From the NCBI GenBank assembly GCA_036703985.1, contig DATNQN010000119.1, forward strand, positions 1 through 64,000: DNA of 64,000 nucleotides, in the 5' to 3' direction. The DNA is from Leptolyngbyaceae cyanobacterium (GTDB lineage Bacteria > Cyanobacteriota > Cyanobacteriia > Cyanobacteriales > Aerosakkonemataceae). Position 1 is the stretch's first letter. Every line of letters begins with the position of its first letter. Of the stretch, positions 1-64,000 are shown piece by piece. A model generated the notes under the pieces. It had not been told where the DNA came from and did not search any database. It saw nothing but the letters and a program-made list of their open reading frames with translations. The translations under genes were made by a program, and so were the position numbers.

Positions 1-1
1 C

Positions 2-172
2 GACTTTGTATCCCAAGAGTTGCGGGCGGCTGAAGATCCGGAATTTGAAACCTTCTATACTAAGAACATTCTTCTGAACGAGGGCATCCGCGCTTGGATG
101 TCTCCGGCGGATCAACCCCACGAACACTTTGTATTCCCTGAAGAAGTATTACCTCGCGGTAACGCTCTCTAA
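2..172 (+). CDS. psbD: Photosystem II D2 protein, C-terminal part (partial)
   Basis: The frame beginning at base 2 gives 56 residues, with the stop at 170-172. It reads [15 protein letters not shown] and ends [12 protein letters not shown], which I recognise as the conserved C-terminus of the photosystem II reaction-centre protein D2. The transmembrane part and the start lie upstream of the window. In cyanobacteria one psbD copy overlaps psbC. Here a strong hairpin terminator follows directly and no psbC start is seen, so this is probably the separate, single-gene copy (psbD2 type). That last point is inference. The identity is secure from the C-terminal sequence. Confidence 0.95.
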
Positions 173-226
173 TCTCTAAATAATAGTTAGGTTGTCCTGA
201 CTATAACAGACTTGTCAGAAGTTCTT

Positions 227-262
227 AAAAACCCCTGCTTATTGATAGGCAGGGGTTTTTTC
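227..262 (+). terminator. Rho-independent terminator after psbD
   Basis: AAAACCCCTGC pairs with GCAGGGGTTTT around a short loop and is followed by a run of T. It lies 55 bases past the psbD stop and would end the psbD transcript. Confidence 0.9.
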
Positions 263-320
263 CATAAAAGCTGCCAACTTTTTAATTGGTGTGATATCTT
301 GGGAAGAGTAAAAACCAGCG

Positions 321-384
321 AGAGTTAACTACTCTCCTTGTTTGAGAAAAAGTCCGCTCAGGCAACAAGGAGGTGATGCCCATG
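321..384 (+). promoter_or_regulatory. Candidate translational switch: hairpin sequestering a strong Shine-Dalgarno
   Basis: CTCCTTGTT (334-342) is perfectly complementary to AACAAGGAG (364-372). Inside it TGAG (343-346) pairs with CTCA (357-360). The downstream arm contains the core of an almost perfect anti-16S sequence, AAGGAGGTGAT (367-377), eight bases before the ATG at 382. Folding would therefore hide the ribosome binding site. An alternative hairpin, AGAGT (321-325) with ACTCT (331-335), uses part of the same upstream arm and would free the Shine-Dalgarno. This competing-hairpin layout is what riboswitch or thermometer leaders look like. I do not recognise a known Rfam class, so the regulatory role is inference. 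Confidence 0.5.
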
Positions 385-453
385 CAAGATAGTAGTAAAC
401 GTATGGGTCATCAGGTTGAATTAAACTGGCTGCGTGCCGGGGCTGTTCTCTAA
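382..453 (+). CDS. Putative 23-residue micropeptide or leader peptide
   Basis: An ATG preceded by an unusually strong Shine-Dalgarno (AAGGAGGTGAT, with 8 bases between AGGAGG and ATG) opens a 23-codon frame, beginning MQDSSKRMGHQ and ending WLRAGAVL, with stop TAA at 451-453. There is no transmembrane segment and no motif I know. The stop codon forms the first bases of a long downstream hairpin, so translation to the end would affect folding of the following RNA. It could be a real small protein, a leader peptide acting in cis, or part of a non-coding RNA in which the ORF is accidental. The strength and spacing of the ribosome binding site favour translation. Confidence 0.45.
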   Translation: MQDSSKRMGHQVELNWLRAGAVL

Positions 454-528
454 CAGTTACTCTTCAGTTCCTAAGGGAACCGAAAATAACTGTTACCTGC
501 TGGGCAGGGTTAGAGTTCCTCCCGGCAG
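451..528 (+). ncRNA. Two consecutive stable hairpins downstream of the micropeptide ORF
   Basis: TAACAGTTA (451-459) pairs perfectly with TAACTGTTA (487-495), with an inner helix GTTCC (467-471)/GGAAC (476-480). A second hairpin follows at once: CTGCTGGG (497-504) with CCCGGCAG (521-528), one G-U pair. Neither is followed by a T-run, so they are not simple terminators. Together with the upstream switch-like hairpins they suggest a folded RNA of about 200-250 nt. I cannot name the family. Confidence 0.4.
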
Positions 529-556
529 TCAAGTTTCAATCTGAAGACCCGCTAGA

Positions 557-610
557 CCGCTCTCATTAATAGTGACAAAATTTATATTCGGTCACTATTA
601 ATGAGAGCGG
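557..610. repeat. Perfect 20-bp inverted repeat with 14-base loop
   Basis: CCGCTCTCATTAATAGTGAC (557-576) is followed after 14 bases by its exact reverse complement (591-610). The arms are longer than a usual terminator and no clear T-run follows. It may be a bidirectional terminator or a short palindromic mobile repeat. The remaining stretch to 840 is AT-rich and I see no gene in it; it probably holds promoter sequence for the downstream genes. Confidence 0.85.
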
Positions 611-840
611 ATAGTTTTATAAAAAGAAAATTTTGTCAAGATTATTTGAAAAAAGGTCGAAATAAAGAAAAAACATTTTATTTCGACAATAGGAATTATT
701 TTAATTAGGTGAAAGCCGAGTAAATTTGTTAATGTATAGTTAACTTCAATTCTCAGTCGCCGTTGCTATATCGATCGACATGGCTAACGAGTGTTTCAAC
801 TTATTTTTAGATCGCTCTCGATTCAATAGGAGGTAAACCT

Positions 841-1188
841 ATGGATGGAGAGTTTTGCTTTATGCAAAAACTAAATGGGTTGGAAAGGCTGAGAAAATTG
901 AATATGATTTTTAACGGTAATTCTCTAAGCGTGGGGCGCTACCATAAACGATCGGTACTTTCCAACCAAAAGCCCCATATCCCAGCAAAAAGCTTTGAAG
1001 GGAGAATAAAAGCGTGGGCTTTAGGATGGCATAGTAGGATTGTGAAGGTGCAACTTGTCGGGAGCCAAGACATGGCAAGCGTAAACACGGTACAAGCAAG
1101 TCTATACAGACGATCGCTCGTATCTGCCGACGTAAAATCAAAATTACGCAGAACGTCCGTTCGATCGCTACTTGCTATTACCATGTAG
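841..1188 (+). CDS. Doubtful 115-residue hypothetical protein upstream of the porin
   Basis: The frame starts at an ATG preceded by AGGAGG with seven bases between, a good ribosome binding site. The product is basic and of low-confidence composition, with no recognisable domain, signal peptide or membrane segment. It ends 66 bases before the porin start. The element TCTAAGCGTGG occurs inside it (near 924) and again just before the porin (near 1228), hinting that the region is a duplicated leader rather than a gene. I give it low confidence and list it mainly because of the Shine-Dalgarno. Confidence 0.25.
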   Translation: MDGEFCFMQKLNGLERLRKLNMIFNGNSLSVGRYHKRSVLSNQKPHIPAKSFEGRIKAWALGWHSRIVKVQLVGSQDMASVNTVQASLYRRSLVSADVKSKLRRTSVRSLLAITM

Positions 1189-1254
1189 TTGGGAAACGGA
1201 AGTATGTCAAAATAAATCCACAAATTTTCTAAGCGTGGTGTGAGAAGAGGAAAA

Positions 1255-3225
1255 ATGTCTAAGATGTTGTGGAAATCATTACTATTTAGTCCCGCAATAC
1301 TGGGAGCTAGCCTAGTATTGAGTTCTGGAGCAATTGCCACTGAAAACCAAGCAAATGCCGAAGTAACTCAACCCCAAGCAGTAGTAACTCCTAATCTAGA
1401 AGCTCTGTCAGTCAGTTCGGAAAAGACAGAAACCTTAAATTGGGACAAGCCTTTAGCGGAAACTGCTACTTCAGGGCTAAAAACATTTGCTGACAAAGCA
1501 GAAAGCCCTACAGGTTTATCTCGGAAAAATTCTGAAAATGCGATCGCTCAGGCAATTCCATCTAACAATCAGCCGACGATCGATCAACTAATGAGATATG
1601 GTAGCGAAGGCTCTACCGGTAAAGGCCAAGTTACCTCAGTATCTCAACTGCGGGACGTACAACCGACTGACTGGGCATTCCAAGCACTGCAATCCTTGGT
1701 AGAGCGCTACGGTTGTATTGAAGGTTATCCCGATCGTACCTATCGAGGCAACCGAGCATTAACCCGTTATGAATTTGCTGCTGGCTTAAATGCCTGTTTA
1801 GATCGGATTCAAGAATTAATTGCTGCTAGTGGTGGACAAACAGGCGGCGGTAGTGGAGTTACCAGAGAAGATTTAGCTACTCTGCAACGCCTGCAAGAAG
1901 AATTTGCTAGCGAACTAGCTACCTTGAGAGGTCGCGTAGATGCCCTAGAAGCACGCACCGCTCGACTGGAAGCCCAGCAATTCTCTACAACCACCAAACT
2001 GCGTGGAGAAGCCATATTTGCGCTGGCTGACGTATTTGGTGGCGATAACCTCAACATTGACGATGACAACAACACCGTCTTCCAAGATAGGGTTCGTTTA
2101 GAACTGCAAACCAGCTTTACCGGTAAAGACATCCTGCATACCCGTTTAGCAGCTGGTAACGCCCTTGCCTTTAATAACTTCCCTGGAGATCCGATTGCGG
2201 GTACGACCAGAGAAGGAACTCTGCAATATTTCCTTGGTAGCACGGGGAATAACAATGTCGTTCTAGACTGGTTAGCTTACGAGTTCCCCTTATTTGGTAA
2301 CTCGCGCGTTTATATTGCCGCAACAGGTGGTTTGCACGGTGACTATGCTGATGTTTCCCACCCATACTTCTACGATGGAGACGGCGGTAACGGTGCCATT
2401 TCAGCGTTCGCCCAGCAAAGCCCCATCTACCGGATTGGAGGTGGTGCTGGTGCAGCAATTAGCTTTGGCTTCGGACGGGGCGGTAGCTTCTTCAAGCCAA
2501 GTTCCTTGACAGTAGGTTACTTAGCAGGCGGTTCCGGTATCGATCGTCGCGGTAACAGCCCTACTGGTGCTAACAGTCCGCTAGCTGAAAACGGTTTGTT
2601 TGATGGTAACTATGCCGCCTTAGGTCAGCTGAATTTTAATATCAGCAACCGCTTTGGCGTAGCTTTAACCTACGTTCACGGTTACCACAACGCAGGCAGC
2701 GACATCTTTGATGCTGGTGCAGGTGCCCAGTTTAGCGACGGTACTTATGTTGGTGGTGGCGGTGTTGTCGGTACGAGTTTGGCCAACTTGCCATCTTCTT
2801 TACTCCCCGATGGAGATTTAAGACCCACAGTAACCAACTCCTACGGTGCCTCGGCAGCATTCCGCGTCAGCCGTAATTTCTCTATTAGTGGTTGGGCTAC
2901 TCGCACTGACGCTACTGTATTAGGCCGTGGAGATGCTACCATTTGGAGCTACGGACTTGGTATTGCCGTTCCCAACTTAGGCCGAGAAGGTAACGTTTTG
3001 GGTCTGTTTGCAGGGGCAGAACCTCACTTAACCGACACTGATTTGCCAGCAGGAAGCCGAGATTTTTCCGATGATATCCCCTGGCATATCGAAGGGTTCT
3101 ACAAGTTGCAACTGACCGATAACATCTCAGTGACACCTGGAGTAATCTGGTTAATGTCTCCCAACCAAAACAGCAATAACGATGATATTTTCATCGGTAC
3201 TCTCAGAACTACTTTCACCTTCTAA
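1255..3225 (+). CDS. SLH-domain OprB-family iron-uptake porin
   Basis: An outer-membrane channel of the cyanobacterial iron uptake porin type. From the ATG at 1255 (Shine-Dalgarno AGAAGAGGAAAA directly before it) it has 656 residues; an in-frame ATG at 1240 lacks that spacing. An N-terminal signal peptide (MSKMLWKSLLFSPAILGASL) precedes a variable linker. A single S-layer-homology domain follows at about residues 125-190 (containing DVQPTDWAFQALQSLVERY and GYPDRTYRGNRALTRYEFA). Then come a coiled coil (LATLQRLQEEFASELATLRG) and an OprB-type beta-barrel to the C-terminal Phe, the usual outer-membrane sorting residue (ends LRTTFTF). The SLH domain anchors to peptidoglycan-linked polymer. The length is normal for the family. 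A terminator follows. Confidence 0.93.
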   Translation: MSKMLWKSLLFSPAILGASLVLSSGAIATENQANAEVTQPQAVVTPNLEALSVSSEKTETLNWDKPLAETATSGLKTFADKAESPTGLSRKNSENAIAQAIPSNNQPTIDQLMRYGSEGSTGKGQVTSVSQLRDVQPTDWAFQALQSLVERYGCIEGYPDRTYRGNRALTRYEFAAGLNACLDRIQELIAASGGQTGGGSGVTREDLATLQRLQEEFASELATLRGRVDALEARTARLEAQQFSTTTKLRGEAIFALADVFGGDNLNIDDDNNTVFQDRVRLELQTSFTGKDILHTRLAAGNALAFNNFPGDPIAGTTREGTLQYFLGSTGNNNVVLDWLAYEFPLFGNSRVYIAATGGLHGDYADVSHPYFYDGDGGNGAISAFAQQSPIYRIGGGAGAAISFGFGRGGSFFKPSSLTVGYLAGGSGIDRRGNSPTGANSPLAENGLFDGNYAALGQLNFNISNRFGVALTYVHGYHNAGSDIFDAGAGAQFSDGTYVGGGGVVGTSLANLPSSLLPDGDLRPTVTNSYGASAAFRVSRNFSISGWATRTDATVLGRGDATIWSYGLGIAVPNLGREGNVLGLFAGAEPHLTDTDLPAGSRDFSDDIPWHIEGFYKLQLTDNISVTPGVIWLMSPNQNSNNDDIFIGTLRTTFTF

Positions 3226-3258
3226 TCGACACAGAACGAACTCTGAATAAAAATTATC

Positions 3259-3281
3259 GCCCCGCTGAGGGGCTTTTTTTT
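3259..3281 (+). terminator. Rho-independent terminator after porin
   Basis: GCCCC (3259-3263) pairs with GGGGC (3269-3273) and is followed by eight T. It lies 33 bases past the porin stop. Confidence 0.9.
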
Positions 3282-3307
3282 GGATGGGTTCACGATATAG
3301 CTGGGGG

Positions 3308-3333
3308 GAATGCCACTAAGTTTAGTCTGGGAA
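3308..3333 (+). repeat. Short interspersed repeat, copy A (inverted mate at 4265-4290)
   Basis: The 26 bases here match the reverse complement of 4265-4290 at 24 of 26 positions (shared core TTTAGTCTGGGAA). The two copies face each other around the Rrf2 regulator gene. The rest of 3282-3651 holds no gene I can support. It contains AT-rich sequence with a possible promoter for the regulator. Confidence 0.75.
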
Positions 3334-3651
3334 CTTGGAAATAGCTTTCGTGTCACGAATATTTCCCCCTGCCCCCTACTGTAAATAGTAAAAGCGAAAA
3401 TGCTTAAGCGAAGTGGCCGTACCAATTCACTTGTTCAGTTCTGTTTTGGGACTAACTAAACTCGACAAACTACAGTGTATAACCGGGGTATACTAGATAA
3501 AGATACTAAAACAAATTAAAAGTATGAGAGCAAGCCCGTTAAGCCCGCTGGCATCTTCGATTCCATATATTTTCCCATGCCTTTATGGGTTTTATTGGTC
3601 ACCTACCAAACCTGTCATCGAAAATACTTGCATCCAATATTGATATAACCC

Positions 3652-4089
3652 GTGGAACTTTCCTGTAAAAGTGAATACGCATTGCTAGCTCTTGTAGAAC
3701 TGGCAACTCACTACCAGAGTGGCGAACCTCTGCAAATTCGGCAGATAGCGGCTCAACAAAATATTCCCGATCGATATTTAGAACAATTACTAGCTACTTT
3801 GAGGCGCTGCGGTTTAGTACGCTCTCAAAGGGGCGCAAAAGGAGGTTATGTCCTGGCTAGAGAGCCTTGGAAAATTACCCTTTTGGATGTAGTGTGTTGC
3901 CTGGAAGGATTAGATACTCAATCAACTGATACAGATACTACGCCAAAAACAGTAGAAAGTGCCGTAGTGCGAGAAATCTGGCAAGAAGGAATTCAGGCGG
4001 CTAACTCCGTGTTGCAAAAATATACACTCCAAGACCTCTGTGAAAAGAGAGATGCTAGGAGACAATTAGACATCATGTATTACATTTAA
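3652..4089 (+). CDS. Rrf2-family transcriptional regulator (CymR/IscR-like)
   Basis: A 145-residue winged-helix regulator starting at GTG. The N-terminal MELSCKSEYALLALVELA, the helix-turn-helix region IRQIAAQQNIPDRYLEQLLATLRR and the wing VRSQRGAKGGYVLAR are typical of the Rrf2 family. IscR-type members carry three spaced cysteines for an iron-sulfur cluster. Here I see only a CC pair near residue 82 and one Cys near 129, not the usual C-x5-C-x5-C pattern, so a cluster is unlikely. The next gene, same strand, is cysteine synthase, and CymR-type Rrf2 proteins control cysteine metabolism together with CysK. A role in sulfur or cysteine control is therefore a reasonable inference, not shown. 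Confidence 0.88.
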   Translation: MELSCKSEYALLALVELATHYQSGEPLQIRQIAAQQNIPDRYLEQLLATLRRCGLVRSQRGAKGGYVLAREPWKITLLDVVCCLEGLDTQSTDTDTTPKTVESAVVREIWQEGIQAANSVLQKYTLQDLCEKRDARRQLDIMYYI

Positions 4090-4330
4090 TTGGTTATTAG
4101 TCATTAGTCATTAGTCATTAATCATTAGTTATTGGCTAATTGAAAAAGATTTAACTACTAATAAATGACAAATAACAGATGACCAATGACTAACAAATGA
4201 CCGAATGGCACGCTTGTTAAGCGAGGCTGGAGTCTGGGAACTAAGAAAAGAGGATCGAGCCTTCTTCCCAGACTAAACTCAGTGACATTCGACTAATGAC
4301 CAATGACCAATAACTAATGACTAACGATCA
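4090..4330. repeat. Heptameric short tandem repeats and palindromic repeat
   Basis: TCATTAG-type heptamers run at 4096-4130 and their complements (CTAATGA, CAATGAC) at about 4175-4198 and 4293-4322, so the stretch can fold back on itself. Between them GTCTGGGAA (4232-4240) pairs with TTCCCAGAC (4265-4273), and 4265-4290 is the inverted copy of the repeat at 3308. This is the cyanobacterial STRR type of intergenic filler. No gene is seen here. Confidence 0.85.
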
Positions 4331-4348
4331 ATCACAAAGGATAGAACT

Positions 4349-5308
4349 ATGCGGATCGCTCATGATATTACCGAATTAATCGGTCGGACTCCTCTGGTAC
4401 AGTTGAATCGCATCCCACAAGCAGAAGGTTGTGTAGCTCGCATTGTGGTGAAGCTAGAAGGAATGAATCCAGCAGCTTCGGTCAAAGATCGCATCGGTGT
4501 CAGTATGATCGATCTGGCAGAAGAAGAAGGTAAGATTATACCGGGTAGAACGGTTTTAGTAGAACCGACTTCTGGAAATACGGGAATTGCTCTGGCGATG
4601 GCTGCTGCTGCAAGGGGTTATCGATTAATTTTGACGATGCCCGAAACGATGAGCAGCGAACGACGGGCGATGTTAAGAGCTTATGGAGCTCAATTGGAAC
4701 TGACGCCGGGAATTGAGGGAATGAGCGGCGCGATTCGGCGGGCGCAGGAAATCGTAGATAGTACTGCTAATGCGTATATGTTGCAACAGTTCCGCAATCC
4801 AGCTAATCCGAAAATTCACCGAGAAACCACGGCTGAAGAAATTTGGCAAGATACAGATGGACAAGTAGACATTTTGATTGCTGGGGTAGGTACTGGCGGC
4901 ACGATTACTGGTGTAGCAGAAGTAATTAAACAACGCAAACCAGAGTTTAAAGCGATCGCAGTCGAACCAATGAACAGTCCGGTATTATCCGGTGGTAAAC
5001 CTGGCCCTCATAAAATCCAAGGGATCGGAGCGGGATTCATCCCGGAAGTGCTCAAAGTAGACTTAATTGATGAAGTGATCTCCGTGAGCGATGAAGAAGC
5101 GATCGCCTACGGACGCCGTTTAGCTCGTGAAGAAGGAATACTATCCGGAATTTCTTCTGGTGCTGCTTTGTGCGCTGCCATCAAAGTAGCTCAACGACAG
5201 GAAAATGAAGGACGCTTGATCGTGATGATCCAACCCAGCTTTGGCGAACGGTATCTGAGTACGCCTTTATTCCAAGACCCCGAACCCAAACTATCTATTT
5301 TGAGTTAA
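4349..5308 (+). CDS. cysK: Cysteine synthase (O-acetylserine sulfhydrylase)
   Basis: A PLP-dependent fold-type II enzyme that makes cysteine from O-acetylserine and sulfide in the cytosol. The 319 residues match the family length. The PLP lysine is K46 in [11 protein letters not shown]. The substrate loop is [12 protein letters not shown] near residue 72, and the phosphate-binding loop is [10 protein letters not shown] near residue 180. The C-terminal SSGAA serine contact is also present. The start is the ATG at 4349 after AAAGGATAGAAC, a reasonable ribosome binding site. It follows an Rrf2 regulator on the same strand, separated by repeats, which suggests but does not prove control by that protein. 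Confidence 0.95.
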
Positions 5309-5426
5309 CTTAGAATTTCACCAGCGATCGGGTTTCGTAGTTGATTCTGGCCTGCATCCTAAGTCTCCCTAACATCTATTGTCCTTGATGGAAATTAATT
5401 TGGTCGGTTACTAAATTACTTTTTTT

Positions 5427-6125
5427 ATGGCAGAGCAGAACCACTACGACACCCTGCAAGTTAATCGGCAGGCAACACAAGCAGAAATCAAGCAATCCTA
5501 TCGGCGATTAGCTAAAATTTATCATCCCGATAGCCAGCACAAAAGTGTCGATCTCGAAAAAATCGTTCAGCTAAACGCCGCCTATGAAATCTTGGGCGAT
5601 CCGCAACAACGACAATCTTACGATCGACAGTTGCAAGGCGACTCATTTGCTTACTCAGATAACTGGCAACAACGAGCAAAAGCAGCCGAAAAACAATATC
5701 AAAAACAACGAGATACCGCCAAAGATACAGATGAGCAGATTCAGCAATGGATAGTTCGAGTTTATCAACCTGTCAATCGCTTGCTTTGTCGCATACTCAA
5801 TCCTTTGAAAGAGCAAATCAGCGAACTGGCTGCCGATCCGTTTGACGATGAACTGATGGAAGATTTTCAGGATTACCTGAAAGATTGTCGCGACCTTCTA
5901 GACCAAGCTCAATTTTATTTCCGTTCCATACCTAACCCTTCCCCAATGGCAGGTGTAGCGGCTAGCCTTTATTATTGTCTCGATCGAGTGGGCGACGGAA
6001 TTGATGAATTGGAGTTGTTTACTTTGAACTATGATGACAACTACCTCCACACCGGACAGGAAATGTTTAGAATAGCCGCTGGACTGAGACGAGAAGCTCA
6101 AGCCTCGATGAAAAGTATTGCTTAA
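5427..6125 (+). CDS. J-domain (DnaJ-like) co-chaperone
   Basis: A 232-residue protein with an N-terminal J domain (about residues 5-67) carrying the diagnostic HPD tripeptide in AKIYHPDSQHKS, followed by NAAYEILGDPQQRQSYD. J domains stimulate Hsp70 (DnaK) ATPase activity. There is no Gly/Phe linker, zinc finger or client-binding domain of full DnaJ. The C-terminal 150 residues are alpha-helical and charged and belong to a cyanobacterium-type tail I cannot assign. It is probably a specialised DnaK partner. No clear Shine-Dalgarno precedes the ATG, but the J domain begins immediately after it. Confidence 0.9.
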   Translation: MAEQNHYDTLQVNRQATQAEIKQSYRRLAKIYHPDSQHKSVDLEKIVQLNAAYEILGDPQQRQSYDRQLQGDSFAYSDNWQQRAKAAEKQYQKQRDTAKDTDEQIQQWIVRVYQPVNRLLCRILNPLKEQISELAADPFDDELMEDFQDYLKDCRDLLDQAQFYFRSIPNPSPMAGVAASLYYCLDRVGDGIDELELFTLNYDDNYLHTGQEMFRIAAGLRREAQASMKSIA

Positions 6126-6272
6126 GGAAAGACGGAGATGGGGGGATGGAGAGATAGATGAGTTAATTCTCTGATTCCTGACTCCTGAATTCTGACTCCT
6201 TACTTCATCGTTTCGACTTAAAATAGTTTACAAAAGTTTACTTATAACCATCGCTCCTCCCTAAGTGGATTC

Positions 6273-7145
6273 ATGAAGTGCATTATCAATCGTCGCGCCC
6301 AGTTTTCGGCTAGCCACAGGTACTGGTTGCCTGAATTAAGCGAAACCGAAAACATACAACGGTTTGGTGCGTGTACTCGCATCCCCGGACACGGACATAA
6401 TTACGTTCTCCATGTTTACATAGCGGGTGAATTGGATGAGTACGGCATGGTGCTGAACTTATCTGATGTTAAGCACGTAATCAAGCGGGAAGTAACCAGT
6501 CAACTGGATTTTTCCTATCTCAATAATGTTTGGCCAGAATTTACCCAAACTCTGCCAACTACCGAAAACATAGCACGGGTAATTTGGCAGCGATTGGTTC
6601 CTCACTTACCCTTGGTACGAATTCAACTGTTTGAACATCCCGAACTCTGTGCTGATTATTTAGGAAACGGAATGGAAGCTTATCTCAGTATTGCCACTCA
6701 TTTTAGCGCCGCTCATCGTTTGGCTCGTCCCGATCTCAGCTATGAGAAAAATTGCGAGATTTATGGCAAATGCGCTCGTCCTAACGGTCACGGTCATAAT
6801 TACCATTTAGAAGTGACGGTAAAAGGGGAAATAGACCCACATACTGGCATGATTGTTGATTTACCAGATTTGCAAAAGGTGGTTGAAGATTATGTAGTCG
6901 AACCTTTCGATCACACTTTCTTGAATAAAGATATTCCTTACTTTGCAGAGGTAGTACCCACTGCTGAAAATATTGCAGTTCACATCCGCGATCTTTTGCA
7001 AGAACCAATTCGGGGATTAGGAGCTAAACTTTACAAAGTAAGGTTAGTGGAAAGTCCGAATAATTCATGCGAAGTTTATGCCACTGAATCGGAAATCAAT
7101 TCTGCTAATGGCAAAATCAGCGAGCCTATTTTAGTGCGCTTGTAA
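6273..7145 (+). CDS. queD: Tandem-domain 6-carboxytetrahydropterin synthase (QueD/PTPS family)
   Basis: Two PTPS/QueD domains are fused (about residues 1-135 and 136-290). The family converts dihydroneopterin triphosphate to carboxy- or pyruvoyl-tetrahydropterin, towards queuosine or pterins. Zinc-ligand histidines are present in both halves (FSASHRYW with GHGHNY, and FSAAHRLA with GHGHNY), as is the catalytic cysteine (GACTRIPGHG and GKCARPNGHG). The Asp-His pair of the catalytic triad is intact in the second half (FDHTFLNKD). In the first half the His position is Phe (LDFSYLNN), so the N-terminal active site may be impaired or specialised. A length near 290 is usual for the cyanobacterial double-domain form. 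Confidence 0.9.
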   Translation: MKCIINRRAQFSASHRYWLPELSETENIQRFGACTRIPGHGHNYVLHVYIAGELDEYGMVLNLSDVKHVIKREVTSQLDFSYLNNVWPEFTQTLPTTENIARVIWQRLVPHLPLVRIQLFEHPELCADYLGNGMEAYLSIATHFSAAHRLARPDLSYEKNCEIYGKCARPNGHGHNYHLEVTVKGEIDPHTGMIVDLPDLQKVVEDYVVEPFDHTFLNKDIPYFAEVVPTAENIAVHIRDLLQEPIRGLGAKLYKVRLVESPNNSCEVYATESEINSANGKISEPILVRL

Positions 7146-7262
7146 AAACCAGTTATCAGTAAACAGTTATCAGTTATCAAGGTGTATGGTAGGAAATTTA
7201 AACTTTTCTTCTCGCTCTGATTGCTGATAATTGGTAACTGTTAACTGTTAAAAATTAGCTAG
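7146..7262. repeat. Inverted short repeats between convergent genes
   Basis: CAGTTATCAGTAAACAGTTATCAG on the left and TGATAATTGGTAACTGTTAACTG on the right are complementary over much of their length. They can form a long hairpin between the converging queD-like and kinase genes, and may act as a terminator for both. Confidence 0.6.
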
Positions 7263-7267
7263 CGCAG

Positions 7268-9481
7268 CTAATTACTATTGACAAAATAACTGACTGTTTT
7301 CACTAATTCATCAATATTTAAAGGCTTGCTAAGATAACCGTTTGCACCAGCAGCCAAACAACGATCGCGATCGCCTGCCATTGCGATCGCAGTTACTGCC
7401 ACCACAGGCACTTTTTGCCAAAGAGGATGAGCTTTTAAGTGCCGAATAATCTGCAAGCCATCCACTTCTGGCAATTGAATATCCATTAAAATCAAATCTG
7501 GTAAAGATTGAGGGGTTACTAAAGGAGAATCGATCGTCTCCATCATAGTGCCACCATCATAAACTAATTCAACTACATAATCTTCTAGTTCCAATACTTC
7601 GGAAATCAACGCTTGATTATAAGGCTGATCTTCTACAACTAACACCCGTTTGCAATTTGATTTTTCCTCGCTCGTCACTAATTTTTCATTGATAATTTTG
7701 GGTTGACTAAAAACCAATGACAAATGACTATTTACTAATGACGAATTTCTCATTTCTGTCAAAGGTAGCCAAATCCGAAATGTCGAACCTTGATTTTCTA
7801 TTGACTCTAAAGAAACTGTACCACCGTGTAATTCGGCCAACCTTTTCGTTAACGCTAAACCTAGCCCAGTGCCTTCATGTCGCCTTGCTAAAGAAGCATC
7901 TACTTGTTGAAAAGGACGGAATAGCAAGTGCCATTTATCTTTAGAAATCCCGATGCCTGAATCTTTTACTTCCAAACAAAGATAAGGCGTACTGGCATTA
8001 ATCGGACTGCGGTCTGGTCGATATTCCTTAGCTAAATCTTTGCCATAAGCTAATCTACTACTAAGTTTAATTTGTCCGCCTTCAGGTGTAAATTTAACAG
8101 CATTTGATAGCAAATTAATTAACATTTGAGAGACTCTGCGCTCATCCAAATTGGCTTGATTAACGCGATAGTCAATTTCTAATGCAAGAGCTAATCGCTT
8201 TTTATCTGTACGAGGTTGAATCATTTTCAAGCATTCCGTACAAAGATTATTAAGCGATACTGGTTGTAGGTTGAGGTCTGCTTTACCAGCTTCAATTTTA
8301 GATAAATCTAGAATGTCGTTAATTAATTGTAATAGATGTTGGCCGCTTTTTTCGATCGTTTGAACGTAACTGATTTGGCGTTCGCTTAACGCACCAGCAC
8401 TTTGTCTTAACAACAAATCAGAAAAACCCAAAATACTATTGAGAGGCGTTCGCAGTTCGTGAGACATAGAGGCAAGAAATTCTGATTTTAATTGAGAGGC
8501 TTTCTCTAAATCTTCGTTAATTTGACGGAGGCGTTCTTGTGCTTGCGCTCTTTCAATTGCTACTCCTAAAGTACGGCAAGCAGCTAACAGCATATCCTGT
8601 TGTGGTGCTTCTTGTAGTTTCTGCAAACTCCGAGATTCTAAGGTGAGAACGCCAATGATAGTGTTATCGGCAGCAGGAATTGGAAAAATACCTAATTGAC
8701 CGATTGCTGGGTGGCGAAATCCGGGTAATGCTTTTGGGTGATTGTGATAATCTTCGACAAAAATTGGTTTACCTGTTTCTACTACTTGCCAAAGTAATCC
8801 TTGCCCGTAAGGAATTCCTTGATTTAGGAGTGCTTGCATTTCGGCAACTGCCACTTCTCCATAAGTGGCAATAAATTGGCCGGAAATTTGATTGGTAAAA
8901 ACACTAGCTTGGCGATCGATTCCTTCTCCTGTAATTACTTTTACGTCCCCGAAAGCTGCACCCATTACTTTTATTAAGTAGCTGAGAGCAAACCGCCCAA
9001 TTTCTCGCAGTTCTGTAGCAGGTTGTAGCCTTTCTGTTAAACTCAATAAAAATGCTAGTCTTCTAACTTCTCCATTTAAAGATTCTTCTATTTTGGCTGC
9101 TTCTTTGAGAGCTTGGCGATAGCTAGTAATATCTCGAAAAGTAAATAGGCGTCCTCCATCGGAGGTGACTGTTGCGGATATTTCCAAGTAAGTACCGTTA
9201 TTTTGTTCGAGGGAGTAGACACTATTTTCTGCTTCTGTTGACTCGAATGTAGAAATTAACTGTTTATTTTGTATTTCTGACCAGTAACCTCGATTAAATA
9301 TTTCTGCAAAAACTGCTTGCTCTGTTGGTTTGCTTTGTAACCATTCTGGAGAAAGCCCCCAAATTTGAGAAAGTTTATGATTGAATAAGATTAGCTTGCG
9401 CGATCGATCGAACAGCGCGATCGCATTATCCACTTGGTTCAATATCAGTTCTTGCTCTTGCTGGAGTTTTTGCAAACGCAT
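7268..9481 (-). CDS. Hybrid sensor histidine kinase (PAS-GAF-HisKA-HATPase-REC)
   Basis: A 737-residue cytosolic two-component kinase with no membrane segment. The order is a PAS domain (about 8-125), a GAF domain (about 150-310), a HisKA dimerisation helix with phosphate-accepting His341 in SMSHELRTPLN, a HATPase_c domain with N box (LLSNAVKFTPEGG) and G boxes (DSGIGIS, GTGLGLAL), and a C-terminal receiver domain with phosphate-accepting Asp667 in LILMDIQLPEVDG. The partner is not adjacent. The linker between ATPase and receiver (about residues 577-592) is encoded by sequence like the intergenic heptamer repeats (7716-7744), suggesting repeat insertion into the gene. The signal is unknown. 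Confidence 0.93.
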   Translation of the reverse strand: MRLQKLQQEQELILNQVDNAIALFDRSRKLILFNHKLSQIWGLSPEWLQSKPTEQAVFAEIFNRGYWSEIQNKQLISTFESTEAENSVYSLEQNNGTYLEISATVTSDGGRLFTFRDITSYRQALKEAAKIEESLNGEVRRLAFLLSLTERLQPATELREIGRFALSYLIKVMGAAFGDVKVITGEGIDRQASVFTNQISGQFIATYGEVAVAEMQALLNQGIPYGQGLLWQVVETGKPIFVEDYHNHPKALPGFRHPAIGQLGIFPIPAADNTIIGVLTLESRSLQKLQEAPQQDMLLAACRTLGVAIERAQAQERLRQINEDLEKASQLKSEFLASMSHELRTPLNSILGFSDLLLRQSAGALSERQISYVQTIEKSGQHLLQLINDILDLSKIEAGKADLNLQPVSLNNLCTECLKMIQPRTDKKRLALALEIDYRVNQANLDERRVSQMLINLLSNAVKFTPEGGQIKLSSRLAYGKDLAKEYRPDRSPINASTPYLCLEVKDSGIGISKDKWHLLFRPFQQVDASLARRHEGTGLGLALTKRLAELHGGTVSLESIENQGSTFRIWLPLTEMRNSSLVNSHLSLVFSQPKIINEKLVTSEEKSNCKRVLVVEDQPYNQALISEVLELEDYVVELVYDGGTMMETIDSPLVTPQSLPDLILMDIQLPEVDGLQIIRHLKAHPLWQKVPVVAVTAIAMAGDRDRCLAAGANGYLSKPLNIDELVKTVSYFVNSN

Positions 9482-10023
9482 CTCTATTCGCTCTCAGTGC
9501 ATATCCAATCAATCAATTGTAAGTTTTAGGCTTTAGATTTTAAATTGAATGACAGGAAGGACTATCAATCATCAAGGGGACAGTTATGAAGATAAGTTAG
9601 CTATGGGTTTCCTTTGGCTAGTACTTAGTCTATAGTTCCTTAATTTAAACTTAACAAAAATTAATATTTGGATGAGTGAGCCTGCTCTCTCAACGGTTGT
9701 GATCTGAAACACCTCTTATCTAAAAACAAATCGCCAGTATAGACAAGAAATGATTTAAACCAAACGACCATGTTCCCTCTGTGCTGCTAAGAAGCAAAAT
9801 TTGTCAATATAAATTTGTCATTTGTAACAAATGCCTTGACCATAAATAAAAATGGTGTTGAGCCAACCGATTTTAGTGTTAAGGATGAACGTCAGGTCAA
9901 TTGTTCGATCTAAAATCTAAAGTCGATTGATTCCTCAAAGCAAACATTACCCATGCGGGTGAATACATCGAAAAGGATTGTAAGGCAAACTCTGTGTATA
10001 GGGAATCTGAGGAGCTAGACTCC
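9482..10023 (+). other. Gene-free interval upstream of hetZ
   Basis: About 540 bases between the divergent kinase and hetZ-like genes. They are AT-rich and probably carry both promoters. ATTTGT and ACAAAT form a small inverted pair around 9818-9830. I looked for a HetR-type GGGGTCTAACCCC operator and did not see one. The Shine-Dalgarno GAGGAG at 10009-10014 belongs to the next gene. Confidence 0.5.
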
Positions 10024-11154
10024 ATGCTAATAGCTGAAAAACTGGCTGATGAATGGCGATCGCGGCTTTTGGCAGATTGTCCGAACCACGACAGTGCGAC
10101 TCACGAGAGTATTATTAGCTGGTTATTGGGAAAAGATGTAGAACGGTTTGAGGAACTAGCCCCAAACCAATTAGCAATTGCCCAGCAAGCAATGGACTAT
10201 CGATACCGCATTTTACGGCATCGCTATCTGGACGTAGGGCCAGAAAAAGCTTATCGCAATTTAATGACGCGGCTAGGCTCTTTGGTGATGTTGCGGAATA
10301 AAATTAGGACTTGGGTTGCTTTAAGCCGCGATCGGCAACGCGCGGTAGTGGACGTTTTGCAAGAAGTAATCCAGGAATTATTACACAGCGATCGCTATTT
10401 GCAGCAGCAGATTGCGTGGATAAGTAATTGTACCTCTGACTCTCGGTTGCGAAACACTCTGGTACTGGCTAGCACGGAAGAATATTGTTTGCGACCGATT
10501 CGCAACCAACCACTGCTACTATACCGTTTTGTGAATTATTTACGGCGGACTGGACGGGGCGGTATCACGCAAGTCCCTACAGGTGACTTAGTACGGTTAG
10601 TTTCCGAAGAAATCGTACCAGACGATGCAGAAAATCCCGTTAGCTTGTTCGATGCCCAAGCGATCGCCAAATATCAAGAAAATCAAGCTTGGGAAGAAAA
10701 AATGGTGGCTAGAACCGCCGTTAAAAAAGAATTTGCTACTTATTTAGAGGAAAATATTGGCCCGGTAGCCAAAGATTGGTTGAATCTTTATCTACAAGGT
10801 AGAACCCAAGAAGAAATCGCCCGTACCCTCGATAAGCCGATTAAGGAAATTTACAGGTTGCGAGAAAAAATTAGTTATCATGCCATTCGGGTGTTTGCCT
10901 TCAAAATTCAACCAGAATTAGTAGGTAACTGGCTGGAAACAAACTTGCAGGATCATCGTTTAGGCTTGACTCCTACTCAGTGGCAGGAATATTGGCAAAG
11001 CTTGACCGAAGAGCAACGGCAACTCTTAGACAAACTAGCATCAGGAAAAAATCTGGAAACGATCGCACAAGATTTAAACCTGAAAACCAATCAGATCATG
11101 GGTGAATGGAGCAAGCTTTATTTAGCAGCGCAACAAAAGCGAAGCGTTTCTTAA
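10024..11154 (+). CDS. hetZ: HetZ-like regulator of cell differentiation
   Basis: I recognise the protein as HetZ-like (SLVMLRNKIRTWVALSRDRQR, HRYLDVGPEKAYRNLMTRL, SYHAIRVFAFKIQPELVGNWLE). HetZ is required early in heterocyst differentiation in Anabaena and is also conserved in filamentous strains without heterocysts. I choose the ATG at 10024 (376 aa) because GAGGAG lies nine bases upstream; a GTG at 9994 would add ten residues. A helix-turn-helix-like segment lies near residues 255-290 (YLQGRTQEEIARTLDKPIKE). A second lies near the C-terminus (LETIAQDLNLKTNQIMGEW). The downstream gene matches the hetZ-patU order I recall from Nostoc-type genomes. Confidence 0.75.
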   Translation: MLIAEKLADEWRSRLLADCPNHDSATHESIISWLLGKDVERFEELAPNQLAIAQQAMDYRYRILRHRYLDVGPEKAYRNLMTRLGSLVMLRNKIRTWVALSRDRQRAVVDVLQEVIQELLHSDRYLQQQIAWISNCTSDSRLRNTLVLASTEEYCLRPIRNQPLLLYRFVNYLRRTGRGGITQVPTGDLVRLVSEEIVPDDAENPVSLFDAQAIAKYQENQAWEEKMVARTAVKKEFATYLEENIGPVAKDWLNLYLQGRTQEEIARTLDKPIKEIYRLREKISYHAIRVFAFKIQPELVGNWLETNLQDHRLGLTPTQWQEYWQSLTEEQRQLLDKLASGKNLETIAQDLNLKTNQIMGEWSKLYLAAQQKRSVS

Positions 11155-11823
11155 ATTATAGGTCTGGCATAATTCTCCATAGAAGTCGCTCGAACGAGAT
11201 CGAGTGAGATTTGAGAAAACAAAAAATTTAACAATTCCTCAAGAAAGGTTGTAAAATTTCATACTTTGCAACTATGGTAATTCGCGTATCAGTAATAACA
11301 TTGGAAACCGAGCCAAACCAACATAATGAAAGTTACAATATTATTCTGAACTGTTAAGGTGCATTGCTAGCTGGTACCTGATTGCATATTCGTCTATAGT
11401 CATAAAATCAAGAAAAATACTTCTATAGAGAGAAAACTGCTTGACTAAAGAATGGCAATTTGGTAGAGAAAGACCTATAAACATAGAGAAAGGTTGGGTG
11501 TTCTAACCACAAATCCTTGGTTGGGTTAAACCTTCTGGGTACTTAAGGTGAATGAATTCATTTTTCTATCCGTTACAGGTTGGCTCGGTCTATGTGGAGA
11601 GCCAATCTACAGCTGTGAAAAGCTAAGCCAACTTCTTCTGGGAAACAGAACTACTTTTTTGAGTTTTCAAGGCTAGGTAATTTTTATCTGATAGGTTCAA
11701 CCGACTAGACTGGTAAGCAAATTATCCCTAGTCTCCCTGAAATTAAGCCTGGAAAATCAAAAGTAAAAACTTTTTATCCAGAAACGAAGTAAGTCATATA
11801 GTAAACAGATTTAATAAACACCG
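11155..11823 (+). other. Long gene-free interval between hetZ and the PatU-like gene
   Basis: About 670 bases without a supportable ORF. A hairpin-forming pair, TTGGCTC and GAGCCAA, lies at about 11580-11610. The next gene lacks an obvious Shine-Dalgarno. This probably holds an independent promoter and a long 5' leader for the downstream gene. Confidence 0.45.
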
Positions 11824-13074
11824 ATGGTACCCACAACCAGTAACCTGACTAAGTTCCAGCAAGCAAATGCTCAGCAGGCATTTTCCTCTTATCAAGCTCA
11901 AGAAGGGATGGCTCAGGCAAATTCTGACATAACTTATCGTTTAATAGACAGCATCCTGCCCTTTGAAGCCTGCTTGTATCATCAAGTTTTGCCCCTTTCT
12001 CTAGAAGGAACTCGCCTAAATTTAGGGATGGTGAATCCGGATGATACCGCTGCTTTAGACTACGTGCGCCGGATTCTCGCCTATATGAATTGCTCGTTGG
12101 TGCCGCAGCCAATCTCAGCGGCAAAACATAAAGAAGTTTTGTCTGCTTACCTGAATTACACGGGGCAGTTAAAACAAGCAAAAATCCAACAGCAAAATTT
12201 GAGACCTGAAGAAAAATTCAATGAAGAGGCTAAAGCGACATTAATTGTAGATAGTCCAGAAGTTTTAAACCAAGCGGATTTGCCGAAAAGTTCTTCACCA
12301 AATACTACATGGCAAACCAAAACATATATTCCTGCGGAAACATCACCAGCACCAGAGAAAAAAAATCTCCAAGCTCATGCTCCTAGCAAGCCGAAGATAG
12401 TAGAGCAAAAATTACCGACACCACCATCTGCACTTAGTTTGCCCAGTTTAGAAGTAACGGCAAAGTATATCTCCAGTCCGGTAGAAGTGCTGGCAACTCT
12501 ACCACCGAAGGAATTGCTCAACGAGTTGCTCGCCAGAGTTCTGGCGGGGGGAATCGGAAGGCTTTTTTTCGAGCGTCATCCAGATAAAGGTCGAATTCTG
12601 TGGAGCCAAAACGGTGTTTTACAGTCAGTACTCGATGGGCTGGATCCGGCGGTTTTTCAGGGCGTGATCAACGAATTAAAACGGTTGACCCACCTATCTT
12701 TAATCCCTGTGGAACAACCGAAACAAGTAGAAATTGAAAGAGTTTACCAACAAAACCGTTTGCTATTGCGCTTGCGAGTGATGCCTGGGAAAAATGGCGA
12801 AGAAGCAACCCTTCAAGTATTGAGGGGTGCGGCTTTGAAGTTTCATCAACAGCAACAACTGGAAAATCTCAGTCGGGATGCTTTGACGATCGCGCAACAA
12901 CTCCAGACGAAGATTAATGAAATCCAAAAGCGCACTCGCATCGATCCGAGCTTGACAATGGGCCAGTTAGATGCGTTACCGGCTTTAGACCAATTACTTC
13001 AGAGCCTGCACGAACAGCTAGAAGCGTTGAAGTTGCTGCAAGCAGAGGAAAAATCCCCAGAAAATCCCCAGTAG
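11824..13074 (+). CDS. PatU-like protein with degenerate PilB/GspE N-domains, no ATPase core
   Basis: A 416-residue protein in three parts. Residues about 35-120 resemble the MshEN/GspE N-terminal domain (LPLSLEGTRLNLGMVNPDDTAA then VRRILAYMNCSLVPQPIS). A Pro/Lys-rich linker follows (about 125-220). Residues 225-345 resemble the PAS-like N2 domain of PilB/GspE ATPases (LPPKELLNELLARVLAGGI, GRILWSQNGVLQSVLDGL, LLLRLRVMPGKNGEEATLQ). No Walker A, Walker B or zinc motif follows; the protein ends in a coiled coil. It therefore cannot be a motor ATPase itself. Its position after hetZ suggests PatU (patU3), a pattern gene neighbouring hetZ in Nostoc. That assignment is from gene order and memory, and is moderate only. 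Confidence 0.5.
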   Translation: MVPTTSNLTKFQQANAQQAFSSYQAQEGMAQANSDITYRLIDSILPFEACLYHQVLPLSLEGTRLNLGMVNPDDTAALDYVRRILAYMNCSLVPQPISAAKHKEVLSAYLNYTGQLKQAKIQQQNLRPEEKFNEEAKATLIVDSPEVLNQADLPKSSSPNTTWQTKTYIPAETSPAPEKKNLQAHAPSKPKIVEQKLPTPPSALSLPSLEVTAKYISSPVEVLATLPPKELLNELLARVLAGGIGRLFFERHPDKGRILWSQNGVLQSVLDGLDPAVFQGVINELKRLTHLSLIPVEQPKQVEIERVYQQNRLLLRLRVMPGKNGEEATLQVLRGAALKFHQQQQLENLSRDALTIAQQLQTKINEIQKRTRIDPSLTMGQLDALPALDQLLQSLHEQLEALKLLQAEEKSPENPQ

Positions 13075-13443
13075 TTAAGAGTTTAGAACAGGGGTATGGG
13101 GAACAAGGGCAAAATTTAGTCGGAAGTGCTTTGGGTGCTAAAAAAGTTGAAATTAACAGTTAACAAGGGCTTTCAGTAGCAACGTGATAAAATGATCGCA
13201 GTTGCCAAGCTGAAAATGCTTGCACTAAAACTCTGGACTTTTCAACATTAGTCGGATCGCTCAAATCTTGCAATCTCCCGAATTCAATTCTGGAGACTGT
13301 CAATCCGCTAGCATTTGGGAAGGCGAGTATGTTTTGGAGCAGATACCAGCTAACTGTTGTTAGCGCGATCGCAAATCCTTGCTCGCAGCAAGGGGCATGA
13401 CATCACTGCTGCCCATGTTAGTCTACTATTTTTAAGATCTTTC

Positions 13444-14127
13444 ATGCAAACTGAAGATTTTAGTGAACTTTTCCCCTTATTTAATACTGTCAACCCAGAA
13501 ACCTTAGAATGGCTGCTATCGGTTGCTGACGAACACGAGTATCCGTCAGGCAGAGCAGTTTTAATGGAAGATGCGTGGGGTAACGCCGTATACTTCCTAG
13601 TCTCTGGATGGGTCAAAGTCAGACGCATTACAGGCGACGACGGCGTGACGTTAGCAATTTTAGGACAAGGTGATTTTTTTGGAGAAATGGCAATTCTTGA
13701 CGAATCTCCTCGCTCAACTGATGTAATTGCTCTTTCTCCCGTAAAATTGCTGAGCGTCCACGCTCAACGATTTATTCAAACTTTGTTTAAAGACCCCCAG
13801 CTACATCACCGAATGCTGCAAGTGATGGTGCGGCGACTGCGCCAAATGAATCATCGCTTTCAGCTGCGCCATCAGCCACCAGCAGTTAAGTTGGCTAATA
13901 CCTTAGTTTCAATGGGAGATAACTACGGTCAAGCAACTGACAAAGGAACGGAAATTTATAATATTCCGTTTAAAGATTTGGCTGACGTGACAGATATCGG
14001 TCTGGAAGAAACGACTAAAATTATGGAAAAGCTGGATAGTAAAGGCTGGCTGAAAATCGATCCGGCGCGTCAGACTATCCATCTGCTAAATCTCAAGCAA
14101 TTAACACACCTAGCAGGAAAAGTCTAA
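13444..14127 (+). CDS. Crp/Fnr-family transcriptional regulator
   Basis: A 227-residue cyclic-nucleotide-binding regulator with a winged-helix DNA-binding domain. The phosphate-binding cassette FFGEMAILDESPRSTDV keeps the Glu and Arg-Ser that contact cAMP in CRP, so nucleotide binding is plausible. The dimerisation helix (LHHRMLQVMVRRLRQMNHRF) precedes the HTH (FKDLADVTDIGLEETTKIMEKL). I choose the ATG at 13444. The open frame extends to 13357, but the extra 29 residues precede the conserved domain start and have no good ribosome binding site. The 280 bases upstream hold no gene. Targets are unknown. Confidence 0.9.
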   Translation: MQTEDFSELFPLFNTVNPETLEWLLSVADEHEYPSGRAVLMEDAWGNAVYFLVSGWVKVRRITGDDGVTLAILGQGDFFGEMAILDESPRSTDVIALSPVKLLSVHAQRFIQTLFKDPQLHHRMLQVMVRRLRQMNHRFQLRHQPPAVKLANTLVSMGDNYGQATDKGTEIYNIPFKDLADVTDIGLEETTKIMEKLDSKGWLKIDPARQTIHLLNLKQLTHLAGKV

Positions 14128-14142
14128 AATTCATTAGTCAGT

Positions 14143-14199
14143 AGTTAGTGGTTAAGAGTTAGTGGTGAAAAAATCACAATTAACTCTTAACCACTAACT
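14143..14199. repeat. Long hairpin from short repeats after the crp-like gene
   Basis: AGTTAGTGGTTAAGAGTTA (14143-14161) is the exact reverse complement of 14181-14199, with a 19-base loop. It is of the same style as the other heptamer-derived hairpins here and may terminate transcription. Confidence 0.8.
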
Positions 14200-14282
14200 G
14201 CTAAATTTGGACAAAAGACAGATGATCGATCGCAAATAATCAATCAGAAATGAACAAAGAACTTTAACAACCGATCCGAAAA

Positions 14283-16070
14283 ATGACAGAAGCAACAATT
14301 TTTCAACCCAGCACTATAAAAAGTATTACACCAACCATTCTCTACCGAGTTGCCATGCCGCAACCTACCTCTCACTTATTTGAGGTAACTTTACAGGTGG
14401 TAGGGTGGACAAACCAAGTTTTAGATTTAAAATTTCCGGTTTGGACTCCTGGGTCTTACTTAGTCAGGGAATATGCCAAGCATTTGCAAGATTTCGCTGC
14501 CCATCACGAAAAATCTGCTTTGCCTTGGCGCAAATTAGCCAAAAACTATTGGCAAGTAGACACACAAGGCGTGTCGGAAATCACAGTTAGCTATCGGGTA
14601 TTTGCCAATGAACTAACTGTGAGAACTAATCATTTAGACGCCACACACGGTTATTTTAATCCGGCTGCTTTGTGTTTTTACATACCCGGATTTGAGCGGC
14701 AACCGATCCAAATCAAAATTGTGCTGCCTTTTCCAGAATGGCAAATTACTACGCCTTTACCGCAAGTAAAAGGAAAAGAAAATACATATGAGGCTAGAGA
14801 TTTTGATACGTTGGTGGATAGCCCTTTTGAAGTAGGAAACCACCAATTATATGAGTTTGAAGTATTGGGTAAACCCCACGAATTAGCAATTTGGGGAGAG
14901 GGAAATGCTCAAGCTACTCGGATAATTCCCGATCTTCAGAAAATTATCGAGATAGAAGCTGACTTGTTTGGCGAACTACCTTATGAAAGATATGTGTTTC
15001 TGTTACATCAAGCGGCTAGCGGTGCTGGTGGCTTGGAACATAAGGATGCCTGCACTTTAAATTATTCTCGGTTTGGTTTTCGGGCAAAGGATAAATACGA
15101 TCGCTTTATGCAGTTGGTAGCCCACGAATTTTTCCACTTGTGGAACGTGAAGCGCCTTCGCCCGATAGAATTGGAGAAATTTGATTACGATGGCGAAAAC
15201 TATACCACTTCTCTTTGGTTTAGCGAAGGGACGACTAGCTATTACGATTTGCTGATTCCCTTACGGGCTGGCATTTACGATGGCAAAATATTTTTGAACA
15301 ATTTAAGTAAAGAAATTAACCGCTTTCAAAACATACCTGGGCGTAAAGTTCAGCCTTTGAGCGAGTCGAGTTTCGATGCTTGGATTAAATTGTATCGTCG
15401 AGATAGCAACAGCGATAATAACCAAATTTCTTATTATTTGAAAGGAGAATTAGTATCTCTATTGTTAGATTTGTTAATTCGGAAAAATCATCAAAATCAA
15501 CGAAGTTTCGATGATGTAATGCGGCAAATGTGGGAAAAGTTTGGTCGCTCCGAAATCGGCTTTACTCCCGAACAATTAAAGCAGGTAATTGAAGCGGTAG
15601 CTGGCATTGATTTAAGTGACTTTTTCAAACGCTATATTGACGGAAAAGATGATTTACCTTTTGATGATTATCTAGAACCATTTGGTTTGCAATTGAAATG
15701 TGAAGCGGATGAAGAACAACCACCTTTCATCGGTTTTACAGCCAAATTACAAAATGGGAAAGAAATCATCAACTTTGTTGAAATTGGTTCTCCCGCACAA
15801 GTGTCTGGTATAGATGCAAATGATGAATTACTAGCAATTAATGGGCTGCGAGTCACTGGAGAGCAATTAAGCGATCGCCTAAAAGATTACAAAGCTGGAG
15901 ATACGATCGAAGTAAGTGTTTTTCATCAAGATGAATTGCGAACTTTGCCAGTTATTTTGGCAGAACCTCGTCCCAATTCTTATAAAGTTGTAGTGGTAGA
16001 CAACCCTTCTGCAATGCAAAAAGAAAACTTTGCTGGTTGGTTGGGCGTACCGATGTCAAGTGTTTTGTAG
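14283..16070 (+). CDS. M61-family metallopeptidase with PDZ domain
   Basis: A 595-residue zinc peptidase of the glycyl aminopeptidase family M61. Zinc ligands are H281 and H285 in HEFFH with the catalytic Glu282, and the third ligand is Glu315 in WFSEGTTSYYD. An N-terminal beta-sandwich (residues 15-190) precedes the thermolysin-like catalytic domain, as in the family. The C-terminal PDZ domain (about 495-575) contains VEIGSPAQVSGIDANDELLAINGLRV. There is no signal peptide, so it is probably cytosolic. The physiological substrate of the cyanobacterial members is not established. It has the family's normal length. Confidence 0.93.
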   Translation: MTEATIFQPSTIKSITPTILYRVAMPQPTSHLFEVTLQVVGWTNQVLDLKFPVWTPGSYLVREYAKHLQDFAAHHEKSALPWRKLAKNYWQVDTQGVSEITVSYRVFANELTVRTNHLDATHGYFNPAALCFYIPGFERQPIQIKIVLPFPEWQITTPLPQVKGKENTYEARDFDTLVDSPFEVGNHQLYEFEVLGKPHELAIWGEGNAQATRIIPDLQKIIEIEADLFGELPYERYVFLLHQAASGAGGLEHKDACTLNYSRFGFRAKDKYDRFMQLVAHEFFHLWNVKRLRPIELEKFDYDGENYTTSLWFSEGTTSYYDLLIPLRAGIYDGKIFLNNLSKEINRFQNIPGRKVQPLSESSFDAWIKLYRRDSNSDNNQISYYLKGELVSLLLDLLIRKNHQNQRSFDDVMRQMWEKFGRSEIGFTPEQLKQVIEAVAGIDLSDFFKRYIDGKDDLPFDDYLEPFGLQLKCEADEEQPPFIGFTAKLQNGKEIINFVEIGSPAQVSGIDANDELLAINGLRVTGEQLSDRLKDYKAGDTIEVSVFHQDELRTLPVILAEPRPNSYKVVVVDNPSAMQKENFAGWLGVPMSSVL

Positions 16071-16200
16071 GAATTGTAATTTGTAGGGTGGTTGGTGACT
16101 GCCCTACAATACTAATTGGTAGTATAAGATTAGGTTCTTATAGCAAGGGGCTAGGGGCTAGGGAAGAAGTGACTAGGAGTTAGACTTTCAGCAATTACCT

Positions 16201-16369
16201 CTCTTGTGTCACTCTCATCAGAGAATATTCTGAAACTCTTGCTATCGAAGGATTCTGTCTTTTCTTGCAGAAAAGACAGAATTCTTTAGAAAATAAAGCT
16301 TGAAATGTATGCAATATCTTGATTTCAAGATTTGAAGCCAATTTTTTTCTCATCAGAGTGACACAAGAG
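16201..16369. mobile_element. MITE-like element with 15-bp terminal inverted repeats
   Basis: CTCTTGTGTCACTCT (16201-16215) is the perfect inverse of AGAGTGACACAAGAG (16355-16369). The interior contains another palindrome, ATTCTGTCTTTTC against GAAAAGACAGAAT (about 16252-16282). No ORF fits inside, and no clear target duplication is visible. A related end-like sequence occurs near 20756. Confidence 0.65.
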
Positions 16370-16371
16370 CG

Positions 16372-16480
16372 TTACAGCGGTTTTCTCTGTTATGAGGTAC
16401 AGTCAGAATTTACCAAACTTATTTCTTACAGTCGCTACCACTATATTTGGTGTACCTCACTACTGCGGGAACCGCTGTAA
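16372..16480. mobile_element. Second MITE-like palindrome, 109 bp
   Basis: TTACAGCGGTT (16372-16382) and AACCGCTGTAA (16470-16480) are perfect inverted ends. Further in, TGAGGTAC is inverted as GTACCTCA, so the arms pair over about 29 bases with a central mismatch block. It lies two bases from the preceding element and ends six bases before the stop of the next gene. Confidence 0.7.
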
Positions 16481-16486
16481 ATATGA

Positions 16487-17179
16487 TTATTTCTGATTTC
16501 TATACCAGTGAGCGAGCTTTTCGGTAGAAATTCCTAGATAATAACCGATAATCATTAATTGGTTGATCGAAGTAGTTTTTACTATGCCTAATTTTTGCCA
16601 ACGTCGTCCAGATGTGATGGCTGGAACGGGTAAAATGGTAATTTTACCTAATTTTTTTAAATGGCGAATTAAAACAAAATCTTCCATTATTGGCAGTTGG
16701 GGAAAACCACCAATTTGTTTAAATACGTCTGCTTTTAAAAATATTGCTTGGTCACCATAGGGTAAGGAACAAAAACGCGATCGCCAATTTACCATTTTTT
16801 CTATTAACCCGATTCCCCATATCTCTGCATCAATGGCTAATTTAAAAGCACCCGCAATTATTCCCGTTTCAGCTAATGCGTTGGTAACCATTGCTGGGAA
16901 ACCAGTCGGTAAAATAGTATCGGCGTGTAAAAATAGGAAAATATCGCCAGTCGCCATTGCAGCGCCAGTATTCATTTGCATAGCGCGTCCCCCAGAAGAG
17001 AACAAAATTTTGATGCCTAACGATCGAACTATGGCAACGGTTTCATCCTGACTTCCACCATCTACCACAATTATTTCTAAATTTGATGAATCTGGTAAAT
17101 TACTCAGTACTTGTTTAATATTTTTAGCTTCATTTAGAACTGGGATAATTATAGAAATTTTATTTTTGTTATGGTTCAT
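16487..17179 (-). CDS. TIGR04283-type family 2 glycosyltransferase
   Basis: A 230-residue GT-A glycosyltransferase. The N-terminal ISIIIPVLNEAKNI and IIVVDGGSQDETVAI segments, then FLHADT (the DXD-like metal site), are typical. The arrangement matches the family labelled arsenosugar biosynthesis glycosyltransferase, TIGR04283. It overlaps the upstream gene (17169-17816) by 11 bases, so the two are translationally coupled. The pair is a common cyanobacterial unit. The arsenosugar role comes from the family name and is not shown here; the true substrate is uncertain. Confidence 0.85.
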   Translation of the reverse strand: MNHNKNKISIIIPVLNEAKNIKQVLSNLPDSSNLEIIVVDGGSQDETVAIVRSLGIKILFSSGGRAMQMNTGAAMATGDIFLFLHADTILPTGFPAMVTNALAETGIIAGAFKLAIDAEIWGIGLIEKMVNWRSRFCSLPYGDQAIFLKADVFKQIGGFPQLPIMEDFVLIRHLKKLGKITILPVPAITSGRRWQKLGIVKTTSINQLMIIGYYLGISTEKLAHWYRNQK

Positions 17180-17816
17180 TGGTCATTTGCGATCGTGGTT
17201 GTTCAATCGAAAATCTAAAATCTAAAATTGCTAGGTCTTCCGGACGATCTATATCAGAAAGTTTCGGGAGATAAGCAACTGATAAGTTAAGGCGAGCCGC
17301 AATTTCTATGGTTTGTTGAAAAACTTCAGCAGTACTCCAATTAATTCCTTTAAAAAGTTCGGGAATAAAGCGACTTAATCCAATTAAATAATAACCGCCA
17401 TCGGTGGCAGGGCCAATTACTAAATCATGTTGCAAAAGTGAATCAAAAGCTTGTGAAATTAACTGATAATTCAGCTTTGGACAATCAGAACCGATAATCG
17501 ACACGTAATTAATATTTTGATTAAATGCTGCTTTAAATGCAGCGGACATTTTTAACCCGATATCACCTTCGATTTGGGGTTGGTAGATAATATCATTTCC
17601 CAACCACGATCGCATTAAATTTAAATTACCACCTGTAAAATGTACTTCTACAGATACCTGATGAGAAGATGTAAGTTGTTTGGCTTGCGCGATCGCATAT
17701 TCAGCCATTTGACGATGAAGATTTGCCGCACCTTCAGCACCAAGGACGGGAATTAGTCGCGTTTTTGTTTTTCCCGGTTCTGGATAGCGAGTAAAAACAA
17801 TCAAGGTTTTTTTCAC
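17169..17816 (-). CDS. TIGR04282-type (DUF2064) nucleotidyl/glycosyl transferase
   Basis: A 215-residue Rossmann-like transferase beginning LIVFTRYPEPGKTKTRLIPVLGAEGA, the diagnostic start of DUF2064/TIGR04282 proteins, with IIGSDCPKL (metal or nucleotide site) and GPATDGGYYLIGL later. It resembles MobA/CofC-like nucleotidyltransferases. It is the first gene of a two-gene unit with the TIGR04283 partner. Only the pairing supports a joint pathway. The start is the first ATG and fits the family. Confidence 0.85.
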   Translation of the reverse strand: MKKTLIVFTRYPEPGKTKTRLIPVLGAEGAANLHRQMAEYAIAQAKQLTSSHQVSVEVHFTGGNLNLMRSWLGNDIIYQPQIEGDIGLKMSAAFKAAFNQNINYVSIIGSDCPKLNYQLISQAFDSLLQHDLVIGPATDGGYYLIGLSRFIPELFKGINWSTAEVFQQTIEIAARLNLSVAYLPKLSDIDRPEDLAILDFRFSIEQPRSQMTNEP

Positions 17817-17920
17817 AATTTCTCTTCTTATTTAATAAGAATTCATAATTCTCGCCCGTCAGGAGCTAGAATTTAATAGAAGTTCGATCGCTACACCAAT
17901 AAATGCTTTTATATTAACTC

Positions 17921-17987
17921 TAGATCGATTTGTAGTAAAGTTTTAATTTACTACAGATCGATCTAGGTTGGCGGATTTTTTGCCAAG
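17921..17987. repeat. Two palindromes upstream of the TIGR04282/04283 pair
   Basis: TAGATCGATTTGTAGTAAA (17921-17939) pairs with 17947-17965 over 19 bases with one G-U. TTGGC (17969-17973 region) and GCCAA (about 17982-17986) form a second small hairpin. Confidence 0.7.
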
Positions 17988-17996
17988 AAGTAAATC

Positions 17997-18125
17997 ATAT
18001 TATGTCCGCTCAATTACCGAGCGTAAAATTTGTTTGTAGTGAGGAATGCGAGTCCTGCCAGAAGTCACCAAGCTAAGGACTGAATTCCTTACTACAAACG
18101 ATAATTATGCGAGCGGACATTATAT
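17997..18125. mobile_element. MITE-like repeat with nested TAGTGAGGA palindrome
   Basis: The outer ends ATATTATGTCCGCTC (17997-18011) and its complement (18111-18125) match 14 of 15. Inside, TTTGTAGTGAGGA and TTCCTTACTACAAA form a second inverted pair with AGTCC/GGACT. The inner part and the right end resemble 57020-57105, and the inner part resembles 62904-62961, so this is a dispersed family. The element ends five bases before the nadA stop. Confidence 0.75.
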
Positions 18126-18129
18126 AATT

Positions 18130-19104
18130 TTAAATGCTCATTTCCAACATACGTTGAATTGGACGCAAAGCGGCTATTCTGGTTGCTTCTGGCAAAGTGA
18201 TTTCTGGGGTACGATTTTCCATTGCTAAGTAAAGCTTTTCCAGGGTATTTAACCGCATGAAAGGACATTCATTGCAGGCACAATTATTGGTTGGTGGCGC
18301 TGGAATGAAGTGCTTGTGAGGCTGTTGCTTCTCCATTTGGTGAATAATTCCCGGTTCAGTTGCCACGATAAATTCCTGGCTAGAACTAGTTTGAGAATAT
18401 TTTAATAAAGCACTAGTTGAACCGATGTAATTAGCGTGGCGTAATACTGGTGGTTCGCATTCTGGATGTGCGATTACTTCTGCTTCTGGGTGAGCAATTT
18501 TTAGTTGGACGATCTTTTTTTCTGAGAAGTTTTCATGTACTATACAAGCTCCTTGCCACAGTAGCATTTCTCGTCCGGTTTGCTCCATGACGTAGCGACC
18601 GAGATTTCTATCTGGGCCAAAAATAATCGGTTGGTCTTTAGGTATTTGATTGACGATCTTGACAGCGTTGGAACTGGTGCAGATAATATCGCTCATTGCT
18701 TTGATCGCAGCAGAGCAGTTGATGTAGGAAATTACCAAGCGATCTGGATGAGCGGCTTTAAAGGCGGCAAATTCATCGGGAGGACAACTGTCTGCCAGAG
18801 AACATCCGGCGTTTAAATCTGGTAAAAGTACCAGTTTATCCGGGTTAAGAATTTTGGCGGTTTCTGCCATAAAGTGAACGCCTGCAAAGACGATCGCATC
18901 CGCAGTCGTACTAGCCGCTCTCCTAGATAGCTCTAGGGAGTCACCGATATAATCTGCTACATCTTGAATATCCGGATCTTGGTAATAGTGCGCGAGAACA
19001 ACTGCATTAAGCTTTTTCTTTAAGGCTTGAATCGCCTCAAACAAATCGCCGGGAGTAGAAGGTACTTGAGTGGATTCTTTGAGATGAACTGTAGTAATAA
19101 ACAC
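18130..19104 (-). CDS. nadA: Quinolinate synthase
   Basis: A 324-residue [4Fe-4S] enzyme that condenses iminoaspartate with dihydroxyacetone phosphate to quinolinate for NAD synthesis. The signature [19 protein letters not shown] is present near residue 38. Cluster cysteines are expected in [18 protein letters not shown] and [10 protein letters not shown], all present. The length is normal for the cyanobacterial type. It stands alone; nadB and nadC are not in the window. The start is the ATG at 19104. Confidence 0.95.
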
Positions 19105-19405
19105 AGTAAAAATCTATCTAAAGTAGACAGCTATAGCATTGACTTGCGTTAATTATAGTTGATTTTACTAAAAATTAATGTTCATGGGATCGTAATAATT
19201 ACGTAAATAGATGGGGAGCAGGGGGCAGGGGGAAAGGGAAAGGGAAGGGGACAATTGGTGAACTCTAACTTCTGAATTCTGAATTCTGACTTCATCCTTC
19301 ATCCTTTAGACTTCATCCTTAAATCCCGATCCATCCTTCTTGAGTTGGCTGCCAAAATAGCTGGTGCTTGCCTATCCTAAAAAATAGATAAGGGGAAAAA
19401 TCAGC
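19105..19405. other. Gene-free interval between nadA and the metallophosphoesterase
   Basis: Divergent promoter region of about 300 bases with purine-rich tracts (about 19210-19250) and degenerate direct repeats TCTGAATTCTGAATTCTGACTT and CTTCATCCTT (19265-19322). Similar CTGAATTCTGACTCC repeats lie near 6178-6205. No gene is seen. Confidence 0.6.
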
Positions 19406-20350
19406 ATGAAAATGCCGGGTAAACAAAATCAAGTAATCAAAATAGCAGCGATCGGAGATGTTCACGACCAATGGGAAGTGGAGGATGGAGAAGCGCTACA
19501 GGCTTTGGGTGTTGATTTAGCCTTGTTTGTGGGGGATTTTGGCAATGAGTCGGTGGGGGTGGTAAGAGCGATCGCATCACTGGATATTCCGAAAGCAGTA
19601 ATATTGGGCAATCACGATGCTTGGTATACCGCTTCCGAGTGGGGACGGAAGCGCTGTCCGTACAACCGCCAGAAAGAAGACTGGGTACAGGATCAGCTAG
19701 ATGCTTTAGGCGAAACTCATGTCGGTTATGGCAAACTCGACTTCCCGGAGTTTAATTTAACGGTGGTGGGGAGTCGTCCCTTTAGTTGGGGTGGAGATGT
19801 TTGGAAAAATGCCGATTTTTATCAAAAGCGTTATGGAATCAGCAATTTTCACGATTCTACCCATCGAATTGTCGAAGAGGTAAGCAACGCAACTTATGAC
19901 ACGATTATTTTTCTTGCCCATAATGGGCCATTAGGTTTGGGAGAACGCCCGGAAGACCCTTGTGGTAAAGATTGGGAACCGTTGGGGGGAGATTTTGGCG
20001 ATCCGGATTTGGCAAATGCGATCGCACAAACTAAAGATATGGGTAAAATCATTCCCCTGGTAACATTTGGCCATATGCACCACCACTTGCGCCATAGAAA
20101 AGACCTGTTGCGGACTGCTTTAGTTAGCGATCGTGATGGGACAATCTATCTAAATACCGCCAGCGTACCTCGAATCGTTCATCATATCAGCGAAAAGCGG
20201 CGCAATTTTTCCTTGATATGGCTCGAAAATGGTATGGTGTCTCAGGTATCCCTAGTTTGGGTAGGAAAAGAATATCAGGTTGTATCAGAGCAAATTATCT
20301 ATCGGGCTCCTCAGTCGATCGTTCAAAATGCCTATAGCCAGTTGGGATAA
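19406..20350 (+). CDS. Calcineurin-like metallophosphoesterase (TIGR04168 type)
   Basis: A 314-residue cytosolic phosphoesterase with all five family motifs: D-x-H (AAIGDVHDQWE), GD (FVGDFGNE), GNHD (VILGNHDAWYT), a His in FLAHNGPLG, and G-H-x-H (TFGHMHHHL). These bind two metals. The overall sequence resembles the cyanobacterium- and plant-plastid-shared TIGR04168 family, whose substrate is not known to me. The ATG at 19406 follows a purine-rich stretch (AGGGGAAAAA). It lies just upstream of tRNA-Ser. Confidence 0.88.
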   Translation: MKMPGKQNQVIKIAAIGDVHDQWEVEDGEALQALGVDLALFVGDFGNESVGVVRAIASLDIPKAVILGNHDAWYTASEWGRKRCPYNRQKEDWVQDQLDALGETHVGYGKLDFPEFNLTVVGSRPFSWGGDVWKNADFYQKRYGISNFHDSTHRIVEEVSNATYDTIIFLAHNGPLGLGERPEDPCGKDWEPLGGDFGDPDLANAIAQTKDMGKIIPLVTFGHMHHHLRHRKDLLRTALVSDRDGTIYLNTASVPRIVHHISEKRRNFSLIWLENGMVSQVSLVWVGKEYQVVSEQIIYRAPQSIVQNAYSQLG

Positions 20351-20376
20351 CTACAGGTAGAATAAAAAATGCACTT

Positions 20377-20463
20377 GGAGAGGTGGCAGAGTGGTCGAAT
20401 GCGCTCGACTTGAAATCGAGTGTGGCAGAGATGTCACCGTGGGTTCAAATCCCACCCTCTCCG
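20377..20463 (+). tRNA. tRNA-Ser (anticodon UGA)
   Basis: Acceptor GGAGAGG pairs with CCTCTCC and is followed by discriminator G. The anticodon arm CTCGA-CTTGAAA-TCGAG gives anticodon TGA at 20411-20413. A long variable arm and GGGTTCAAATCCC T-arm fit a class II serine tRNA. CCA is not encoded. Confidence 0.96.
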
Positions 20464-20788
20464 TTGAAGTTTTAGATGTAGTCGTACTTGTACGTTCGCA
20501 AATTAGTGTCGTTTTTAGGTTACTTTTTGACTTTTCAACCCACCCCTGATTGGGATGGTCGTTGAAACCGCGTCGGCTGAAGCAGTTACTTAACCTGGAT
20601 TCTAGAGGATTTTTCGTGAACCTCTAAAATTGTTGCGTTATCTCTGATTTAAACAGAGGAGCAACTATCCCACGTCAACGAATTTTATGGTCGATGCAGC
20701 TTCTCTTGCCCCAAACATAAGCCAGCCAACGCTTTGCGACACTTTATTCTTTTATTCTCTCATCAAAGTGATGGAAGAGCGGTATCTA
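20464..20788. other. Hairpin-rich gene-free interval after tRNA-Ser
   Basis: Contains TAGAGG/CCTCTA (about 20603-20628) and GTTGC...GCAAC enclosing CTCTG/CAGAG (about 20632-20665). Near 20756 a segment CTCTCATCAAAGTGATGGAAG resembles the end of the MITE at 16340-16369. It may be the remains of a mobile element next to the tRNA; I find no intact gene. Confidence 0.4.
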
Positions 20789-21391
20789 TTACTCTGTAAT
20801 TTGAAAACAATCTTTAGATGCAATTTCTGCTAACTGAGCGCGTAAATCCTTACGAAGAAGCTTCTTTTGGCTTTTAGTTAATTCATTAGGGACAGATTCC
20901 TCATCAAGCCCTGTAATACCAGAGTGACCCTCAGCACCGGGTCTACGATCTCTAACACTTTTACCATTAACTTGTTGTGGTTGAAGAATATAAACCCAGA
21001 TAACATTTAATAAGTTAGGATAAACGCATTGTCCAGAATTTCCTTGAATTTTTCGGATTTCATTAACTTTAAGACGGAGAGCTAATCTGCGAGGCGAGTT
21101 GACTGGAAGGAATTTGTAAGCCTGTTCAGGCGTTGTAAGAGAGTCAACCCAAACGCTTAGGTGAGGTGGAACTGATTCTTTATCCAGTGTTGATAGATTA
21201 AATTCATCTTCCAATTGAATTGCTGAAATATTACCCTTTTCTGCAAAATCTTTAGGTAGTCGAGCAAGTCGAAGGACGCAACAAACATCTGGGACTGGAG
21301 TTAAATTAGCTCCAGCCCCATTTCTTTTAAATAACTTACTCAATAAAGAGCGAAGCTTTGTCCAAGATATCAGCCGAAAAACCCTGTTCAA
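20789..21391 (-). CDS. Hypothetical protein, third gene of the TIGR04255 block
   Basis: A 200-residue protein that I do not recognise. It has a basic N-terminus (KLRSLLSKLFKRNGAG) and a hydrophilic C-terminus rich in Lys and Glu. There is no signal peptide or membrane segment. As drawn from the only ATG, at 21391, it overlaps the upstream gene by 56 bases in another frame. A TTG just before the upstream stop (TTGAGTAAG near 21341) would give a shorter protein. Either way the arrangement implies translational coupling. The composition of residues 30-185 (VPDVCCVLRLARLPKDF, SPRRLALRLKVNEIRK) looks like a compact folded domain. Function unknown. Confidence 0.7.
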   Translation of the reverse strand: MNRVFRLISWTKLRSLLSKLFKRNGAGANLTPVPDVCCVLRLARLPKDFAEKGNISAIQLEDEFNLSTLDKESVPPHLSVWVDSLTTPEQAYKFLPVNSPRRLALRLKVNEIRKIQGNSGQCVYPNLLNVIWVYILQPQQVNGKSVRDRRPGAEGHSGITGLDEESVPNELTKSQKKLLRKDLRAQLAEIASKDCFQITE

Positions 21392-22145
21392 GTGTAGTAT
21401 CTTCTCCCCAAACCTCTCCAGTGTTTCTATTACGATAGAAAAACTCTACTTCACCAGTCGCAAAGATTTCGCACTCTAAGTAGTGTTCAGATTTTGACCA
21501 TGTGTACATGAAATTATCTCTTGAACCTGGACAAGCATCTGGCACTTCTAAGCATAGCCCTTGAGCTTCAAAGCGACTTTTGAGTGCTTCCCAAACAGAC
21601 CAAGATAAATTAAGAACTCTTTCTGAAAAGGTTGCATCTCTTGCTTCTCTTACCTCATTTTTTAGCGAATCAAGATATAATCGAAGCCCCTGGCATCGTT
21701 GTCGCTGATGATTGGTAGCCTCAACCTTTTTATGAATACGGGGTAGATTATTTGAGAAATCGCCGATCGGAGGTGATATAAATCTACCGCGTCGTTCTTT
21801 TGGATCGGTTTTGATAAAATTAGCTTGATGCACAACAGGTTGAGCCAAATTGTACACAGCTATTTCATAGCTTGAATTTCTGACTTTCTCCTCATCAATA
21901 TCCTTAACTTGATCAGCATAAATTATAGACCCCATATCTAGCTGATTTTGAAGATAACGCAAATAATATTTACTACTTTCAGCATTTCCAGCATCAACCG
22001 ATATCTGTGGTAGTGAACGAATGAATTGAACTATTCGGACAGAAGTAGCAGGATACTTTTTTTTTGGATCGGTCAGTGGAGTTCCTAAGAGAGTTACTCG
22101 ATCTTCTTGTTCTTGTTTTTCCAATGGAGATATAATAATAGTCAT
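21336..22145 (-). CDS. Hypothetical protein, second gene of the TIGR04255 block
   Basis: A protein of about 269 residues from the ATG at 22145 (MTIIISPLEKQEQ). I prefer this start to the ATG at 22190 because it follows the upstream stop by four bases and is preceded by GGAGAGGGTGAAG. It is soluble and rich in charged residues and I do not recognise it. The C-terminal half contains FMYTWSKSEHYLECEIFATGEVEFFYRNR, reminiscent of a beta-sheet domain handling a structured ligand, but nothing catalytic is evident. It is tightly packed between the TIGR04255-like gene and another unknown, so all three are probably made together. Confidence 0.75.
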   Translation of the reverse strand: MTIIISPLEKQEQEDRVTLLGTPLTDPKKKYPATSVRIVQFIRSLPQISVDAGNAESSKYYLRYLQNQLDMGSIIYADQVKDIDEEKVRNSSYEIAVYNLAQPVVHQANFIKTDPKERRGRFISPPIGDFSNNLPRIHKKVEATNHQRQRCQGLRLYLDSLKNEVREARDATFSERVLNLSWSVWEALKSRFEAQGLCLEVPDACPGSRDNFMYTWSKSEHYLECEIFATGEVEFFYRNRNTGEVWGEDTTLEQGFSADILDKASLFIE

Positions 22146-22149
22146 AACT

Positions 22150-22971
22150 TCACCCTCTCCGCTTCCAAACATTTTTCTGGATTCTTTCATCAGTTAAATC
22201 AGCAAACGCCTGCACAATCCATTGATGTGCTTCGTCAAACCAACTTTGCATCAAATCCAGGGAAGTATAATTGCCAATTCCACGGACAGTTAATTCAAAT
22301 AAAAGAGTTGGATGGTTGTTTAAAACTGCATCCCTCATGGATATATGTAATCTGCCAAATTCTTCTGGTAAGTCAAAACTTGTATCCCAATCAATACTTT
22401 GAGGTATTGGCAGAAATCGATTTAGATTTGCTTGCCATTTAAAGTCAGGGAAAATTTTACCTATATCTTCAAGCGTTTCCCATGCTTCTCCTTGCGGAAT
22501 TTGATTTACATAAGTAAGTTCATATTGAAGTATTTTAATTTTACCCAAATCACCTTCTTCTATGAAGGAATTAAAGCGGTTAAAATGCTCTTGAAATGCT
22601 TTAATAAGACTACCATATCTGGGATACTCATTATTTAAACCAATCTTTCTCCAATTATGAATTAGCCGCTCGCGTTGAATTTGAACAATCCTTGTCCCAT
22701 CAGAATTAATAAACCATACCCTTGGCAAAGGAGGAATATCACTCAGTTCTAGCTGAGCTTCAGTAACCTGATTATTGAAAACTTCCACCTTTGATGCTAA
22801 GGGAGCAACATCATTGCAAAACGGGTAGTCAGGTTGAAACCTCTGCCATAACAACCCAATATGGGGACTAAGTAAAGCTTCGATAGAGTCAAACAGAACA
22901 CTACAAACGACCTCACTAACAGGTGGTTTGTCATAAGATGGCAATTGTCTGGTGTTCACGCTGACTGTCAC
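22150..22971 (-). CDS. TIGR04255-family protein
   Basis: A 273-residue protein with the N-terminal YDKPPVSEVVCSVLFDSIEA, matching the sporadically distributed TIGR04255 family, whose function is not established. It is soluble. It leads an overlapping, same-strand trio. The family's patchy distribution and the flanking restriction and antitoxin relics suggest accessory, horizontally acquired DNA. A defence or stress role is possible but is inference only. The start is the ATG at 22971, about 680 bases from the divergent ppsA. Confidence 0.75.
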   Translation of the reverse strand: MTVSVNTRQLPSYDKPPVSEVVCSVLFDSIEALLSPHIGLLWQRFQPDYPFCNDVAPLASKVEVFNNQVTEAQLELSDIPPLPRVWFINSDGTRIVQIQRERLIHNWRKIGLNNEYPRYGSLIKAFQEHFNRFNSFIEEGDLGKIKILQYELTYVNQIPQGEAWETLEDIGKIFPDFKWQANLNRFLPIPQSIDWDTSFDLPEEFGRLHISMRDAVLNNHPTLLFELTVRGIGNYTSLDLMQSWFDEAHQWIVQAFADLTDERIQKNVWKRRG

Positions 22972-23223
22972 GCTGTCTCCTCTAGTTACCTGAACAAACT
23001 ACTCCATAGATTTATACTCTAAGATTCAGCCTAACTCAGAATGAACTTCGTTACTCGATCGTTAAGAGAATCTTGACAGTGGCCTGAATATTTTTATCGA
23101 TCGTAAGCTTCTGTGTATCCAGAGGGAACAGGGCTATCAGTTTTTCCAGTTCAGGCTACTGACACCGATCGCATTCTCCTTCAACCCAATCTTGCTTCAT
23201 TCTTGAAATAAGCAGCGATCGCA

Positions 23224-23358
23224 TCACTCACCCTGCTTACCCTCAGTCAATTGAATCTTACCTTCCACCTCAGCCTGCTTAATCGCTCGTTTGAGAATTA
23301 AAACAGCCATTTGAGACAAAGAGCGCTCCTCTGCATCTGCCAATTGTTGCAGCTGTAC
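23224..23358 (-). pseudogene. C-terminal relic of a ribbon-helix-helix (CopG-like) antitoxin-type gene
   Basis: On the minus strand the frame reads VQLQQLADAEERSLSQMAVL then ILKRAIKQAEVEGKIQLTEG and stops at 23224-23226. This matches the second half of small CopG/RHH proteins. The N-terminal beta-strand is absent: upstream of 23358 the sequence changes to an unrelated gene fragment. It is therefore a truncated remnant. The rest of 22972-23223 is unassigned. Confidence 0.55.
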
Positions 23359-23466
23359 GTTCGCTTGATGTCTCTTTGTGATGAACTAGAAGGGAAACTG
23401 AAAGAAGTGCGATCGCACAACGAGAAACTGATGGAAGTGGCAGCACGGGAAGTGTTGGCTGTGTGA
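23359..23466 (+). pseudogene. C-terminal relic of a type I restriction specificity subunit (HsdS)
   Basis: The plus strand reads VRLMSLCDELEGKLKE then VRSHNEKLMEVAAREVLAV and stops at 23464-23466. This is the typical coiled-coil C-terminus of HsdS. No target-recognition domain remains upstream; the sequence joins the RHH relic directly. It indicates that a type I restriction-modification locus once stood here and was deleted. Confidence 0.6.
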
Positions 23467-23650
23467 TGCTTAGGGTAAGTTTTGGAATGGCGATCGTATT
23501 TCCACAAGCATTTTTTTGTATACCATTATACCAAAAAATGCGATCCCCATAGCGATCCCAAAGAAATTGTAAATTTAATTACGAATTAGTCAAATTTACC
23601 CATTCCAGGTCTAGCCTCGCTAGACTGAGGCTATAGAGCGGGGAATAGGT

Positions 23651-26086
23651 ATGGTTATCGCAACTCACGAAAGATTTCCTCAGTTTTCTAAAGAACAGTC
23701 TTTAGTTCTCTGGTTTGATGAAGTTGGAATCGACGATATCCCTATAGTTGGTGGAAAAAATGCTTCCTTGGGAGAAATGATCCAGCAACTAACTAGCAAG
23801 GGAGTCAACGTTCCGAATGGGTTTGCAACTACAGCTTCTGCTTATCGTTATTTTGTACAAGCAGCAGGTTTAGAAGAAAAGCTGCGGGAATTATTTGCCG
23901 ATTTAGATGTAGAAGATGTTAATAATTTGCGGGAAAGGGGGAAAAAAGCAAGGTCGTTGCTGCTGCATACGCCTTTTCCGACCGAATTAAGGGCGGCGAT
24001 TACCACAGCTTACCAAAGGATGTGCGATCGCTATGGCGCAGACACCGAAGTAGCCGTGCGTTCCTCCGCCACCGCCGAAGACTTACCCGATGCGAGTTTC
24101 GCCGGACAACAAGAAACTTACCTGCACATTCAAGGAGTCAATGGCGTTCTCGAAGCTTGTCACCGATGCTTTGCTTCCCTATTCACTGACAGGGCAATTT
24201 CTTATCGCCATCTAAAAGGATTCGATCATTTTAGTGTCGCCCTTTCCGTCGGCGTGCAGAAAATGGTGCGTTCCGACTTAGCTTCTGCTGGGGTGATGTT
24301 TTCCATTGATACCGAAACCGGATTTAAAAATGCTGCTTTAATTACCGCCGCCTACGGTTTAGGGGAAAATGTCGTTCAAGGTGCGGTTAACCCAGATGAA
24401 TATTTAGTTTTCAAACCCACATTGAAAGATGGCTACAAACCAATTCTCGATAAAAGATTGGGCAGTAAAGAATATAAACTAGTTTGCGATGTAGGCGGTT
24501 GCAAAGTTATTAAAAACGAACGAGTTCCCATTAGCGAACAAAACCAATTTGCCCTGAACGATGAAGAAATTCTGCACCTCGCACGCTGGGCTTGCATAAT
24601 TGAAGAACACTACAGCCAAGTCCGGGGAATTTATACCCCAATGGATATTGAATGGGCGAAAGATGGGATTACTAACGAACTGTTTATCGTGCAAGCACGT
24701 CCGGAAACAGTGCAATCTCAAAAATCCCAAAATATGCTGCGCAGCTATCATCTTGAAAAACGTAGCGAAGTGTTAGTTACCGGACGCAGCGTTGGTGAAG
24801 CGATCGGTCAAGGCAAAGTCAGAGTAATTTTGGATGCTCAAAAAATTGAGTTGTTCCAACCGGGAGAAGTTCTAGTTACCGATCGAACTGACCCCGATTG
24901 GGAACCAATCATGAAAAAAGCCAGCGCCATTATTACTAATAAAGGCGGACGCACTTGTCACGCCGCAATTATTGCCAGAGAAATGGGTATTCCGGCAATC
25001 GTTGGTTGTGGCGATGCTACCGATATTTTGAAAACCGGACAACTGGTAACGGTTTCTTGTGCGGAAGGAGAAGATGGGCGAGTTTACGCTGGTTTGTTAC
25101 CTTTTGAAGTAAAAGAAGTAGCACTGGAAAATTTGCCTCGTACTCGGACAAAAATCATGATGAATGTGGGTAATCCGGAGGAAGCTTTTAGTCTTTCTGC
25201 ATTACCTTGTGATGGAGTTGGTTTAGCGAGATTGGAATTTTTGATTGCCAATCACATTAAGGTACATCCTTTAGCTTTGATTCACTTCGACCAATTACAA
25301 GATGAATCAGTACAAGCTAAAATCAACCAAATGACTGCCCTTTATGAAGATAAACCGCAATATTTTGTTGATAAGTTAACCCAAGGAATCGCTAGAATTG
25401 CTGCTGCCTTTTATCCTAAACCAGTAGTAGTGCGGATGAGCGATTTTAAAACTAATGAGTACGCCAATCTTTTGGGCGGTCAACAGTTTGAACCGAAAGA
25501 AGAAAATCCGATGTTAGGTTGGCGGGGTGCTTCTCGTTATTATGATGAGAAATACCGAGATGCGTTTGCTTTAGAATGTCATGCTTTGAAGCGAGTTCGG
25601 GATGACATGGGTTTAACAAACGTAATTCCGATGATTCCTTTCTGTCGGACGCCGGAAGAGGGTCAAAAGGTGTTAGCTGAAATGGCGAAACACGGTTTAG
25701 AACGAGGTGTGAATGGGTTAAAAGTTTACGTGATGTGCGAGTTACCCAGTAATGTGATTATGGCTGATGAGTTTAGCCAAGTGTTTGATGGTTTTTCGAT
25801 CGGATCTAACGATTTAACTCAGCTTACCTTGGGATTAGACCGGGATTCGGCGTTAGTGGCACATATTTTCGACGAACGGAATCCGGCGGTGAAGCGGATG
25901 GTGAAATTAGCGATCGCATCTGCAAAGGAAAACGATCGCAAAATCGGTATCTGCGGTCAAGCGCCTTCTGACTATCCCGAATTTGCTCGTTTCTTAGTCG
26001 AACAGGGAATCGATTCGATCAGCTTGAATCCCGATTCCGTGTTGAAAACTCTGCTGATGGTGGCGGAAGTGGAAGGGAAAGGCTAA
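23651..26086 (+). CDS. ppsA: Phosphoenolpyruvate synthase
   Basis: An 811-residue enzyme converting pyruvate and ATP to PEP, AMP and phosphate in gluconeogenesis. Domains in order are the N-terminal ATP-binding PPDK_N domain (VGGKNASLGEMI near residue 35), the swivelling phosphohistidine domain with catalytic His437 in GGRTCHAAIIAREMG, and the TIM-barrel PEP-binding domain. Active-site regions in the last domain include GWRGASRYYDEKYRDAF, FCRTPEEGQKVL and IGSNDLTQLTLGLDRDS. The length is normal for PpsA and shorter than PPDK. It stands alone; no PPDK regulatory protein is adjacent. Confidence 0.96.
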   Translation: MVIATHERFPQFSKEQSLVLWFDEVGIDDIPIVGGKNASLGEMIQQLTSKGVNVPNGFATTASAYRYFVQAAGLEEKLRELFADLDVEDVNNLRERGKKARSLLLHTPFPTELRAAITTAYQRMCDRYGADTEVAVRSSATAEDLPDASFAGQQETYLHIQGVNGVLEACHRCFASLFTDRAISYRHLKGFDHFSVALSVGVQKMVRSDLASAGVMFSIDTETGFKNAALITAAYGLGENVVQGAVNPDEYLVFKPTLKDGYKPILDKRLGSKEYKLVCDVGGCKVIKNERVPISEQNQFALNDEEILHLARWACIIEEHYSQVRGIYTPMDIEWAKDGITNELFIVQARPETVQSQKSQNMLRSYHLEKRSEVLVTGRSVGEAIGQGKVRVILDAQKIELFQPGEVLVTDRTDPDWEPIMKKASAIITNKGGRTCHAAIIAREMGIPAIVGCGDATDILKTGQLVTVSCAEGEDGRVYAGLLPFEVKEVALENLPRTRTKIMMNVGNPEEAFSLSALPCDGVGLARLEFLIANHIKVHPLALIHFDQLQDESVQAKINQMTALYEDKPQYFVDKLTQGIARIAAAFYPKPVVVRMSDFKTNEYANLLGGQQFEPKEENPMLGWRGASRYYDEKYRDAFALECHALKRVRDDMGLTNVIPMIPFCRTPEEGQKVLAEMAKHGLERGVNGLKVYVMCELPSNVIMADEFSQVFDGFSIGSNDLTQLTLGLDRDSALVAHIFDERNPAVKRMVKLAIASAKENDRKIGICGQAPSDYPEFARFLVEQGIDSISLNPDSVLKTLLMVAEVEGKG

Positions 26087-26241
26087 AGGCTGAATTTTTA
26101 TAGAGGTAGGTCGAGTTGAAAATCATTTTTTAGCTTAAACCTTTCCTTACTACAGTGGCTGGCAGTCGGATGAGGCGATAAAAATTAACAAAACTTAACT
26201 GCCAGTAAAATTGCGCCCTTCTGGAAAGCTTCGTTTACAGG

Positions 26242-26286
26242 ACTGCTTTCAGCTATCCCAAATTTATTGGCTTAGGTGAAAGCAGT
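26242..26286. repeat. 10-bp inverted repeat upstream of the beta-helix gene
   Basis: ACTGCTTTCA (26242-26251) and TGAAAGCAGT (26277-26286) are exact complements with a 25-base loop, 77 bases before the next start. It could be a ppsA terminator or a leader structure. Confidence 0.5.
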
Positions 26287-26362
26287 TCATCATGTTTAAT
26301 TAATTTGCATTTAAAATCCATCAGTCGTAAGATAGATTCTACCTTTTACCGACTGAATTGAT

Positions 26363-29300
26363 ATGTCCAAATATTTTGTTGCCAACAATGGAAATGACGC
26401 CAATCCAGGAACTGTTGAGAGTCCATTTAAAACATTCGCTCATGCGGTATCTTTAGCCAGGGCTGGCGATACGGTGAATTTGCGGGGCGGTGATATCTTT
26501 CGGGAATCTCCGGTAATGAAGCAGTCCGGCACTAATGGTAATTTTATTACTATAAAATCTTACGGAAATGGCAAAGCAATTATATCAGGTGCCGAAATTA
26601 TCTCTGATGGATGGATTTCTCATAGTAAAAATATTTTCAAAAGAAGTATCCCTCCTGAATGGAATAGAGGATTTGGAGTTAATCAATTTTTCTTAAACGG
26701 CAAATTGATTAATGAAGCTCGCTGGCCTAAAATTCCACCTGGAAAAACTATCTTTAACACAGAGGCTTTTCAGGATTATTTAATTGCGACATCTGGTAGT
26801 TACGATCCCAAGTCAGGCGATGCCAACGGTTATTATACTGGCAGTTTCAGTCACCCAAGTTTAATTCGCCCTACTAATTACTGGGTAGGTTGTAGGATAA
26901 TTGCCGCATACGGACTAGCTTGGGCGTCTGATATTGGTGATGTAATTGCTAGTAGTGGCGATACTATTCAGTTTAAATTTAAGTTAAATTCTTATTTAGA
27001 TGTTTACACCCCATCGACGGGTAACCCATTTTTCCTAATTGGTAAATTGGAATTAGTTACTGAAGAAAATGAAATTTTTACTAGCAATAATGGGACGGCT
27101 TATCTTTACCCAATTGGTGGAGTACTGAATGCCAATGATTTAGTTGAAATACGAGTAAGACAGAAAGGAATAGATTTTAGTAATTGTTCTTTCGTCCAAA
27201 TCGAGAATCTCGAATTTTTTGCTTGCAATATTAACTCAAGCAATTGCTCGAATATCAATATTATAGGCGTAGACTTCAAGTATTCTGGTTATCATAACCC
27301 TGAATGTAAAGGAGGTATTGAAGCTATAAAACTGACCGGGGATAATATTAAAATCGCTGATTCAAATATATATGAGACTTGCGGAGACGCGATTTATTTA
27401 AATGGAAATAACATTCATTTTTATAATTCAGTTAGTTCTGGATCGGGATACTTAGGCGTTGGTGGTGACTCTATCGATTCTATGGGAACAAATCATATTA
27501 TTGAAAAATCAACCATATTTAATTCTGGCTATCATGGTATTTGTGCAAGGGCAAAGGCTAGTAAATATAGATTCCTGCGCGTATTTAATATAGGCAGAAA
27601 TGCCACGGATCTGAGCGGTATTAATATGCTAAGAACAGGAGATATGCAAGGAACTGAAATATGTTACAATTGTTTACATGATGGGCTTTCATTCAAAGGT
27701 GAGCTTGATAAAATCCATTTTAATGGATGTCAATTAATCAGGACTGATTCGGGTGGACAAAAGCCACAAGAAGGAACATCAAATGTAAAAATACATCACA
27801 ATATAGGGTATAGAACAACTAATAATTGTCTGGCTTTATGGCCTTTAGCACCTTGGCATACCAATTATGGCAATACTAAAATAGAAGTTTATTGTAACTC
27901 TTTTGATGGAAGTATTTCATTTGCTACCAGACCCGAACACATTAATACTGGTACGATCGTGATGAATAATATTGCTCGTACTATGAATATAGTTCCATCA
28001 GAAGCAGATATTAAAAAGAATTTATTTGAACAGAAGATCGTTACTGATAACTTGAGTGGTTACGCAGGATTTATTAGTCCTTGGAATTATAACTTTATGC
28101 TGAGGAGTGATTCTCCTTGTATTAAGGCTGGTGTTAGGGTTTCACCTTATACAGATGATTGTCAAGATTCTGCACCACATCTGGGAGCGATCGAATTCGG
28201 TGCTACTCCTTTTGTAGCGGGGGCTGTGATTGGCGATCGCGATATACCCTCTCTTCAATATCGACAAGATCGAGAAAACCCATACAAGATTTATATTACT
28301 GGTTTGCCAATAGGAAGAAATCTCCCAAGCAATTTTAAAATTAAGTCTGGTGATGGCGTACCTTCTGGAAATTTCTATAATGTGGTCGATCCAACAACCG
28401 GATTAACTACTGGCATTGCTTTTATCAATGATTGTAATAGTAGCGGTACGATCGGCATTAGTCTTGATGGCACGACTTTTCATCAAACAAATAAACAGGT
28501 TGATTTGGATGATTTATCGATCGCAAATTCTGCCCTACAATTTGACGTATCATCTCGAAGTATATCGATGGTAACAGAAGAGCAGCCTGAGTTAGTTCGC
28601 CCTTATTATCGCATTCCCATTCAACTGTCTAATTTTGTCGCTGCCCAATGGTATAGCAAACCTGTTTTGTTAAGAATAAATACCGCTAATTTGATAGCAG
28701 ATGGACTGATGCAGTCTGATTGCCGCGATTTAAGGATAGTTAATTCTAGCGGTCATCTAATTAATTATTGGATCGAATCTGGCATAAATACTAAAGAAAC
28801 TTTGGTTTGGGCAGATTTCTCATCTTTGAATATTAACATTTCAGTGCAAACTTACGATGATTTATCATTATTCTATTTGGCATTTGGCAATTCTGCTTGG
28901 CAATCTTCTGCTAGTAATATGAGAGCTATTTTTCCTAGCCTCACAGATAATATGATATTTTGGTTCAAGGCACACGAACACTCTGGGAGTTTTGATTCCT
29001 CTATTAGTGATTGGACAGATGTTTACAATAATCATGCAGTTCAGTCCACCCGATCCAATCAACCAATTTTGAGAAGTAATGTCTTGAATGGATTTGCGGG
29101 AATAGAATTTGATGGTGTTAACGATTACTTATTAATGGGAGGTGGATATACCACAGCAACACAAGGTAGTTTTTATATAGTTTACAAAAATCCATCACCA
29201 GGAAATACGAAGTCTCAAAGGTTGATGTCCGGTTCTAGCGCTGGTTCACAAGATTATACAGTAGGTGTTTATTTAATGCCTGCATTAGATGCTTCTAATG

Positions 29301-29560
29301 TTCCCGTTGCTAATCCAGATGGAGGATTAGCTGAGTGGATTCGAGCGAGCGATCGAGATATGACCAATATCCATTTCGGTGTACGTCATTCAGCTATGGG
29401 TAACTACTACAAGGGTTATATATTAGAAGCGATCGGTTTTTATGGTACGCTCGGCTCGAATCAAAGCAAATTAGTGAAAAACTATGCTCAGATCAAATAT
29501 GGTTTACAACCATCTTTAATAGCAAGTATTGATTACGACTTAATCAGTCCACCTCGTTAA
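26363..29560 (+). CDS. Large surface-type protein: beta-helix, DUF2341 and LamG-like domains
   Basis: A 1065-residue protein. The N-terminal KYFVANNGNDANPGTVESPF followed by FAHAVSLARAGDTVNLRGG is the classic entry to right-handed parallel beta-helix (pectate-lyase-like) proteins. Asn-rich rungs continue to about residue 620. Residues about 745-855 match DUF2341 (PYYRIPIQLSNFV, SLFYLAFGNSAW). The C-terminal about 190 residues resemble a concanavalin/LamG lectin fold (GFAGIEFDGVNDYLLMGG). Such architecture is extracellular and binds or cleaves polysaccharide. However, there is no Sec signal peptide; export by another route, such as the type I system here, is possible. The glycosyltransferase downstream begins 25 bases later. 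Confidence 0.8.
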   Translation: MSKYFVANNGNDANPGTVESPFKTFAHAVSLARAGDTVNLRGGDIFRESPVMKQSGTNGNFITIKSYGNGKAIISGAEIISDGWISHSKNIFKRSIPPEWNRGFGVNQFFLNGKLINEARWPKIPPGKTIFNTEAFQDYLIATSGSYDPKSGDANGYYTGSFSHPSLIRPTNYWVGCRIIAAYGLAWASDIGDVIASSGDTIQFKFKLNSYLDVYTPSTGNPFFLIGKLELVTEENEIFTSNNGTAYLYPIGGVLNANDLVEIRVRQKGIDFSNCSFVQIENLEFFACNINSSNCSNINIIGVDFKYSGYHNPECKGGIEAIKLTGDNIKIADSNIYETCGDAIYLNGNNIHFYNSVSSGSGYLGVGGDSIDSMGTNHIIEKSTIFNSGYHGICARAKASKYRFLRVFNIGRNATDLSGINMLRTGDMQGTEICYNCLHDGLSFKGELDKIHFNGCQLIRTDSGGQKPQEGTSNVKIHHNIGYRTTNNCLALWPLAPWHTNYGNTKIEVYCNSFDGSISFATRPEHINTGTIVMNNIARTMNIVPSEADIKKNLFEQKIVTDNLSGYAGFISPWNYNFMLRSDSPCIKAGVRVSPYTDDCQDSAPHLGAIEFGATPFVAGAVIGDRDIPSLQYRQDRENPYKIYITGLPIGRNLPSNFKIKSGDGVPSGNFYNVVDPTTGLTTGIAFINDCNSSGTIGISLDGTTFHQTNKQVDLDDLSIANSALQFDVSSRSISMVTEEQPELVRPYYRIPIQLSNFVAAQWYSKPVLLRINTANLIADGLMQSDCRDLRIVNSSGHLINYWIESGINTKETLVWADFSSLNINISVQTYDDLSLFYLAFGNSAWQSSASNMRAIFPSLTDNMIFWFKAHEHSGSFDSSISDWTDVYNNHAVQSTRSNQPILRSNVLNGFAGIEFDGVNDYLLMGGGYTTATQGSFYIVYKNPSPGNTKSQRLMSGSSAGSQDYTVGVYLMPALDASNVPVANPDGGLAEWIRASDRDMTNIHFGVRHSAMGNYYKGYILEAIGFYGTLGSNQSKLVKNYAQIKYGLQPSLIASIDYDLISPPR

Positions 29561-29585
29561 ATTTTCCGATATTTCTCTAGGGATA

Positions 29586-30848
29586 ATGAGTAGAATTGTT
29601 TTAACGACGATCGGCTCTTTGGGCGATTTGCATCCGACGATCGCGATCGGGCTAGAGTTACGCGATCGCAATCATGATGTTGTATTCGCTACCCATCAAG
29701 AATACCGCACTAAAATTGAATCGATCGGCTTTGAATTTCATGCCATTCGCCCGAATAATCCCGCCATAGAAGATCCAGAACTGATGGCGCGAATGATGGA
29801 TCGCAAAAAAGGAACCGAGTTTATCGTGCGAGATTGGATATTCGGTAACTTACGCCAGATGTATGACGATTTACTCAATATTGCCCAAACCGCAGATTTC
29901 ATGGTGGCGGGAGATGGAGTACCTGCGGCGCGGGTGGTAGCGGAAAAATTAGGTATGAAATGGGCATTTTTTGCCTTAGCACCAGCTTCGTTTTGTTCGG
30001 CTTACGATCCGCCAGAATTACCAGTACCACTTTTAGCGGCGTTGTCTAAATTTAGTTTTCTTGGCTTAATCGTTAATCGGGGTGTGATGAATCTCGCTCG
30101 ATCGATGAGTCGCAGTTGGATTGAACCCATGTATCAGCTGAGACAAGAATTAGGCTTACCCGCGATCGCACATCCTGTATTTGAAGGGAAGTATTCACCC
30201 TATCTGGTGCTGGCGCTTTTCTCATCCATTTTAGGGAAACCGCAACCTGACTGGCCAGCTAATAGCGCGATCGCGGGATTTACTTTCTACGATGGAAAAA
30301 CAGGAGAAACTAAGATTAAACCAGAACTTCAGCAGTTTTTAGAGGCAGGGGAACCACCAATTATTTTTACGTTAGGTTCTGCGGCGGTGCTAGACCCTGG
30401 TAATTTTTATCACGAAAGTATTCAAGTTACTCAACAGTTAAATCGTCGGGCTGTGTTACTGATGGGGAAAAATCCAGCGCCACTAGATTTACCTGAGAAT
30501 ATCATTGCGGTGGATTACGTGCCTTACTCTGCGATTTTTCCCCAAACTTGTGCGATCGTGCATCAAGGGGGAATTGGGACTACTGCACAGGCATTACGCG
30601 CCGGAAAACCTACTTTAGTGATGCCCTACAGTCACGATCAACCGGATAACGCAGCACGAGTTGAACGTTTGGGCATCTCGCGCCATATTCGACGGGAAAA
30701 TTATACGGGGCAACGAGTGACCAGAGAATTGAAAGAGTTGCTGGAAAATCGAAAATATACTGCAAAAGCCGCAGAAATCGGGCGAATCGTGCAAGCAGAA
30801 AATGGCGTGTCTGTAGCGTGTGATGAAATTGAGAAGCAGCTTAAGTAA
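29586..30848 (+). CDS. Family 1 (UGT/MGT-type) glycosyltransferase
   Basis: A 420-residue GT-B enzyme that transfers a nucleotide-activated sugar to a lipid or other acceptor. The N-terminal LTTIGSLGDLHPTIAIGLEL is the typical GT1 glycine-rich acceptor-side loop. The C-terminal donor-binding region has FTLGSAAVLD, VDYVPYSAIFPQTCAIVHQG and GIGTTAQALRAGKPTLVMPY, the UDP-sugar signature with its His. It is close behind the beta-helix protein gene (25-base gap), so both may be co-transcribed. The acceptor is unknown. Confidence 0.88.
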   Translation: MSRIVLTTIGSLGDLHPTIAIGLELRDRNHDVVFATHQEYRTKIESIGFEFHAIRPNNPAIEDPELMARMMDRKKGTEFIVRDWIFGNLRQMYDDLLNIAQTADFMVAGDGVPAARVVAEKLGMKWAFFALAPASFCSAYDPPELPVPLLAALSKFSFLGLIVNRGVMNLARSMSRSWIEPMYQLRQELGLPAIAHPVFEGKYSPYLVLALFSSILGKPQPDWPANSAIAGFTFYDGKTGETKIKPELQQFLEAGEPPIIFTLGSAAVLDPGNFYHESIQVTQQLNRRAVLLMGKNPAPLDLPENIIAVDYVPYSAIFPQTCAIVHQGGIGTTAQALRAGKPTLVMPYSHDQPDNAARVERLGISRHIRRENYTGQRVTRELKELLENRKYTAKAAEIGRIVQAENGVSVACDEIEKQLK

Positions 30849-30879
30849 ATTATCTGTAGGAATTAGGGGTTAATTTTTT

Positions 30880-31085
30880 ACCGCAGATGAATGCAGATAA
30901 ACGCAGATAAACGCAGATGTAGGCTATAGCCTTCCCGTAGGGTACGCAGATAAGAATAATGCGATCGCAATTTCATAGACTTCTTGCAAAAGTGTCAAAT
31001 CTTGTTTTTTTACCACAGATATCCACAGATGAACACAGATAAACACAGATGATATTGATGAGATATCGACTTTTGCAAGAGGTCT
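30880..31085. repeat. ACGCAGATAA/ACACAGATAA repeats and AGACYTCTTGCAAAAGT inverted pair
   Basis: Direct repeats of CGCAGATAAA type lie at about 30887-30920 and CACAGATAAA type at 31012-31050. AGACTTCTTGCAAAAGT (30977-30993) is inverted, 16 of 17, at 31069-31085. The 306-base interval therefore consists largely of repeats. No gene is seen. Confidence 0.75.
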
Positions 31086-31154
31086 CATCTTGTTATTCTC
31101 CCTAATAAGCTGTAAAACCCGATCGTACAATGCCTGATCAATACAGAATTTTTT

Positions 31155-32648
31155 ATGCGCTTACCAAGTGTAGCAATTTTAACTTTAGCGACAATTGGAA
31201 TTTGGGAATCTCAGATGGCGATCGCCAGCAATGTTGCTGAACCAGTAGGGATGGAAGCGGCGGCAGTTCCTAGCGACAGTTCTACGGATGCTAATGATTT
31301 ATTAATTACCAGTGATGAGGAAGTTAACGAAAGCGATCGAACTCAATCAATTGAAGATGGCGCATTAGTTCGCGATATCCAAATTCGCTTTGTCGATCGC
31401 GAAGGTGAAACTGTCAATGGGCGCACCCGTCAAGAATTCCTACGGGGTTTACTGCGACTTAAACCTGGTGATGTATTTCGAGAAAACGAGTTGGAATCGG
31501 ACTTGCGGCGATTGAGGCGATTGGAAATTGTCGATCGCGTTGATGTTTCCGTACAGTCAGATGACTCTAATGTTGACATTATTTATGACATTAAAGAAAG
31601 TCGTTTCCCTTCTCTGACTTACGGTGGTGGCTATAACTCGGATATCGGGATTTATGGTTCGGTAAGTTATCGAGATGCCAATATCGGCGGCAATAATCAG
31701 CAATTTACGGGTAAATTGCAGGTTAGCCAGATCGATGCCCAGTTTGACATTCAATACACCGATCCTTATCGGGCTAGCGAACCAAATCGCTTTGGTTATA
31801 GTGTAAGAGCTTTTCGCCGTCGCGGTTTTTCTCCTACTTTTAATGAAGATGTGGATTTGCCGAATGATGATGACCCACGGGAAGGCAGGTTTGGCGGTTC
31901 GGTGGCGTTGTTGCGATCGTTTAATGATTGGAATGGTTCACTGGGTTTAAATTACACCCGCACTAGCATTCGAGATGATAAATGGCGGATTTCCCCAGTC
32001 GATGTGTTTGGTAATCCTTTATCTCTCAGTGGGGAAGGGATTGACGATATAGTAACGGTGTCTCTGGGTGTAAGTAGAGATATGCGCGATCGTCGTTCTT
32101 ATCCTACCAGCGGTTACATCCTCAGCCTCACCACCGAACAATCTGTTCCCATTGGATTGGGGAATGCTTTGTTCAATCGATTGCGGGCTAACTATATTCA
32201 ATATGTCCCAGTTAGCTTGATCGACAAAGGTAGACCGACGGAATATCCCGAATTAACGGAAATGGTAGCTTTTAACTTGCAAGCTGGAACGGTAATCGGC
32301 GATTTTCCTCCCGCTGAGGCGTTTAATATCGGCGGTTTGAATTCCATTCGGGGATATGGCGGAGGCGAGGTTAGCAGCGGTCGCAGCTATGTATTAGCTT
32401 CTATAGAGTATCGTTTCCCTCTAGTGTGGCGAGTGGGCGGAGTTGTCTTCGCTGATTTCGGTTCCGATTTGGGATCTGCTGATACGGTATTGGGAGAACC
32501 AGCCGTAATTAGAGATAAACCTGGTAGTGGTTTTGGCTATGGATTAGGGTTGCGAGTGAAATCCCCCATTGGACTGATTCGGGCAGACTTTGGGTTAAAC
32601 GATCAAGGGGAAAGTAGCTTTCAAATTACTACGGGTCAACGATTTTAA
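31155..32648 (+). CDS. Short Omp85/BamA-superfamily outer-membrane protein
   Basis: A 497-residue outer-membrane protein. A signal peptide (RLPSVAILTLATIGIWESQM) and an acidic linker precede what looks like one POTRA domain (about residues 72-145, LVRDIQIRFVDREGETVNGR to NVDIIYDIKE). The 16-strand bacterial surface antigen barrel fills the remainder. The lid-loop motif appears as NIGGLNSIRGYGGGEV, with the conserved RGY. BamA/Omp85 of cyanobacteria usually has three POTRA domains, so this is a short paralogue. It may act in protein or lipid transport or in two-partner-like secretion. The C-terminus ends in Phe as expected. Confidence 0.88.
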   Translation: MRLPSVAILTLATIGIWESQMAIASNVAEPVGMEAAAVPSDSSTDANDLLITSDEEVNESDRTQSIEDGALVRDIQIRFVDREGETVNGRTRQEFLRGLLRLKPGDVFRENELESDLRRLRRLEIVDRVDVSVQSDDSNVDIIYDIKESRFPSLTYGGGYNSDIGIYGSVSYRDANIGGNNQQFTGKLQVSQIDAQFDIQYTDPYRASEPNRFGYSVRAFRRRGFSPTFNEDVDLPNDDDPREGRFGGSVALLRSFNDWNGSLGLNYTRTSIRDDKWRISPVDVFGNPLSLSGEGIDDIVTVSLGVSRDMRDRRSYPTSGYILSLTTEQSVPIGLGNALFNRLRANYIQYVPVSLIDKGRPTEYPELTEMVAFNLQAGTVIGDFPPAEAFNIGGLNSIRGYGGGEVSSGRSYVLASIEYRFPLVWRVGGVVFADFGSDLGSADTVLGEPAVIRDKPGSGFGYGLGLRVKSPIGLIRADFGLNDQGESSFQITTGQRF

Positions 32649-32836
32649 TTATTGGGTAGTAGGTATAGGTAATGGGTAGTGGCTAATCAAAATGCCAATT
32701 CTCCATTGCCAATTTCCCATCCCCGATCCCCAATGATGAACTTTTTTAAAGCTAACGACACATTCTGCAACTAGATAACCCAGAATATGAGCTTAAGTTC
32801 TTCTGAAGAATTTTGAGACAAGAAGGAATTATAAGT

Positions 32837-33343
32837 ATGGCCGATCCCAGAGATGCAGAAGTTGTAAAAGCTTATAACGGTGACCCATTTGTTGGTCATC
32901 TCTCCACTCCCATCAGCGATTCTGGCTTTACCCGCGCTTTTATTGGTAATTTGCCAGCTTACCGCAAAGGGATTTCTCCACTACAACGTGGATTGGAAAT
33001 TGGCATGGCACATGGCTATTTCCTGATTGGCCCCTGGATTAAACTTGGCCCATTACGTGACTATGCGGAAGCTGCCAACTTGGGTGGATTGATTTCTGGC
33101 TTGGCTTTGATTCTCATCGCCACTGCTTGTATGTCCGTTTATGGCTTGGCCGCTTTCCAAGATAGTAAAACAATTCCGAGTTCCAATCCTCAAGCGCCAG
33201 ACCAATGGAAAACCTCTGAAGGCTGGGGTCAAGTAACTGGTGGTTTCTTCCTCGGTGCAATGGGTGGCGCTTTTGTTGCCTTTTTCCTATTGGAAAACTT
33301 CAATGTTGTGGATGCGATCTTCCGGGGTGTAGTTCACCACTAA
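32837..33343 (+). CDS. psaL: Photosystem I reaction-centre subunit XI
   Basis: PsaL, 168 residues, is the thylakoid membrane subunit that holds photosystem I trimers together. I choose the ATG at 32837 (MADPRDAEVVKAYNGDPFVG), preceded by AAGGAATTATAAGT; the frame's earlier ATG at 32813 adds eight non-conserved residues. Conserved segments LSTPISDSGFTRAFIGNLPAY and RGLEIGMAHGYFLIGPWIKLG are present, followed by two or three membrane helices. psaI follows 74 bases later on the same strand, the usual cyanobacterial neighbour. Confidence 0.97.
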   Translation: MADPRDAEVVKAYNGDPFVGHLSTPISDSGFTRAFIGNLPAYRKGISPLQRGLEIGMAHGYFLIGPWIKLGPLRDYAEAANLGGLISGLALILIATACMSVYGLAAFQDSKTIPSSNPQAPDQWKTSEGWGQVTGGFFLGAMGGAFVAFFLLENFNVVDAIFRGVVHH

Positions 33344-33417
33344 ACTCTGTTTTAGCTAATTGCTAAGCATCGCGCATTCATTTTCAACAGATTGTTTACC
33401 TTTTTGGAGATTTTGAT

Positions 33418-33540
33418 ATGACAGGTTCATACGCAGCTTCTTTCTTGCCCTGGATTTTGATCCCAGTGATTACCTGGTTATTACCTGCGGTAGTTATGGG
33501 TCTGCTGTTTATCTATATTGAAAGCGACGAAGCAGCTTAA
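33418..33540 (+). CDS. psaI: Photosystem I subunit VIII
   Basis: A 40-residue single-helix thylakoid protein, [20 protein letters not shown] followed by [20 protein letters not shown]. This matches PsaI in length and in the PWILIP and FIYIES segments. TTGGAGATTTTGAT precedes the ATG, giving a good ribosome binding site. PsaI contacts PsaL in the trimerisation region, and the psaL-psaI order supports co-expression. Confidence 0.95.
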
Positions 33541-33567
33541 TGGTTGCTCGATCGCTAAATTTTTCAT

Positions 33568-33604
33568 AAAGAAACCCGGTTTCTTGAAGAAACCGGGTTT
33601 CTTT
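33568..33604 (+). repeat. GAAACCCGGTTTC palindrome after psaI (repeat and probable terminator)
   Basis: AAAGAAACCCGGTTTC (33568-33583) is perfectly inverted at 33589-33604 with a five-base loop. The same palindrome recurs at 56920-56950, so it is a dispersed repeat that here also probably ends the psaLI transcript. Confidence 0.8.
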
Positions 33605-33724
33605 ATGCTTTCTTTACCAAATCCGCTTTCACAGGATATGAAAAATACCAAGAAAGAAGAGGACGAAGATCGAGGAGTAGTCAATTCGGATTGGGGTGAA
33701 AACTGGAAGCAGGACAGGCGGCAA

Positions 33725-33795
33725 GCGTTTTTGGGAATCGAACCCAGAAGCCCGCGCATCTGGAATGCGGGTCACCACCTTGGTGCAATCAACCT
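33725..33795 (-). tRNA. tRNA-like relic (T-arm and anticodon-like arm only)
   Basis: The minus strand contains a perfect T-loop, GGGTTCGATTCCC (33733-33745), and a hairpin CGCA-TTCCAGA-TGCG (33755-33769) that would present anticodon CCA. A D-arm-like CAC/GTG pair lies near 33775-33785. I cannot build a matching acceptor stem, and the T-stem has a mismatch. It looks like a decayed tRNA or tRNA-derived fragment; the anticodon assignment is unsafe. Confidence 0.3.
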
Positions 33796-33854
33796 TGCTC
33801 AGTTCCTTGCTGTAATACAGAATAATACATTCATGTAGAGTTTGTCAATAACGA

Positions 33855-34925
33855 TCACAGATATTTTTGTAGTACAGATGCTGTAGCTTGTCCGGTTTTC
33901 TCCCAACTGAATAGTTTACTTCTGGCAAGTCCGGCTTGGCGCAAACGCGATCGCAATTCTCCATCATTCGCCACTGCCTGCATCGCTTCTGCAATCTCTC
34001 CTACGTTGTAAGGATTAATTAAAATAGCGGCATCCCCAGCTACCTCTGGAATGGAAGAAACATGGGAGGTAATGACGGGAGTCCCGCAAGCCATACCTTC
34101 TAGAACTGGAAATCCAAAGCCTTCCCAAAGGCTGGGGAACACAACTGCTAAAGCTTGATTGATGATTTTTGGCAATTCTCCATAAGGAAGATATGCCAAA
34201 AATTTTACGCGATCGCCAATTCCCAATGCTTCTGCCTTAGCTTTCAATGTAGGAGTAAAGCGTTCGTCTGGCGATCCGGCGATCCACAATTCGTAGTTTT
34301 GAGAATCAGGTAAAGCAGCGAAAGCAGCAATGATTCTTTCCAGATTTTTGTAAGGATCGTGTCTTCCTATATAGAGAAAATAATTACTGGTGGGTAAGTC
34401 TAAAAATTGAAAGCGATCGCGATCGTAAGCTAATAAAATTGGACTAACTTTTCGTTCGGGAATTCGGAAAAAATGAATAACATCATTAGCAGTTGATTGG
34501 GAATCGCAAATAATATGTTGTGCTTGTTGCAAAACCAACGGCAAAAAAAACTTATTGTAATTTGTTAAAGGTGAAAATCTTCTAGGAAAACGCAATGGGA
34601 TTAAATCGTGAACTGTCACCACATATCGACAACCAGAAAATATCGGTGCTTCTGGTAAAGGTGAAAATAACAGATTTGATTTCAATTGACGATAAATTTT
34701 TGGAACTTGCCACTGCGTCCAAACTAGCCGATCGAAGTGTCCTTTCGTTCCCTGTTCCGGTGTAAGATTTGGCGGTACTGGATAGCAGTTAAAATTCTCG
34801 ATATTTTGGGCAGCTAAGAGAGTTGGATTTAATTGCTTAAGATGAGGAAACAAGTTATAAGCATAAGTGCTAATACCCGTAGGTTTAGACATCAAAAAAG
34901 ATAAATTCAATAACAAATTGCTCAA
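33855..34925 (-). CDS. Family 4 glycosyltransferase
   Basis: A 356-residue GT-B enzyme, last gene of the rhamnose/surface-glycan operon. The donor-binding half shows YFLYIGRHDPYKNLERIIAAF, VKFLAYLPYGELPKII and the E-x7-E motif region FPSLWEGFGFPVLEGMACGT. It probably adds one sugar, such as mannose or rhamnose, to a lipid-linked glycan in the cytosol. It overlaps the preceding gene by four bases, so it is translationally coupled. The exact sugar cannot be told from the sequence. Confidence 0.9.
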   Translation of the reverse strand: MSNLLLNLSFLMSKPTGISTYAYNLFPHLKQLNPTLLAAQNIENFNCYPVPPNLTPEQGTKGHFDRLVWTQWQVPKIYRQLKSNLLFSPLPEAPIFSGCRYVVTVHDLIPLRFPRRFSPLTNYNKFFLPLVLQQAQHIICDSQSTANDVIHFFRIPERKVSPILLAYDRDRFQFLDLPTSNYFLYIGRHDPYKNLERIIAAFAALPDSQNYELWIAGSPDERFTPTLKAKAEALGIGDRVKFLAYLPYGELPKIINQALAVVFPSLWEGFGFPVLEGMACGTPVITSHVSSIPEVAGDAAILINPYNVGEIAEAMQAVANDGELRSRLRQAGLARSKLFSWEKTGQATASVLQKYL

Positions 34926-35848
34926 TTTTTAATTCCTCTCCTTAAATAAAGCCATATTCCATGTAGTTTACCGAAAGCAACTTTCGGTTTGATTGGGATT
35001 AAGTATATTGCATTGAAAAGTAAACGAGTAAAGCGAAAAATTAAAATATGTTTACTGGTGTACGTTTCAATCGTTAATAAATAGCTATAAGTACTATGCT
35101 TAAATTTAGCTGCCATATTTTTACCTGTGATAGCAGAAGGTTCGTGAACTACACCAATTTGATGGGTGATCGTAATTAAATGTCCTTCTTTTTGATAACG
35201 TTGGCAAAAATCAAAATCCTCATAATATAAAAAGTAATCTGGATTAAATTGAGGGCAACTGGCAAAGTTTGTGAAATTAATCAACAGGCTGCAACCGCTA
35301 ACCCAATCAGTTTTTAAATACGGCAATTCGGTATTTTTAATGCTGACATTGGTTTTAATTTCTCCAATTTCAGTAAGAAATTCACCACCAGCAAACCAGA
35401 TTTCTCCTGATAAAGTGTAAATAATTGTCCCAACAATAGAAAGTTTGGGATATTCTTTAAAAAATGCCGCCGCTTTTTCTAAAGCAGTTGGGAGTACACA
35501 GGTATCAGGATTAATTATCCAGACAATTGCTTGCGGATCTTGTTTATAAATCCAATTTAAGCCTAAGTTACAAGCTTGACCAAAACCTAGATTGCTGCCA
35601 GCTTCAATAATTAGAATATTATCGCTTTTTAGATGATGAATCGCATCATCATCTGGAGAGTTATTAATGATGATAATTTGGTAGTCAATGTTGGTAATTA
35701 AAGTAGGGCGATCGTTACTTTTTATTATGTGATTAAATTTGCGATCGCCATTACCCTTGACGCCATCGCACCCACCTTTAGCAATCGAATTAACTAACTC
35801 GGCAATCAAATTGCTGGAATAGTAATTAACTGTAACAAAATAAATCAC
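34922..35848 (-). CDS. Family 2 glycosyltransferase (rhamnosyltransferase-like)
   Basis: A 308-residue GT-A enzyme. After VTVNYYSSNLIAELVNSIAKGG come IIINNSPDDDAIHHL, the nucleotide-site region SNLGFGQACNLGLNW, and VWIINPDTCVLP with the metal-binding D. WVSGCSLLI and YFLYYEDFDFCQRYQKEGH are typical of RfbF/WbbL-like rhamnosyl or galactosyl transferases. It overlaps its neighbours by four bases on each side. Adjacent rmlA, rmlD and rmlC make dTDP-rhamnose a likely donor (inference). Confidence 0.88.
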   Translation of the reverse strand: MIYFVTVNYYSSNLIAELVNSIAKGGCDGVKGNGDRKFNHIIKSNDRPTLITNIDYQIIIINNSPDDDAIHHLKSDNILIIEAGSNLGFGQACNLGLNWIYKQDPQAIVWIINPDTCVLPTALEKAAAFFKEYPKLSIVGTIIYTLSGEIWFAGGEFLTEIGEIKTNVSIKNTELPYLKTDWVSGCSLLINFTNFASCPQFNPDYFLYYEDFDFCQRYQKEGHLITITHQIGVVHEPSAITGKNMAAKFKHSTYSYLLTIETYTSKHILIFRFTRLLFNAIYLIPIKPKVAFGKLHGIWLYLRRGIKN

Positions 35849-36921
35849 GTTAATTCAATTTGACTATCATCACCAATCATAAAACGCAGTGCTTTCGGGC
35901 GTTGTGGCGCAACAATTAATTGGGCGCGTTGTCCGATCACGCTATCAACAATTCGTTGATGAATACCAACTACTTTTGCACCTTGCAAAATTACACTATG
36001 ATCAATTTCTACATCTATTACAGTAACATTATCGCCAACACTACTGTACGGGCCAATAAAACAATTTTCTAAATGACAATTGCTGCCAATTATTACCGGG
36101 CCACGAATGGTACAATTAATTAGTTTAGTACCTTTGCCAATTTGTACTCGCCCAATCACTTGACTTTTAGAATCTACTTCACCCAAAACAACTTTATCTA
36201 GACAGTTAGTATCGAGAATAATTCGGTTGGCTTCTAGCAAATCATCTTTCTTTCCAGTATCTAGCCACCAACCTTCTAGTTGACAAGCTTCTACTTTTTT
36301 CTGTTTGTTAATTAAGCATTGAATTGCATCGGTGATTTCTAATTCTCCACGGGCGGAAGGTTGAATGCACGCGATCGCATCGTGAATTGTGTTAGAAAAA
36401 AAGTAAACTCCCACCAATGCTAAATTAGAGGGAGGTACTTTTGGCTTTTCCAGCAATTGCAAAACTCGTCCATTTTCATCCACTTTAGCGACGCCAAAAG
36501 CAGTAGGATTAGATACTTGTCTTAACAGAATTAAAGCATCTGTTTGTTGAGTAGTAAATTGATTTAAAAATAAACTCAAGTCGCTTTGAATGAGGTTATC
36601 GCCCAAATACATAATAAAGGGGGAATCTTCCAAAAATGGCTGGGCAATCTTAACGGCGTGGGCTAAACCAGCAGGCTGATCCTGTAGTATATAAGTAATC
36701 TTAGCGCCGAAGCGATCGCCATTTCCCGTTTTCGCTTTCACCTCTTCACCAGTCTCAGGACTAATAATAATCCCAATATCCGTAATTCCAGCCGCCACAA
36801 TTCCTTCAATTCCGTACCAAAGGATTGGCTTATTAGCGACAGGAACCAATTGTTTTGCACCAGTATAGGTAAGAGGGCGCAGGCGCGTTCCTTTTCCACC
36901 AGATAAAATTAATGCTTTCAT
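35845..36921 (-). CDS. rmlA: Glucose-1-phosphate thymidylyltransferase, long form
   Basis: A 358-residue enzyme making dTDP-glucose from dTTP and glucose-1-phosphate, first step to dTDP-rhamnose. The N-terminal LILSGGKGTRLRPLTYTGAK and the metal site MYLGDNLIQ are diagnostic. It is the RmlA_long type, with a left-handed beta-helix tail after residue 240 (IGRVQIGKGTKLINCTIRGP, VIGSNCHLENCFIGPYSSVG). It sits among rmlD, rmlC and glycosyltransferases. rmlB (dTDP-glucose 4,6-dehydratase) is absent from the window and must be encoded elsewhere if the pathway is complete. Confidence 0.92.
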   Translation of the reverse strand: MKALILSGGKGTRLRPLTYTGAKQLVPVANKPILWYGIEGIVAAGITDIGIIISPETGEEVKAKTGNGDRFGAKITYILQDQPAGLAHAVKIAQPFLEDSPFIMYLGDNLIQSDLSLFLNQFTTQQTDALILLRQVSNPTAFGVAKVDENGRVLQLLEKPKVPPSNLALVGVYFFSNTIHDAIACIQPSARGELEITDAIQCLINKQKKVEACQLEGWWLDTGKKDDLLEANRIILDTNCLDKVVLGEVDSKSQVIGRVQIGKGTKLINCTIRGPVIIGSNCHLENCFIGPYSSVGDNVTVIDVEIDHSVILQGAKVVGIHQRIVDSVIGQRAQLIVAPQRPKALRFMIGDDSQIELT

Positions 36922-36933
36922 GATACCAAGCCT

Positions 36934-38703
36934 TTATTTATTTTCCAGTATATGAGTTCCACCTATTTTAAAAGCTTCACCCGTGTCGGTGTCAAATGCC
37001 CAGGCATTTAGTTTTAATAATCCTTTGGGCAATCTGCTTGCTTCAAAATATTTTTGCCACCCCGATCTAGAGTATGGCTTTTTTTTAGCGAATTTAGCAA
37101 CATTTTTGATTTTGATTCTTCTATCAGCTACCGCAAATACTGTTGCCTCAACTTTTTCATTCTCGTAAGTCAGTACCACTGAGTCTGCTGGTATTCCTGT
37201 ATCCGGTAATCTTGCCCATCCAGCAGCTAAGTAAATATCTTTATCTACATTATTTAAACTGTCGAACCAACCATATTTATCATCTTGCCCAGCCATATTA
37301 ATACTTTTATCAATCTGTTTTATTTGGTTACTAGTTACTAAATTTGGCTGAATCAATCCTAATCGATTCAGTTGGTTAGCTGTTTCTTTCACTTTTGGAA
37401 AAGAAGGATAAAGTTTATTAATTAAACAAGTTTCTTCTGGTACTATGTTAACAAATAACAAACAGGTTTTACCCTGCAAACGTTCCCCTTGACTACTAAT
37501 CATTCTCCCTAAAGCATTATCCCAACACAAAATGTATAAAAATATGAATGTTAAAATTAAATTGCCAGCAAAAATCACCGTATTTTTTCGATAAAATTTA
37601 ATTTTGATTAAATATCCTTTGTTAGCAGCATCTTGATAAATAATTACTGCCAAATAAATTATTGACACTATTAAATACAAGGAAAATGTCGTATATTTAG
37701 AAGTCAGCGCCTCCTTAACTCCAAAACCAACTCTTCCCAAAGTAGTTATGAAAGCACTAATAATTGAATATAAACCGATCGTTACCCAGCCGATCGCAGC
37801 ATAGCAAATTAAACTATCCTTTCTTTCTTTAAATAAATAAATACAGCAAATAATAAAAACGAATAAGAGTATTACACCAATTATTGTAGCCACAATTAGG
37901 TTTTTAAAACCCAAAGGAGAACCAAGAAAAGCAAAAAAGAAACTAATAGTTTTTAACGGATGTAATAAAGCTGCCGTAAAGCTAGGATGATTGGCTGGTT
38001 TTTGATATCCGTAAAAGTAAAGTACCAGATTAGATAGAAAAGCGCCTAACCATAATATATATAAACCTTTTTCTTTTCTAAAACTAAGTTGATTTTTTAA
38101 AGCAATAACCGGCAAAACCACTATCCAGCAAAGCATTCCATTCGCATAAGAGAAAGTGCTAATTGTAGACAAACATATAGAAATGAATAACTTTAATTTT
38201 AGATTTATTGAAGAATAAGCAATCAAAATACAAGTAGTGATACAAGCAATGGGAATAAACGTTATAATTTGGATTCCCCAAAGCCAATTATCATGTTGAA
38301 TAGGAGAAAATATTAAAAGATTGGCTAGCGAAATAACAACTAATTTTTTGTTTAATTTTCCTTTAATCGTAAAATTACTTATAACATAAATATTTAAAGA
38401 AACAAGGCAAGCAAGTAAAAACGTAAATAACATTTCATATCGGACATTCCAATCAGTTAAAGATGCTAAGGCAATAAAAAATATTTTGGGGAACAATGGC
38501 CGACTTTCATTATGTTGGGCGATTAAATCTGAAAAACTTAGATAACCTTGAGAGTAATACTTGATTAAGTAATTAGCGATGTCCCATTGATCTAAAAATG
38601 GCACGTTAACGCTATATTTTAAAATTACTATTGCCAGTACAATTGCTGGAGAAATAGCTAAACAAAACAGCAGTAATAAACTTAGGTAAGGTTGTTTTAC
38701 CAT
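36934..38703 (-). CDS. GT-C-like multi-spanning membrane protein, paralogue 1
   Basis: A 589-residue protein with about ten transmembrane helices in residues 5-400 and a soluble C-terminal domain (about 460-589). After the first helix comes a loop with FLDQWDIANYL and IAQHNESRPLFPKIFF; later SPIQHDNWLWGIQ and STISTFSYANGMLCWIV. An acidic first loop after helix 1 is what lipid-linked-sugar GT-C transferases have, so a membrane glycosyltransferase role is plausible, but I know no named family. The C-terminal domain contains AAGWARLPD, SRSGWQKYF and AWAFDTDTGEAFKIGGTH. It is about as long as, and clearly homologous to, the proteins at 40123-41925 and 41998-43764. Confidence 0.85.
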   Translation of the reverse strand: MVKQPYLSLLLLFCLAISPAIVLAIVILKYSVNVPFLDQWDIANYLIKYYSQGYLSFSDLIAQHNESRPLFPKIFFIALASLTDWNVRYEMLFTFLLACLVSLNIYVISNFTIKGKLNKKLVVISLANLLIFSPIQHDNWLWGIQIITFIPIACITTCILIAYSSINLKLKLFISICLSTISTFSYANGMLCWIVVLPVIALKNQLSFRKEKGLYILWLGAFLSNLVLYFYGYQKPANHPSFTAALLHPLKTISFFFAFLGSPLGFKNLIVATIIGVILLFVFIICCIYLFKERKDSLICYAAIGWVTIGLYSIISAFITTLGRVGFGVKEALTSKYTTFSLYLIVSIIYLAVIIYQDAANKGYLIKIKFYRKNTVIFAGNLILTFIFLYILCWDNALGRMISSQGERLQGKTCLLFVNIVPEETCLINKLYPSFPKVKETANQLNRLGLIQPNLVTSNQIKQIDKSINMAGQDDKYGWFDSLNNVDKDIYLAAGWARLPDTGIPADSVVLTYENEKVEATVFAVADRRIKIKNVAKFAKKKPYSRSGWQKYFEASRLPKGLLKLNAWAFDTDTGEAFKIGGTHILENK

Positions 38704-39584
38704 TAGGTTTTACTATAAAGTTCACCTAACATTTGTCTTAGTCCTTGTCGCCAGTGGGGGGGATGATTTCCCATTAAACCGGAAATTTTGGAACACGATA
38801 GCACTGAATAAGCAGGGCGTATAGCTGGGGTGGGATATTCAGGTGTAGTAATCGGAATTACGCGCTGAATTTTTAAATCCCAACCAAGATGTTTTGCTTC
38901 TTCAAAGATAGCAACGGCAAAGTCATACCAACTAGTAACCCCACTATTTGTATAGTTGTAAATTCCAGCAATTTCTGGTTTTAATAAAGGTATTATTTGG
39001 GTAATGGTATTGGCTAAATCGGCGGTATAGGTTGGGCTACCCACTTGATCTGCTACTACTCGCACCTCTTCTCTTTCTTTGCCCAATCTCAACATGGTTT
39101 TGACAAAATTACCTTTACCACCAACCCCATAAACCCAAGCGGTTCTCAGAATAATATAATTTTGGCAAGCTTTTTGGATGGCGATTTCACCAGCTAGTTT
39201 AGATTTGCCATAAGTATTTATGGGATTAGTCGGATCGGTTTCCCGATAAGGTTGGCTTTGGCTGCCATCAAAAACATAATCAGTGGAAATATGAATCAGG
39301 GGAACAGCCAGTTTTTGGCATTCTTCAGCAAGAATACCAGGGGCGATTCCGTTTACCGCATTTGCTAATTCAGGTTCGCTTTCCGCTTTATCTACTGCGG
39401 TATATGCGGCGGAGTTAACTACTAAGTCAGGTTTGATTTCATTGATTACCTGACTAATTGTATTTGTTTGCGATAAATCTAATTTCTCTCGATTTAAACC
39501 GATGACTTCTCCAATAGAAGTTAGGGTTTGTTGTAATTGTTGCCCTAACTGTCCGTCAATACCCGTTACTAAAATTTTCTTCAT
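38703..39584 (-). CDS. rmlD: dTDP-4-dehydrorhamnose reductase
   Basis: A 293-residue short-chain dehydrogenase performing the last step to dTDP-L-rhamnose with NAD(P)H. The glycine-rich ILVTGIDGQLGQQLQ at the N-terminus, STDYVFDGSQSQPYRETDPT, the catalytic Tyr-x3-Lys in NTYGKSKLAGE, and ILRTAWVYG are all typical of RmlD. It overlaps rmlC by four bases and its last base is shared with the next gene, so it is fully embedded in the operon. Confidence 0.95.
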   Translation of the reverse strand: MKKILVTGIDGQLGQQLQQTLTSIGEVIGLNREKLDLSQTNTISQVINEIKPDLVVNSAAYTAVDKAESEPELANAVNGIAPGILAEECQKLAVPLIHISTDYVFDGSQSQPYRETDPTNPINTYGKSKLAGEIAIQKACQNYIILRTAWVYGVGGKGNFVKTMLRLGKEREEVRVVADQVGSPTYTADLANTITQIIPLLKPEIAGIYNYTNSGVTSWYDFAVAIFEEAKHLGWDLKIQRVIPITTPEYPTPAIRPAYSVLSCSKISGLMGNHPPHWRQGLRQMLGELYSKT

Positions 39585-40126
39585 GAAAATAGTTCTGCGG
39601 TTTTAAAAGTTTTTCCAGCTTGGTCTTTACTAGATAATATGGGATCGCCTTTTAGTGGCCATACGATCGCTAAATCCGGATCGTTCCATATAATACACCT
39701 TTCGTGCTGAGGAGCATAGTAATCAGTCGTTTTATAAAGCACCTCAGCCATTGGGGAAAGTACCACAAATCCGTGGGCAAAACCTTCTGGAATCCACAAT
39801 TGTCGTTTGTTTTCCACGCTTAGTACGTAGCCTACCCATTGTCCAAAAGTAGGCGAACCCTTTCTAATATCAACTGCTACATCAAATATTTCGCCCGTAA
39901 CTACTCGCACTAATTTTCCTTGCGGTTGTTGAATTTGGTAGTGCAAACCACGTAAAACGTTTAGACTAGACCGAGAGTGATTGTCTTGCACGAAATGTGC
40001 AGTCACCCCTATTTTTTCCCCAAAGGCTTTTTGATTAAAGCTTTCAAAGAAAAAGCCACGTTCATCTCCAAAAACTTGCGGTTCAATCAGCCAAACATCT
40101 GGGATTTCAGTTGCGATCGCTTTCAT
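39581..40126 (-). CDS. rmlC: dTDP-4-dehydrorhamnose 3,5-epimerase
   Basis: A 181-residue cupin-fold epimerase. Conserved features are FFFESFNQKAFGE, FVQDNHSRSSLNVLRGLHYQ (active-site His in LHYQ), VDIRKGSPTFG and WIPEGFAHGFVVLS. It acts between RmlB and RmlD in dTDP-rhamnose synthesis. The length is normal. It is coupled by four-base overlaps to rmlD downstream and to membrane paralogue 2 upstream. Confidence 0.95.
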   Translation of the reverse strand: MKAIATEIPDVWLIEPQVFGDERGFFFESFNQKAFGEKIGVTAHFVQDNHSRSSLNVLRGLHYQIQQPQGKLVRVVTGEIFDVAVDIRKGSPTFGQWVGYVLSVENKRQLWIPEGFAHGFVVLSPMAEVLYKTTDYYAPQHERCIIWNDPDLAIVWPLKGDPILSSKDQAGKTFKTAELFS

Positions 40127-41925
40127 AGATTTTGTAAGAATTGAGTACCGCCTATTCTATAGGCTTTCCCCGTATCCGTGTCAAATGCCCATGCCTTGAT
40201 CTTTAACGAGCCTTTTGGTAGCTTATCAGTTGAAAAATTTTTTCGCCAACCTGACATCGCATATTCACGTTTTTTGATGGTTTTTGCTACATCTGGTCTC
40301 CCAAACCTTTCGTCAGCCATCGCAAATATAATATCTTCTCCTTGCGAATTTTCATAAGTCAATAATACCCCATCATAAGGCGCTTTTCTTTCAGGTAATC
40401 TCGCCCAACCATCAGCCACAAATTCGCGCTCTTTTAATTTAGCTAGTCTATCAAACGAACCATATTTATAGTCTTTTTCCGTTAAGTTGGCATCCCCTTC
40501 AATTTCTCGAATATTATTATTATTTACTAGTTTTATACTTATAAATCCTATTTGAGATAGATCGTTAGCTATCCCTTGTATCTTAAAAACATCATGAGGG
40601 TATACTTTTTCTTTTATACATTTTGTTTCTGTCACTATATTAATAAATGCTACACAAGCTCTTCCTTGCAAAATATCTAACCTCCACAAATTCATTCGCT
40701 TTATGGCAAATTCAGAAGTAATAATATGTAAATAAATAAAAATTCCCAGCGCGATCAAGCTAATAAATTGAACTATTCTTTTTTGGTTATTAACAAAGTA
40801 TCCTTTCGTATCAGCATCTTTAAAAGTAATAGCTACTAAATGTAATAAAGCGATTGGTAAAACCACTGAAAAAGTAGTATATCTGAGAGCTAGACCAGCT
40901 TCCGGGCTATCCCCAGACCTACCTACTCCAGCTATCAAGGAACTAATTATCGGATATGCACCAATCATTAGCCAGCCTATCATGCGAGATATTAATGCAG
41001 CATCTTTCCTCTGAATTATTAAATAAAAAAATGTACATGAAAACATTACTGCTAATACTAAGCCTATAATAAAGCTCTTATTAAGCAAGCTTGACAAGCT
41101 CCACCCTGTTTTAATCAAACCCCACCCTAAAGGCGAACCTAAGAAACCAAAAAAGAATTTAATTAATCTTTCAGGCTGAAAAATTACTAATAATATACTA
41201 GGTGAACCTTCTGGTTTTCGATAGTCGTAAAAATATAAAAATAAATTAGAAGCAAATGCTGAAAAATATGCTAATATTAGCCATTTCTCTTTAGCCAAAT
41301 CTTTCCACGTTACAATAACAATAACAGGCAAAATAATGACCCAACATAAAATACCATTGGCATAAGAAAAAGTACTAATAGTTGATAAAATTATCCCTAT
41401 TAAAAACTTTGCTCTTACATTAATTTTAGAATAGGCAATTACTATGGCCGTCGTAATACAAGCAGTAGGGGCAAACACGACTATTTGGATTCCCCAAAGC
41501 CAATTTTCATATTGAATCGGCGCAAATATGAGCAAATTAGCCAAGAAAAATATCGCTAATGTTTGTAAGCGACCACCACCTAATGTTAACTTATTTAAAC
41601 GATAGACGTTGAAAGATATCAGACAAGCTAGTAAAAAAGTAACTAACATTTCATATCTAACATCCCAATGAGTTAAATAAGCCAGCCCAATAAAAATCAA
41701 TCTGGGAAAAAGTAGCCTGCTTTCATTATGCTGAGATATCAACGTTTTAAAACTAAGATAAAAATTAGTAAAATATTGATGAATACTTAATGCTACATCC
41801 CATTGATCCCAGTAAATAAAATTTACTGTATATTTCCAGATCAAAATAGCTAATATAATACCTGGTAAAATCGACAAAAATAGTACTAACCTAGCTATTA
41901 TTAAGTTACTTTTCATTATTATCAT
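40123..41925 (-). CDS. GT-C-like multi-spanning membrane protein, paralogue 2
   Basis: A 600-residue homologue of the proteins at 36934 and 41998. The shared blocks are in the same order: IYWDQWDVALSIHQYF, SQHNESRLLFPRLIFIG, RYEMLVTFLLACLISFNVYR, FAPIQYENWLWGIQ, STISTFSYANGILCWVI, FFGFLGSPLGWG, then the soluble tail with ADGWARLPE, AMSGWRKNF and AWAFDTDTGKAYRIGGTQ. There are about ten membrane helices. The N-terminus MIIMKSNLIIARLV offers two starts; the ATG four codons in (41916) is equally good. The gap to paralogue 3 is 72 bases, so a minor promoter could lie there. Confidence 0.85.
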   Translation of the reverse strand: MIIMKSNLIIARLVLFLSILPGIILAILIWKYTVNFIYWDQWDVALSIHQYFTNFYLSFKTLISQHNESRLLFPRLIFIGLAYLTHWDVRYEMLVTFLLACLISFNVYRLNKLTLGGGRLQTLAIFFLANLLIFAPIQYENWLWGIQIVVFAPTACITTAIVIAYSKINVRAKFLIGIILSTISTFSYANGILCWVIILPVIVIVTWKDLAKEKWLILAYFSAFASNLFLYFYDYRKPEGSPSILLVIFQPERLIKFFFGFLGSPLGWGLIKTGWSLSSLLNKSFIIGLVLAVMFSCTFFYLIIQRKDAALISRMIGWLMIGAYPIISSLIAGVGRSGDSPEAGLALRYTTFSVVLPIALLHLVAITFKDADTKGYFVNNQKRIVQFISLIALGIFIYLHIITSEFAIKRMNLWRLDILQGRACVAFINIVTETKCIKEKVYPHDVFKIQGIANDLSQIGFISIKLVNNNNIREIEGDANLTEKDYKYGSFDRLAKLKEREFVADGWARLPERKAPYDGVLLTYENSQGEDIIFAMADERFGRPDVAKTIKKREYAMSGWRKNFSTDKLPKGSLKIKAWAFDTDTGKAYRIGGTQFLQNL

Positions 41926-41997
41926 TTTGTTTATTTATGGTGTGATTACTAAGTTTCATTTGACATTTTTTGACTTTTCACACGATTTAGCCATAAG

Positions 41998-43764
41998 TCA
42001 ACTATTTTTTAAGATATGTAAACCATTCAATTTATAAGCTTTTCCTCGCTCGGCATCAAAAGCCCAAGCGCTTATTTTAAGGTTGCTTTTCGGAAGTGAA
42101 TTAGCAGAAAATACTTTTTGCCAACCGGACATAGAATAAGCTTGCTTCTTAGTAATGTTGGCAACATCTTGTCTTTCTGTCCTGCTATCTGACAAAGCAA
42201 ATATTATGTCTTCACCTTGTCTATTTTCATAAGTTAAAATTACGGCATCTGCTGGTTCTTCTCTATATGGTAGCCTTGACCAACCCATCGCATTAAAAGT
42301 GTTTTCTCGCTCTTTTTGTAGGTTGTCAAACCATCCATACCCATAATTATCGGGCAGCAGTTGAGGTATTCCTTCAATTTCTTTTATGTTATTACTTTTA
42401 ATTAAACCAGGATTAATAAATTTTAGATAATTTAAACCGTTGGCAAAGAATTTTACTCGGTCAACGTTTGGGTTTACTTTGGTAGCTAAACATTCTTTTT
42501 CTTGAACTATGTTGACCAATAATAAGCAAGATTTACCCTGCAAACGTTCAGTTCTCCAAACATTCATTTGTTTAACTGCATTTATAGAAGATACAATTTG
42601 TAAAAATATTAAATAAGTACATAATAAAAAAATAATTGTTTTAACCCACGAGTTATAATTGATTAAAAATCCTTTTTTTATAAAATCATCTATAGTAATT
42701 ACTAATAAGGAAATTAATGCTATTATCAAATACAATGAAAAAGTCGTATATCTCGGAGAAAGAGATTGCGATATGCCAAAACCTACTCTCCCACCAGTAG
42801 TTATCAATGCACTGCTTATTGTATATGATGCAATCATTAGCCAGCCAATCATTTTATACCATAAATTACGCTCTCTTCTAAATTTAAATAAGTAGATACA
42901 TATACCAGTAAAAATCATTATTAATGCTAAACCAACCAATTTAGCAGTATTAAATTTCCCGAATGCTAATGGTGAACCCAAAAAACTTAAAAAGTAATTT
43001 ATCGATTGTATCGGATGGGTTACAGCATAGGAAAATCCGGGGTGATGTGTTGGTTTTTGGTAGTTATAAAAATAAACTGTTATGTTAAAAATAAAAGCCG
43101 ATATCCATGCTAGACCTAACCATTTTTTACTTTTTAAATCGCTCAAGGTATTCAAGGCAAGCACTGGGGAAACTACAATCCAGCAAAGTAAGCCGTTCGC
43201 ATAAGAAAAAGTACTGATTGTTGATAATAGTATGCAGACAAAAAATTTTTCTCTGGCTGTCATACTGCTGTATGAAATTAAAATACAGCTGGTAATGCAC
43301 AAAATGGGAATAAAAACTATTAATTGAATACCCCACAGCCAATTTTCATACTGGACGGGAGAGAAAATAAGAATATTTGAAATTAATACAATAATTAGTA
43401 GCCTGGTAAGGCTACCTCCAATAGTTAATTTATTTAATCGATAAATGTTTATAGATATTAAACAAGCCATGAAAAACATCGCGAACATTTCGTATCTAAC
43501 ATCCCATCGAGTTAAGGATGCTAGACCAATAAAAATCATCCTGGGAAATAGTAAGCGACTTTCATTATGTTGAGCTATCCAATTTTGTGGGGTAATATTA
43601 AAAAAAGTAAAAAATTGATAAATGTAGTTAGCAACGCCTAATTGATCTAAAAACAATACGTTAACGCCATACTTAACAATTAAACTACCCGTGAAAACAG
43701 CTGGCAAAATACATAAAAATATTAGAAAATTTTGAAAAATTTTATTTTGAGTTTGAACCTGCAT
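41998..43764 (-). CDS. GT-C-like multi-spanning membrane protein, paralogue 3
   Basis: A 588-residue homologue of paralogues 1 and 2. It carries FLDQLGVANYIYQFF (the usual WD after Q is here LG), IAQHNESRLLFPRMIFIG, FSPVQYENWLWGIQ, STISTFSYANGLLCWIV, SFLGSPLAFG and the soluble tail GWSRLPY, SMSGWQKVF, AWAFDAERGKAYKLNGLH. The change of the acidic D in the first loop (DQWD to DQLG) may affect activity if that residue is catalytic, leaving only the first D. It follows a methyltransferase gene by 48 bases. It probably works with its paralogues on different glycans or linkages. Confidence 0.85.
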   Translation of the reverse strand: MQVQTQNKIFQNFLIFLCILPAVFTGSLIVKYGVNVLFLDQLGVANYIYQFFTFFNITPQNWIAQHNESRLLFPRMIFIGLASLTRWDVRYEMFAMFFMACLISINIYRLNKLTIGGSLTRLLIIVLISNILIFSPVQYENWLWGIQLIVFIPILCITSCILISYSSMTAREKFFVCILLSTISTFSYANGLLCWIVVSPVLALNTLSDLKSKKWLGLAWISAFIFNITVYFYNYQKPTHHPGFSYAVTHPIQSINYFLSFLGSPLAFGKFNTAKLVGLALIMIFTGICIYLFKFRRERNLWYKMIGWLMIASYTISSALITTGGRVGFGISQSLSPRYTTFSLYLIIALISLLVITIDDFIKKGFLINYNSWVKTIIFLLCTYLIFLQIVSSINAVKQMNVWRTERLQGKSCLLLVNIVQEKECLATKVNPNVDRVKFFANGLNYLKFINPGLIKSNNIKEIEGIPQLLPDNYGYGWFDNLQKERENTFNAMGWSRLPYREEPADAVILTYENRQGEDIIFALSDSRTERQDVANITKKQAYSMSGWQKVFSANSLPKSNLKISAWAFDAERGKAYKLNGLHILKNS

Positions 43765-43812
43765 AATTTACTACTCCTTTCCCAGATACACCAAAAATTC
43801 AGTAAAACAAAG

Positions 43813-44520
43813 CTATGTTTTTTGCCAAATACCGATGATTGTTTTACCAATAGAGTATTGAATTAAAGGATCGATTTTTTGTGATAAAGGAACCATTTTT
43901 CGATCCCACAATTTAATTTGTTTAATAGTTGGCATTTTACTTTTTAGAAGAAAACGATTTGCCATAGATGCTATTACGCCTACAGAATCCAAATAAATCA
44001 TTCGCTGGCATTTCAAATCATCCGGAATTACTTTTGACAAAGTATTTTTGTTATATCTTCGATAATGGCCTATTGCTTTATCAAAAGGTGTAAACAACCA
44101 TTGATGAGCAGGAGATAAAACGATCAAAACACCATCTTTTTTGAGGTGTTTAATAGCGGATTTTAATTCTTCCGTATCATCTTTAATATGCTCTAACACG
44201 TCAATATAAATAATAGTGTCATAAGTATCGCTATTACTCAAATCTGTTAAAGTTCCGGTTTTTAATTCGCAGCATTTTGGCAATTGCTGATTAAAAATCA
44301 GTGTTTTTAATTGATCTGCTAATACTACATCAGGTTCCAGACAAACCCAGCGTTTTTGTTTACCCTGACAAATTACTTGGGTTGTCGAACCAATACCTGC
44401 CCCTACTTCTAGTACTTCATCTGCCAAGTAGGGTTGAATTATCGAAGAGTAATATGACTTCCAATTGGAAGCATAACGAAATAATTCTAGTTCCGAGCCA
44501 ACATAGGTGTAGTGTGTCAT
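43813..44520 (-). CDS. Class I SAM-dependent methyltransferase
   Basis: A 235-residue Rossmann-fold methyltransferase. Motif I VLEVGAGIGSTTQVI binds SAM, with VCLEPD as motif II acidic end, IIYIDVLEHIKDD as motif IV and LIVLSPAHQWLFTPFDKAIG following. The HYRRYNKNTL segment resembles methyltransferases in glycan or lipid clusters. It overlaps the upstream GT2 gene by four bases, so it is coupled to it. The substrate (sugar, lipid carrier or glycan cap) is not evident. Confidence 0.9.
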   Translation of the reverse strand: MTHYTYVGSELELFRYASNWKSYYSSIIQPYLADEVLEVGAGIGSTTQVICQGKQKRWVCLEPDVVLADQLKTLIFNQQLPKCCELKTGTLTDLSNSDTYDTIIYIDVLEHIKDDTEELKSAIKHLKKDGVLIVLSPAHQWLFTPFDKAIGHYRRYNKNTLSKVIPDDLKCQRMIYLDSVGVIASMANRFLLKSKMPTIKQIKLWDRKMVPLSQKIDPLIQYSIGKTIIGIWQKT

Positions 44521-45503
44521 AATCTAGGAAAAACCTGCCTAATTCCTAAAATAAAATAGTGATAATCTCGCTTTGGTAAAAAACTTGAATTGTTTCTTCC
44601 ACTTAAGATCAAGAAGCTAAAAAATAACGAAAGCATTACTGACTGCATCAAGATGATAAAGAACAATATCACTATGTAAGATGTCCATCCAGGTATCGCT
44701 AAATTACTAAATAATTTTACAATTATAGCAGCAACGATCGCTATTAAAGTAAATAAGATTAACCAAATGCTAGCGATGAGTAACCTTACGCCAACTACGT
44801 CTCCATATACGGAAATTGCACTTAACCCATGTGTTATCAAGGAAACAAAATTCATTTTTGGTTTCCCGGCTAAGCGGTTACCCCGTTTACTATATATTTC
44901 TGCATAAGGTACTTTTGCTTTCAGTAAGCCTACAGCATAGTGATTCCAAAGTTCTGAGACAACCACTAATCTGGGAATAATCTTATGAGGTATAATACTA
45001 AAGTTTCCAACTCGAATATGATGCCCGGTTAAAAGTTTATATAGATGCTTGTAAAATATATAAAATAATTTAAATAGCCAGGTTTCAGAACGCTTGCTGC
45101 GACGAGCAAAAATTACTTTTTGAAAATCTTGTTTGTGGCATTCTTCAATTAGTTTTATTACGTCTTTAGGATCGTCTTCTCCATCTCCATCCATTATCAC
45201 AACTGCTTGATAATAAAGATTTTCTTCTATATAAGATAGGCCGATCGCAATTGCTCGTTGATGCCCGATATTTCTTCTTAACTCTAATATTTCTATTTTA
45301 TTAATTTCTTTAAGTGGAGTAGAAATGAAATTGCTAAAAACAGGTGTAGTAGAGGCATCATCTACGATTAAAATATCTACGTTAAATGGTTTACCATATA
45401 AGTTTTTATCTATATTTATTAACAAAATTTCTAAAGCTTCCCAGTCGTTAAAAACTGGAATCACGATCAGAATAGAAAGTTGTTCTGGTTGAGAATATGC
45501 CAT
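44517..45503 (-). CDS. Family 2 glycosyltransferase, DPM1/ArnC-like, membrane-anchored
   Basis: A 328-residue enzyme with a GT-A domain (LIVIPVFNDWEALEILL, ILIVDDASTTP, VVIMDGDGEDDPKDV with the D-x-D metal site) and two C-terminal transmembrane helices (about 235-315). This is the build of polyprenyl-phosphate glycosyltransferases that make the lipid-linked sugar donors used by GT-C enzymes. As first gene of the operon containing three GT-C-like membrane proteins, it could supply their donor; this is inference. The gene starts at the ATG at 45503. Confidence 0.88.
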   Translation of the reverse strand: MAYSQPEQLSILIVIPVFNDWEALEILLINIDKNLYGKPFNVDILIVDDASTTPVFSNFISTPLKEINKIEILELRRNIGHQRAIAIGLSYIEENLYYQAVVIMDGDGEDDPKDVIKLIEECHKQDFQKVIFARRSKRSETWLFKLFYIFYKHLYKLLTGHHIRVGNFSIIPHKIIPRLVVVSELWNHYAVGLLKAKVPYAEIYSKRGNRLAGKPKMNFVSLITHGLSAISVYGDVVGVRLLIASIWLILFTLIAIVAAIIVKLFSNLAIPGWTSYIVILFFIILMQSVMLSLFFSFLILSGRNNSSFLPKRDYHYFILGIRQVFPRL

Positions 45504-45937
45504 GTTGATTAATATTTATATTTTGCCAGGTAATTTGCCTCATGGCTTTTTTAGTTGACGAACAATCAGAAGTCTTAAGCATTGTACCTGTCTAAGTATT
45601 TTTAAGCAAGAGGTTTTGATAATCCAACCTGAAATTACCAAAACCCGTGCAGTATCGGGATGCTAGTTGAATATTATTCTTATTTATTACCAAATAAAAC
45701 TAAGTAGGATGCTATGAATAAACGCATATGGGCAGGGCGGGTAAGATAAGCGAGTAAAACGGTTGTATATCAAGCACTGTAACTAAAACCGCCCCTACAA
45801 ATCTACCTTCGTTTTTTCAGATCTACCTACTTATATTAAAAAGATGAGTGGGGTAAAGGAAGCTTTATCCCACTCATCTCATGATTAGAGCTAGATATTT
45901 ATGACTGGATAAAATATAGTCAAGAGCGATCGGGTGA
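45504..45937. other. Intergenic region between glycan and secretion operons
   Basis: 434 bases holding the promoter of the glycan operon (high-coordinate side of 45503) and the terminator of the secretion operon. GGGCGGGT/ACCGCCCC-type sequences at about 45737-45796 look like a degraded palindromic repeat. No gene is seen. Confidence 0.5.
45835..45878 (-). terminator. Terminator of the HlyD-side operon
   Basis: GATGAGTGGG with GTAAAG pairs with CTTTAT and CCCACTCATC (45843-45878) over about 16 bases; on the minus strand it is followed by CTTTTTAAT. It lies about 60 bases after the HlyD-family stop. Confidence 0.85.
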
Positions 45938-47749
45938 TTATCTAACTGACTCAAGACTATCAACTTGTTTTTGGAACAGTTCTGTAAAGATACTCAGTAC
46001 CGTGCGATTACGAACTTTAATACTTGCATTAGCTGCCATACCGGACTGGAGATTATACTCTTTGCCATTGCGCGTAAGTACTTGACGATCGAGCTTTATT
46101 TTAACTGGGAAAGCATAAAAAGGACGTTCCTGAGTAGGTTTCAAAACATCCTTGCCAATAGATTCCACTTTACCCTGAATAGTACCGAATTCGGTGGATG
46201 GGAACGGATCGATGCTCACTTCTACGGGCATTCCTTCTTTGATAAATCCAATGTCTCGGTTGGTTAAGTTCACCGATGCGACTAAGTTATCGTTAGGTAC
46301 GATCGTCAATACTGGTTCTGCATCGATTTGTCTTACTACATAACCGGGGCCAGTTGGTTTAAGATTAAATACTATACCGTCAACAGGCGCTCGCAATTCT
46401 TGATATTCCACCGCTTGTTGTGCTTTTTGGAGTTGGCTTTCGATTTCATCGAGCCTCTTTTGGTTATCCAAACGCAGACGAGCTAATTGGCTATCAATTT
46501 CAGCAATTCTTTGTTGGTTATCGGCAATTTTAGTGCGAACGTCTTTTGCAGATAAAGCGATCGCATTTTGCAACTGTTGCTTGGCTCGGTTAATTTCCAC
46601 ACCCAAGCGTTCTTCCTCTTTTTGAAGGCGAGTTAAGTCAGCTTTTGCCCTTTCTAATTCTGCTTCTCGACTAGCCAATTCACCTTGACGGCTGGCAATT
46701 TCTCCTTGGGTGGCTTGAATCTCTTGGCGACGAGTCAAAACATCGGCTTCGCTTTGCTGAACTTCACTTTGACGGGACAGAATTTGTTGTTCTTGACGGA
46801 TACCTTGTAGTGCAGACAAAGCTCCTTCTTTCACCACAGGTTGGATTCTGGCATATAAAGATTCATCGGTAGCCAACAATCTCTTCGCCATTTCCGCTCT
46901 TCTCTCAGCCATCGGTAATTGCTTGTAGGCTGTTGCTAATTGGATTTTTGCTGTTTCCAAGCGGTCTCTCGCCGATCCTAGTTGCTGGGCGTACAACGGT
47001 AATTGCCGATTCGCCGCGACTAACTGTGCCTGTACTTGCTGTAGTTGAGTTTCTAACTCTTTAATTTGCAACTGAGCCGCTTGGACGCGAGATTGAATTT
47101 CCTGACGATTAGCTTCTAAAAGTCCTTGTTGGTTAGCTAAAAATTCATCGCTACCCGCTCTTTGGATGGTTCTACCATTAATCAATGCTTGATAGTATTG
47201 ATTTTCATTCATCAAAGCTTGCTTTGATTTAAGCAGCGCTTGTAATTCAGGGCTACCACCTGCGCTCGTACCATTAAATTGAGCGTTATAAAATTTATTT
47301 TCTTCTTCTAATGTTTTCTTTTGTTTGAGCAGGGATTCTAAATCTGCTTTTGGTGCTGTCGGATCGAACGTAATCAAAAGTTGCCCTTGTTTTACGAGTT
47401 CGCCATCTTTAACTAAAATCTCCCTGACCACACCACCATTAGGTGCTTTTAATTCTTTAGCCGCTCCTTCTGCTTCTAACTTTCCAGTAGCGGGAACCGA
47501 TTGCTCGATCGGTGCAAATCCTGCCCACAAAAGGCCAAAGCCAGTCACGCTAACGATAACCCAAACAAAAGCATGAGACCACCAAGAAGGTCTTTCTAAG
47601 ATAATTGGCTGGTTATCCGGTTCAAAAACGGGAGGCGGAGGAGCCATCGGTTCGGGGGGAACCCAAACCGTATTCATATCTTTTAGCTGAGTAGCATTAT
47701 TATTTTTACCGTTGCCATTGGAACTATCAGTTATTTGTTTGTTAGTCAT
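45938..47749 (-). CDS. HlyD-family type I secretion periplasmic adaptor
   Basis: A 603-residue membrane-fusion protein. A Pro-rich cytosolic N-terminus precedes one transmembrane helix (about 58-80, WWSHAFVWVIVSVTGFGLLW). A biotinyl-lipoyl half (VPATGKLEAEGAAKELKAPN, VVREILVKDGELVKQGQ) follows. Then come a long coiled-coil hairpin (about 130-445) and the second lipoyl half with beta-barrel (YQELRAPVDGIVFNLKPTGP, GMPVEVSIDPFPSTEFG). It links the inner-membrane ABC exporter encoded upstream to a TolC-like outer-membrane channel not present here. The first codons (MTNKQITDS) look derived from the adjacent heptamer repeats. Confidence 0.93.
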   Translation of the reverse strand: MTNKQITDSSNGNGKNNNATQLKDMNTVWVPPEPMAPPPPVFEPDNQPIILERPSWWSHAFVWVIVSVTGFGLLWAGFAPIEQSVPATGKLEAEGAAKELKAPNGGVVREILVKDGELVKQGQLLITFDPTAPKADLESLLKQKKTLEEENKFYNAQFNGTSAGGSPELQALLKSKQALMNENQYYQALINGRTIQRAGSDEFLANQQGLLEANRQEIQSRVQAAQLQIKELETQLQQVQAQLVAANRQLPLYAQQLGSARDRLETAKIQLATAYKQLPMAERRAEMAKRLLATDESLYARIQPVVKEGALSALQGIRQEQQILSRQSEVQQSEADVLTRRQEIQATQGEIASRQGELASREAELERAKADLTRLQKEEERLGVEINRAKQQLQNAIALSAKDVRTKIADNQQRIAEIDSQLARLRLDNQKRLDEIESQLQKAQQAVEYQELRAPVDGIVFNLKPTGPGYVVRQIDAEPVLTIVPNDNLVASVNLTNRDIGFIKEGMPVEVSIDPFPSTEFGTIQGKVESIGKDVLKPTQERPFYAFPVKIKLDRQVLTRNGKEYNLQSGMAANASIKVRNRTVLSIFTELFQKQVDSLESVR

Positions 47750-47754
47750 GATTT

Positions 47755-47905
47755 TTTTTAATCCTTTGTCATTCGTTATTTTTTATTAGTCATTTGTCAT
47801 TAGTCATTTGTCATTTGGTCAAAGTTAGCGTGATGCGTGATTCTCTTTATCATTAAAAAATGAGCCATCACAAATGACCAATGACTGATGACTAATGACC
47901 AATAC
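47755..47905. repeat. Heptameric repeats between exporter and adaptor genes
   Basis: CATTTGTCATTAGTCATTTGTCA-type repeats (47768-47820) are answered by complementary CAAATGACCAATGACTGATGAC repeats (47871-47905), so the 150-base gap can form a large hairpin. This may lower adaptor expression relative to the exporter. Confidence 0.85.
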
Positions 47906-50900
47906 TTAAGACATTTCCGATTCTTGTTGTTGATAGAGGCAATAGTAACGTCCTTTCAAGGCCATCAATTCTTTGTGAGTGCCTTGTTCGGCTACGGTTC
48001 CCTGATCCATCATCAAGATCGCATCTGCATTTCTGACTGTACTGAGGCGGTGAGTGATGAAAAACACGGTGCGGCCTTGAAAATGTTCGGCTAAGTTCTC
48101 GCAAACTTGCCGTTCGGAATGGTAGTCTAGGGCGCTGGTCGCTTCGTCTAAGATCAGCAATCTGGGGTTTTGCAGGACGGTACGCGCGATCGCAATTCTT
48201 TGCCTTTGTCCCCCAGACAAACCGCTACCCCGTTCTCCCACGATCGTGTTATACCCGTTCGGCAAGGACATGATAAACTCGTGCGCTACCGCGATTTTCG
48301 CTGCTTCGATAATTTCCTCATCGGAAGCTTCCGGATTAGTCAGCGCGATGTTTTCCCTTACCGTACCGTTAAATAGCAAGGTATCTTGTAGCACCATACC
48401 TAATTGGCGGCGCAGGGAATACAGTTCGACTTTGGCAATATCGTAATCATCGATGAGAATCCGACCGGCATTTGGTTCGTAGAGTCGCTGTAACAATTTC
48501 ATCAAAGTACTCTTACCGGAACCGCTTTGACCGACAATGCCCACAAACGTACCGGCAGGGAATTCCAAACTCACGTTGACCAATTGCAGCGGGCCATTAG
48601 CATTAAACCGGAAGGAAAGGTTTTCAAACTTCACTGCACCTTCAATCGGCGGCATATTGATATTGTGACGATTAGCTTCGTCCGCTTCCGGGTGAGCATC
48701 CAACACATCGCTCAACCGTTCGATCGAAAGGGCAGTTTCTTGGAAGTTTTGCCACAATTGCACCAACCGCAGCAGGGGACTAGTTACGTAACCAGCAATA
48801 ATCCGAAACGCGATTAACTGACCCAGCGTGAGTTCCGGCGGGTTAGAAATTACCATATAGGCACCTACCCACAACAGCAACAACCCAGAAAGCTTGTTGA
48901 AGAAGCCGCTGAAAGAACTAGCAGTACTAAATGTCAGAACGGTTTTAAATCCGGCTGAAACGTAACGCGCATAACGTTCTTGCCACTGCCAGCGGGATTT
49001 TAGTTCGATATTTTGGGCTTTTACGGTTTGGATACCGGAAAGCACTTCTACTAAATAAGATTGCGTATCTGCGTGACGTTCTGCTTTGGTGCGTAACTGG
49101 CGTTGCACGATCGGCGATACGATCAAAGTCAGCACTGCAAACAAAGGTATGGTTAATAGCGCTACTATAGTCAACTTCACGCTATAAACCAGCATGAAGA
49201 TGATGTAAAAAATCGAGAAAAACGCATCTAGCACCACTGTAAGAGCAGTACCTGTCAAAAATTGCCGAATATTCTCTAACTCGTTTACCCGACCCGCCAA
49301 TTCACCTACCCGGCGATTATCAAAATAGTTCAGCGGCAATCTCAGTAAGTGGTCGATTACCTCCGATCCCAAACTGATATCTATTCGGTTGGTAGTGTCA
49401 ACAAATAAAGTAGTTCGGATATAAGTTAAAAGCGCTTCAAAGAGTGCCACTACTAGCAAAAGTAGCCCTACGCTATGGAGAATGGTAGCGCTGCGGTCTT
49501 TGATTACTTGGTCGATAATTACCTGAGTCGCTAGGGGATTAGCCAAAGCAAATAATTGCACCAAGAAGGAAGCGATAAAAACTTCGATTAAAACTTTGCG
49601 GTGTTTGGAGATGGCTGGTAAAAACCATCGGAGGCTGAATTTTTCTCTTTGTTCTTCCTGACGTTTTTGCAACAGAAGAACTTGCCCTTCATTTCCCCAA
49701 CTGTCTATAAATTCGCGGGGATGTCGGCGGCGAATTCCTTCTTCTGGGGTGGCGATGACGATTTCTTTTTCGCTAATGCTGTAGAGGATGGCAAAGCTAT
49801 CTTGCCATTGCACCATTGCGGGTGCTTTTAATCTAGAGATTGCTTGAGCGTGAACTTGCACTAATTGGGCGCTCATCCCCATCATTTCGGCAACTCCACC
49901 GCAGGTAAGCAAGGTAATGTTGCCTCTGGTTTTTACTTGGTTATCTAATACTTTGCGAACTACGTCTTTGCGGAAGCCTACACCCAGATGTCTGGAGAGC
50001 ATTTTGAAGCAAGCTAGGGGTGCTTCGATCGTTCCTCTACCGCGATAATAAGGAAATCGTTGGTTGCTGGCTACTGGTTCCGGCGGCGGGGCAATTGTAT
50101 CTGGAGCGTAGGGGATATCTTCAATCTGTGCCGGGACAGCCAAAGCTGGCTCTGCATCTTCTGTTGATGTTGATGTTTCCGGTGCGACATCGATTGCCGG
50201 AGCCGGTGCTATAGGCAGGCGTACCCCTAACAAGCGAGCTCCTTGTCTACCTTGTACCGGTACCCAAGTCCCCGATTCGCTGACCGGGAAGCGGCTGCCG
50301 TTAGAAAATGCGCCGATAAAACCGCTACTGACTAACCAAACTTTCTCTGGGTCTAGTTTGGGTAGGGTTACTTGGCCGTTGCGTAAGTTGAGGACTTCCG
50401 TATCTTGCCAAACTTGGTAAGTTAATTCTTTGAGGTTGATGCTTCCTAAAGCTCGTCGCTGTAATTCATAGCTTAAGAGTTCAAATAACTCGATCCGACT
50501 GCAACGGTCTTGAAATGCTTGCTGAAAGACGGGTTCTTTATCCAAATACGATAAGAAGACGGCAGCAGGCAAGGTGATACAGATAACTTCGCTAGATGCG
50601 ATCGCGGTTTCGCACGCAATCCCCCGCACTAATCCCACCCAGCCGAGTACTTCTCCCGGCCCAGCTATCTGCAAGCTAGCCGGACTTTGACTGCGTTGGT
50701 CGTATCCCAGCAGGCGCACTTGTCCTATGTAGACAATCGCCACCTGAGTGGGCATGATTTCTCTTTGCAGGATGGTTTGCCCGATCCGATACCGTAGTAA
50801 TTGGCATTGACCGGCCAGGTCTTGTAAAGTTTTGTTATCTAGTTGATTAAAAGGCTCTCTTTCCGAGAGAAAGGTTTGAATTTGCGATCGAGAAACTGCT

Positions 50901-50908
50901 TGGGTCAT
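47906..50908 (-). CDS. Type I secretion ABC exporter with cNMP-like and C39-like domains
   Basis: A 1000-residue exporter. An N-terminal cyclic-nucleotide-binding-like domain (about 10-155) is followed by a Pro/Ala-rich linker and a C39-like domain (about 285-420). Then come six transmembrane helices (about 445-735) and an ATPase with Walker A GQSGSGKST, signature LSGGQRQRIAIA, Walker B LLILDEATSALD and H-loop FFITHRLST. In the C39-like domain the expected D-C-G-x-A-C start reads E-A-P-L-A-C, so the catalytic Cys is Ala; the active His region (WQDSFAILY) also lacks His. It should therefore bind rather than cleave its substrate, as HlyB does, fitting RTX export. Confidence 0.92.
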   Translation of the reverse strand: MTQAVSRSQIQTFLSEREPFNQLDNKTLQDLAGQCQLLRYRIGQTILQREIMPTQVAIVYIGQVRLLGYDQRSQSPASLQIAGPGEVLGWVGLVRGIACETAIASSEVICITLPAAVFLSYLDKEPVFQQAFQDRCSRIELFELLSYELQRRALGSINLKELTYQVWQDTEVLNLRNGQVTLPKLDPEKVWLVSSGFIGAFSNGSRFPVSESGTWVPVQGRQGARLLGVRLPIAPAPAIDVAPETSTSTEDAEPALAVPAQIEDIPYAPDTIAPPPEPVASNQRFPYYRGRGTIEAPLACFKMLSRHLGVGFRKDVVRKVLDNQVKTRGNITLLTCGGVAEMMGMSAQLVQVHAQAISRLKAPAMVQWQDSFAILYSISEKEIVIATPEEGIRRRHPREFIDSWGNEGQVLLLQKRQEEQREKFSLRWFLPAISKHRKVLIEVFIASFLVQLFALANPLATQVIIDQVIKDRSATILHSVGLLLLVVALFEALLTYIRTTLFVDTTNRIDISLGSEVIDHLLRLPLNYFDNRRVGELAGRVNELENIRQFLTGTALTVVLDAFFSIFYIIFMLVYSVKLTIVALLTIPLFAVLTLIVSPIVQRQLRTKAERHADTQSYLVEVLSGIQTVKAQNIELKSRWQWQERYARYVSAGFKTVLTFSTASSFSGFFNKLSGLLLLWVGAYMVISNPPELTLGQLIAFRIIAGYVTSPLLRLVQLWQNFQETALSIERLSDVLDAHPEADEANRHNINMPPIEGAVKFENLSFRFNANGPLQLVNVSLEFPAGTFVGIVGQSGSGKSTLMKLLQRLYEPNAGRILIDDYDIAKVELYSLRRQLGMVLQDTLLFNGTVRENIALTNPEASDEEIIEAAKIAVAHEFIMSLPNGYNTIVGERGSGLSGGQRQRIAIARTVLQNPRLLILDEATSALDYHSERQVCENLAEHFQGRTVFFITHRLSTVRNADAILMMDQGTVAEQGTHKELMALKGRYYCLYQQQESEMS

Positions 50909-51094
50909 AGGTTACCAGAAGAGTTAGATTTCAAATTTCAGTCTTAAGGAGGAGTGATAAATTTTAAATTTAAACTTTTAGCATAGCTTCCTTCTTTTCT
51001 TATATATGTATTCTTCACCCCTTTGTCTTTATATTTCCCATATCCATTCACTTTAAAATTTTTCCCTTACCCCCGGCCCTGCCGTCTGCCTCCT

Positions 51095-51862
51095 TTATCC
51101 AACTGCCACTGACTGTTCCGATGCTTCATTTTGTGCAACTAATTGTAACGGCCCCATTTTCTTCACCTTTTCTGTCAGCCAATTTTCAAACAACTCGTCA
51201 ATTAAGCGACGACGCATGGCATCATCAAGTTGCGCGGGAATAAATTTTTCCAAGCGCACGATCACGAACCATTCTGCTAAAGCCCGTGGTGGCCAGAGTT
51301 GACCGGGTTGACTGACTGATAATATTTGACCGATTAAAGGATGGGGCTGCTTAATCGATACTGGCCCCAATACTCCGCCTGTATTCGCTTCTGGCCCTTG
51401 AGAGTATTCTTTGGCTAGGTCGGCAAAAGCTTGTTCCCCTTCTTGGATGCGAAAGTAAATTTCTTGAGCTAATCCCAAATCTTTAGTCCGAATGAGAGAA
51501 TACACTACTTGGTCTAGAAAAGGTTTGCGGGAGAGGAAATAAGACTCGACTTTAGAAGCCCAAGTTGCCTGTTTGTATTTTTCTAGCTTTAAAGGACGCA
51601 ACGCCACTAGTTGAAATTGCTCTTGAGTTAATCCTTGAGATTCCAGCCAAGCTTCTTTGGCTTCTGGAGAAGTTAGCTGATAATATGCTTCAGTTTGAGC
51701 TAGAGCATTTTTTTCTTCTTCCTCGCTTACCTCAATGTTAGCGATCGCCTCATCGACGATCAATCCCCTCAACAACTGAGGCATCAACTGATACTGGCTC
51801 ATCAGTACCAGCATTTCATTGGGTGTAATTACCTTATCGCCAGCTTGAAATACTTCTGCCAT
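51095..51862 (-). CDS. Parvulin-type peptidyl-prolyl isomerase (secretion-associated)
   Basis: A 255-residue SurA/PrsA-like protein. An alpha-helical N-terminal region (about 1-105) leads to a PpiC domain (about 110-205) with GEQAFADLAKEYSQGPEANT and GGVLGPVSIKQPHPLIGQIL. There is no signal peptide, so it probably acts in the cytosol. It lies 186 bases upstream of the ABC exporter on the same strand. In cyanobacteria such isomerases often accompany HlyB/HlyD-like exporters, and it may help deliver or fold the export substrate. The latter is inference. Confidence 0.85.
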   Translation of the reverse strand: MAEVFQAGDKVITPNEMLVLMSQYQLMPQLLRGLIVDEAIANIEVSEEEEKNALAQTEAYYQLTSPEAKEAWLESQGLTQEQFQLVALRPLKLEKYKQATWASKVESYFLSRKPFLDQVVYSLIRTKDLGLAQEIYFRIQEGEQAFADLAKEYSQGPEANTGGVLGPVSIKQPHPLIGQILSVSQPGQLWPPRALAEWFVIVRLEKFIPAQLDDAMRRRLIDELFENWLTEKVKKMGPLQLVAQNEASEQSVAVG

Positions 51863-51943
51863 TGCTTACTAGTTCTTAATACACTAATCTAAAAAAATTT
51901 ACCCAAAGCCGATAATAGCTGCACTCAATCTAATATCTAAAAT

Positions 51944-52210
51944 TTAATCGAGCAAATGGCTGCTTGCTAAATTCCATTTTTTGCGTGCTTGGGAACCAGC
52001 AAAACGATCCACGGAGTATAACACACAATAGGCTGGTATGGCAGATGTGAGGGCAAAGCTACTACAACCCTGAAAAGATCCTAGCTTGAAGAACTCAGAG
52101 CCGGGGAGTAATTGTTTAACAATTTGTTGAATCGCTACCGTTTGATAAATATCAAACCAGCCTTGAATCTGTTTCCATTCTGCAATGCCAGTAAAATCGT
52201 CTTTATTCAT
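51944..52210 (-). pseudogene. Truncated methyltransferase fragment
   Basis: An 88-residue frame. FFKLGSFQGCSSFALTSAIP and YCVLYSVDRFAGSQARKKW resemble the N-terminal half (motif I and motif II) of class I methyltransferases of the Methyltransf_24 type, which usually read E-I/V-G-S-F-K-G-R-S at that point. Here the acidic residue before the glycine is replaced by KL and the protein stops soon after motif II, so the rest of the domain is missing. It is probably a non-functional remnant, consistent with the adjacent surface-glycan genes. Confidence 0.55.
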
Positions 52211-52350
52211 CGTTTAGACTGCTGATTTTCACTAAACAGACATAAAGCATCACCAACCGCTTAATATAGCACTTGGAAAAGTCTCGACTTCCACTAGCTG
52301 ATAAGGTAACTTTGTAAAGATTTTTTGAACCTACTTTTCCCACCAATCTC

Positions 52351-55047
52351 ATGAGAATTCTGTTTGCGATTCCTCACTTTTTTAACCCAACGGAGAACGG
52401 AAAACACGCTTCCCAAGGTAAAGACCCCCAACCACGCATTCAAGGGTTAACTACTTGCATTACGGCATTACACCAATTATTTGGCAAGTCTCAGACCAGC
52501 ATGGATATTGCCCGCAGTTCTACAATGCCCGTCAACCAGTCCCAAATTCACAACATAGATATCATTATCTGTACTAGTAAAGATTTTCACCTACTGAGCG
52601 AGGTTCCACTACCTTCTAATTTATACAAACATTACCGCATCCATTGCGACCCCTTATTCTTGGGATTTGAGTGTCAAGCACTATTGAGAGATTGTATTGG
52701 TAGTTATGACTATTTTTGCTATCTAGAAGATGACATAATTCTGCATGACCCTTGGTTTTTCGTCAAACTCGATTGGTTTACCAAGCAGGCAGGAGACTTT
52801 TGCTTATTACAACCGAATCGCTACGAGTCATCTTGTACTGGCGAAAGTCAAAAAACATACATTGATGGCAACTTGCAAGCCATCATAACTGCTAAATATC
52901 AAAATTTGGCAGAGCAACCACAACTAACTGGCCATATTATGGGAATGCCAGTTGCTTTCCATCGCGCTACTAATCCCCATGCTGGCAGCTATTTTTTGAA
53001 CGTTCGACAAATGAATCATTGGGCGCAACAGCCTTATTTTTTAGACCGGGATACTAGTTTTTTTGGCCCTCTAGAAAGTGCTGCCACTCTGGGAATCATG
53101 CGAGCTTTTAAGGTTTACAAGCCAGCCTCTTACAATGCCAATTTCCTGGAAATCGAGCATTTTGGAACGGTTTGGAGCGAAAAAATGCAGAAAAAGTTTG
53201 CTCTCAAGCAGCAGAAAGTGGCAGTAGGAGAAAGCCAGAGTAAAGGAGAGTGGAAACACGATCGAGTAATTGAAAATTCACCACCTGACCCCTTGACTGC
53301 TTCACTCGCTCTCCCTAGTGCCTTTCCCCAGCCTGCGCTGACGAATGCCCAAATACTACCTGATTATTACAATCGGGTTAATCCCGATTTGCTCAGATTA
53401 CTGCCTCCTGATGCCAAGGTAATTGTAGAGGTTGGCTGTGGGGCGGGAGCATTGGGAGAGAAATACAAGCAAATTAATCCCCATTGCCAATATATTGGTT
53501 TGGAATTGAACGAAACGGCTGCCCAGTTTGCTACTGCTAGGTTAGACCGAGTAGTAGTGGGAAATATTGAAGACCCAAACCTAAATCTGGAAATTGGTGA
53601 GGGTACGGTTGATTGCCTGGTGTTTGGGGATGTGCTGGAGCATATGGTTGACCCTTGGGCAGTACTGAAAAGGGCTACCGCTTGGTTGAAAGAAGAGGGA
53701 CAAGTTTTAGCCTGCATCCCCAACGTGCAGCACTGGAGCCTGATTTTGAAGATTTTGCGGGGAGAGTGGCAATACGAGGATGAGGGCTTGTTAGACCGCA
53801 CTCACCTGCGCTTTTTTGCCCTCGATACCATTAAGCAAATGTTTACTGATGCAGGGTTACAAGTTTATGAAGTGCAAACGAGGGGACGAAAAGGTGAGGA
53901 TTTTCAGAAGTTCCAGCAAATTATCGCGCCAATAACGAAGCAGTTAGGATTAGATGAAGCTAAATTTGCTACTCAAACCGGGGCTTTGCAGTACGTGGTG
54001 AGAGCAATCAAATCAACTGAGCCACCTCGATCGCTTTTGATCCAAACTATGATGATGGCGCCTTTGGCGTGCGATCGCGTCCGCGTGCTAGAACCAGATC
54101 AAATGAGCGCTACCATCCCTGGAGTCCGCACCGTTGCCACAGTCAAAACAGCTGATTTAAGCATAGCCCAACTAGGAGATGCAAAAGTATTTATCTGGCA
54201 GCGAGGCTTTTTCGACAATCCCAAAGACATTCCTAAAATTCAAAATATTATCCAACGAGGATATCTAATTGTCGCCGAAATTGATGATGACCCAATGCGT
54301 TGGCCTGCTCACCAAGAAAATCAATTTTTCAGCTACAGAGCTTGTCACGCTGTTCAAACCTCCACAGAACCGCTGGCCGAATTCTTACGCCAAATTAATC
54401 CCAACGTGGTAGTTTTTCAGAATCAACTAGCTTATTTACCACCACCGAGAAAATATAAATCAGACAATCCAATTACTTTATTCTTCGGGGCATTAAATCG
54501 CGAAGAAGATTGGGCAATAATTTTGCCTGCCTTAAACCGAGTCTTGGCAGATTACGGTGACAAAGTGCGAGTACAAGTGATTTATGACAAGCAATTTTTC
54601 GGGGCATTGGAAACATCCAATAAAGAATTAGAACCTTGGTGTCCTTATGAACGATATCAAGAACTTCTTTCTAATTGTGAAATCGCTTTATTGCCATTAA
54701 ATCCAACTCGATTTAACACCATGAAATCCGACCTCAAATTTATTGAATGTGCTGGACATGGAGTAACCGTATTAGCAAGTCCTACCGTGTATGAAGCTTC
54801 GATTATCGAAGGAGAAACTGGGTTAATTTATCGGACAGTAGAAGAATTCGAGACAAAATTGCGGCAGTTAATTTCAAATACAACAATGCGCCAACAATTA
54901 GCGACGAATGCTTACAATTGGGTGAAGAATAATCGTTTGTTATCGCAACATTATCGGCAGCGTCGGGAATGGTATTTGCAAATGATAAATAAATTACCTC
55001 AATTGAATGAGGAATTGCAAAAGAGAGTACCGGAATTGTTTAGATAA
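52351..55047 (+). CDS. Three-domain glycan protein: GT-A-like, methyltransferase, GT-B-like
   Basis: An 898-residue fusion. Residues 1-320 look like a glycosyltransferase-type domain with [19 protein letters not shown] (an acidic metal site), [10 protein letters not shown] and [10 protein letters not shown]. Residues about 335-560 are a class I SAM methyltransferase ([57 protein letters not shown]). Residues about 570-898 resemble the donor half of a family 4 glycosyltransferase ([52 protein letters not shown]). The three activities would modify one surface glycan or glycoprotein in sequence. It is divergent from the secretion cassette and lacks membrane segments. The acceptor is unknown. Confidence 0.8.
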
Positions 55048-55216
55048 CCTCTCCCCCATCCCCTATCCTACAACTTGACCAGCCGCTAGTCCCAAATCCT
55101 CAAATGACCAAAATTCGTAGTGTGACACTTTAGGGTGCGGAATGTGGGTTAAATAGGAAATAATAGGTAAAAAGAGTATATTTTTACTTATTATTTCCGA
55201 CCTGGAAAAGGCTGTA

Positions 55217-56083
55217 TTAAATTTCCAAGCCAGCTTCCCTTAATGCTTGTGCGAGTAGCTCTGTCAGATTTAATGAAATCGCCCATCTTTGGAGATACTC
55301 AAAATCGAGTTGTTCTCCTTGCAGCTTCAACACGCCTAAAATATCTCGCCATTGTTTTTGGGATTCGTTTTTAGTCATCCGAAACCAAAGGAGTTTTTGC
55401 AATACCGTATCTTCGGGTGTACAGAGATAAAAAGATCTACTAATATCATCATCGGGGCAGTGAAGCTGATGGCGAGACATTTTGGAATGGGAGAAATCAT
55501 CATCCTTCATTACAAAAATGTCTGCTTTTTCTGTTGTGGTCAGGTGGATAACATTAAACAATGAAGTCCTACCGCTCATGGCATCTTCTACAGCCACTTC
55601 ACTGATGTAAAACTGTTCTGCTAAAGCGTTAATTAGTGACTGAACCTGGTTAGTTTGGATGTTTATTACTAAATCCAAGTCTTCGGTGAATCTTACCTCT
55701 CCTTGTAGAGAGCTAGCAACAGAACCTCTTACGTAATAAGGGATGTTCAGCGAGGTTAAGACAGATGCTAGTTGATTCGCTAGCCAAATTGGGTCTTCTA
55801 TTATCAATTCTCCCAGATATTTCAATTCAGATAAAAAATCAGCCCATTCTTGCCCTAAACGCTTTCTGATGTAATGTTGTCTCACCATGTCTTTTGAAGC
55901 GTTAGGAAACTGACTTTTAATGCCCATCAAAGCTAATGTTGCCCCCCGTTTGGCCACCCGCTTGAAAAGAGCTTCTTTTTGCCCTGGCGTCATTTTTCGC
56001 CACAATCTGAACTGTACTTGTTCGGCTTCGATCGAAGTATCTATAGACTGCGTTCGGTAGTCAAAAGTGGTAATAATTGTCAT
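55217..56083 (-). CDS. AbiEii/nucleotidyltransferase-like protein
   Basis: A 288-residue protein. The central GSVASSLQGEVRFTEDLDLVI motif is the G-S-x(n)-D-x-D pattern of DNA polymerase beta-like nucleotidyltransferases of the AbiEii type, with the two acidic residues DLD. TPEDTVLQKLLWFRM is the further conserved block. The N-terminal about 90 residues (RLWRKMTPGQKEALFKRVAK) are helical and basic, possibly nucleic-acid binding. AbiEii toxins pair with an AbiEi regulator; no such gene is next to it, so it may be an orphan, a housekeeping paralogue, or a stray accessory gene. Confidence 0.75.
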   Translation of the reverse strand: MTIITTFDYRTQSIDTSIEAEQVQFRLWRKMTPGQKEALFKRVAKRGATLALMGIKSQFPNASKDMVRQHYIRKRLGQEWADFLSELKYLGELIIEDPIWLANQLASVLTSLNIPYYVRGSVASSLQGEVRFTEDLDLVINIQTNQVQSLINALAEQFYISEVAVEDAMSGRTSLFNVIHLTTTEKADIFVMKDDDFSHSKMSRHQLHCPDDDISRSFYLCTPEDTVLQKLLWFRMTKNESQKQWRDILGVLKLQGEQLDFEYLQRWAISLNLTELLAQALREAGLEI

Positions 56084-56244
56084 AGAGATCGCCTCATTTT
56101 AACGTGGTAAATACCGAGCGCTGCTGTCAGATTGCCTAGCGTGCAGGTAAATTAATTATAGATAAGTAAAATCGTTAATCAATACCCTCGGTGGCTCCAA
56201 TCACCGGGCGTATTTTAATGGAATTATAACTTTAAGTAATTAAT

Positions 56245-56290
56245 TCTCCCCCCTTCCCTTGTAGGGAAGGGGGGCTGGGGGGGTTAGGTC
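56245..56290. repeat. CCCCCCTTCCC palindromic repeat
   Basis: CCCCCCTTCCC and GGGAAGGGGGG form an 11-bp hairpin with TTGTA loop, followed by GGCTGGGGGGGTTAGG. It is a style of dispersed repeat common in cyanobacteria and lies before the Uma2 gene. Confidence 0.75.
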
Positions 56291-56332
56291 TACTAAAATT
56301 GAAACAAAGCCTATAAAACCACTGGACTAACC

Positions 56333-56905
56333 ATGATTGCCATTCCAGATAAAAAATATATCAGCCCCCAGGAATACCTAGAATGGGAAGAAAAACAAGA
56401 TGTCAAATACGAATATGTCAACGGCAAAGTTTTTGCTATGACAGGGGGAACTATTCCCCATAATGACATTACCCTTAACTTAGCAACTGCTTTGAAGATA
56501 CACCTGCGGGCTTCTGGTTGTAAGGTATCAATGGCAGATGCAAAGTTGGGTGTATCTGAAAACGGCCCTTTTCATTATCCTGATGTGATGGTAACTTGTG
56601 ATGAAAGGGATAAACAAGCAATTCAATTTATTCAATATCCTTGTTTAATTGCTGAAGTTTTGTCTCCTGGTACTAAAGGTTTCGACCGGGGTGATAAATT
56701 CAGACATTATCGCAGAATCAAGACATTAAAAGAATATGTTTTAATTAATGCTCAAAGCATCAATGTTGATTGCTATCGATTAAACGAAAGAGGTATTTGG
56801 GAATTATATCCTTATGAAGAAGGAGAAGAAATTCATTTAACTACTGTTGATTTTCGCTTTCCAATTTCTTTGATCTACGAAGATGTTCAGTTGTCGAATT
56901 ACTAG
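56333..56905 (+). CDS. Uma2-family (DUF820) putative endonuclease
   Basis: A 190-residue PD-(D/E)xK-fold protein. The family block SPQEYLEWEEKQDVKYEYVN then GKVFAMTGG, the catalytic-region FHYPDVMVTCDE, and CLIAEVLSPGTKGFDRGDKF are all present, giving the D...E-x-L core. RHYRRIKTLKEYVLINAQ follows. Cyanobacterial genomes carry many copies; their roles are not established, although a nuclease or mobile-element link is suspected. It is a singleton between repeats here. Confidence 0.9.
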   Translation: MIAIPDKKYISPQEYLEWEEKQDVKYEYVNGKVFAMTGGTIPHNDITLNLATALKIHLRASGCKVSMADAKLGVSENGPFHYPDVMVTCDERDKQAIQFIQYPCLIAEVLSPGTKGFDRGDKFRHYRRIKTLKEYVLINAQSINVDCYRLNERGIWELYPYEEGEEIHLTTVDFRFPISLIYEDVQLSNY

Positions 56906-56919
56906 AGATTGATAGCAAA

Positions 56920-56950
56920 GAAACCCGGTTTCTTAGAGAAACCGGGTTTC
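56920..56950. repeat. GAAACCCGGTTTC palindrome, second copy
   Basis: GAAACCCGGTTTCT (56920-56933) and its inverse (56937-56950), loop TAG. It shares the 13-base core with the palindrome at 33568-33604, about 23 kb away. It follows the Uma2 stop by 14 bases. Confidence 0.85.
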
Positions 56951-57019
56951 TGACAAGTTATTCAAATTTCAATCAGATAAACAGATATCCAACTTCTTGG
57001 AGAAGATCCCATAATCAAA

Positions 57020-57105
57020 CTTGTTCGTAGTGAGGACTTTAGTCCTCATTTTAAGGACTAAAGTCCTTACTACAAACTATGGTTATACAAACGACATGAT
57101 ATAAT
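57020..57105. repeat. TAGTGAGGACTTTAGTCC repeat, second copy
   Basis: TTCGTAGTGAGGACTTTAGTC and its inverted partner ending CCTTACTAC flank a short centre. The right end GACATGATATAATT resembles the right end of 17997-18125. Part of a family also at 62904-62961. Confidence 0.75.
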
Positions 57106-57123
57106 TCATGCTACTAAAAACTG

Positions 57124-57543
57124 CTATACCTGCTGAGCTAACTTTTCTAATCCGCGCTCTTCCCTATTATCTTCTACTCTTTTTCCATTAACTATTGGAT
57201 AACTTTCAATTACATCTTCTCTATCATTATCCAAACTTTTATCTCGTTGCTTAAACTCATCCAATAACTTAAAAAAGCATTCAAACCCATCCTTTTCGTC
57301 CCGACTGAAAAGGAGAATAATATTTGCCCAAGAGTTATTAGTCCGGACATTAAAACGTTGCTGTATCCAATCTTGGAAATGTTCGTAAAAATCAGATTCT
57401 TCCTCAGTTAGCTCAATTTTCATCTCATCTCTAGCAAATTGATAGCCAACAAAAAAATGCCGCAAAATACTAAGATAAGGCTTACCAATATACATTCCCG
57501 GTCGGCTTTTTATTTTTTCCAAAGCTTCATAAATTCCACTCAT
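57124..57543 (-). CDS. Small hypothetical protein (IKSRPGMYIG type)
   Basis: A 139-residue soluble acidic protein. The N-terminal GIYEALEKIKSRPGMYIGKP then LSILRHFFVGYQFARDEM recalls small proteins of polymorphic-toxin and similar accessory loci that share a R-P-x-M-Y-(I/L)-G block, but I cannot name a family with certainty. It has no membrane segment. It stands alone between repeats and 356 bases from the RTX gene. Function unknown; an immunity-type role is only a guess. Confidence 0.6.
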   Translation of the reverse strand: MSGIYEALEKIKSRPGMYIGKPYLSILRHFFVGYQFARDEMKIELTEEESDFYEHFQDWIQQRFNVRTNNSWANIILLFSRDEKDGFECFFKLLDEFKQRDKSLDNDREDVIESYPIVNGKRVEDNREERGLEKLAQQV

Positions 57544-57819
57544 TTTAGCTCCTTCGCGTTCCTATAGATTAATTTATTCTAGCGAATCTAGATCTCCTTT
57601 CTGGATAACTGACTCACTTACAACCTCTATTTTTGGTAATAGCTATTTTTCAATAACGTTGATATTTTAATCCATAGTTGATTTTGGTAGGGGCGAGTTT
57701 GACAAACAACCTTTCTTTCAAAGATTTTGAAACAAAACCTGCTCCTACAAGATGTATCGCCTTTGGATAAAAAAATGGAGTATCTGAACCGCACAAATTC
57801 ACACACTCTACAAACTATA
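57544..57819. other. Gene-free interval between the hypothetical gene and the RTX terminator
   Basis: About 276 bases with no gene. GTAGGGGCGAGTTT (about 57689) and AAAACCTGCTCCTAC (about 57735) are imperfect inverted ends of a short repeat, reminiscent of the CCGCCCCTAC segment near 45790. Confidence 0.5.
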
Positions 57820-57856
57820 AAAACAAAACAGGGCTAGATGAATTTTTAGCCCTGTT
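57820..57856 (-). terminator. Terminator of the RTX gene
   Basis: On the minus strand AACAGGGCTA and TAGCCCTGTT (57827-57836 and 57847-57856) form a perfect 10-bp stem followed by TTGTTTTT. It lies 44 bases after the RTX stop. Confidence 0.88.
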
Positions 57857-57899
57857 ATTAATAAACTCTATGAAATTTTTAAAAGAGTTCTACAACTCA

Positions 57900-59321
57900 C
57901 TACACGATGATGAAGTCGCCAGAAGAAAGGTTTAAGCCTGGATCTAAAATGGCGAACCTAGTAACTTGGTTATCAACGTTACTACCGTTTGTATTGTAGA
58001 AAAGATCGCCTGTATTCTTGTTGTAGACCAGTACACCTTGGGCTTTGTCAGCTTCACCAGTGTCGTTAGGGGTGTTAGAGGTAATTATTGCGACTCCTGG
58101 GGGATTAGTGACGCTCAATGCTGTGAAGAGGCTTTCTAGAGTGAAACCACTATTTGCAGCACCTTTGCCATCAAGAACTATCTTGTCTGTTCCTACTTCA
58201 AAGCCTACAATAACGTCCAGCCCAAGATCTGTAATGTTGTTTGTGATATTTTGTGGGGGTTGTGCTGCGAATGTACCTGCAACAAACAAGTAGTAATCAG
58301 CACCTTCGCCACCAATTAAGGAGTCATTGCCAGTCCAGCCAATCAGAGTATCGCTGCCCTCGCCACCAACGATGCTGTCATCGCCGTTTGAACCAAACAA
58401 GCTATCATCTCCAGCACCACCGAAAATAGTATCGTTGGCATCCCCGCCGTCTACGGTGTCAGCACCATCTCCAGCATATATAGTATCAGTACCTCCCTTG
58501 GCATTGATGAAGTCAGCACCATCAGCAGTGTCAGCCCCCGTCGTAGTATTACCACCAACCAGAAAATCTCCCTGGTCGGTACCGATGAGGGTATCACTAC
58601 CATCACCGCCATAGAGAGTATCGCTCTTATTATTACTAGAAAAAGCTATCAAAGAGTCGTTGTCTTTGTCGCCGTGCAAGACGCTGCCGCCTTTACCAAT
58701 AAGCGTATCGTTGCCTTTGCCACCGTAGAGACTCACGCCTGCTATGTTATCGGCAACCATCAGCATATCGGTTCCGGCATTGCCGAAACCGATCACGCCG
58801 GTTGCTAGAGCCATCAGGGTATCATTGCCATCACCACCTGACAAGGTATCGGCACCTAGTCCTGTAATGGAGTCGTTGTCTTTATCACCATATAACCAAC
58901 CAGTACCCCCTCCTTTGAGAGTATCGTTACCCTGACCACCGTACAGGGTTGCTGTTTGTGCACCGATTAGGTAATCTTTACCCGCATTCCCGTACAGAAT
59001 GGATGTTGCTGCTCCCACTAAGGTATCGTTACCATCATTGCCGTACATAGTATCGCCAAAAGTAGCTGCTAGGCTGTCATTGCCCAGGTCGCCCTTGAGG
59101 AGGCTATTGGAGCCGCTTTTTAAAGTGTCATCATCCTGACCACCGAAAAGAGTATTCCCGGCAACGAAAGAGATTAGGTTATCATTCCCTTTGTTCCCTG
59201 TAAGTATGACACCCCCAGCAGTAGCGGTAAGAGTATCGTTCCCGTCTAATCCTCGTATTTCGTCGCCAGAGGCACCACCAGTAAAGGTATCGTTTCCCGC
59301 CGTAAGTGTAATTAAAGCCAT
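57900..59321 (-). CDS. RTX calcium-binding repeat protein
   Basis: A 473-residue glycine- and aspartate-rich protein from the ATG at 59321 (MALITLTAGNDTF), with GAGGAG 11 bases before it; the in-frame GTG at 59333 overlaps that Shine-Dalgarno. The second half has classical RTX nonapeptides (GGAGDDSLFGSNGDDSIVGG) that bind calcium. The first half has a longer unit of about 18-21 residues, each with one G-N-D-T-L and one GN/GG-turn. There is no N-terminal signal; the C-terminal region (FEVGTDKIVLDG, then a hydrophobic tail LNLSSGDFIIV) fits type I secretion. It is a candidate substrate of the exporter encoded at 45.9-51.9 kb. Confidence 0.9.
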   Translation of the reverse strand: MALITLTAGNDTFTGGASGDEIRGLDGNDTLTATAGGVILTGNKGNDNLISFVAGNTLFGGQDDDTLKSGSNSLLKGDLGNDSLAATFGDTMYGNDGNDTLVGAATSILYGNAGKDYLIGAQTATLYGGQGNDTLKGGGTGWLYGDKDNDSITGLGADTLSGGDGNDTLMALATGVIGFGNAGTDMLMVADNIAGVSLYGGKGNDTLIGKGGSVLHGDKDNDSLIAFSSNNKSDTLYGGDGSDTLIGTDQGDFLVGGNTTTGADTADGADFINAKGGTDTIYAGDGADTVDGGDANDTIFGGAGDDSLFGSNGDDSIVGGEGSDTLIGWTGNDSLIGGEGADYYLFVAGTFAAQPPQNITNNITDLGLDVIVGFEVGTDKIVLDGKGAANSGFTLESLFTALSVTNPPGVAIITSNTPNDTGEADKAQGVLVYNKNTGDLFYNTNGSNVDNQVTRFAILDPGLNLSSGDFIIV

Positions 59322-59625
59322 TTCAACGTTCACTCCTCATTTGTTAATCGTATAGCGGATATTTTGGAAGTTATCCGATAGATTCACTCCACTTGATTGG
59401 ACTAACTCAGTAGAACGGCCATATTTCTTGGCACATTTTAGCTTGCTAGCCTTCAGTAGTATAGCTTGGTTCATAAATTTCTCCAATTACTATATAGCGC
59501 ACCAGAATCATGGGTTTTTCTCCATCATGACCAGTGAACTCCTCTTATAGTTCCCTCCTAACATCAATTTTCGACAACCGTAGCTATAATACCTAAAATT
59601 CTTTACAATCTTTTTCAAGATTTGG
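59322..59625. other. Upstream region of the RTX gene
   Basis: About 300 bases with the RTX promoter on the minus strand. No ORF is supported. The gene at 59626 (minus) ends here without an obvious terminator hairpin. Confidence 0.5.
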
Positions 59626-60912
59626 TCAAATTTGTCCAGCTACTGCCAAATCCTGAGTAGATACCGATTGAGTAGCAACTCCATTTAGTTCAGGAAGCCT
59701 GCCATTTGCTACATCTTGAATCAGCCGGATATGCTGGGGCAGTAGCACCTGATGGGAATAGCGTTCTAGGGCAGTCTGACGAGCTTTTTGGCGGAGTTCA
59801 GCCATGCGGGTGGGATGGTCTAAAACTTGGCAGATTTTGTCAGCAATTTGTTTAGGGGAAAAGAAATCTACCAACAAACCATTTTCTCCATCTTGGATTA
59901 CTTCTGCCACTGGGGGAGTATCCGAGCCTATTACCAAACAGCCAGTAGACATGGATTCAATCATCGACCAGGATAATACAAATGGTCGCGTTAAATACAC
60001 GTGGGCTGAGGATGCTTGAATTACTTTCAAATATAAGCCATAAGGCAAAGAACCAACAAAGTGAACCCGCGATAAATCAAGGGGTACTTTTTTAAGCATA
60101 TGCTGTTTATAGGTTTCCCCATTGGGTAATCCTCTGCCGTAACATACCCGGTCTGAACCTACAATTACTACATGACAGTTAGGACGGCGTTCTTGTAAGT
60201 AAGCAAGGCTTTCGATAAATTCTGGAAAACCTCGATAAGGTTCCATTCCTCGCGTTACATACGTAACAATTTCATCAACTTCTGACAAATCCAAATTCGG
60301 TAATATCAGTTTTGCTTCTGGGTTGGGTTTAAAGTAGTCTGTATCTACTCCATCGTGAAGAACGCTGATTTTGTGGTGAAATTCTTTGGGAAATTGGGAC
60401 TTTTGCCAGTGGGTAGGAGATATCCCCCAATCACAGCTATATAAATCTACTAATATGGGCGTATTTTTAATGCGAATTCGGCCCATATCATCAATATTCA
60501 ATGGGTCAGCCGGGTCAAAGTCCGCATCTGAACCAATGGCATGATAAAACCACTCGAAATAACACATTAACTTGCTATTGGGGAACGCATCCTTCATAAA
60601 TAAAGTAGGCCCCCAGCCAGAATGCCCGTAGATAATATCGGGGATAAATCCTTCTGATTTTAATTGTTCTGCTACCCGAAACATTGCTTGCCCGTGCAGA
60701 ACACCATTTTCTAAAAAGCGGACATAGTGATGGGTTTCCGGGCGGGCTTCGCGGGTAACTTTAAATAATACTTTGCGGACGCCGGGAATTTGCCACTCTG
60801 GATTTTCTACTTTACAGCCAAATACGACTTCATTGTTGGGGTCTTTTCCTAAAAGTGTTGCCACATGGCGAAATTGAGCGGGAAAGTTAGGGTGTAAAAA
60901 CAGAATTCGCAT
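59626..60912 (-). CDS. Family 4 glycosyltransferase
   Basis: A 428-residue GT-B enzyme starting MRILFLHPNFPAQFRHVATL, the N-terminal signature of a cyanobacterial GT4 subfamily. It continues with IIYGHSGWGPTLFMKDAFP and VLHDGVDTDYFKP. The donor-binding half has YVTRGMEPYRGFPEFIESLA, VHFVGSLPYGLYLKVIQASS and the sugar-nucleotide contacts in LSWSMIESMSTGCLVIGSD. It probably makes an exopolysaccharide or lipopolysaccharide component in the cytosol. It is a single gene between the RTX gene and GT39. Confidence 0.9.
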   Translation of the reverse strand: MRILFLHPNFPAQFRHVATLLGKDPNNEVVFGCKVENPEWQIPGVRKVLFKVTREARPETHHYVRFLENGVLHGQAMFRVAEQLKSEGFIPDIIYGHSGWGPTLFMKDAFPNSKLMCYFEWFYHAIGSDADFDPADPLNIDDMGRIRIKNTPILVDLYSCDWGISPTHWQKSQFPKEFHHKISVLHDGVDTDYFKPNPEAKLILPNLDLSEVDEIVTYVTRGMEPYRGFPEFIESLAYLQERRPNCHVVIVGSDRVCYGRGLPNGETYKQHMLKKVPLDLSRVHFVGSLPYGLYLKVIQASSAHVYLTRPFVLSWSMIESMSTGCLVIGSDTPPVAEVIQDGENGLLVDFFSPKQIADKICQVLDHPTRMAELRQKARQTALERYSHQVLLPQHIRLIQDVANGRLPELNGVATQSVSTQDLAVAGQI

Positions 60913-61222
60913 GGGGTTAGCTGAAAAGTAACAGAACTTGTGAAACTATAGATATTTAGAGATTGTTTGTAAAGAGAAGTTCGATCTCTCAGACCTTGCA
61001 TCAGTCCCACAATCCGCCTGGGACTCAAGTCCCACAGCGAGTAGCAAAAGTCCTCTCAAGAGGACTAAATACCTAGAATTCTGATGATTTCAGTCCATTT
61101 TAATGGACTTTCGCTATTAGCCAGGAAATTGATTTCCGGGCGGGCTAAAACCCCAGGTGTAAGTTGTGAGATCGGCCTCAACCAACCTGGTCGATAAGTT
61201 AGTTGTTCTAGGAAAGAATACA
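60913..61222. repeat. Cluster of three short palindromes
   Basis: GGGACTCAAGTCCC (61020-61033), AGTCCTCTCAAGAGGACT (61049-61066) and AGTCCATTTTAATGGACT (61092-61109) lie in a row, nested within TAGCAAAAGTCC and GGACTTTCGCTA. They share the AGTCC/GGACT core of the repeats at 17997, 57020 and 62904. The rest of this 310-base interval carries no gene. Confidence 0.75.
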
Positions 61223-62902
61223 TCATGATTTGGCTAATTTCCAAAGCCAAATTTTACTATGCTGGGAAACAGGTTCTAAATACTGGTAGATAGGTTGAGA
61301 ATGGTAGACTCTTTCTATTTTAATTTGTTTTTCCTTTTTTAGTTGAGATAACAATCGATCGGAAGGTCGGTATAAAAATACATCACTGAAATTGTCTAAA
61401 GTCTGGCCTGTATTTTTCTCTTCCTCGAATTTAATATGTACTTTTCGTTCTAGCAAATAACTGAGAGAAAATACTCGCGGTATAGAACCATTGGCAACAA
61501 CTAGGGGCGACTCTGCTTGGTTAATGATTTCTGCTATTTGAGGATTGTAATAACTGCCGTATTTGTTCCACCAAGATTTAGCTTGATTCGCGGTGGCACA
61601 GGAAAGTATGCCTGCTGAAATTAGCAAAATAAAAATTAATTGCCCCAGGTATATATAATTTTTATCAAAAATTTTAATATAAAAAATTTTGTTTAAATTG
61701 AGTTGGTTTCGCAGCAAATTATAAATAAAATAGGTAACAGCTAATTGAATTCCTAAATAACAGGGAACTAGATACCTGGGCATACAAGAACGAATGCCGC
61801 CTAAAACCAAATCTGGTAAGACGAGAACTCCGGCAGTTATACCCATTAATGTTAAAATAAATAGCCAAACTTTTTTATTGGTTTTGCGGCAAATAAAATA
61901 AGTAGAATAAGCTACTAAAAGCATTAAGCTAAAAATAATGATAATTCCGATCGGTTCTAAATGATGATCGTTCAGTATCTCTCCCTGACTATCTAAATCA
62001 ATAAAAATTCGGCTGAGATTAAATAACCAAATTTGAATTAACGAAATTAAGGAGATTTTTGATTTGAGTTGGCTAGTGGTATCTTGAATGGTGGAAGTGT
62101 TGGCGATCGCAATTGTCAACCAAGGTAAAAATGTGAATAATCCAAAGGAAGATGCTAACAAAAAATTAATTTTTTTGCGACTCCATTGCCAACCCTCAAT
62201 GCCAAATACATAAATTACATGACCGATTAAAATTAAGATGGAAAATAAATAAGTGTATAGGAGTATTGGCAAACTAACAGCATACGTTATCCAGCTAAAC
62301 TTGCTATTCAAACGCATCGCACGTAGCAATAACCAACTTGATAGCAAAATGGTAACAGTCCACAAACTATACTCCCTTACTTCCTGGGCGTACAGTACGT
62401 GAAAAGGTGAAACTGCTACTATTGCCATTGCTATCCATCCCATGATGGGTGATGCAAATAATTCTAAACAGAGTAAATATAAAAAAGGAAATACAAATAA
62501 ACTAATTAAGGCGGGTAAACTTCTTCTAATTACTAAATCGGAACCCAAGAATTTTTCCCAATAATAGGCAATTATATAATACAATGGCGGATGTTGCGAA
62601 TCTTCAATCGCTAACGATTTAATAGTATCGGTAATATTTCTTTCATTATTAGGTTGTTGATAGTGCTGTAACTGTTTAAATGTTTTTGGCTGATTATCAA
62701 AAACATCTTGAATAACTTCTTGTATCGTATAGCCAGCAATCCGGAATGAAGTAAAAACTTCGTCTCCCCAATACACTTTTTTATCTAAATTGGCGAAGCG
62801 AAAAAAGATACCTAATATTAAGACAATGATGACTAAAAATTTTATGCTATTCGCATAAATCAACTCAACATTTTTCGATTTTAATTTTGGCAGTTTAATC
62901 AT
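61223..62902 (-). CDS. Family 39 (ArnT/PMT-like) membrane glycosyltransferase
   Basis: A 559-residue GT-C enzyme with about eleven transmembrane helices. The first periplasmic loop carries the D-E pair (LDKKVYWGDEVFTSFRIAGY) that GT39 members use with polyprenyl-phosphate sugars. Another loop has SLAIEDSQHPPLYYIIAYYW with the conserved HPPLYY, and AIVAVSPFHVLYAQEVREYS is diagnostic. A soluble C-terminal part follows the last helix (from about residue 430). It transfers a sugar from a lipid carrier to a glycan or protein at the periplasmic face. The target is unknown. Confidence 0.9.
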   Translation of the reverse strand: MIKLPKLKSKNVELIYANSIKFLVIIVLILGIFFRFANLDKKVYWGDEVFTSFRIAGYTIQEVIQDVFDNQPKTFKQLQHYQQPNNERNITDTIKSLAIEDSQHPPLYYIIAYYWEKFLGSDLVIRRSLPALISLFVFPFLYLLCLELFASPIMGWIAMAIVAVSPFHVLYAQEVREYSLWTVTILLSSWLLLRAMRLNSKFSWITYAVSLPILLYTYLFSILILIGHVIYVFGIEGWQWSRKKINFLLASSFGLFTFLPWLTIAIANTSTIQDTTSQLKSKISLISLIQIWLFNLSRIFIDLDSQGEILNDHHLEPIGIIIIFSLMLLVAYSTYFICRKTNKKVWLFILTLMGITAGVLVLPDLVLGGIRSCMPRYLVPCYLGIQLAVTYFIYNLLRNQLNLNKIFYIKIFDKNYIYLGQLIFILLISAGILSCATANQAKSWWNKYGSYYNPQIAEIINQAESPLVVANGSIPRVFSLSYLLERKVHIKFEEEKNTGQTLDNFSDVFLYRPSDRLLSQLKKEKQIKIERVYHSQPIYQYLEPVSQHSKIWLWKLAKS

Positions 62903-62903
62903 G

Positions 62904-62961
62904 GTTTGTAGTAAGGACTTTAGTCCTTTTTAATTTTTGAGGACTGAAGTCCTCACTACTA
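62904..62961. repeat. TAGTAAGGACTTTAGTCC repeat, third copy
   Basis: TTTGTAGTAAGGACTTTAGTC is inverted as GAAGTCCTCACTACTAA. It shares core and spacing with 57020-57105 and the inner part of 17997-18125, and fills the gap between the sulfotransferase and GT39 genes. Confidence 0.75.
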
Positions 62962-62967
62962 ACTGAG

Positions 62968-63777
62968 TTAATCAAAGCTAATACCGAATGAATCTTTGAG
63001 TTTTTGATTGTCAGGCTGGAAATAGGATGTGAGTTGATTGTATAAACTTTCATCAACAGGCGGATAATCGTTACTATTATATTTTTCATATTGAACGATT
63101 GGACGAGGGGGTAATTTTAAGAATTCCCATACTCTATCCATAATCATATCTGGCTGGTTGTCAAGTTCTTCAGTTTTAATAATCAACATCTGTTCCTTCG
63201 GAAAAAATTTCAGCCAATCTGTTAATTGTTCTACATATTTACCTCTTGAGAGATAAGTGTAGTGCTGGTGATTAAAGCTATAATAATTTTCTTGAGTGAG
63301 AAGTTTCTCAGTTTCGTCTTTGAGGCGAGTTTCTTCTTGCGCGATCGCATCTTCCAAAGACAAACTTTCAAAACCTAATTTTACTTCATGATAATAATGA
63401 GAAATTGCCCGATTTACAGGATTTCTCAACAACAGAATTAGCTTTACTTGAGGAAATGTTTGATAAACTCGCTGGGGAACTAAGGGATGAAATACGTAAT
63501 AAGGACTCGCTTCCCCAGTGATAAAACCACGGACATATTTATCCTCGCTATAGCTTTCATTTTCTGGGGAAATGGATTTAGCCATTCTCGCAAATTGCTG
63601 GCGATACCATTCGACGCCATTACTAAAATTTAAGTCAAAAAAATGAACTTCTTTTTGTTCGGCTGGAACAACTTGCGGATGTTGATTTAGATAAGCATAC
63701 AGAGAAGTTGTTCCGCTTTTTTGAGCGCCAATAATTAGGTAATCAGGTTGTCTTTCTTTCTGCTCTATTTTGACCAT
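62968..63777 (-). CDS. Sulfotransferase domain protein
   Basis: A protein of about 269 residues from the ATG at 63777 (MVKIEQKERQPDYL), preceded by AGGGAAATTTTC. The longer frame from 63822 would overlap the upstream gene. YLIIGAQKSGTTSLYAYLNQ is the 5'-PAPS phosphate-binding loop, and VKLILLLRNPVNRAISHYYH is the 3'-phosphate-binding loop with its Arg and Ser. It transfers sulfate from PAPS to an acceptor, probably the glycan made by its neighbours (inference). The length is normal for bacterial family members. Confidence 0.9.
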   Translation of the reverse strand: MVKIEQKERQPDYLIIGAQKSGTTSLYAYLNQHPQVVPAEQKEVHFFDLNFSNGVEWYRQQFARMAKSISPENESYSEDKYVRGFITGEASPYYVFHPLVPQRVYQTFPQVKLILLLRNPVNRAISHYYHEVKLGFESLSLEDAIAQEETRLKDETEKLLTQENYYSFNHQHYTYLSRGKYVEQLTDWLKFFPKEQMLIIKTEELDNQPDMIMDRVWEFLKLPPRPIVQYEKYNSNDYPPVDESLYNQLTSYFQPDNQKLKDSFGISFD

Positions 63778-63791
63778 GAAAATTTCCCTAG

Positions 63792-64000
63792 CTACTTTAA
63801 TAATACTTCTTTTGTCAGCCAAAGTTGTTTTTGTAAATGTGGTTCTTCATCAAACATTCGGCAAACTTTACTATAAGCATTTCTAGCCATTTTTGCTGAC
63901 TTTTCTGGATTCTCCAAACATTCACGAAGGGCATTTGCCAAGGCTTGAGGATTTCCCGGATCTACTAAATATCCTTCATTGCCATCGCAAATCATTTCCG
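63792..64000 (-). CDS. Family 4 glycosyltransferase, C-terminal end (partial)
   Basis: The frame runs off the right edge of the window. The visible 69 residues, ending ...TKEVLLK, include ICDGNEGYLVDPGNPQALAN and ALRECLENPEKSAKMARNAY, the typical last helix-turn part of GT4 enzymes, with the donor-site loop and the C-terminal helix. The gene precedes the sulfotransferase on the same strand by 14 bases, so they are probably co-transcribed. The rest of the protein is outside the window. Confidence 0.8.
   Translation of the reverse strand, partial: EMICDGNEGYLVDPGNPQALANALRECLENPEKSAKMARNAYSKVCRMFDEEPHLQKQLWLTKEVLLK

Follow-up and report, generated by a model that had tools for sequence, protein, structure and literature searches.

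Dual-function small RNAs such as SgrS/SgrT and RNAIII/hld combine an independent RNA and a regulatory-type fold with a short translated ORF, and in SgrS the coding and pairing regions are largely separate. Among cyanobacterial RNAs, Sye_sRNA1 was described in 2018 from Synechococcus elongatus UTEX 2973, where it is more abundant than any other sRNA; according to the main text of that report it is about 200 nt long, has its own transcription start (1,559,116 in UTEX 2973) and a conserved secondary structure, is encoded downstream of psbD or cobB, is reduced at the transcript level by high light, and has 53 homologues spread widely in cyanobacteria, including those reported in Anabaena 7120, PCC 7942, Synechocystis 6803 (TU475) and 6714 (TU2045) (PMC6091082). 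Marine picocyanobacteria possess Yfr103, a very abundant structured noncoding RNA of 290-328 nt with seven paralogues in CC9605 (PMC5069720). Searches on gene and locus names found nothing on the RNA considered here beyond PMC6091082, and papers on Norf4, Yfr2 and Yfr6 do not name the locus.

The window, a 64,000-nucleotide stretch of contig DATNQN010000119.1 from a Leptolyngbyaceae cyanobacterium, begins inside psbD, whose 3' end (2..172; all features given here are on the + strand) is near-identical to the C terminus of psbD at locus L216, from an S. elongatus-like genome. A covariance model, R1, built from 32 diverse sequences, gives the element downstream of psbD at L216 a score of 91 bits; because the gene order there (psbD-RNA-phhB-porin) fits the published locus, the element that follows psbD in the window is treated as a Sye_sRNA1 homologue (PMC6091082, as far as its main text describes the locus). 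The original prediction had recognized at 321-528 a structured leader with a sequestered Shine-Dalgarno (SD) sequence ahead of a 23-codon ORF, and had considered it a cis-acting switch, a thermometer or a dual-function RNA of no known family. The object stands, but that interval is too short: it leaves out the 3' strand of a long-range helix (535-550) and the terminator (552-618). Its novelty holds with respect to Rfam 15, in which neither the window RNA nor its distant homologues have a match at the gathering score, but not with respect to the literature, in which a homologue has been published as Sye_sRNA1. The best match, to the FMN riboswitch, reaches 19.1 bits where the cut-off is 66.2, and was taken as chance. 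The best explanation, to which we would give about an even chance, is that the locus encodes a stand-alone cyanobacterial sRNA of the Sye_sRNA1 type that would also be a mini-mRNA, its coding sequence serving as a helix arm and making translation and folding mutually exclusive.

The extent of the unit is predicted from conserved signals at its two ends. An extended -10 promoter element, TGTGATATCTT (290..300), places the putative transcription start at ~306-308; TGTGNTANNNT is found in 42 of 58 non-redundant homologues, nearly always 50-100 nt upstream of the SD, compared with 0.42 occurrences expected after shuffling. At the other end, a terminator-like hairpin with a conserved GA/A internal loop (CTAGACCGCTCTC...GAGAGCGGATAGTTTT, 552..618) is conserved in homologues: the unit ends in a GCGGATAG-T-run hairpin in 153 of 157 unique homologues (counted as matches to GCGGATAGTTTTT with up to three mismatches), and when homologous loci are read directly, conservation extends as far as the terminator at 618. 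From the conserved extended -10 and the terminator hairpin, an RNA running from ~307 to ~618 is therefore predicted, with both end positions estimated, as a single transcription unit independent of its neighbours in the manner of dual-function sRNAs. In order, this unit comprises the -10 element, the SD and ORF (382-453), two nested helices (405-420/535-550 and 436-442/520-526), a variable domain and the terminator, and the predicted product is a structured RNA of ~310 bases present across most cyanobacteria. The terminator stem keeps both its sequence and its internal loop phylum-wide, an unusual degree of conservation for a plain terminator; picocyanobacterial terminators have a similar asymmetric loop.

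A DNA search with positions 301-540 finds a match in 57 of 60 related genomes, and by this search and by R1 the source genome has a single copy. R1 matches 123 of 386 genomes of the phylum. In the order of the source genome it matches 97 of the 104 other genomes sampled, and it also has matches in several other families. Scanning one genome from each of 84,980 species for a pattern yields at least 117 stretches; among the matches listed, all are cyanobacterial, from Thermosynechococcus and Acaryochloris to Trichodesmium and Nostoc. The phages and plasmids searched have no match to the RNA, and a weak match in G132, from a distant family, was taken as a chance SD plus start. In the picocyanobacterial family f41, R1 gives at best weak matches (E about 0.001 to 0.9), and of the 17 genomes with any R1 match, 15 have it on a locus that BLAST finds conserved in 72 of 121 genomes of the family; in one more genome, G350, the match falls on a locus that reads the same. 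At this locus an SD precedes an ATG or GTG start and 17 codons (typically MSxSCxxQGLLIAENAG) closed by TGA; a helix (GGGTCTGCTGATCGCGGAGAAC/GGTTCCGCG...AGCGGACCC) and a terminator follow. The locus is usually present once per genome, rarely twice. It is likely to be homologous to the window RNA, on an argument from layout, because the neighbouring genes differ. The shorter probable relative with its 17-codon ORF, seen at 1499-1690 of L231 and in 71 further picocyanobacterial genomes, is not in Rfam.

That the RNA is structured, as first proposed, is borne out by folding energies far beyond chance: the MFE of 301-540 is -86.6 kcal/mol (z -4.6 against shuffles), and that of the whole unit (305-616) is -127.2 kcal/mol (z -8.15, with none of 100 shuffles as good). 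Two nested long-range helices, predicted from strong covariation and supported by compensated changes, organize the fold. The outer helix P2 pairs 405..420, inside the ORF, with 535..550, and is present in the MFE structure of 305-616. The inner helix P3 pairs 436..442, also inside the ORF, with 520..526; it is supported by covariation and a 59-sequence count, with 98.2% of cells paired and three pairs showing compensated changes. An extension of P3, P3b (448-452/511-515), is weaker than P2 and P3, with 80% of cells paired and one-sided changes only, none of them compensated. For P2, P3 and P3b together, 90.6% of cells are paired and 57 double changes are counted versus 19.7 in shuffled alignments (0 of 500 as high), a pairing signal that strand sliding abolishes. 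Enclosed by these helices is a variable domain (451..510), which by folding is here mainly the hairpin 451-459/487-495 and ranges from 17 to 96 nt across homologues. The hairpin GATGCCCATG/CATGGGTCATC over the SD and AUG and a local CCGGC/GCCGG hairpin were tried and set aside, being 89% paired with little covariation beyond shuffles; they are possible alternatives to P2 and P3.

The 23-codon ORF (MQDSSKRMGHQVELNWLRAGAVL plus TAA, 382..453) is as originally read: ATG at 382, TAA at 451-453 inside the hairpin TAACAGTTA/TAACTGTTA, and an SD, AAGGAGGTGAT (367..377), that matches the 16S tail perfectly over 11 bases and contains a GGAGGTG invariant in the 32-sequence alignment. The frame is unbroken in all 157 unique homologues, with 23 codons in 153 of them and 24 in 4, and the stop codon interchanges among TAA, TAG and TGA. 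In three loci (L032, L044 and L142) the stop is shifted by one codon and still in frame, another (L019) has an in-frame 3-base insertion, and distant families (L220-L222, translated by eye) have indels in multiples of three and still end in LCAGAVL*; at L217 and L219, also translated by eye, the residues differ, the frame is open and the stop is near the same place. Column-shuffled alignments lead one to expect about five sequences with in-frame stops, and none is seen; the other two frames contain stops in 101 of 139 and 139 of 139 sequences. In codons 18-23, 50 of 71 nearest-neighbour changes are synonymous versus 31% expected (p 7e-12, optimistic, like the other p values, because the sequences are related), and codons 9-22 of the other two frames show no synonymous excess. 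Judged by this evolutionary pattern, the ORF looks translated.

The same region also bears the marks of constraint on the RNA. Codons 2-8 of the true frame show no synonymous bias (0.23 vs 0.18, p 0.13), so that protein-level conservation does not extend to much of the peptide. In S. elongatus-like and Thermosynechococcus-like genomes the ORF ends after codon 17, the conserved C terminus being lost and the RNA kept. The AGT AGT codons (391-396, codons 4-5) are nearly invariant; this nucleotide conservation goes beyond what serine requires and suggests a signal in the RNA itself, within a stretch that is otherwise unpaired. It is thus conceivable, if on balance unlikely, that the molecule is an untranslated sRNA with a purely regulatory or structural role, its SD and ORF being by-products of RNA constraint, or its SD holding the 30S subunit as a ribosome decoy. 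Such an RNA would agree with the publication of its homologue as an sRNA (PMC6091082, main text), with the strong covariation, with the unbiased N-terminal codons and with the conservation of AGTAGTA as nucleotides, but it would not predict in-frame indels, in-frame shifts of the stop, ATG/GTG interchange or the synonymous bias of the last six codons.

The converse proposal, improbable in our estimation, is that the transcript is mainly the mRNA of a micropeptide, which would be its product, with the helices as stabilizing structure. The perfect SD, the phylum-wide frame and the C-terminal synonymous bias are what such an mRNA would have, but many residues vary freely, some lineages have dropped the C terminus, and a simple mRNA would not usually have covarying long-range helices threaded through its codons.

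The neighbours bear on a further proposal, that the RNA is a cis-acting leader or attenuator of a porin gene, in which translation of the ORF would set termination at 552-618 versus read-through. An OprB/SLH porin (1255..3225; Pfam PF04966, E 1.6e-59, and PF00395) follows in the window, and 42 loci have a porin of this type downstream in the same orientation; the layout is that of a leader peptide, and in the fold model translation would open P2 beside the terminator. Set against this, the distance from RNA to porin ORF ranges from about 120 to >1000 nt, phhB (pterin-4a-carbinolamine dehydratase) often intervenes, one locus (L030, read by eye) has a cysK-like start downstream instead, picocyanobacterial loci have unrelated neighbours, and P2 and the terminator have no bases in common. 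With both the downstream gene and its distance varying, where an attenuator would always directly precede the gene it regulates, this proposal is slightly less probable still than that of a micropeptide mRNA. Upstream, psbD is present at 31 of 60 loci, and many of the remaining loci end at a contig edge; a cobB/CbiA gene takes this place in some, as at L038 (CbiA/GATase_3, cobB-like). The contigs of many relatives also end near psbD, which is what one would expect if copies of this gene disrupt assembly. Within its long leader the porin gene has a 115-aa ORF (841-1188) with a strong SD (AGGAGGTAAACCTATGG) and no Pfam match; this ORF may be a gene missed in annotation or may belong to the leader as such. 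Farther along the window (20377-20568), a single CRISPR-DR15 repeat match lies no more than 70 bases after a tRNA.

Upstream of the ORF, the features on which the original prediction built its switch can be read directly in the sequence: CTCCTTGTT (334-342) is exactly complementary to AACAAGGAG (364-372), forming a helix that covers the SD (334..372), and a 5' hairpin AGAGT/ACTCT (321-325/331-335, within 321..335) overlaps it at 334-335. Among 155 unique homologues, however, the SD pairs upstream with a mean probability of 0.505, and shuffling the sequence upstream still gives 0.480 (Wilcoxon p 0.19), so the SD-sequestering helix is rejected as a conserved feature and looks like a local, window-specific feature of the source genome. 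An SD-sequestering switch or thermometer is very improbable, despite the exact 9-bp helix and its presence in the MFE structures of 301-540 and 305-616, because conservation of that helix does not exceed chance. The outcome named in advance as refuting the original prediction, that neither peptide nor pairing is conserved in relatives, is not what is seen: the reading frame is kept and so is pairing, though the pairing is another than the one named. Of the roles first suggested it is the dual-function RNA that the evidence favours.

For a dual-function RNA of this kind, the relation between its two functions may follow from its anatomy: the ORF codons from 8 onward are the 5' strands of P2 and P3, and translation and folding are therefore incompatible. 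When the ORF region (365-453) is barred from pairing in the fold model, P2 and P3 are lost and the energy rises from -126 to -88 kcal/mol. The mini-ORF would be translated from its strong SD, and the translating ribosome would open P2 and P3, so that the ribosome-engaged, unfolded state would be a peptide-making mini-mRNA, and the ribosome-free, folded state would act, or be stabilized, as an sRNA. An RNA with two such states would thereby report translation activity, and we infer that the incompatibility may be put to regulatory use. A bolder extension, which is speculative and rather doubtful, is that this phylum-wide, very abundant RNA is a translation sensor, in which ribosome traffic sets the balance between mini-mRNA and folded regulator from picocyanobacteria to filamentous cyanobacteria.

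The window RNA shares with Sye_sRNA1 its position downstream of psbD or cobB, a transcription start of its own (here predicted), its conserved structure and its wide cyanobacterial occurrence; it differs in its predicted length of ~310 nt rather than ~200 nt, in its conserved ORF and in its likely picocyanobacterial relative (PMC6091082). The main text of PMC6091082 mentions no small protein for Sye_sRNA1. A probably translated, conserved mini-ORF within the fold offers a concrete, testable handle on a very abundant sRNA, and with R1 a covariance model is already at hand for this family, which is absent from Rfam. Yfr103, known here by its published description, is like Sye_sRNA1 a very abundant structured RNA; the picocyanobacterial element found here is shorter than the 290-328 nt of that multi-copy RNA and usually has one copy per genome. 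With tmRNA, the window RNA has in common a structured RNA and an internal short reading frame, but it uses an SD and AUG and has no match to RF00023; the genome's own tmRNA is on another contig (123 bits). If its proposed nature is correct, the RNA would be among the most widespread dual-function RNAs. As in SgrS/SgrT and RNAIII/hld, an independent RNA with a regulatory-type fold contains a short ORF, here predicted to be translated; unlike in SgrS, the coding sequence itself would be one strand of the main helices.
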